This document shows positions 1 to 21,248 of a stretch of 21,248 nt of DNA, piece by piece (position 1 is the stretch's first letter; the number at the start of each line of letters is the position of its first letter). The notes under the pieces were generated by a model. That model ran no database searches and was not told the origin of the DNA. It was given only the letters and a program-made list of their open reading frames with translations. The DNA lies in assembly GCA_021850505.1 (NCBI GenBank), contig JAJZLW010000120.1, positions 1-21,248 of the forward strand, given 5' to 3'. This DNA is from Thermoplasmata archaeon (GTDB taxonomy: Archaea; Thermoplasmatota; Thermoplasmata; Thermoplasmatales; Thermoplasmataceae). A program made the translations under genes and the position numbers.

Positions 1-15
1 TCTCACATGGATGTA

Positions 16-26
16 TTTTTATATAA
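16..26 (+). promoter_or_regulatory. TATA box of gcvH
   Basis: The T/A-rich element TTTTTATATAA is centred about 27 bases before the gcvH ATG. Archaeal transcription normally starts 24-28 bases downstream of the TATA centre, so the mRNA would begin at or next to the start codon (leaderless). No ribosome-binding site precedes this ATG, which fits. Confidence 0.6.
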
Positions 27-47
27 CAATATCCACTTGCCTATTCC

Positions 48-422
48 ATGTCTAAGGTACCGGAAGATCTGAAATATACAAAAACGCACGAGTGGGTGAA
101 GCTTACTGGCAATATAGCAGAAATAGGAATAACGGATTATGCACAGCACCAGCTGACGGACATAGTATTCGTGGATTTTCCAAAAATTGGAGATAAGAAG
201 AAAGCAGGTGAAGTGTTATTAACTGTTGAGTCTGTCAAATCTGCTGAAGACGTCTATTCGCCCGTTGAAGGGGAAATTGTTGAAATCAACAAGAATGTTC
301 AGGATAAGCCAGAAATTCTGAACACAGACAGTTATGCCAACTGGATGGTTAAGATGAAAGTAACCGGTAAAACGGTGGATTATCTGTCACCTGATGATTA
401 CAGAAAACACATAGGGGAGTAA
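48..422 (+). CDS. gcvH: Glycine cleavage system H protein
   Basis: GcvH is the lipoyl carrier of the glycine cleavage system. It shuttles the aminomethyl group from the decarboxylase (P) to the tetrahydrofolate-dependent T protein and then to lipoamide dehydrogenase. The 124-residue length is normal for the family. The N-terminal KYTKTHEWVK segment and the ITDYAQHQLTDIVFVDFP block are typical, and the lipoylation site lies in VESVKSAEDVYSP with K64 as the modified lysine. The start ATG sits the right distance behind a TATA box for a leaderless message. The rlmE-like frame follows almost directly, suggesting co-transcription. No P, T or L genes are in the window; Fhs further downstream also acts on the folate one-carbon pool. 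Confidence 0.97.
   Translation: MSKVPEDLKYTKTHEWVKLTGNIAEIGITDYAQHQLTDIVFVDFPKIGDKKKAGEVLLTVESVKSAEDVYSPVEGEIVEINKNVQDKPEILNTDSYANWMVKMKVTGKTVDYLSPDDYRKHIGE
414..419 (+). promoter_or_regulatory. Ribosome-binding site deciding the rlmE start
   Basis: GGGGAG at the very end of gcvH is complementary to the anti-Shine-Dalgarno sequence at the 3' end of 16S rRNA. It lies five bases before the ACG at 425, where homology places the N-terminus of RlmE. It supports translation beginning there despite the unusual codon. Confidence 0.5.
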
Positions 423-424
423 CC

Positions 425-1012
425 ACGGAAAGAAAGGACGAATATTACTATAAAGCCAGGGAACTAAACCTACGCAGCAGGGCTGCATTTAAACTGACAG
501 AAATACAGGAAAGGCAACGGATCCTTCGCAGAGGAGACGTTGTTCTTGAGATCGGTTCTTCGCCCGGCGGCTGGTCATCTGTCATCAATTCTATCACGCA
601 ATCGCCGGTTCTTTCTATCGACACGGCAAGAATGAACCCGGTCAACAATGTTACTTTTATTCGATCTGATATAATGAATCCCGAGGTGGAGGCTGGTATT
701 TCGCGTTTTCTTTTGGAAAATAAAAGGGATAGGTTTGACGTTATCCTGTCTGATGCCATGATCAAAACATCAGGCAGTATCGATGTCGATCATTCCTCAT
801 CCTACCTGATCTGTGAAAGGGTGATGAAGCTGTCATCCAAATTCCTTAAAAACGAGGGCAAAGTGCTGGTAAAGCAGTTTCAGGGCGATCTGACAAGGTC
901 TTTTATAGATAAATGGAAGATACATTTCCAGTCCAGCAGAATCATCAAGCCAAAAGCATCCAGGCAGAGCAGTTCTGAGATCTACATTCTATTCAAGGGC
1001 TTCAGGGCCTGA
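425..1012 (+). CDS. rlmE: RlmE/FtsJ-type 23S rRNA 2'-O-methyltransferase, probable ACG start
   Basis: This is a SAM-dependent ribose 2'-O-methyltransferase of the RlmE/FtsJ family, which modifies a uridine of 23S rRNA. The frame from 425 gives about 195 residues, a usual archaeal length. It reads ERKDEYYYKARE near the N-terminus, then RSRAAFKL (K23), the SAM-binding motif LEIGSSPGGW (about 41-50), LSDAM (D110), LVKQFQG (K150) and SSSEIYIL (E185). The K-D-K-E tetrad has the same spacing as E. coli K38-D124-K164-E199. The first in-frame ATG (632, residue 70) would remove the SAM site and the first catalytic Lys, so it cannot be the start. The frame opens after a TGA at 395-397 and holds no ATG, GTG or TTG before 632. 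ACG at 425, five bases after GGGGAG (414-419), is the best start; a sequencing error from ATG is the alternative. The 3' end overlaps the convergent gene by 24 bases. Confidence 0.88.
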   Translation, partial: TERKDEYYYKARELNLRSRAAFKLTEIQERQRILRRGDVVLEIGSSPGGWSSVINSITQSPVLSIDTARMNPVNNVTFIRSDIMNPEVEAGISRFLLENKRDRFDVILSDAMIKTSGSIDVDHSSSYLICERVMKLSSKFLKNEGKVLVKQFQGDLTRSFIDKWKIHFQSSRIIKPKASRQSSSEIYILFKGFRA

Positions 1013-1648
1013 ATGGTTTAAACTATTTTCAATAAAATTCACAAAATCCTTGTGAAATTCATAGTCGAGGACAAAAGCGATTGATTTTCCAGGGTTTGAC
1101 GAAATTATCTCAATCGACCTTTCCTCTATGTATTTTAAGCGTTCATTATCAATTCTTGAAAGGCCCTTTACCCTGTTAACAATGCTTGTCCATTCCTCAA
1201 CAAAATCTTCAGGCGTTGTTGACTTAAAGGAATGGTGCATGATCCTTCTTTTCCTCACGGAATGCGCAATCAGGTCCATGGATTTCATGTTGTCCATATA
1301 GACCTGTGAGTACGAATCCTCATCCAGATCGATCCCCTCCAGCTTTATTGAAAAATGCCTTGCATACTTTACGGCTTCCATGTAGATTGGGGGAGGGACC
1401 ATGACCTCTCCGAACTCAGAAAGAATTGTTCCATAAATGATCTCGTAATCTGATAACGTTAGTTCATATGGATCCTCCATGAACTTTTCAAGTGAGTCTA
1501 TGGACTCTTCGGGTATTGACACACATACAACATCAGGCCGGAATCTCTGAAGTGTTTCCTTTAAATCCTCGCCGTCCCGGATTAAACCTTTAACCCCCCC
1601 GAACATCAGTATGGAGGTTCCATTTTCCATCTTGAACTCTTTCTTCAT
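989..1648 (-). CDS. TraB/PrgY-like protein, function unknown
   Basis: The product is a 219-residue soluble protein with no signal peptide or membrane segment. The N-terminal pattern (SILMFGGVKGLI, then a stretch ending RFRPDVVCVSIPEE) resembles the opening of TraB/PrgY-type domains, where a beta strand, a helix and a strand ending in PDVVAVEL are characteristic. The GIDLDEDSY segment near the middle and the GKSIAFVLDYEFHKDF segment near the end fit the same fold. This assignment rests on motif recall and is tentative. It is the second gene of a two-gene unit: its ATG overlaps the stop of the COG1395 regulator by four bases (ATGA), implying coupled translation. Its 3' end overlaps the convergent rlmE end by 24 bases. 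Confidence 0.7.
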   Translation of the reverse strand: MKKEFKMENGTSILMFGGVKGLIRDGEDLKETLQRFRPDVVCVSIPEESIDSLEKFMEDPYELTLSDYEIIYGTILSEFGEVMVPPPIYMEAVKYARHFSIKLEGIDLDEDSYSQVYMDNMKSMDLIAHSVRKRRIMHHSFKSTTPEDFVEEWTSIVNRVKGLSRIDNERLKYIEERSIEIISSNPGKSIAFVLDYEFHKDFVNFIENSLNHSGPEALE

Positions 1649-2595
1649 CGCGAATCTGTCTTCTTTCTGAGAAGCATGTCGAGGGAACCATTCCTGTTTG
1701 CCTCGACCATATCTGAATAATTAACAACAGGGCATCCCTGAATTGAGGATTTATCTGTTTTCTCCCTGCTTACCACGAGGGAATCTCTCTCAAACAGTTT
1801 TGATAAATTTGCAATGGCCTTTGCTTTTCTATAACCGCCAAGCTGCTCTGCGAGCCCAAGCATAATCTGGTCTGCGGCATTATCGCTCGCCATTGCGTCA
1901 AATGGCGTTTTCCTGAATGGGAACATCTCGAATCCGAGAGATCTCATCATACTGAAAATGGATTCGAAGAAATCGTTTTGAAGGGTTTCTGGAAAACGGT
2001 TTGCCTGTGTTGCTCGTATCCCCGAAAGAAGGTCTATCGTCTTCTTTATGTCATCACTGAAGAGGCGCTGAAGCTTCATGTATACATCGAGTGTGGCTGC
2101 AGTTCCAGTTTCATAAAGAGATATACTTCTTCTTGAAACACCTACTGCGCCGGAAACATAACCTATGGAATAACGTTTTTTCTCTCTCAGATTCCTGAGG
2201 GAATCCCCCTTTATGGAAACATAGTATCCTCCGTGTGCTGAGTAGATATACGGGCGGGAACCATCTATGTAATCTATAAATGTATCATACGTCATTATTG
2301 GAATCTCGTGCCTGTAATACACAATGTTATTTTCGAGATCCCCATTACTGGCACGCTTCCCGATTACGAGCGCAATACAGCCTATCAGTTTTGAGATATA
2401 ATTCATCTCAGTGGCATTCTCTTCTCTGATTGTATCTATGTTGTAAACTATCTTGACGATAAATTTATCATCATCTCTTTTGGCAGCCAGATCGAAACTG
2501 GCAATGCCGTCCATATCAGGTTCTGTAAACACAAAACCATGATCACGCAGCTGCACAGTCAATTCCTTTAGAAGGAATTTTCTGAAGTCTTCCAC
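1645..2595 (-). CDS. HTH-type transcriptional regulator, COG1395 family
   Basis: The product is a 316-residue archaeal regulator of the COG1395 type. The N-terminal 115 residues form an alpha/beta domain (SFDLAAKRDDDKFIVKIVYN, about 33-52) that recalls restriction-endonuclease-like folds. An XRE/Cro-type helix-turn-helix follows at about 132-180 (LRNLREKKRYSIGYVSGAVG, then SRRSISLYETG). The C-terminal 130 residues are conserved in the family but of unknown role. The start is GTG at 2595, about 26 bases behind a TATA box on the minus strand, so the message is probably leaderless. It is the first gene of a unit with the TraB-like gene and is divergent from fhs. The regulated genes are unknown; the neighbouring fhs is only a guess. 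Confidence 0.85.
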   Translation of the reverse strand: MEDFRKFLLKELTVQLRDHGFVFTEPDMDGIASFDLAAKRDDDKFIVKIVYNIDTIREENATEMNYISKLIGCIALVIGKRASNGDLENNIVYYRHEIPIMTYDTFIDYIDGSRPYIYSAHGGYYVSIKGDSLRNLREKKRYSIGYVSGAVGVSRRSISLYETGTAATLDVYMKLQRLFSDDIKKTIDLLSGIRATQANRFPETLQNDFFESIFSMMRSLGFEMFPFRKTPFDAMASDNAADQIMLGLAEQLGGYRKAKAIANLSKLFERDSLVVSREKTDKSSIQGCPVVNYSDMVEANRNGSLDMLLRKKTDSR

Positions 2596-2616
2596 GGATA
2601 TATGTATAAAATTCTC

Positions 2617-2625
2617 TATAAAAAG
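2617..2625 (-). promoter_or_regulatory. TATA box of the COG1395 regulator
   Basis: The minus strand reads CTTTTTATA here, centred about 26 bases before the GTG start at 2595. The placement predicts a leaderless transcript and supports the GTG as the start. Confidence 0.5.
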
Positions 2626-2742
2626 ATTATCTATCCAAAATCCATAATGAAAAAGAAAATTTTCATCCTTGCATTTTCAAAATGGCAGTTGCATGCCTGA
2701 TCCTTTAATGTTGATGTGCTCATGTATTCCAGTTAATCCACA

Positions 2743-2750
2743 TTTATAAG
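2743..2750 (+). promoter_or_regulatory. TATA box of fhs
   Basis: TTTATAAG is centred about 32 bases before the fhs ATG at 2779. This predicts a leader of only a few bases. A second in-frame ATG at 2788 could also serve as the start. Confidence 0.45.
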
Positions 2751-2778
2751 CTTCAATATTATAATATCGTTATCAGAT

Positions 2779-4419
2779 ATGATCGTTATGCAGAATTCTA
2801 TAAAGACAATTAATGACGTCGCACGTGAGATTGGCCTCTCCGAATACACTGAAAACTATGGTAATGAAATAGCAAAAATTTCACTTTTCTCTCTTGATCG
2901 GCCTGGAAAAGAGAAGGGTAAACTTATACTTGTCACGGCAACCAATCCGACGCCATCCGGCGAAGGTAAGACCACCACAGTTATTGGGCTTGGCCAATCT
3001 TTGAAGCTTTTAGGCAAGAAGGTCGGAATAGCCATAAGGGAGCCATCCCTTGGACCATGTTTTGGCATAAAAGGAGGTGCCACGGGCGGTGGAAAATCGA
3101 GCGTGGAGCCATCAGACAGGATAAATCTCATCTTCACTGGAGATTTTCCTGCTATTTCAGCCGCGCACAATCTTCTTTCTGCCCTTATAAATAATCATAT
3201 TTACCATGGAAATGAGTTGCGTATAGACCCAAAAAGGATAATTTTTCCCAGGACGGTTGACATGAATGATCGATCGCTCAGGCAGATTATAGTGGGCGCG
3301 GGTGGAAGGGATACCGGTGCAATGACCGGCGACAATTTTGTTATAGTACCGGCATCGGAAATAATGGCTATCCTCGGCCTTTCAAGGTCATATAAGGATT
3401 TAAAAGACAGGCTTGGAAAAATCACAGTTGCATTCAGTTATGAAGGGAAGCCCGTTTTCGCATCAGACCTGAAGGCAAATGGCGCAATGGCCGCAATTCT
3501 CGTTGAGGCACTCAAGCCAAACCTTGTGATGACGACCGAAGGTGTGCCTGCATTCATTCACACTGGTCCTTTTGGTAACATTGCACATGGGACCTCCAGC
3601 ATTATTGCGGATAAGATTGCTCTATCCCACCTTGATTATGTCGTAACTGAGGCTGGTTTCGGATCGGATCTTGGTGCACAGAAATTTTTTGACATAGTTA
3701 CCAGGGAGGCTGAACTCGAGGTATCGGCTGTTGTTATTGTATCCACGCTGAAGGCAATTAAATACAATGGAAAAGCAGATGTTGACAAAAACGTGTCTGA
3801 GGTTATAGAGAACGGTTTTCAGAATCTCAGAAGACATGTCGAGATCATCAGGAGTTATGGCTTTGACCCTATCGTTTCCATCAACATGTTCGACAATGAC
3901 GACCCCTCTGAAATTGACATTCTCAGAAATCTGCTAAAAACAAATACGATAAAGTATTCTTTGACAAGGTTCTATCAGGAAGGTGGCAAAGGCGGAATTG
4001 ATCTTGCAAATGCCGTTCTCCAGAATATTAGGCCTGAACCCATCAAGCCAAACTACACATATTCCACAGAAGAATCCCCGGAAGAAAAGATAAACAAGAT
4101 CGCAAAGAGGATATACGGAGCAAAGGGCGTCATATATTCAGAACAGGCGAAAAAGGATCTGAGGCAGATCAAGAAGATCGGTCTGAACAACCTTCACGTG
4201 TGCATCGCTAAAACACAGTATTCGCTCAGCGATGATCCTGCGCTGCTCGGTGCACCATCAGATTTTGTCTGCAAGGTTTCCAGGATCAATATATCCAGCG
4301 GGGCGGGTTTTATCGTTCCAGTTATGGGCGACGTCATGCTGATGCCCGGGCTTCCGAAACACCCAGCCTCTGAGGAAATAGACATATCCGAGGATGGTAT
4401 CATATCTGGTTTAAAGTGA
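2779..4419 (+). CDS. fhs: Formate-tetrahydrofolate ligase
   Basis: Fhs makes 10-formyltetrahydrofolate from formate, tetrahydrofolate and ATP. The 546-residue length is close to the usual 550-560. The P-loop-like ATP site TPSGEGKTTT begins at residue 58. The signature IREPSLGPCFGIKGGATGGG follows, then the FTGDFPAISAAHNLL block and the GFGSDLGAQKFFDI block, all highly conserved in the family. The C-terminus (DVMLMPGLPKHPASEEID) is also typical. The start is taken at 2779 because a TATA box lies about 32 bases upstream; Met4 is an alternative. It is monocistronic by context, divergent from the COG1395 regulator and convergent with an HTH/ACT-type regulator. With GcvH nearby, it indicates folate-based one-carbon metabolism in this archaeon. 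Confidence 0.98.
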   Translation: MIVMQNSIKTINDVAREIGLSEYTENYGNEIAKISLFSLDRPGKEKGKLILVTATNPTPSGEGKTTTVIGLGQSLKLLGKKVGIAIREPSLGPCFGIKGGATGGGKSSVEPSDRINLIFTGDFPAISAAHNLLSALINNHIYHGNELRIDPKRIIFPRTVDMNDRSLRQIIVGAGGRDTGAMTGDNFVIVPASEIMAILGLSRSYKDLKDRLGKITVAFSYEGKPVFASDLKANGAMAAILVEALKPNLVMTTEGVPAFIHTGPFGNIAHGTSSIIADKIALSHLDYVVTEAGFGSDLGAQKFFDIVTREAELEVSAVVIVSTLKAIKYNGKADVDKNVSEVIENGFQNLRRHVEIIRSYGFDPIVSINMFDNDDPSEIDILRNLLKTNTIKYSLTRFYQEGGKGGIDLANAVLQNIRPEPIKPNYTYSTEESPEEKINKIAKRIYGAKGVIYSEQAKKDLRQIKKIGLNNLHVCIAKTQYSLSDDPALLGAPSDFVCKVSRINISSGAGFIVPVMGDVMLMPGLPKHPASEEIDISEDGIISGLK

Positions 4420-4443
4420 TCTGCCTGACAAAAAACCGAAAAA

Positions 4444-5082
4444 TCATTTCAGAAAACGAATCGACCCAGCCTCTTCACTGATTGGCACGGACATGCTGTC
4501 ATCCGCTAGCGGGCTCTTTAATTTATTGGGGCATATGTAAACATTGCATTTCTGGCAGAGAATCGCTTCCGAATCTTTCTCAGACTCGACGACCCTTATC
4601 TTCTGTACCCCTCGTGTCTCTGAAAACTCTTCTATATATTTTCTTGGAATGGCGTTCTGTACAATCAAACGTATATAGGATTCTGATCTTGAAAGATTTC
4701 TGGATACGAATTCAACTGCATGACACATGTAATTGCTGAACTGCTTGAAGAATTCTGAAAGCACTCTCTGAAAATACCCGGTGGAAACGTAAACGGTAAT
4801 AACCTGCGATCCAAGAAGAGGAGATACGCGACTGAGATCAAGTTCAGGTTCAAGGTTTTCCATCATTTCCGATACCGCCTCGTTGTACTCGATCTGTTTC
4901 AGCGTTTCGTAAACAGTTCGCCTGTTGACACCCAATGCAACAGCGACCTGGGATGGTGAAATCTCAATTCCCCCACAAAAAAACTTCCCGCTCCTGACCG
5001 ATATTCCTCTGCTGAAAAGACCCTCAACTATCTTCTTCCTTGTTGGACTATCTTTAAAGTATTGCTCAAGGAGAAACAGCAT
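4444..5082 (-). CDS. HTH regulator of amino-acid metabolism, COG2150-like (ACT-type)
   Basis: The N-terminal part matches the pattern of archaeal COG2150 regulators: a helix around KKIVEGLFSRGISVRSGKFF, the CGGIEISPSQVA segment and a helix-turn-helix (VALGVNRRTVYETLKQI, about residues 47-64 of this frame). Members of that family carry an ACT-like ligand-binding domain after the HTH. The region from about 85 to 165 (SRVSPLLGSQVITVYV to VQKIRVV) is the equivalent here but is diverged. The C-terminus adds CQKCNVYIC, a C-x2-C-x4-C arrangement that could bind metal. The frame extends to a TTG at 5088, but the ATG at 5082 lies 26 bases behind a clear TATA element and is preferred, giving 212 residues. 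It is convergent with fhs. Amino-acid or one-carbon sensing is inferred from the family only. Confidence 0.8.
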   Translation of the reverse strand: MLFLLEQYFKDSPTRKKIVEGLFSRGISVRSGKFFCGGIEISPSQVAVALGVNRRTVYETLKQIEYNEAVSEMMENLEPELDLSRVSPLLGSQVITVYVSTGYFQRVLSEFFKQFSNYMCHAVEFVSRNLSRSESYIRLIVQNAIPRKYIEEFSETRGVQKIRVVESEKDSEAILCQKCNVYICPNKLKSPLADDSMSVPISEEAGSIRFLK

Positions 5083-5088
5083 CTTCAA

Positions 5089-5514
5089 TGATTATTTGTA
5101 ATTAATATTTAACCTGCTTGGGTTTTTCAATATACCGGTATAAAACGTTTTACAACCATGAAAGTGATTGGCTTGCATTACACCAAGACCAATCACAGCT
5201 GCAGGGAATAGGAGCACAAGAAAGTATTGGATCGGTTCAAACAGAAGGTACGACAGGTAGGACAGATCCCTTGTGAGTAGGAATGAGGACCTCATGGATT
5301 GATCACTTCCCATAAACTGTAATAATCTGCCTGAAGGGAATAATGGGAAAAGTGATAAAAGTAACCAAGCCCTATTACGTTGCACAGTAGATTGCCTTAA
5401 AGTTACAATGCTACAACATCCTCATTGAGATGACATAGGTCTATTGAATTGTGCAACACACTTCTCTGATGCTTATAATTACTGAACGCAATTAACAGCG
5501 AAGATCATTAAATA
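5089..5514. other. 426-base spacer with one doubtful hydrophobic reading frame
   Basis: The only sizeable frame is 5092-5385 on the minus strand (97 codons, GTG start). Its middle is hydrophobic (LSYLLFEPIQYFLVLLFPAA) and could be one membrane segment, but I recognise no family. Its last codons run through the TATA box of the next gene. It may be a decayed membrane-protein fragment or chance. An 8-base inverted repeat, GTTGCACA (5379-5386) and TGTGCAAC (5450-5457), lies upstream of it; this could be coincidence. Nothing else is seen. Confidence 0.3.
5102..5114 (-). promoter_or_regulatory. TATA box of the COG2150-like regulator
   Basis: The minus strand reads GGTTAAATATTAA, centred about 26 bases before the ATG at 5082. 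It points to a leaderless message from that ATG rather than from the TTG at 5088. Confidence 0.5.
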
Positions 5515-5940
5515 TTAAGACTTTAAGACAATCGGATTCACAACCTTCATACCAGGCATTCTAATGAAATCTTTTTCGTTCTCTGTGATGATCGTGTTTA
5601 GACCAGGCTCTTTCATAGTTTCAGCGATTAGAGTGTCTAGAAAAGGGGCCTTGAAGGCAAGTGAACTCCTTAGAGCTGTTTTTATAGTGTTCTCATTATA
5701 ATTAATTTTCAGCCAGTTATTAGACAAAATGAAAGATTCCACGATTTTACTAGCAGAACCTGCAGGGACAGCTAGTTTCCGTGTTAGTGAGTTATATAAT
5801 TCCACCAAAATTTGGCCCGATACAACTCCCACCTCCTTGCCAGAGAAAACATCTTTTACGATTTGTTTGCACAACTTCCTTTTTCGCGACTCGCTAAGGT
5901 CATAAGCATAGATCAGAATGTTTGTCATAGAAAGACTCAT
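5515..5940 (-). CDS. PIN-domain toxin (VapC-like) with altered first catalytic residue
   Basis: VapC toxins are PIN-fold ribonucleases that cut tRNA or rRNA using three or four acidic residues that hold Mg2+. This 141-residue protein has the family layout: the opening strand SMTNILIYAYD, E47 in ILVELYNS, D102 in APFLDTLIAETM, and ITENEKDF (120-125). The opening motif normally reads DTN, but here the Asp is Met5 (MTN), so the first metal ligand is missing. The other acidic positions are kept. The ATG at 5940 overlaps the stop of the upstream antitoxin by four bases (ATGA), the usual coupling of vapBC operons, which fixes the start. The toxin may be inactive, weakened, or using D14 in YAYD instead. 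Confidence 0.9.
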   Translation of the reverse strand: MSLSMTNILIYAYDLSESRKRKLCKQIVKDVFSGKEVGVVSGQILVELYNSLTRKLAVPAGSASKIVESFILSNNWLKINYNENTIKTALRSSLAFKAPFLDTLIAETMKEPGLNTIITENEKDFIRMPGMKVVNPIVLKS

Positions 5941-6173
5941 CTTTCATAAAGTTCTTCCCGCTTGAAGTTCCATTTTTTCATCTTTATTCCTTTGTCAAGG
6001 AGATTAAGATTTTCACTGAGGGAATCCACACTCTCATCCTTTATCCAGCTTTCAAGGGCGTCATTCAATGCCATTGCTAACGATCCTTTTCTATGACCGT
6101 ACTTTAACATGGCTTTCTGCCTGAATCTTTTCTCTATCGCATCATCGAGGTTCACAGTTACCGTTTTTGCCAT
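5937..6173 (-). CDS. VapB-like antitoxin (ribbon-helix-helix type)
   Basis: The product is a 78-residue protein. Its first 50 residues (TVTVNLDDAIEKRFRQKAML, then a helix ending LNDALESWI) match the strand-helix-helix pattern of ribbon-helix-helix DNA-binding antitoxins. The C-terminal tail (about 50-78) is charged, with KMKKWNFKREELYER, as expected for a toxin-wrapping segment. It is the first gene of a two-gene operon with the PIN toxin and probably represses its own promoter, as VapB proteins do; I saw no clear operator palindrome. The ATG lies about 27 bases behind a TATA box. Confidence 0.88.
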   Translation of the reverse strand: MAKTVTVNLDDAIEKRFRQKAMLKYGHRKGSLAMALNDALESWIKDESVDSLSENLNLLDKGIKMKKWNFKREELYER

Positions 6174-6568
6174 AAAATCTCAGTATATTTACATATTATA
6201 AACATTTACATTAAACAAAAATACACACATTCCCTAAAAAGTTCTGTCGAATGACTCAGTTAATAAAATTTAGAGAAACGAAGAAACATAAAGAACATGC
6301 GCACAGCATGCAGCGGGTTTAACCTTACATTCAAAGTTAGGTCTGGTTCAAGAATATTTCTAGAGATTTCAATAATCGGTTCACCTCGGATAGACTAAAT
6401 CCTATTATCTCCCTTTATTCCATTGCATTGGTAAGCATAAACGCCACAACCACAGATTAATTCTTCAAAAAATTATATTTCAGAATTACTCACCACATTT
6501 CGATCCTGAATTCATGCATTTTCATTGTAATCGATGTTTAACAGCATTTTGGAAAGATATAATTAGAT
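6174..6568. other. 395-base spacer between vapBC and the XPD gene
   Basis: Apart from the antitoxin promoter at its left end, I see no gene, RNA or repeat family. On the minus strand one frame stays open for about 45 codons between about 6260 and 6400 and reads like protein (RGEPIIEISRNILEPDLTLN), but it has no start and no recognisable family. An imperfect inverted pair (ACCTTAC and GTTAGGT around 6331-6352) is too weak to call. Confidence 0.3.
6196..6204 (-). promoter_or_regulatory. TATA box of the vapBC-like operon
   Basis: The minus strand reads GTTTATAAT, centred 27 bases before the antitoxin ATG at 6173, consistent with a leaderless transcript. Confidence 0.45.
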
Positions 6569-8476
6569 ATGAAAAATAGACCTTCGTTGGACACTGAACA
6601 GGATTTCAAGCTGAGAGAATACCAGAATGATATCATATCATTCATCATCACATCATTAACAGCCGATATTGGTGCTGCAATAGAGTCGCCGACTGGTTCT
6701 GGAAAGACTGTTATGGGACTCAGCGCCGCGGTTAGATATGCTGCGGAAAATAATAAAAGAATTCTGTATCTTACGAGAACAAATTCACAGCAGGAGCAGG
6801 TTATAAGGGAGCTTAGAAGACTCAAGGCAAATTTGAAGATAAACGCGATGCCACTCCAGGGCAGATCCAATCTATGCCTTCTGTACAGGGAGATAGAGGG
6901 TCATCAGGAGTTCAGTTCCGAATCACTTTCACGATTCTGCAGACTGCGTAAAAAGAAAGTTATCGATGGAGAACCCGATGCCTGCAGGTTCTATAACTAT
7001 GATGTCTGGTCTGACTCCACCAAAGCATATCTTTTCAATGAACTCCCATTCGCTGAGGAATTCCTGGAATACGGCAGGGACAACGTGATCTGCCCGTATG
7101 AGTCGCTGAAGAAGGCACTCCCCGAAGCCGATGTCGTGATCGCACCTTATGCAAGTTTCCTGAATCCTGTAATCGGTGAAAGATTTCTCCAGCACTGGGG
7201 CCTGACCAGGGAAGATCTAGTAATAATACTGGATGAGGCGCACAACCTTCCGGATCTTGCAAGGGACATGGCGTCCTTTGAGATATCGGTGAAGCAGATC
7301 AATTTCGCCGAAAACGAGGCTAAGGATCAGGGCGATTTCCTGCTTTTCCAGAAATACAAATCGTCTGATGTTCTTGAAATGATAAGATCGGCCATAATAT
7401 CAATGATTGACGAAAAAATTGGCGAAAGTGAAGAGGTCAGGATTAGTTTCCACGACATAATTGAGACAATAATGATCCAGAACCGGATCTCGTCTGAAAC
7501 ATTCTCAAACCTTGTTGGATACATGGAGCTTTTCGGAGAGTCCATTGCAGAAAAGAGGGAAAAGGAAGGCAAGGTTCCGAGGTCCAGTGTGATGAATATA
7601 GCACTTGCGATGATGAAGCTTGAGAACATTACAGAAGAAAGTTATGTTGCAATACTTTCAAAGTCAAACGAAGGGTCAATATCGGCCTTCTGCCTGGATC
7701 CATCTGTTCTATTATCAGTGCTGAAAAGGTCAAAGACACTCCACATGTCGGGTACTCTCTCACCCATGGAGGCTTACCTGAACATAACGGGATTCAGAGG
7801 GATGCCCTCAAAGAGGGTAAGGGAGGTCTTTCCATCAAACAGGAAAAAGATCCTCTACTATACCGGGGTTACTACAAAATTTGATTCTTTCAACGATGAA
7901 GAGGTTATTAAAATGCACGACATCATTGAAAATATCATCTCATCCACAAACAGGGGCACAATTATATTTTTCCCATCATATTCTGCAATGAAAAGAGTCT
8001 CGGATATTCCATTCTCGTTTGCAACCCTTCAGGAGGAGAGATCCATGCCGCAGGGCGATCTCTTTGCATTATTGAAGAAATTCAGGAAAGGATCGAATGT
8101 TCTGATGGCCGTTTCCGGCGGCAGGATATCAGAGGGCCTGAATTTTCCAGGCAACCAGCTTGAAATGGTCATAATCGCTGGAATACCTTATCCCAGGCCA
8201 GATGCAAAAAACAAGGCACTCTATGATTATTACGAAAAACTGAATGGAAAGGGATGGGATTATTCCGTCAAGTACCCGACATCTATGAAGATAAGGCAGG
8301 AAATCGGAAGGTTGATCAGGAGTGAGTCTGACATAGGCGTTGCAATCATACTGGACAAAAGATCGGCCTATTTCAGGCACGAGATACCGGACATGCTGCT
8401 TTCCGATGATCCCGCTGCAGATGCGAGGAGATTCTTCGAATCTTTTCATGAAAGGATTAGCAATAATAAAGAATGA
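6569..8476 (+). CDS. xpd: XPD/Rad3-family DNA helicase with Fe-S domain
   Basis: This is an SF2 5'-3' DNA helicase of the XPD family, the archaeal homologue of the TFIIH repair helicase. The 635-residue length is close to characterised archaeal XPDs. Motif I is SPTGSGKT (40-47) and motif II is DEAH (222-225). Four cysteines between them, C103 (SNLC), C124 (RFC), C139 (DAC) and C175 (VIC), are the ligands of the 4Fe-4S cluster needed for strand separation. Motif III-like HMSGTLSP, the GGRISEGLNFPG segment and motif VI QEIGRLIRS complete helicase domain 2. The start ATG has no ribosome-binding site, and only a weak TATA-like stretch lies upstream. The ClC gene follows closely on the same strand and may share the transcript; no functional link is apparent. 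Confidence 0.97.
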   Translation: MKNRPSLDTEQDFKLREYQNDIISFIITSLTADIGAAIESPTGSGKTVMGLSAAVRYAAENNKRILYLTRTNSQQEQVIRELRRLKANLKINAMPLQGRSNLCLLYREIEGHQEFSSESLSRFCRLRKKKVIDGEPDACRFYNYDVWSDSTKAYLFNELPFAEEFLEYGRDNVICPYESLKKALPEADVVIAPYASFLNPVIGERFLQHWGLTREDLVIILDEAHNLPDLARDMASFEISVKQINFAENEAKDQGDFLLFQKYKSSDVLEMIRSAIISMIDEKIGESEEVRISFHDIIETIMIQNRISSETFSNLVGYMELFGESIAEKREKEGKVPRSSVMNIALAMMKLENITEESYVAILSKSNEGSISAFCLDPSVLLSVLKRSKTLHMSGTLSPMEAYLNITGFRGMPSKRVREVFPSNRKKILYYTGVTTKFDSFNDEEVIKMHDIIENIISSTNRGTIIFFPSYSAMKRVSDIPFSFATLQEERSMPQGDLFALLKKFRKGSNVLMAVSGGRISEGLNFPGNQLEMVIIAGIPYPRPDAKNKALYDYYEKLNGKGWDYSVKYPTSMKIRQEIGRLIRSESDIGVAIILDKRSAYFRHEIPDMLLSDDPAADARRFFESFHERISNNKE

Positions 8477-8504
8477 AAGTGGTATTCCATGAACGATATT
8501 GCTG

Positions 8505-10301
8505 ATGTCAAACCTATATCAGGCATTTTCTTCCCTGAAAAAAAAGATCAATGCGGCCTATGTTGGAAAGTGGGTATTCATTGGCAGCCTGATAGGCGTA
8601 ATAGCCGGGCTCGGATCAATTGTTCTTTATACACTGATCAATGTTTTCAATTACCTTATACTTTTTAACATAACGGGTTTCACCGTTCCCAGATCTGCCG
8701 GCCCAATAGATTATGTTATCTCATTTTCAACCTATGGCCGGTTGTTGATTCCTGTGGCTACGGTTTTAGGCGGACTTTTTGCGGGGTTCATAGTTTACAG
8801 GTTTGCGCCGGAAGCAGAAGGTCATGGAACTGATGCAGCAATAGAAGCATTTCACAATAATAATGGAAAAATAAGGCGGCGTGTCCCCATTGTTAAAACA
8901 GTCGCATCGGCTATAACAATCGGCTCAGGAGGAAGCGCAGGGAGAGAGGGCCCAACAGCGCAGATTGCAGCAGGGTTTGGATCATTCATAGCCGACGTAT
9001 TCGGAATGGACGATCATGACAGAAGAATAGCAATGGCTGCAGGAATCGGTGCGGGCATAGGGAGTATATTTCTGGCACCCCTCGGAGGGGCGATACTTTC
9101 AACAGAGGTTCTGTATAGAAAGGACTTCGAGGTCGAAGCATTGATCCCGTCAATAATTGCGTCTTTCGTCGGGTATCTCATCTTTGGTTTCACTTTTGCA
9201 TACCATGGTCTTTTCGTTATACCCGCATCAACAGTCACTGGCTTTCATGATCCGGAATCTCTTTTGCTTTACCTTATACTGGGGGTGGTTGCAGGCCTGG
9301 TTGGAAGATTTTACGTTGTATTCTTTTACGGGATGCAGAAACTTTTCACTAAAATGCGGAAAGTGTCCAGATATCTGAGACCAGCGATCGGCGGTGCTAT
9401 TGTTGGCGTAATTGCGATTTTCCTTCCAGAAGTTCTGGGATTGGGTTATGGATGGCTGCAGTTAATATTCTATCAGAGGATGGCACTTTTTCCTGTCTGG
9501 ATCCTGATTGTTCTTGTTATAGCAAAGATAGTCGCCACATCATTTACCATCGGATCGGGCGGATCGGGTGGCGTATTTGCTCCTGGCATGGTAATAGGAG
9601 GTTTTCTGGGAGCTGCAATATTCGGTATATTCTTCCAGTTTTTTCCCTCAGTTGATGTGGTTGACCTTACAATTGTAGGGATGATATCATTTTTCGGGAG
9701 CGTTTCAAAGGCACCGATTTCAGTTATTATAATGGGAACAGAAATGACCGGTGGATACAGTCTTTTCTTCCCACTCATGCTAACAACACTTGTCGCTTAT
9801 TTTGTTTGCGGTGAAAAATATTCCATTTACAGCAAACAGGTGGCAAACCGTGAGATGTCGCCCGCACATGCAGCAGAATACGAGAAGCCAGTTCTAGATG
9901 AGGTAAACATATTATCTGCTGTCAACCGCGACTATCCGCGCGTTTCGCCTGAGACAAACTTACAGGAAGCAGTTTCAAAGATAAGGGAGACAAAGACAAA
10001 GAGCGTGGTTGTGGAAAAGGACAGGAAACTCATAGGCCTGCTTTCCATTGATGACATAGATCTAAACAGCGATCTTACAGCTACGAAAGCATGGCAGGCA
10101 GTCAATCCAAATCCGCCCAAGGTCGATACAACAGCAAACGCGCACCAGGTTTTCGATATTTTGAGCAGGAGCACAGTGGGTAAGGTCATCGTTGTTGATA
10201 ACCAGAACATGGTGGTCGGAACGGTCGGTCTTGTGGAAATTGCGGACGCGTATAACAGAGAGATCCGAAAGATAAAAATGTATAAGGGAGGGCAGAACTA
10301 A
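8505..10301 (+). CDS. ClC-family chloride channel or transporter with tandem CBS domains
   Basis: The product is a membrane protein of about 598 residues: a ClC core (about 20-450) followed by two cytoplasmic CBS domains (about 480-590) that usually bind adenine nucleotides. The gating-glutamate motif GREGP (E near residue 148-150) follows SGGSA. The second anion-site motif reads GSGGSGGVFAPG (about 350-362). The usual GSGIP motif is GHGTD here. After APLGGAIL the sequence is STEV, with Val where E. coli ClcA has the proton-pathway E203, so channel-like rather than H+-coupled behaviour is possible. The longest frame begins at a TTG (8499), but the ATG two codons later is preferred. Anion transport would suit an acidophile that must hold an inside-positive potential, but that is inference. 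Confidence 0.95.
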   Translation: MSNLYQAFSSLKKKINAAYVGKWVFIGSLIGVIAGLGSIVLYTLINVFNYLILFNITGFTVPRSAGPIDYVISFSTYGRLLIPVATVLGGLFAGFIVYRFAPEAEGHGTDAAIEAFHNNNGKIRRRVPIVKTVASAITIGSGGSAGREGPTAQIAAGFGSFIADVFGMDDHDRRIAMAAGIGAGIGSIFLAPLGGAILSTEVLYRKDFEVEALIPSIIASFVGYLIFGFTFAYHGLFVIPASTVTGFHDPESLLLYLILGVVAGLVGRFYVVFFYGMQKLFTKMRKVSRYLRPAIGGAIVGVIAIFLPEVLGLGYGWLQLIFYQRMALFPVWILIVLVIAKIVATSFTIGSGGSGGVFAPGMVIGGFLGAAIFGIFFQFFPSVDVVDLTIVGMISFFGSVSKAPISVIIMGTEMTGGYSLFFPLMLTTLVAYFVCGEKYSIYSKQVANREMSPAHAAEYEKPVLDEVNILSAVNRDYPRVSPETNLQEAVSKIRETKTKSVVVEKDRKLIGLLSIDDIDLNSDLTATKAWQAVNPNPPKVDTTANAHQVFDILSRSTVGKVIVVDNQNMVVGTVGLVEIADAYNREIRKIKMYKGGQN

Positions 10302-10317
10302 TGCCAGCAAAAGATAT

Positions 10318-10334
10318 ATATCGGAAACCGATAT
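10318..10334. promoter_or_regulatory. Palindromic operator upstream of the PadR gene
   Basis: ATATCGG AAA CCGATAT is a perfect 7-base inverted repeat with a 3-base centre. It overlaps the end of the TATA-like stretch GATATATAT (from 10313) and ends 18 bases before the PadR ATG. PadR repressors bind such dyads over their own promoters, so autoregulation is likely. No second perfect copy was noticed in the window. Confidence 0.7.
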
Positions 10335-10352
10335 CTAAAATCGAGTGATATT

Positions 10353-10787
10353 ATGATGAGAAGAGGCTTTGGTGGCCATATGAGAGGTTTCGGCGGTCTC
10401 AGGACATTTGTTTTGTACCTACTGAATGAAAAGCCAATGAAGGGATCTGATGTGATAAAAGAACTTGAAACGAGGACGATGTCATGGTGGAAACCAAGTC
10501 CTGGAACGATTTATCCACTTCTTTCAAAGATGGAGCAGGAGGGTCTGTGCAAACGCCTGGAGGACAACAGATACGAGATTACAGATGAGGGCAGAGGGGA
10601 GCTTGAATCAAGGAGTGCATTTTCAAGAGGCTTCTTTCCATTTGACAGAGCAAACACAGTATCTGACATGGTCCGGGAAATAGAGAATTATATTAGGTTC
10701 TTTACAGACACCCCTGAACAGGTAAAAGGACACGAGAAGGAAATAGAAAAACTCATACTGGATCTGCAGCAGATAATCAAAAAGTAG
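10353..10787 (+). CDS. PadR-family transcriptional regulator
   Basis: This 144-residue winged-helix repressor begins with a Gly/Arg-rich stretch (MMRRGFGGHMRGFGG). The PadR fold follows: LRTFVLYLLNEKPMKGSDVI (16-35), the recognition region WKPSPGTIYPLLSKMEQEGL (46-65) and the wing ending YEITDEGRGELE (74-85). The C-terminal helix (about 100-144) is the usual PadR dimerisation arm. The gene starts 51 bases after the ClC gene on the same strand but has its own promoter with a perfect palindrome overlapping it. It is therefore probably autoregulated and may also control neighbours. The ligand is unknown; PadR proteins often respond to aromatic or drug-like compounds. Confidence 0.93.
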   Translation: MMRRGFGGHMRGFGGLRTFVLYLLNEKPMKGSDVIKELETRTMSWWKPSPGTIYPLLSKMEQEGLCKRLEDNRYEITDEGRGELESRSAFSRGFFPFDRANTVSDMVREIENYIRFFTDTPEQVKGHEKEIEKLILDLQQIIKK

Positions 10788-10965
10788 CTTTCATCAAAAT
10801 ACAATTCACATTTTACATACACATCATATTGCTATATCAGGTTCTACCCGTTCCGTGAAAAGGTATAGCGTCTCATCAACGGAAGCTGATTCTGATATGA
10901 TTTTTTGACGTTAACAGATCGGTTGGTAATTTTTATGGGAAAAAGTAATAACCGATGTTTACTCT

Positions 10966-11433
10966 GTGTCGTTTATGCAAACAGGCAGGGGTGACATAGC
11001 TTATGTCAGAAAATTTGAGTATAATGACCTTGACAGGGTCGTTTCCCTTGCCAACTCGACGCTTACGGAATATTACAGCCATGAACTGATATTTGATATA
11101 AGCGAGCAGTGGAGAGATGGTTTCATGGTATATGTTTTCAGGGATGAGATAGCAGGCTTCGTTGCAGGCTCAAGGCATTCACAAACCGAAGCCCGAGTGC
11201 TGCTGTTAGCTGTAGACCCGGATATGAGGAGAATCGGCATAGGCACAGCGCTAATGAATGATTTCATGAAACTCTGCAGGGATCACGGAATGATGAGCAT
11301 AAGACTTGAGGTACAGACTCAGAATACGGCTGCAATTGTATTTTACAGAAAACTGGGCTTCGTCATTATTTCAACCATGAAAAAATATTATACGGATCTC
11401 TCAGACGCATATGCAATGTGGCGCCTGCTCTGA
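10966..11433 (+). CDS. GNAT acetyltransferase, RimI-like
   Basis: This GCN5-related N-acetyltransferase of 155 residues resembles archaeal RimI/Ard1, which acetylate protein N-termini. The acetyl-CoA-binding motif A is visible as VDPDMRRIGIGTALM (83-97), with R-R-I-G-I-G-T-A at 88-95. Motif B follows as LEVQTQNTAAIVFYRKLGF, the pattern typical of RimI. The C-terminus (KKYYTDLSDAYAMWRLL) also resembles RimI. The frame opens with GTG at 10966; an ATG at 10975 (residue 4) is an equally plausible start, since a TATA-like TTTTTAT sits 30-40 bases upstream of both. The gene stands alone, convergent with the next regulator. Confidence 0.9.
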   Translation: MSFMQTGRGDIAYVRKFEYNDLDRVVSLANSTLTEYYSHELIFDISEQWRDGFMVYVFRDEIAGFVAGSRHSQTEARVLLLAVDPDMRRIGIGTALMNDFMKLCRDHGMMSIRLEVQTQNTAAIVFYRKLGFVIISTMKKYYTDLSDAYAMWRLL

Positions 11434-11449
11434 TCGTTTTTAAACGACA

Positions 11450-11884
11450 TCAGTGTTTTGCAACAAGGGAAGATATATGTTCAACGGTTTTCCTGTAATT
11501 TTCCATCGCCATCTTCATGTTTATCTCCACCCAGCTCCATGCTCGAAGCAGGTCGCCAGACCGCATCCTGTATTTTTTTGTCTTGCCTTCCTGTATCTCT
11601 TCCAGTATGTCCATTGCCTTAAGCTTGTTGAGATGCCTGTAAAGCGTGGTCCTGCTGGTTTTAAGGTAAGCCATTAATTCGTCCCCCGTCCAGTATCTTT
11701 CTGGATTCAACAGGAAGCATTCTTTGAACAGCCTGAAGTAGGCTGATTTGGCTATCTGTGAATAATCTGTATCGGGGCTCAATCTTGGTATGTATCCAAT
11801 GTCAGATAGAAAATAGGCAATCGTCCTATCCAGGTCTCTATCAAGGACACGTGATGGTGCAGATACCATTGTCATTTTGAACAT
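11450..11884 (-). CDS. Winged-helix transcriptional regulator
   Basis: The product is a 144-residue DNA-binding protein. A winged helix-turn-helix of ArsR/GntR type lies at about 64-108: WTGDELMAYLKTSRTTLYRH, then LNKLKAMDILEEIQEG and the wing KTKKYRMR. The N-terminal half (1-60) has no recognised domain and may hold dimerisation or ligand contacts. The C-terminal helix (about 110-144) is long and may form a dimer. It is divergent from aroD with only 60 bases between the starts, and the AT-rich core there can serve both directions. Control of itself and possibly aroD is an inference from layout only. Confidence 0.8.
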   Translation of the reverse strand: MFKMTMVSAPSRVLDRDLDRTIAYFLSDIGYIPRLSPDTDYSQIAKSAYFRLFKECFLLNPERYWTGDELMAYLKTSRTTLYRHLNKLKAMDILEEIQEGKTKKYRMRSGDLLRAWSWVEINMKMAMENYRKTVEHISSLVAKH

Positions 11885-11908
11885 TTCAATTACGTAAAGA
11901 TTGGGCTG

Positions 11909-11924
11909 AATATAAAATTATATT
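11909..11924. promoter_or_regulatory. Shared bidirectional promoter core between the regulator and aroD
   Basis: AATATAAAATTATATT is nearly self-complementary and sits midway in the 60-base gap. Its TATA-like parts are about 24-31 bases from the aroD ATG and about 29 bases from the regulator ATG, so one AT core could place both start sites at the codons. Binding of TBP in one direction could exclude the other. Confidence 0.5.
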
Positions 11925-11944
11925 GCTTTTAATCATCCTCTCGC

Positions 11945-12631
11945 ATGAAAAGGGTCTGGAATGAAATTTCTATCGGCAGTACAAAAATATCACCTTCCCG
12001 GAAATCTGTAATAACATCCCTCTACGCTGATGATTCCGAAAGTATGATCGATATTCTTAGAAAAGACATGGACCTTCGCAGATCCCTTATTGAGGTTAGG
12101 TACGATCTATTTCAGGAAAGATCTATCAGAGACGTAGACAATCTTCTTGTATATCTAAAGGAAGAATCGATAGATTATGTCTTTACTTACAGGGGCAGTG
12201 AAAATTATCGCGAATACTACCAGGAGGCATTCAGGTTTGGAGCTCCATGCGTGGACATAGACAACAAGATTGCTAGGTCCATCCGAGTACCTAATAACAC
12301 AATCAGAATGGTTTCCTACCACGGTAATGAAGGAGCCACTGGAATCGAGAAGATCTGCAATTCACTGGCACTTCTTGACCCAGATATATTTAAAATAGCG
12401 ATTAAATACGACAGCGAGATCAATTTTTACCAGGATCTGATATCTCTTATCACATTCTTCGCTAAATCTGACAGACCTTTGTGTTTCTCCCCGATGGGTT
12501 CATCAGGGTTCATGAGGATAATTGCAGCGTTTTCAGTTTCAGATATAGTTTATGCTTCTTACGGGGACAAAAGAACCGCTGAGGGCCAGTTATCTGCTAA
12601 AGACTGTAAATCAATATTGAAATATATATAA
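11945..12631 (+). CDS. aroD: Type I 3-dehydroquinate dehydratase
   Basis: AroD converts 3-dehydroquinate to 3-dehydroshikimate in the shikimate pathway. The 228-residue length is typical for archaeal type I enzymes. Visible active-site positions are EVRYD (50-54), FTYRG (80-84), H126 in SYHGNEG as the general acid/base, K150 in FKIAIKY as the Schiff-base lysine, the PMGSSGFMR loop with its anion-binding Arg, and AEGQLSAKD near the C-terminus with the conserved Gln. All of the type I catalytic set seems present. The ATG has no ribosome-binding site and lies 24-31 bases after an AT core, so it is probably leaderless. No other shikimate gene is in the window. It is convergent with the MarC-family gene, 12 bases away. 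Confidence 0.95.
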   Translation: MKRVWNEISIGSTKISPSRKSVITSLYADDSESMIDILRKDMDLRRSLIEVRYDLFQERSIRDVDNLLVYLKEESIDYVFTYRGSENYREYYQEAFRFGAPCVDIDNKIARSIRVPNNTIRMVSYHGNEGATGIEKICNSLALLDPDIFKIAIKYDSEINFYQDLISLITFFAKSDRPLCFSPMGSSGFMRIIAAFSVSDIVYASYGDKRTAEGQLSAKDCKSILKYI

Positions 12632-12643
12632 CACAACGCATCC

Positions 12644-13276
12644 TCATATAGTATGAATAATGCTGATTATACCGTTGGTCATAAATTCAACGCCGATTGC
12701 AGCCAGGAGCAAACCCATTACTCTTGATATTATCATAGAACCAGTCCTGCCAAGCCTCTTGAAGAGAAGAGTCGAGAATCTCAGGACGATGAATGCAGAG
12801 ATTATTACCAGTACAACAGCAATGAAAACCATTATCTTGTCTTCGAGCCCGGTACTTCTAAGGTTGAAGTAAATCATTGTTGTCGTTATCGTTCCAGGGC
12901 CAGCAAGAAGAGGCATCCCGAGTGGAACCACCCCTATCTCATCCTTGCTCAGTGACTCCTTTTCCTCATCAGCAGTCAGCTTCGTATTCGACGTCTTGCC
13001 CTGGAGCATGTCAAAAGCCACCTTGAATAAAAGTACCCCTCCAGCTAACTCGAAATCAGATATGCTTATTCCAAGCACGTCAAATATATAGACTCCTATG
13101 AACATGAATCCTATAATGACGCCACCAGCAACAGTTATACTCCTCTCTATTACCTTTCTTCTTTCTTCCGGAGTATAATTGGTCGTCAGGGATATCAGCG
13201 TTGGTATAGCACCAATTGGATTCAGAACAGAAAAAACTGCAACGTAGACCGTTACAAGGAAGAGGAAATCGACCAC
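12644..13276 (-). CDS. MarC-family integral membrane protein
   Basis: This 210-residue membrane protein of the MarC/UPF0056 family has about six hydrophobic segments. The family signatures are clear: NPIGAIP (19-25) in the first segment, PLGMPLLAGPGTIT (118-131) in the middle, and RVMGLLLAAIGVEFMTNGI near the C-terminus. The MarC name comes from a proposed multidrug-resistance link in E. coli that was not upheld; the transported substrate is unknown. The loop at about 93-112 is charged and cytosolic or external. The start is GTG at 13276; no in-frame ATG lies just upstream. It is divergent from the DUF47-PiT operon and convergent with aroD. Confidence 0.92.
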   Translation of the reverse strand: MVDFLFLVTVYVAVFSVLNPIGAIPTLISLTTNYTPEERRKVIERSITVAGGVIIGFMFIGVYIFDVLGISISDFELAGGVLLFKVAFDMLQGKTSNTKLTADEEKESLSKDEIGVVPLGMPLLAGPGTITTTMIYFNLRSTGLEDKIMVFIAVVLVIISAFIVLRFSTLLFKRLGRTGSMIISRVMGLLLAAIGVEFMTNGIISIIHTI

Positions 13277-13378
13277 ATTACAGTAACATACATGTCAGAA
13301 TTAATCTTTTTGAGTCTGCATGAATTGTATCCATTGTAACATAAATAAATGATAAATAGTCAAAATGAATGAGCCGGC

Positions 13379-14062
13379 ATGCCCAACAAGGGATTCCTGC
13401 GAAGGCTACTGGTATTAGGGGAGAGGCAGGCCCTCCAGGATCTTATTGTATACACAGAGCTGGGGCAGAAAGCAACTGAGATCCTCAAAAAACAGTTATC
13501 CTCAATGCAGATGGATCAGACAGGTCTGATATCTGAGGTAAGATCAATCGAAAAGAAGGGTGATGATCTCACACTTGCGCTTAAATCAGAGATTACGCAG
13601 GGTGCCGTTAATTCGACCCTACTGGGTCATCTGCTAAATCTTGTTGAAACATGCGATGACATCCTCGATCGATCCCTTTACATTTCTAGAGAAATAATCA
13701 GGATGTCACATTTCCTGAAATCCGCAGAAGAATATTCAGATTATGTAGTAACAGAGGTCTATCCCAGGTTCATCAAGATGCTTGATATCAACAGTCAGGC
13801 CCTTGGTACCCTGAAGCAGATGCTGCAGGCCAATGGTTTAGAAGAACTTAACCAGAACAGGGGAAAAATTGAACGCTTCGAGGAGAGCGTTGACGATATC
13901 AAGGATGACATAATAGACCGGGTATATACAGATGCGAAAAACCTTCACTACCTGGTCTTTACGCACATATTGAATATGGTGCACAGGATCGATGATCTCC
14001 TTGATGACTGCGAGGACGCATCTGATTACGTAATTACTGTTTCTAATTCAGTGAACCGCTGA
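13379..14062 (+). CDS. DUF47 PhoU-like protein partnering a PiT transporter
   Basis: This 227-residue all-helical protein belongs to the DUF47/PhoU-like family, thought to regulate PiT transporters. The pattern of acidic metal-binding positions is visible: EKKGDDLTLAL (about 58-68), TCDDILDRS, ESVDDIKDDIIDRVY and the C-terminal DDLLDDCEDASDY. PhoU family proteins bind multinuclear iron or zinc clusters through such residues. The stop TGA is directly followed by the ATG of the PiT gene, so the two are translated from one message. An AT-rich promoter region lies about 30 bases upstream of the ATG. Confidence 0.9.
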   Translation: MPNKGFLRRLLVLGERQALQDLIVYTELGQKATEILKKQLSSMQMDQTGLISEVRSIEKKGDDLTLALKSEITQGAVNSTLLGHLLNLVETCDDILDRSLYISREIIRMSHFLKSAEEYSDYVVTEVYPRFIKMLDINSQALGTLKQMLQANGLEELNQNRGKIERFEESVDDIKDDIIDRVYTDAKNLHYLVFTHILNMVHRIDDLLDDCEDASDYVITVSNSVNR

Positions 14063-14965
14063 ATGCATCTTCTAACTTTTTTAGAGGTCGTATTGATCTT
14101 CCTGCTTTCTCTGTTTGTATCAGGAAATAACCTGTCTGCAGCCGTTGGGACACTTATCGGTTCAAGAATTATCAGCCGAATTGGTGGCACCATGATAGGA
14201 ATGATCGGCTTCATAACGGGCTTTGCCTTGCAGGGCAAATCCATGGAAGGAGCTGCTCACAGCCTTTTTCCAGCTCCAGAATATTATGTTGTTCTCCTGC
14301 TCCTTGTTGTAATAGCGATTTTCATAATTGCACAGATACTGAAATCACCTCTATCGCTTTCCATGGCACTTGTTGGAACGGCGATTGGCATCTCACTGAG
14401 ACTTGGCCTGAACCTAAATTTCGGATACGTTTACTTCCTGGTTCTAATATGGGTGATATCACCCATGCTCGCTATAGCTGGGTCGTTCGCTGTCAACAGG
14501 TACCTGGGCAAAGTACATCTTGACAAAACATGGAACATGACACTCGTCCTGAAGCTTCTGCTGCTGATCATCTCTTTCTTTACCGCATATACAATCGGCA
14601 GTAATACGATAGGGCTCATGGCTGCATTCGCAGGTTTTTCCATATATACAGAAATTGCAGTGCTTTCAGGAATTATACTGGGCTCACTTTTCCTGAGCAA
14701 GGGAGTTTTAAAAAGAGTTGGCGAGGATATGTATTCAATGAGATATTTCAATGCCCTGACATCTCTCGCAGTTTCTTCAATAATGGTTGAAGCTGCAACG
14801 CTTTTCTCCATTCCTCTTTCAAGTACTCAGGCACTTACGTCAAGTGTTTTTGGAGCTGGCCTTTCATACAGATACAAAGCACTGTTTCTCAAACCATATC
14901 TTATAGTTGTTCTGACCTGGGTGATTTCACCTCTAACAGGTTTGATTATTGGCTATATAATATAG
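14063..14965 (+). CDS. PiT-family inorganic phosphate (anion) permease
   Basis: This is a 300-residue membrane permease with eight to nine hydrophobic segments and the inverted-repeat layout of PiT transporters. Each half has a degenerate GANDVANA signature: SGNNLSAAVG (20-29) and IGSNTIG (178-184), with Asn23 and Thr182 at the usual Asp. Each half also has a segment equivalent to the STTH motif: PLSLSMALVGTAIG in the first and PLSSTQALTSSVFGAGLS in the second. It is shorter than most PiT proteins. The start ATG abuts the stop of the DUF47 gene, its usual partner. Phosphate is the most likely substrate, but sulfate or another anion is possible given the altered motifs. Confidence 0.88.
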   Translation: MHLLTFLEVVLIFLLSLFVSGNNLSAAVGTLIGSRIISRIGGTMIGMIGFITGFALQGKSMEGAAHSLFPAPEYYVVLLLLVVIAIFIIAQILKSPLSLSMALVGTAIGISLRLGLNLNFGYVYFLVLIWVISPMLAIAGSFAVNRYLGKVHLDKTWNMTLVLKLLLLIISFFTAYTIGSNTIGLMAAFAGFSIYTEIAVLSGIILGSLFLSKGVLKRVGEDMYSMRYFNALTSLAVSSIMVEAATLFSIPLSSTQALTSSVFGAGLSYRYKALFLKPYLIVVLTWVISPLTGLIIGYII

Positions 14966-15005
14966 AGAAACTGTAAATTTCTCCTAACGATCAGATCTCA
15001 TTAGG

Positions 15006-15356
15006 TTACGAGTTCCCGTCGTTTAATAGAGCTCCAGCATTTTCTGCAAGCTTCTGGATACCCACTTTTATATTCTCTTCCACCTTGTTACCGGCACCCC
15101 ATCTTATATTGAGGAGACCAGAACCACCACCAACCCTGCCAAAATCAACCTTTGTCTCTCTTCCATCATAAAATGCAGAAAGGAAAAACCCGATCGTGTC
15201 GTTGGATCTGAAAAAAAACTTTGATCCTGTGGCAATAAACAATTCTGACTGGCCACTTGAATAGATTTTTGAAAAATCTATTGAACCGACGGCATTCTGG
15301 AAAACACCTGCAATTTCCTGTCCGTTTAGTTTTGTTGATACTGTTAGCGACATCAT
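15006..15356 (-). CDS. Small DUF6054-like protein of unknown function
   Basis: The product is a 116-residue soluble protein with no signal or membrane segment. It is beta-rich in the first 80 residues and helical at the end. The segment GFFLSAFYDGRETKVDFGRV, followed by GGGSGLLNIRWGAGN, recalls DUF6054-type proteins (a strand, a Gly-rich turn, then a WGA motif). That resemblance is from memory and tentative. The start is the first of two ATG codons; a minus-strand TATA-like TCTTTAAA lies about 27 bases upstream of it, so it probably has its own promoter although the HPP gene ends only 24 bases away on the same strand. Confidence 0.7.
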   Translation of the reverse strand: MMSLTVSTKLNGQEIAGVFQNAVGSIDFSKIYSSGQSELFIATGSKFFFRSNDTIGFFLSAFYDGRETKVDFGRVGGGSGLLNIRWGAGNKVEENIKVGIQKLAENAGALLNDGNS

Positions 15357-15380
15357 TGCATTGTAAATGTTTAAAGAGAT

Positions 15381-15932
15381 TTAAAGCTTGAACTTTTTCC
15401 TTGAATGTATTACTGATTCCTCATGTTCGGCAGCATGAAGTGTTTTTTTCAGAATTATGGTCAGGCCGCTGATCGTAAGAATGCCGATTATAATTAACAG
15501 AATCCCGGCCGGTCCAACCCTGTTTATGGTAAATACCAGGCCTATTGCAGCGGCTGGCGGGTGTTCAGCCTTGAGCGCGACCATAGTGATTGCTATAAAC
15601 GTTTCGACAATCGCAATCGCGGCAAAAATCCCCAGATATCCTGCAATATACAAGCCCGCATACCCTATAAGGGAAGCAGCAACATAACTTTTGGCAAACT
15701 TTGATATCTTTGCTGATGGAGATTTTGGCATCAGGTACATGATAAAAGCGGTTGAACCAAAGGATGCAAAGATCAGGTATTTCGCATCAGCCAATATTAT
15801 CAAATAATCTCTTAAAGCGAAAAAAAGTGCGGAAAAAATTGAAAGTGTAATGCCAAGTAATATCGAGGGAATAACCGCAGATTTTACGAACTGTATCTTA
15901 GAAGAAGCCTCTTCTGGAGTCCTTTCATTCAA
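15381..15932 (-). CDS. HPP-family integral membrane protein
   Basis: This 183-residue membrane protein has five or so hydrophobic segments and the defining HPP motif in KAEHPPAAAIGLVF (122-135). A second conserved stretch, FASFGSTAFIMYLMP, is at 55-69. HPP proteins include plant and cyanobacterial nitrite transporters; the substrate of archaeal members is not known. The C-terminal tail is charged and cytosolic. The frame has no ATG at its N-terminus; TTG at 15932 is the first canonical start, lying behind the AT stretch TTTTTAAATAT. The same-strand DUF6054-like gene follows after 24 bases. Confidence 0.88.
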   Translation of the reverse strand: MNERTPEEASSKIQFVKSAVIPSILLGITLSIFSALFFALRDYLIILADAKYLIFASFGSTAFIMYLMPKSPSAKISKFAKSYVAASLIGYAGLYIAGYLGIFAAIAIVETFIAITMVALKAEHPPAAAIGLVFTINRVGPAGILLIIIGILTISGLTIILKKTLHAAEHEESVIHSRKKFKL

Positions 15933-16320
15933 AATGGATCCATATTTAAAAACTGATATTAAACTGTAAGGACTATCTGGTCATCCCAAAGCGACAAAGG
16001 CTGGTGATGTAATTTGTTTTTTGACATTAAAATTCTGTGTTTGCATCCAGTTTGGCACACGATTTTCGATAGCCGCAGCGTTCTGGTATAGATGAACCTG
16101 GATATATTGCTGAACCATCATTCAAAAACAACTTTAATGATTGCACTTCCTCTGATAAATTCCTGATGGCTTGTATTTGAAGGCTAAATGAACGCAGGCT
16201 ATCACATTTCAACTACAGGTCGACATGGGGGAGACTGATCCACGCCGCTAGCTATATGCCGGTCCACTTAATTAATAGGTAAAAGCAAATATTAATTAGA
16301 ATCTAGTATATTTAACTTCA
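15933..16320. other. 388-base spacer before the surface-protein gene
   Basis: The right end holds the promoter of the large surface-protein gene. The segment 16210-16260 is more GC-rich than its surroundings (around GTCGACATGGGGGAGACTG) without forming a structure I recognise. A 61-codon minus-strand frame (16027-16212) has no known motif. I see no RNA gene, repeat or mobile-element end. Confidence 0.3.
16287..16298 (+). promoter_or_regulatory. TATA box of the surface-protein gene
   Basis: AAATATTAATTA is centred about 28 bases before the ATG at 16321, predicting a leaderless message. A second AT stretch (TATATTTAA, about 16307-16315) is too close to the ATG to act as its TATA box. Confidence 0.45.
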
Positions 16321-19300
16321 ATGAAGAAGGGCAGTGCAATATTAGTGATTTTTTTATTCCTGCTATCAACGTTAACGTATTCATCTCTTGTTTATTCGAA
16401 TAGCTTGCCTGCAAGCACAAATTTCTATTATTCCCCTCTCAGTTCATCAGGCTCCTTTGGGGGCTCTGTTACTATTAACGCGAATGGCTCACTCTTTGCC
16501 GGGACCTCGTTTTATGCAGAAAATAATATAAACGCATCTGGGGTCGTCAGGCTTTCTGGTAATACCTACTGTTTAGAAGAATCAATAAATGAAACCCTAA
16601 CGATACATAAGAGCAACTCCATTTTTAATGGAAAAAACTTTACTGTCGGAGGCACCTGTTCTGGAACTTATGATATAAACGTGCTTTGCGTAAATAATGA
16701 TACAATTGAGGCATTCCATACGAATACCAGCGCTTTAGGAGTGCATATATTATCATCACATAATGTCATTATAAACTGGATAACTTTAACGAATGTTTAT
16801 ATCGGCATATGCCCGAAGGATTCAAGTAACCTTTTGGTAGAAAATTCTACCTTTCCAGATTCTTATTACGATGCAGCAGGTTTCATCAACACGGATCAAT
16901 TCAATACAAATGTCTCTGTAATAAATAACAGGATCTGTATTTCTGGCAGCGTTTATGCTACCAGAGCAATCGACATTGAAAGCAATAATTCTAAAGCAAT
17001 TAACAACACAATTATCTCAACATCGACTGGCACTGGGTGTAACACTGGTATTTACGTATTCTGCTCCACAAATACCGTGGTCAAAGGTAATTATTTAAAA
17101 GGCCAGGATTTATTTGGAATTTATGTTTTGAATGATAATTATTTGAATGTTACTGATAATTATATTAACACGACGAAACCCCCACTCTATTTATGTTCAT
17201 CTGAAAACCTTAACGTTTCGGAAAACACAATCATCGAAAACGGCCAACCCGACAATGTGACCGGTGATCATAATGTTTCAATTTATAAAACAAGCTTTGT
17301 TAGTAATCCATGCAGCATCAGTTTGAACCTGATCGATTCCAGCAACGTTCTCATTTCTAATATGGATTTTAACCAAACTGTTATTTGTATCAATAAAGCG
17401 CAGTCTCTCACAATTTCAAACTCAAAATTTGCAGGCTCCTTATTCACCCCCGGGCATTTGTCTGTCGCCAACTCAAATGGAATTTATCTTTCTAAAGATG
17501 AATTCAACTGTTCAAATTTGATCTATTCTAACAATGATGAATGCTCGTTCATAAACAATAGTACATTTAACGATCTGTTTCATGGTATAGAGATTGAAGG
17601 CGCAAATAGTGGTATGCATGTATCATCATCGATTTTTACTGGTCCTTGCGGACTTGATTTTTGTCCCGGCTCAAATACACAAAACGTTTTGATATCCAAA
17701 AACCTTTTTTCTTTGATATCAGGAGTCGGAGTTAGAGTGCAGTCATCATTATCAACAACCTTCAAGTTTGCTTCAGTGACAGGTAATAAATTCTTTGCGG
17801 CAAACGATTCATGCTTCGGTGCCGGTCTCTATTTGGAAGGGGTAACTACTCAGGACCTTAATATTGCTGAAAATACCTTTGTCAACATAAGCCTTCCAGT
17901 GTATGTCTGTTTTGTCAAAGGCACCACCATCTCCGTTAGCAATAATACCCTCATTAATACAACCGGTTGTAATTCGCCTGTCCCCGATGCTTCCGGCATA
18001 AATGTTATTTCTCTTAAATGCGAATTAACATCTGTTCAAATAACAGGAAACGTGATCAAAAATGAGGGTTATCATGGCATTTGTCTTTATGGGGCTGTAA
18101 TAGGGGATGTGAACCTTAATACTGTGAATAATGTCGGAATGCAATCAAAATTCCAGCATACCGAGTCGGCAATATATATTAGCGAATCTTCATTTGTTCA
18201 AATATCGGAAAACAATATTTTGTTCCCATCTGGTAGTTCACAGGATGGCATCTCACTTATTTTTGCGCAAAATGATAAAGTTACTGAAAATTCAATTTTA
18301 AACGGCTCAGATGGAATTCATCTGAAGTACTTCTGCAACTCAACTGTCAGTGATAATTACATTTATGGTGGCACCAATAGTTTGGAGGTCGGAAAAAACA
18401 GTTATAATTTCACTGTCGAAGGAAACTCGATTATTAATTCCTCCACATCAGTCTCTATTAAATGCGCTCTCATTGGGCAAATCCACTCCAATACAATCTC
18501 TGGCAGCAAAAATTTTGCAGTTGATATATTGGATTCCAGAGACATTACATTCTATCACAACAATTTCATCAATGGTAACACAAACAATGTAACGATCGTA
18601 TCGTCTACTTCAATAATCTGGAATCTTTCACTACCCGTTGGAGGCAACTACTGGAGTAACTACACCTACGGAGGATTGAACGGGATCGGGACTGTCCCTT
18701 ACGATGTTTCAGGATCATATTATGACTATTTGCCACTGACCAAAGCCTGGTCTTCATACTCCGTTATTTTCAAGGAAGATGGATTGCCAGCTGGCACGAC
18801 CTGGATGGTAAATTTTGGATCCACATCAGGTGTTTCTTCTTCTCAGATTTTAACTTTTCCGCAAATTGCTGCCCTTGATAGCGTTGTCAACTATTCGGTC
18901 CCATCAATATATGGTTACGTGTCTTCGGCACCTTCGGGATCCATAAAGCTGACCGGGCAAAATCTCACGATCTACGTGCAATTTAAACCTTATCTATCAA
19001 ATGTATCCATCACAGAATCAGGTAAACCCGCCGGTTCATTCTGGGTTATCTCAATAGGCGGATCAACTTTCTCGTCCAATTCCAATTTAATAACATTCAA
19101 TATTTCAAATGGAAGTTATGCATATTCGATATCTTCTGAGGTAGGATTTTCGATTACAGGATCGATCAATGTGAGTGGCAGCACAGTTTTGAATATTGAA
19201 TTCCCATCTTACTACAATGTGACTTTTGTTGAAAAAGGGCTCCCATCAGGAACACCCTGGTTTATTTATTATAATTCCTATGCATTTAATTCGACATCTT

Positions 19301-20055
19301 CTGACCTTAAGCTTGAATTAGTTTCTGGAAACTATTCTATTTCTGCTTCCGGGCCATCCGGATATTCAGTATCTCTTCAAACATCGCATATATCCGTCAC
19401 AAATGAAAACTCAACCATATTAGTGCTCTTTAAGAACGAAAGCAATTTCATTGTAGAATCATATACGGTTTCGTTTAACTCTCTTGGAAAACCATCCAGT
19501 TCTTATTGGTCGGTGCAATTCAACGCTTCAGTTATTAGTTCCACAGGTTCCATTATAAACTTTACAGCGAAAAACGGAACCTATGATTATTTCATAAACT
19601 CATCTGTATTTTTCGAAAATTCAGGTTACGTCAAAGTCGCAGGTAAAAACATTACCGTGAACATTCAGTTTACACAGGTTTATACTGTATACGTAAATGA
19701 AACCGGACTTACAGACGGCTCTGCATGGACTCTCTTCTTCAACGGCACTTCTTATCATACTTCAACAAGTTCCATTACAATTATAGCAGTTTCAGGGAAT
19801 TACAGTGTAGCTGCTTCCGGACCTTCTGGATACACTGTGACAATAAAACAGCCTTTCGTTGTGGTACATGGAAGCAGCGTTCAGTTCAATGTCAGTTTTG
19901 CTCTAATAACAAACTCTTCAAAAACAGCTATTAAGCCCGCATCAGGAATATCCCTTGAGTCGGTTGCTATAGGTTTGGTTTCAGGGGTCGCTGTGGGCGT
20001 TCTATCTTATGCTGGGTTAAGTTTGTTTAGATCAAACAGGAAGAGAAGAACATGA
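16321..20055 (+). CDS. Large surface-anchored beta-helix protein with alternating C-terminal repeats
   Basis: This 1244-residue protein starts with a signal peptide (MKKGSAILVIFLFLLSTLTY, cleavage near 26-31). Residues about 80-790 form a right-handed parallel beta-helix of NosD/PbH1 type, with repeated hxhxxN strand-turn units. It closes with the segment FYHNNFIN and GGNYWSNYT, ending YDYLPL, common at the end of NosD-like domains. All 21 cysteines lie in this part (C84 to C715). Five beta repeats of 73-84 residues follow, starting near 813, 891, 964, 1048 and 1121; each opens with a strand then G(L/K)P-x-G-x-x-W. The C-terminus is a membrane helix (about 1211-1235) followed by RSNRKRRT, anchoring the protein with its bulk outside. 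Many N-x-S/T sequons suggest glycosylation. Polysaccharide binding or cleavage, adhesion or a coat role are possible; no catalytic residues were identified. Confidence 0.92.
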   Translation: MKKGSAILVIFLFLLSTLTYSSLVYSNSLPASTNFYYSPLSSSGSFGGSVTINANGSLFAGTSFYAENNINASGVVRLSGNTYCLEESINETLTIHKSNSIFNGKNFTVGGTCSGTYDINVLCVNNDTIEAFHTNTSALGVHILSSHNVIINWITLTNVYIGICPKDSSNLLVENSTFPDSYYDAAGFINTDQFNTNVSVINNRICISGSVYATRAIDIESNNSKAINNTIISTSTGTGCNTGIYVFCSTNTVVKGNYLKGQDLFGIYVLNDNYLNVTDNYINTTKPPLYLCSSENLNVSENTIIENGQPDNVTGDHNVSIYKTSFVSNPCSISLNLIDSSNVLISNMDFNQTVICINKAQSLTISNSKFAGSLFTPGHLSVANSNGIYLSKDEFNCSNLIYSNNDECSFINNSTFNDLFHGIEIEGANSGMHVSSSIFTGPCGLDFCPGSNTQNVLISKNLFSLISGVGVRVQSSLSTTFKFASVTGNKFFAANDSCFGAGLYLEGVTTQDLNIAENTFVNISLPVYVCFVKGTTISVSNNTLINTTGCNSPVPDASGINVISLKCELTSVQITGNVIKNEGYHGICLYGAVIGDVNLNTVNNVGMQSKFQHTESAIYISESSFVQISENNILFPSGSSQDGISLIFAQNDKVTENSILNGSDGIHLKYFCNSTVSDNYIYGGTNSLEVGKNSYNFTVEGNSIINSSTSVSIKCALIGQIHSNTISGSKNFAVDILDSRDITFYHNNFINGNTNNVTIVSSTSIIWNLSLPVGGNYWSNYTYGGLNGIGTVPYDVSGSYYDYLPLTKAWSSYSVIFKEDGLPAGTTWMVNFGSTSGVSSSQILTFPQIAALDSVVNYSVPSIYGYVSSAPSGSIKLTGQNLTIYVQFKPYLSNVSITESGKPAGSFWVISIGGSTFSSNSNLITFNISNGSYAYSISSEVGFSITGSINVSGSTVLNIEFPSYYNVTFVEKGLPSGTPWFIYYNSYAFNSTSSDLKLELVSGNYSISASGPSGYSVSLQTSHISVTNENSTILVLFKNESNFIVESYTVSFNSLGKPSSSYWSVQFNASVISSTGSIINFTAKNGTYDYFINSSVFFENSGYVKVAGKNITVNIQFTQVYTVYVNETGLTDGSAWTLFFNGTSYHTSTSSITIIAVSGNYSVAASGPSGYTVTIKQPFVVVHGSSVQFNVSFALITNSSKTAIKPASGISLESVAIGLVSGVAVGVLSYAGLSLFRSNRKRRT
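18757..19920 (+). repeat. Five tandem protein repeats in an A-B-A-B-A order
   Basis: Within the surface protein, five units begin at bases 18757, 18991, 19210, 19462 and 19681. Units 1, 3 and 5 carry the GL(P/T) form (FKEDGLPAGTTW, FVEKGLPSGTPW, VNETGLTDGSAW) and units 3 and 5 share VSGNYS followed by ASGPSGY. Units 2 and 4 carry GKP (ITESGKPAGSFW, FNSLGKPSSSYW) and NG(S/T)Y(A/D)Y. The units are diverged at base level, so they are old. Such repeats are common in Thermoplasmatales surface proteins and thermopsin-like proteases. Confidence 0.85.
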
Positions 20056-20421
20056 TGACCCACAATATATTGTTGAAAGTATTTTTTTAAACCATATCTT
20101 GAACAGATCTTTTCTATGAACCAATAGTGCGGGTCCTCCACATTTATTTATCCAGCTCAGGTGTGAGTTTCGGGTTTTTCCTCAATGTGTTCCCTTAATG
20201 CACCAATAAATCACCGTTTATAGCCAATTATTGCGCCCTCTGTCTGCAAGCAGTAGAATTAGTCTATTACCGTTTCCAGGTTATAGTATCTGAATTCTTC
20301 CGATTATATTAGCGCATCTTCATATTTGCCTAGAACTCGTACGGATCAAGTTGAATTGCCCTGAAAAGATCAAAACGATTAAACTTAACAAATACTTACC
20401 GGTTTAATATTAAGAAACCAT
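20056..20421. other. 366-base spacer before tRNA-Thr
   Basis: It holds the terminator-like T-tract at the left and the tRNA promoter at the right, where an AT-rich stretch (20378-20398) lies some 25-40 bases before the tRNA. On the minus strand a short stretch (about 20331-20390) reads FNRFDLFRAIQLDPYEF followed by a stop; this could be the tail of a decayed gene but has no start and no family I can name. No repeat or mobile-element end is seen. Confidence 0.3.
20062..20088 (+). terminator. Probable terminator after the surface-protein gene
   Basis: A perfect 12-base palindrome, ACAATATATTGT (20062-20073), is followed after a few bases by seven T residues (20082-20088), just after the stop codon. 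Archaeal termination needs mainly the T-tract; the palindrome may be incidental. Confidence 0.45.
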
Positions 20422-20494
20422 GCCACTGTAGCTCAGTTGGTAGAGCAGCTGACTTGTAATCAGCAGGTCGGGGGATCGATACCCTCCAGTGGCT
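20422..20494 (+). tRNA. tRNA-Thr, anticodon UGU
   Basis: The 73-base sequence folds as a full cloverleaf. The acceptor stem is GCCACTG with CAGTGGC (7 perfect pairs), the D arm GCTC-AGTTGGTA-GAGC, the anticodon arm GCTGA-CTTGTAA-TCAGC with TGT as anticodon, a five-base variable loop, and the T arm GGGGG-ATCGATA-CCCTC with one G-T pair. The discriminator base is T73, as in archaeal tRNA-Thr. CCA is not encoded and there is no intron. T-loop position 54 is A instead of the nearly universal T. It reads ACA and, by wobble, other Thr codons. Confidence 0.96.
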
Positions 20495-20620
20495 TCCTTA
20501 TTAAAAATGTCCCATCCTATCTGAGTTCTTCTTAATGCTGGGAGCTAAATATCGCATTTGTTTTGTGACGAAATTGGATATAGCATGTATAGTTAATAAT
20601 CCAGATTATAATTAACAAAT

Positions 20621-21154
20621 ATGGCAGACGGGAATAATATTGAGGCAACGATAGAGAATCTGCGAAAGGTTTCAGAGCGCGGAGACCTTGTGACATATGA
20701 CTTGACAGATAAAATTGATTTCTCCAAGCCAAAGGAATTTGCAAAGGCGTTGGCTGATGTTTTCTTCAGGAAAGACGCTATAAACTGGTTCAAGGTGACC
20801 GATGATAAAATAGAATTCAATCCAGCCTACAAGGTCAGAATAATTTTGGCGGAAGAGCACAACAAACTACTTGAGAAAGCAGTACAGGACTTTCTGATCG
20901 ACCTCAGAAAGGAAGATCTGAAAAAACCATTTTCTGCTGATATAAAAGATGAATCCCAGCAGTCAAGAAAGCTCGCTTCGGCAATGGCGACAAGTGCGTT
21001 GAGATCAGTTCAGGATTCACTGTACAAGCACAGCATGGATAAAATGTACGAGAATTTCTTTAAAGATGATTTGGTAACTGACATGCTCGAATGTCTTGAA
21101 ATCAGATCGCTAAATAATGAGGATCTTATAGACTGGAAAAAGTCATTCCTGTAG
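20621..21154 (+). CDS. Unrecognised acidic, mostly helical protein
   Basis: I do not recognise a family. The 177-residue product is soluble, highly charged and helical, with no signal peptide, cysteine cluster or nucleotide-binding motif (one Cys, near residue 158). It opens with an amphipathic stretch (ATIENLRKVSERGDLVTYDL), then a region with paired aromatic and acidic residues (DAINWFKVTDDKIEFNPAY) and a long helix-forming half. A Ser/Ala-rich helix (SRKLASAMATSALRSVQDSL) near 115-135 could be a dimer interface. Codon use looks like that of its neighbours, and the start ATG follows AT-rich DNA, so it is likely a real gene, possibly limited to Thermoplasmatales. It stands alone after tRNA-Thr. 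Confidence 0.75.
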   Translation: MADGNNIEATIENLRKVSERGDLVTYDLTDKIDFSKPKEFAKALADVFFRKDAINWFKVTDDKIEFNPAYKVRIILAEEHNKLLEKAVQDFLIDLRKEDLKKPFSADIKDESQQSRKLASAMATSALRSVQDSLYKHSMDKMYENFFKDDLVTDMLECLEIRSLNNEDLIDWKKSFL

Positions 21155-21248
21155 TTTGGTGCAAATAATACAAATCTATATGATCCAGGGATATTAAACT
21201 GGTCGAATCCTTATTAATGGTAACAAATGTCTGTAAAGAGCATTCTGC
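21155..21248 (+). other. Probable promoter and start of the next gene (cut off)
   Basis: A TATA-like GATATTAAAC (about 21189-21198) lies roughly 33 bases before an ATG at 21227 that reads MSVKSIL to the window end; another ATG at 21217 opens a different frame. Too little is present to choose or identify a product. Confidence 0.25.

Follow-up and report, generated by a model that had tools for sequence, protein, structure and literature searches.

A lineage-specific stripe of cysteines along the cleft face of a predicted surface beta-helix from the Thermoplasmatales

Right-handed parallel beta-helix proteins, archaeal members included (PF13229, PF05048), have in common with the protein described here their fold, coils of the hxhxxN type, an Asn at T2 and a frequent Tyr at G3. 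For a beta-helix alginate lyase, the excerpted text of PMC6796002 describes a cleft made by the outer surfaces of PB1, T1 and T3, and in PL6 enzymes PB1 is said, in an excerpt of PMC6879350, to contain the active site; the same excerpt assigns Cys135 and Cys169 of BcelPL6 to the inner Asn ladder. Precedent for a beta-solenoid rich in cysteine comes from ChloroIBP, which the portion of PMC4838330 used here describes as a model that gathers 15 Cys on a single side, 14 of them predicted to be in disulfides, with gel shifts supporting the bonding. Surface thiols have also been proposed for Acidithiobacillus (PMC6524610 and PMC1142338, both cited from partial text). Judged by titles and the openings of abstracts, we found no description in the literature of an archaeal beta-helix whose PB1 carries outward Cys.

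The protein and its cysteines

In the window, the whole stretch of 21,248 nucleotides that was analysed from a Thermoplasmata archaeon, positions 16321-20055 of the plus strand form a single open reading frame of 1244 residues. Its product would be a secreted-type surface protein, going by the reading frame, the Pfam matches and the sequence itself, and runs from a hydrophobic N-terminus through a beta-helix and five GLPxGxxW-type repeats to a hydrophobic stretch with a basic tail; signal, anchor and repeats were read from the sequence by eye, with no predictor. It belongs to the beta-helix fold by Pfam, where Beta_helix (PF13229) scores 66.8 bits against a gathering cut-off of 25.9 and PF05048 scores 53.9 against 23.6, both above. 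It scores below the cut-off for NosD (TIGR04247, PDB 7osf; 52.6 bits against 300), although above that of the broader PF05048, and no nos gene (nosZ, nosF or nosY) was found among the 14 other open reading frames of the window, seven of which were compared with Pfam and seven with NCBIfam (33 mechanical reading frames in all). A PDB sequence search with the 1244-residue protein gave no match at E <= 0.01. We assigned 26 coils by hand, from residue 118 to about 750; the helix together with the region before coil 1 (16570-18588, plus strand) holds all 21 Cys. The protein is probably a surface beta-helix, anchored in the membrane and belonging to a Thermoplasmatales clade, its fold being predicted, and the kinship of the host suggests an acidophile.

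Several features of the protein and its surroundings may be recorded alongside. The 1244 residues contain 51 N-glycosylation-type sequons. The five C-terminal repeats (18754-19920, plus strand, bounds approximate and set by eye) are without Cys and match no Pfam family at E <= 0.001; a profile that includes them finds matches in 292 of 400 genomes from the class, and of the matches listed most fall in the repeats, and they are a widespread surface repeat, missed by Pfam here. Upstream, a PhoU-like gene (PhoU_div) adjoins a PHO4 phosphate transporter gene on the same strand (13379-14965), and a minus-strand reading frame of 116 residues (15006-15356) weakly matches phrog_25410, of unknown function (E 1.6e-5). 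By its formate-tetrahydrofolate ligase, the window is nearest, among 77 family genomes, to G075 (92% and 91% over two pieces).

The first-pass annotation had placed every cysteine between residues 84 and 715 (16570-18465), with none in residues 716-1244, and had quoted eight cysteine motifs; the restriction holds and all eight motifs are present in the reading frame. The cysteines are residues 84, 113, 123, 164, 206, 240, 248, 292, 331, 356, 397, 408, 443, 448, 498, 530, 550, 567, 588, 672 and 715, and they make up 3.3% of residues 84-715 (21/632) against 0.61% (25/4115) in the 14 other reading frames. The picture given there of an archaeal surface-type beta-helix, with cysteines restricted to the beta-helical half, is borne out, and several cysteines do end a short strand ahead of an hxhxxN strand, unlike the arrangement in common beta-helices.

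Register statistics for the window concern the 19 Cys inside labelled coils, as Cys84 and Cys113 precede coil 1. By hand register nine of these, more than chance would give, fall at G3, G5 or G6, all encoded on the plus strand. Those at G3 are Cys164 (coil 3, 16810-16812; outward on PB1, and Asp in the aligned relative L020), Cys356 (coil 11, 17386-17388) and Cys588 (coil 20, 18082-18084); those at G5 are Cys292 (coil 8, 17194-17196; outward on PB1, and Cys in L020 also), Cys448 (coil 15, 17662-17664) and Cys530 (coil 18, 17908-17910); and those at G6 are Cys123 (coil 1, 16687-16689; the automatic register places the first coil differently), Cys248 (coil 6, 17062-17064) and Cys715 (coil 25, 18463-18465). 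The cysteines of the eight quoted motifs divide among G3 (164, 356), G5 (292, 530), G6 (248, 715) and turn T1 (567, 672). Only one of the 19 lies in N-5 to N+3, where 7.0 are expected. A role for the cysteines as core residues was considered and rejected: none of the 19 is at an inward position (G2, G4, N-5, N-3 or N+2; 3.9 expected), and ten family members have none at N-5, N-3, N0 or N+2. These position groups were picked after the window had been seen, and the relatives serve as the test.

One face of the helix and many positions

For the relatives we used an automatic coil finder in which Cys scores nothing at any position. Ten family members with 91 Cys have 17 at G3, 24 at G5 and 10 at G6 (3.8 expected at each), while G2 and G4 are below expectation (2 and 3). 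The eight divergent members have 83 Cys in all, of which 45 occupy G3/G5/G6, the outward-facing or turn positions of sheet PB1, which make up 12.3% of slots (P 6e-20), and five are in PB2-T2-PB3, which makes up 37% (P 5e-11), these P values assuming independent Cys; 25, about 30%, are in T3 or T1. The bias at G3/G5/G6 is present in each of the eight alone (P <= 0.017; the window has 8/20 by this register), and it is stable at score cut-offs 1 to 6 and on omitting any one member. When motifs are counted directly, with no coil finder, positions 3, 5 and 6 hold 14 Cys in 47 motifs from the eight representatives. The register agrees with DSSP of two models, and exposure is deduced from it, G3 and G5 pointing outward by strand alternation. 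Relatives found later with L063 as query (P0090-P0097) have 16 of 25 Cys at G3/G5/G6 (P 2e-9), or 13 of 22 without P0090, which is 91% identical to the already used L002; none of their Cys is in PB2-T2-PB3, and P0092, P0096 and P0097 have no Cys. Since P0098 is identical to L020, P0082 identical to L063 and P0089 99.6% identical to L062, these three and P0090 bring no fresh evidence.

The background shows the opposite pattern. It comprises 72 rows with a Pfam beta-helix domain, 71 of them giving coils, and leaves out the relative P0006 as well as P0013, P0015, P0016 and P0018, the latter four being without such a domain. Of the 493 Cys counted here, G3/G5/G6, with 12.7% of slots, have 33; Cys is enriched 2.7-fold at N-5, 2.5-fold at N0 and 2.0-fold at N+2, depleted to 0.3 at G5 and G6, and as expected at G3. 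None of 49 background proteins with at least four Cys is enriched at G3/G5/G6 at P < 0.05 (drawn from a background that still included P0013, P0015, P0016 and P0018), and the motif count made without the coil finder yields 3 Cys at positions 3, 5 and 6 in 254 motifs. In 47 other beta-helix reading frames, some from outside the Thermoplasmata, those positions hold one Cys in 197 motifs and hold Tyr 44, 20 and 22 times, respectively; by register, 5 of their 73 Cys are at G3/G5/G6. As separate observations, the 2820-residue Thermoplasmata beta-helix L014 (plus strand) has 15 labelled Cys, eight in the core and none in the stripe, the reverse of the window family, and the Cys content of exported proteins, from only three usable frames of ten (the other seven being off-frame or fragments), is 2/893 (L037) and 2/656 (L038) in Cys-bearing genomes and 12/1135 (L036) in G004.

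Given that PB1, T1 and T3 form the cleft in the lyases, as far as the excerpts cited above describe it, the family cysteines would be on the cleft side of the helix. The statistics give good support to a Cys stripe, specific to this lineage, along the cleft face of a surface beta-helix. One could suppose that this cleft binds or acts on carbohydrate, as those of AlgE, PL6 and tailspikes do, and that its cysteines are incidental. In fold comparison many of the best structural neighbours of the helix are indeed polysaccharide-cleft proteins, and the face is rich in Tyr; however, a common fold shows no function, and Cys positions on the face are unconserved even at 72-78% identity. We consider this explanation very unlikely.

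The register idea of the first-pass annotation survives in part: the bias to one helix face is real and is kept in relatives, but there is no single column. The 19 Cys of the window scatter over at least nine registers, and the largest class holds three (G3, G5 and G6 with three each), as chance would give (P 0.57). Nor was the stacked row of thiols upheld, as no adjacent coils of the window share a Cys register (0.4 expected) and 12 family members show four such cases against 3.7 expected. An ordered ladder, in which thiols stacked at 4.5-5 angstrom hold metal clusters or conduct electrons, can point to the one-face bias and to those four cases of neighbouring Cys in one column, yet, with column sharing between neighbouring coils at the chance level, there is no support for an unbroken thiol wire or an ordered row of metal. 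Free spacing, the lack of pairing (see below) and conservation of the face instead of the site likewise argue against it, and we regard it as extremely improbable.

Turnover, tyrosine exchange and pairing

In a tree of 38 rows, all 14 rows labelled Cys-bearing fall inside one clade of 20 (support 100/99), together with six Cys-poor rows (L101 and P0008 with 0 Cys, P0006 with 1, L049 and L067 with 2, L066 with 3). The tree needs five changes of label, at least three of them forced; as the label was assigned after counting, any contrast of labelled with unlabelled rows is in part built in. Two Cys-rich paralogues, L001:5872-9087 and L020:565-4152, share a 77.8-kb contig (G001:C62), each close to a different end, and sit on separate branches.

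Individual sites turn over quickly. Compared with P0001, which is 98.7% identical, the window differs by C550Y, C567G and Y619C (Cys conservation 0.93); with P0002 (86% identity) conservation is 0.90, with four changes. At column 619 the window has Tyr, whereas P0001, P0002 and L020 have Cys. L062 and L063, at 72.5% helix identity, keep four Cys columns and change ten (conservation 0.44); L021 and L065, at 78% identity, keep three and change six, five of these being Cys/Tyr (0.50). Across P0082-P0089, mean conservation is 0.70 for Cys against 0.88 for Tyr, 0.90 for Ser and 0.93 for Asn, and of 20 columns with Cys in some member two have it in all. Constancy of the cysteines among homologues, which the ladder idea had called for, is contradicted position by position: Tyr, Glu, Asp, Ser, Val, Phe or Arg stand at Cys positions in homologues. 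Conserved Cys sites were rejected, only Cys206 and Cys292 aligning with Cys in L020. The helix face is conserved and the individual Cys positions are not.

Part of the Cys bias follows Tyr. In the eight divergent members the ratio of Cys to Tyr is 45:112 in the stripe against 38:165 at all other sites (odds ratio 1.74, P 0.03); T1 and T3 together with N-6 have 26:98, no different from the stripe ratio (P 0.17), and the exposed Tyr positions of PB2 and PB3 have 5:53, which does differ (P 0.0018). One alternative is tolerated drift, whereby Tyr on a Tyr-rich exposed face becomes Cys by a single transition, harmlessly in this clade and with no thiol function. The frequency of Tyr as the exchange partner of Cys, the fast turnover of sites and the Cys-poor rows within the same clade all fit such drift. 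It would have to accommodate the 47 other beta-helices, which keep Tyr at these positions and yet have that single Cys, and the exposed Tyr positions of PB2 and PB3, which are so rarely Cys. Against it, too, the Cys count in P0082-P0089 is held at 7-13 while sites change, though shared ancestry also narrows that range.

The other serious rival is a disulfide-stapled cleft, in which many of the cysteines pair across loops or neighbouring coils and stiffen the cleft side. It has a precedent in ChloroIBP, as partially cited above, and would suit the share of Cys found in T3 or T1. Furthermore, Cys550 (loop T3) and Cys567 (turn T1; 17968-18021 for the two, plus strand) are both present in P0002 and both gone in P0001, and this joint loss is the sole hint of a linked pair. 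Pairing otherwise left no trace in the counts: (i) stripe Cys of adjacent coils pair 12 times against 12.1 expected in 12 family members; (ii) for all Cys of the 12 proteins, same-coil pairs number 15 against 24.9 expected, fewer than chance; (iii) adjacent-coil pairs number 45 against 51 expected; and (iv) sites in P0082-P0089 change without visible partners. A search for three extracytoplasmic factors, VKOR, DsbD_TM and Thioredoxin_4, gave zero matches in the 77 family genomes, a good number of which are drafts, compared with 3, 10 and 9 of 14 control genomes, respectively. This fits free thiols without proving them; if disulfides do form, they would do so without these three known extracytoplasmic factors. 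We judge stapling and harmless drift each rather unlikely taken singly, neither being ahead of the other.

Thiols on a cleft face and their relation to known systems

We tentatively favor, with somewhat less than even confidence, the possibility that dispersed and mostly unpaired thiols on the Tyr-rich cleft face act as a multivalent sticky surface. The external PB1 face and its flanking T1 and T3 turns would be decorated with Cys, as a rule at most one in each coil, at sites that point outward or lie in turns; most stripe thiols would be exposed and unpaired and might act jointly on a soft metal, sulfur, a metal sulfide or another thiol-reactive partner, so that number and face would outweigh exact positions. 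What the computation itself shows is the predicted fold and the register, a preference for one face that recurs in relatives at other positions, and the lack of any sign of pairing. A bolder version holds that this Thermoplasmatales clade turned the substrate cleft of a beta-helix into a multivalent field of free thiols able to capture or activate zero-valent sulfur, or to bind sulfide minerals or soft metals, with only face and number under selection; we think this improbable, and the sulfur role is suggested by analogy.

No partner gene common to the relatives' loci was found among nine proteins scanned at five loci. A link to anaerobic life was considered and set aside, COX1 being present in 67 of the 77 family genomes (65 over the cut-off); among the eight Cys-bearing genomes, six have a strong heme-copper oxidase COX1, G076 has one below the cut-off and G075 has none. 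The coil-register method, combined with a background control, offers a simple search for functional faces in other repeat proteins.

Relative to known systems, the family departs from other PF13229 and PF05048 members in where its Cys go: in background helices they are mainly in the core and T1 and are depleted at G5 and G6, whereas in this clade they are on the binding face, and the face is kept while positions drift. The inner-ladder cysteines of BcelPL6, as excerpted, resemble the background pattern and not the window family. AlgE4/AlgE6, PsAly and PL6 are beta-helices too, the lyases having a PB1/T1/T3 cleft or a PB1 active site in the cited excerpts (PMC6796002, PMC6879350), but they have conserved cleft residues, and the comparison is by fold alone. 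The ice-binding beta-solenoid ChloroIBP resembles the window protein in having many cysteines on a single side; its disulfides are backed by gel shifts and prediction in the portion of PMC4838330 used here, whereas the window family is without sign of pairing. The surface thiols proposed for Acidithiobacillus are bacterial, and their likeness to those of the window protein is one of analogy only. If the thiols here are free, they would be of the exposed type proposed for the contact of acidophiles with sulfur and minerals, encoded by one gene, and a field of them would give the surface thiols that have long been postulated in acidophiles using sulfur a concrete candidate among archaea.
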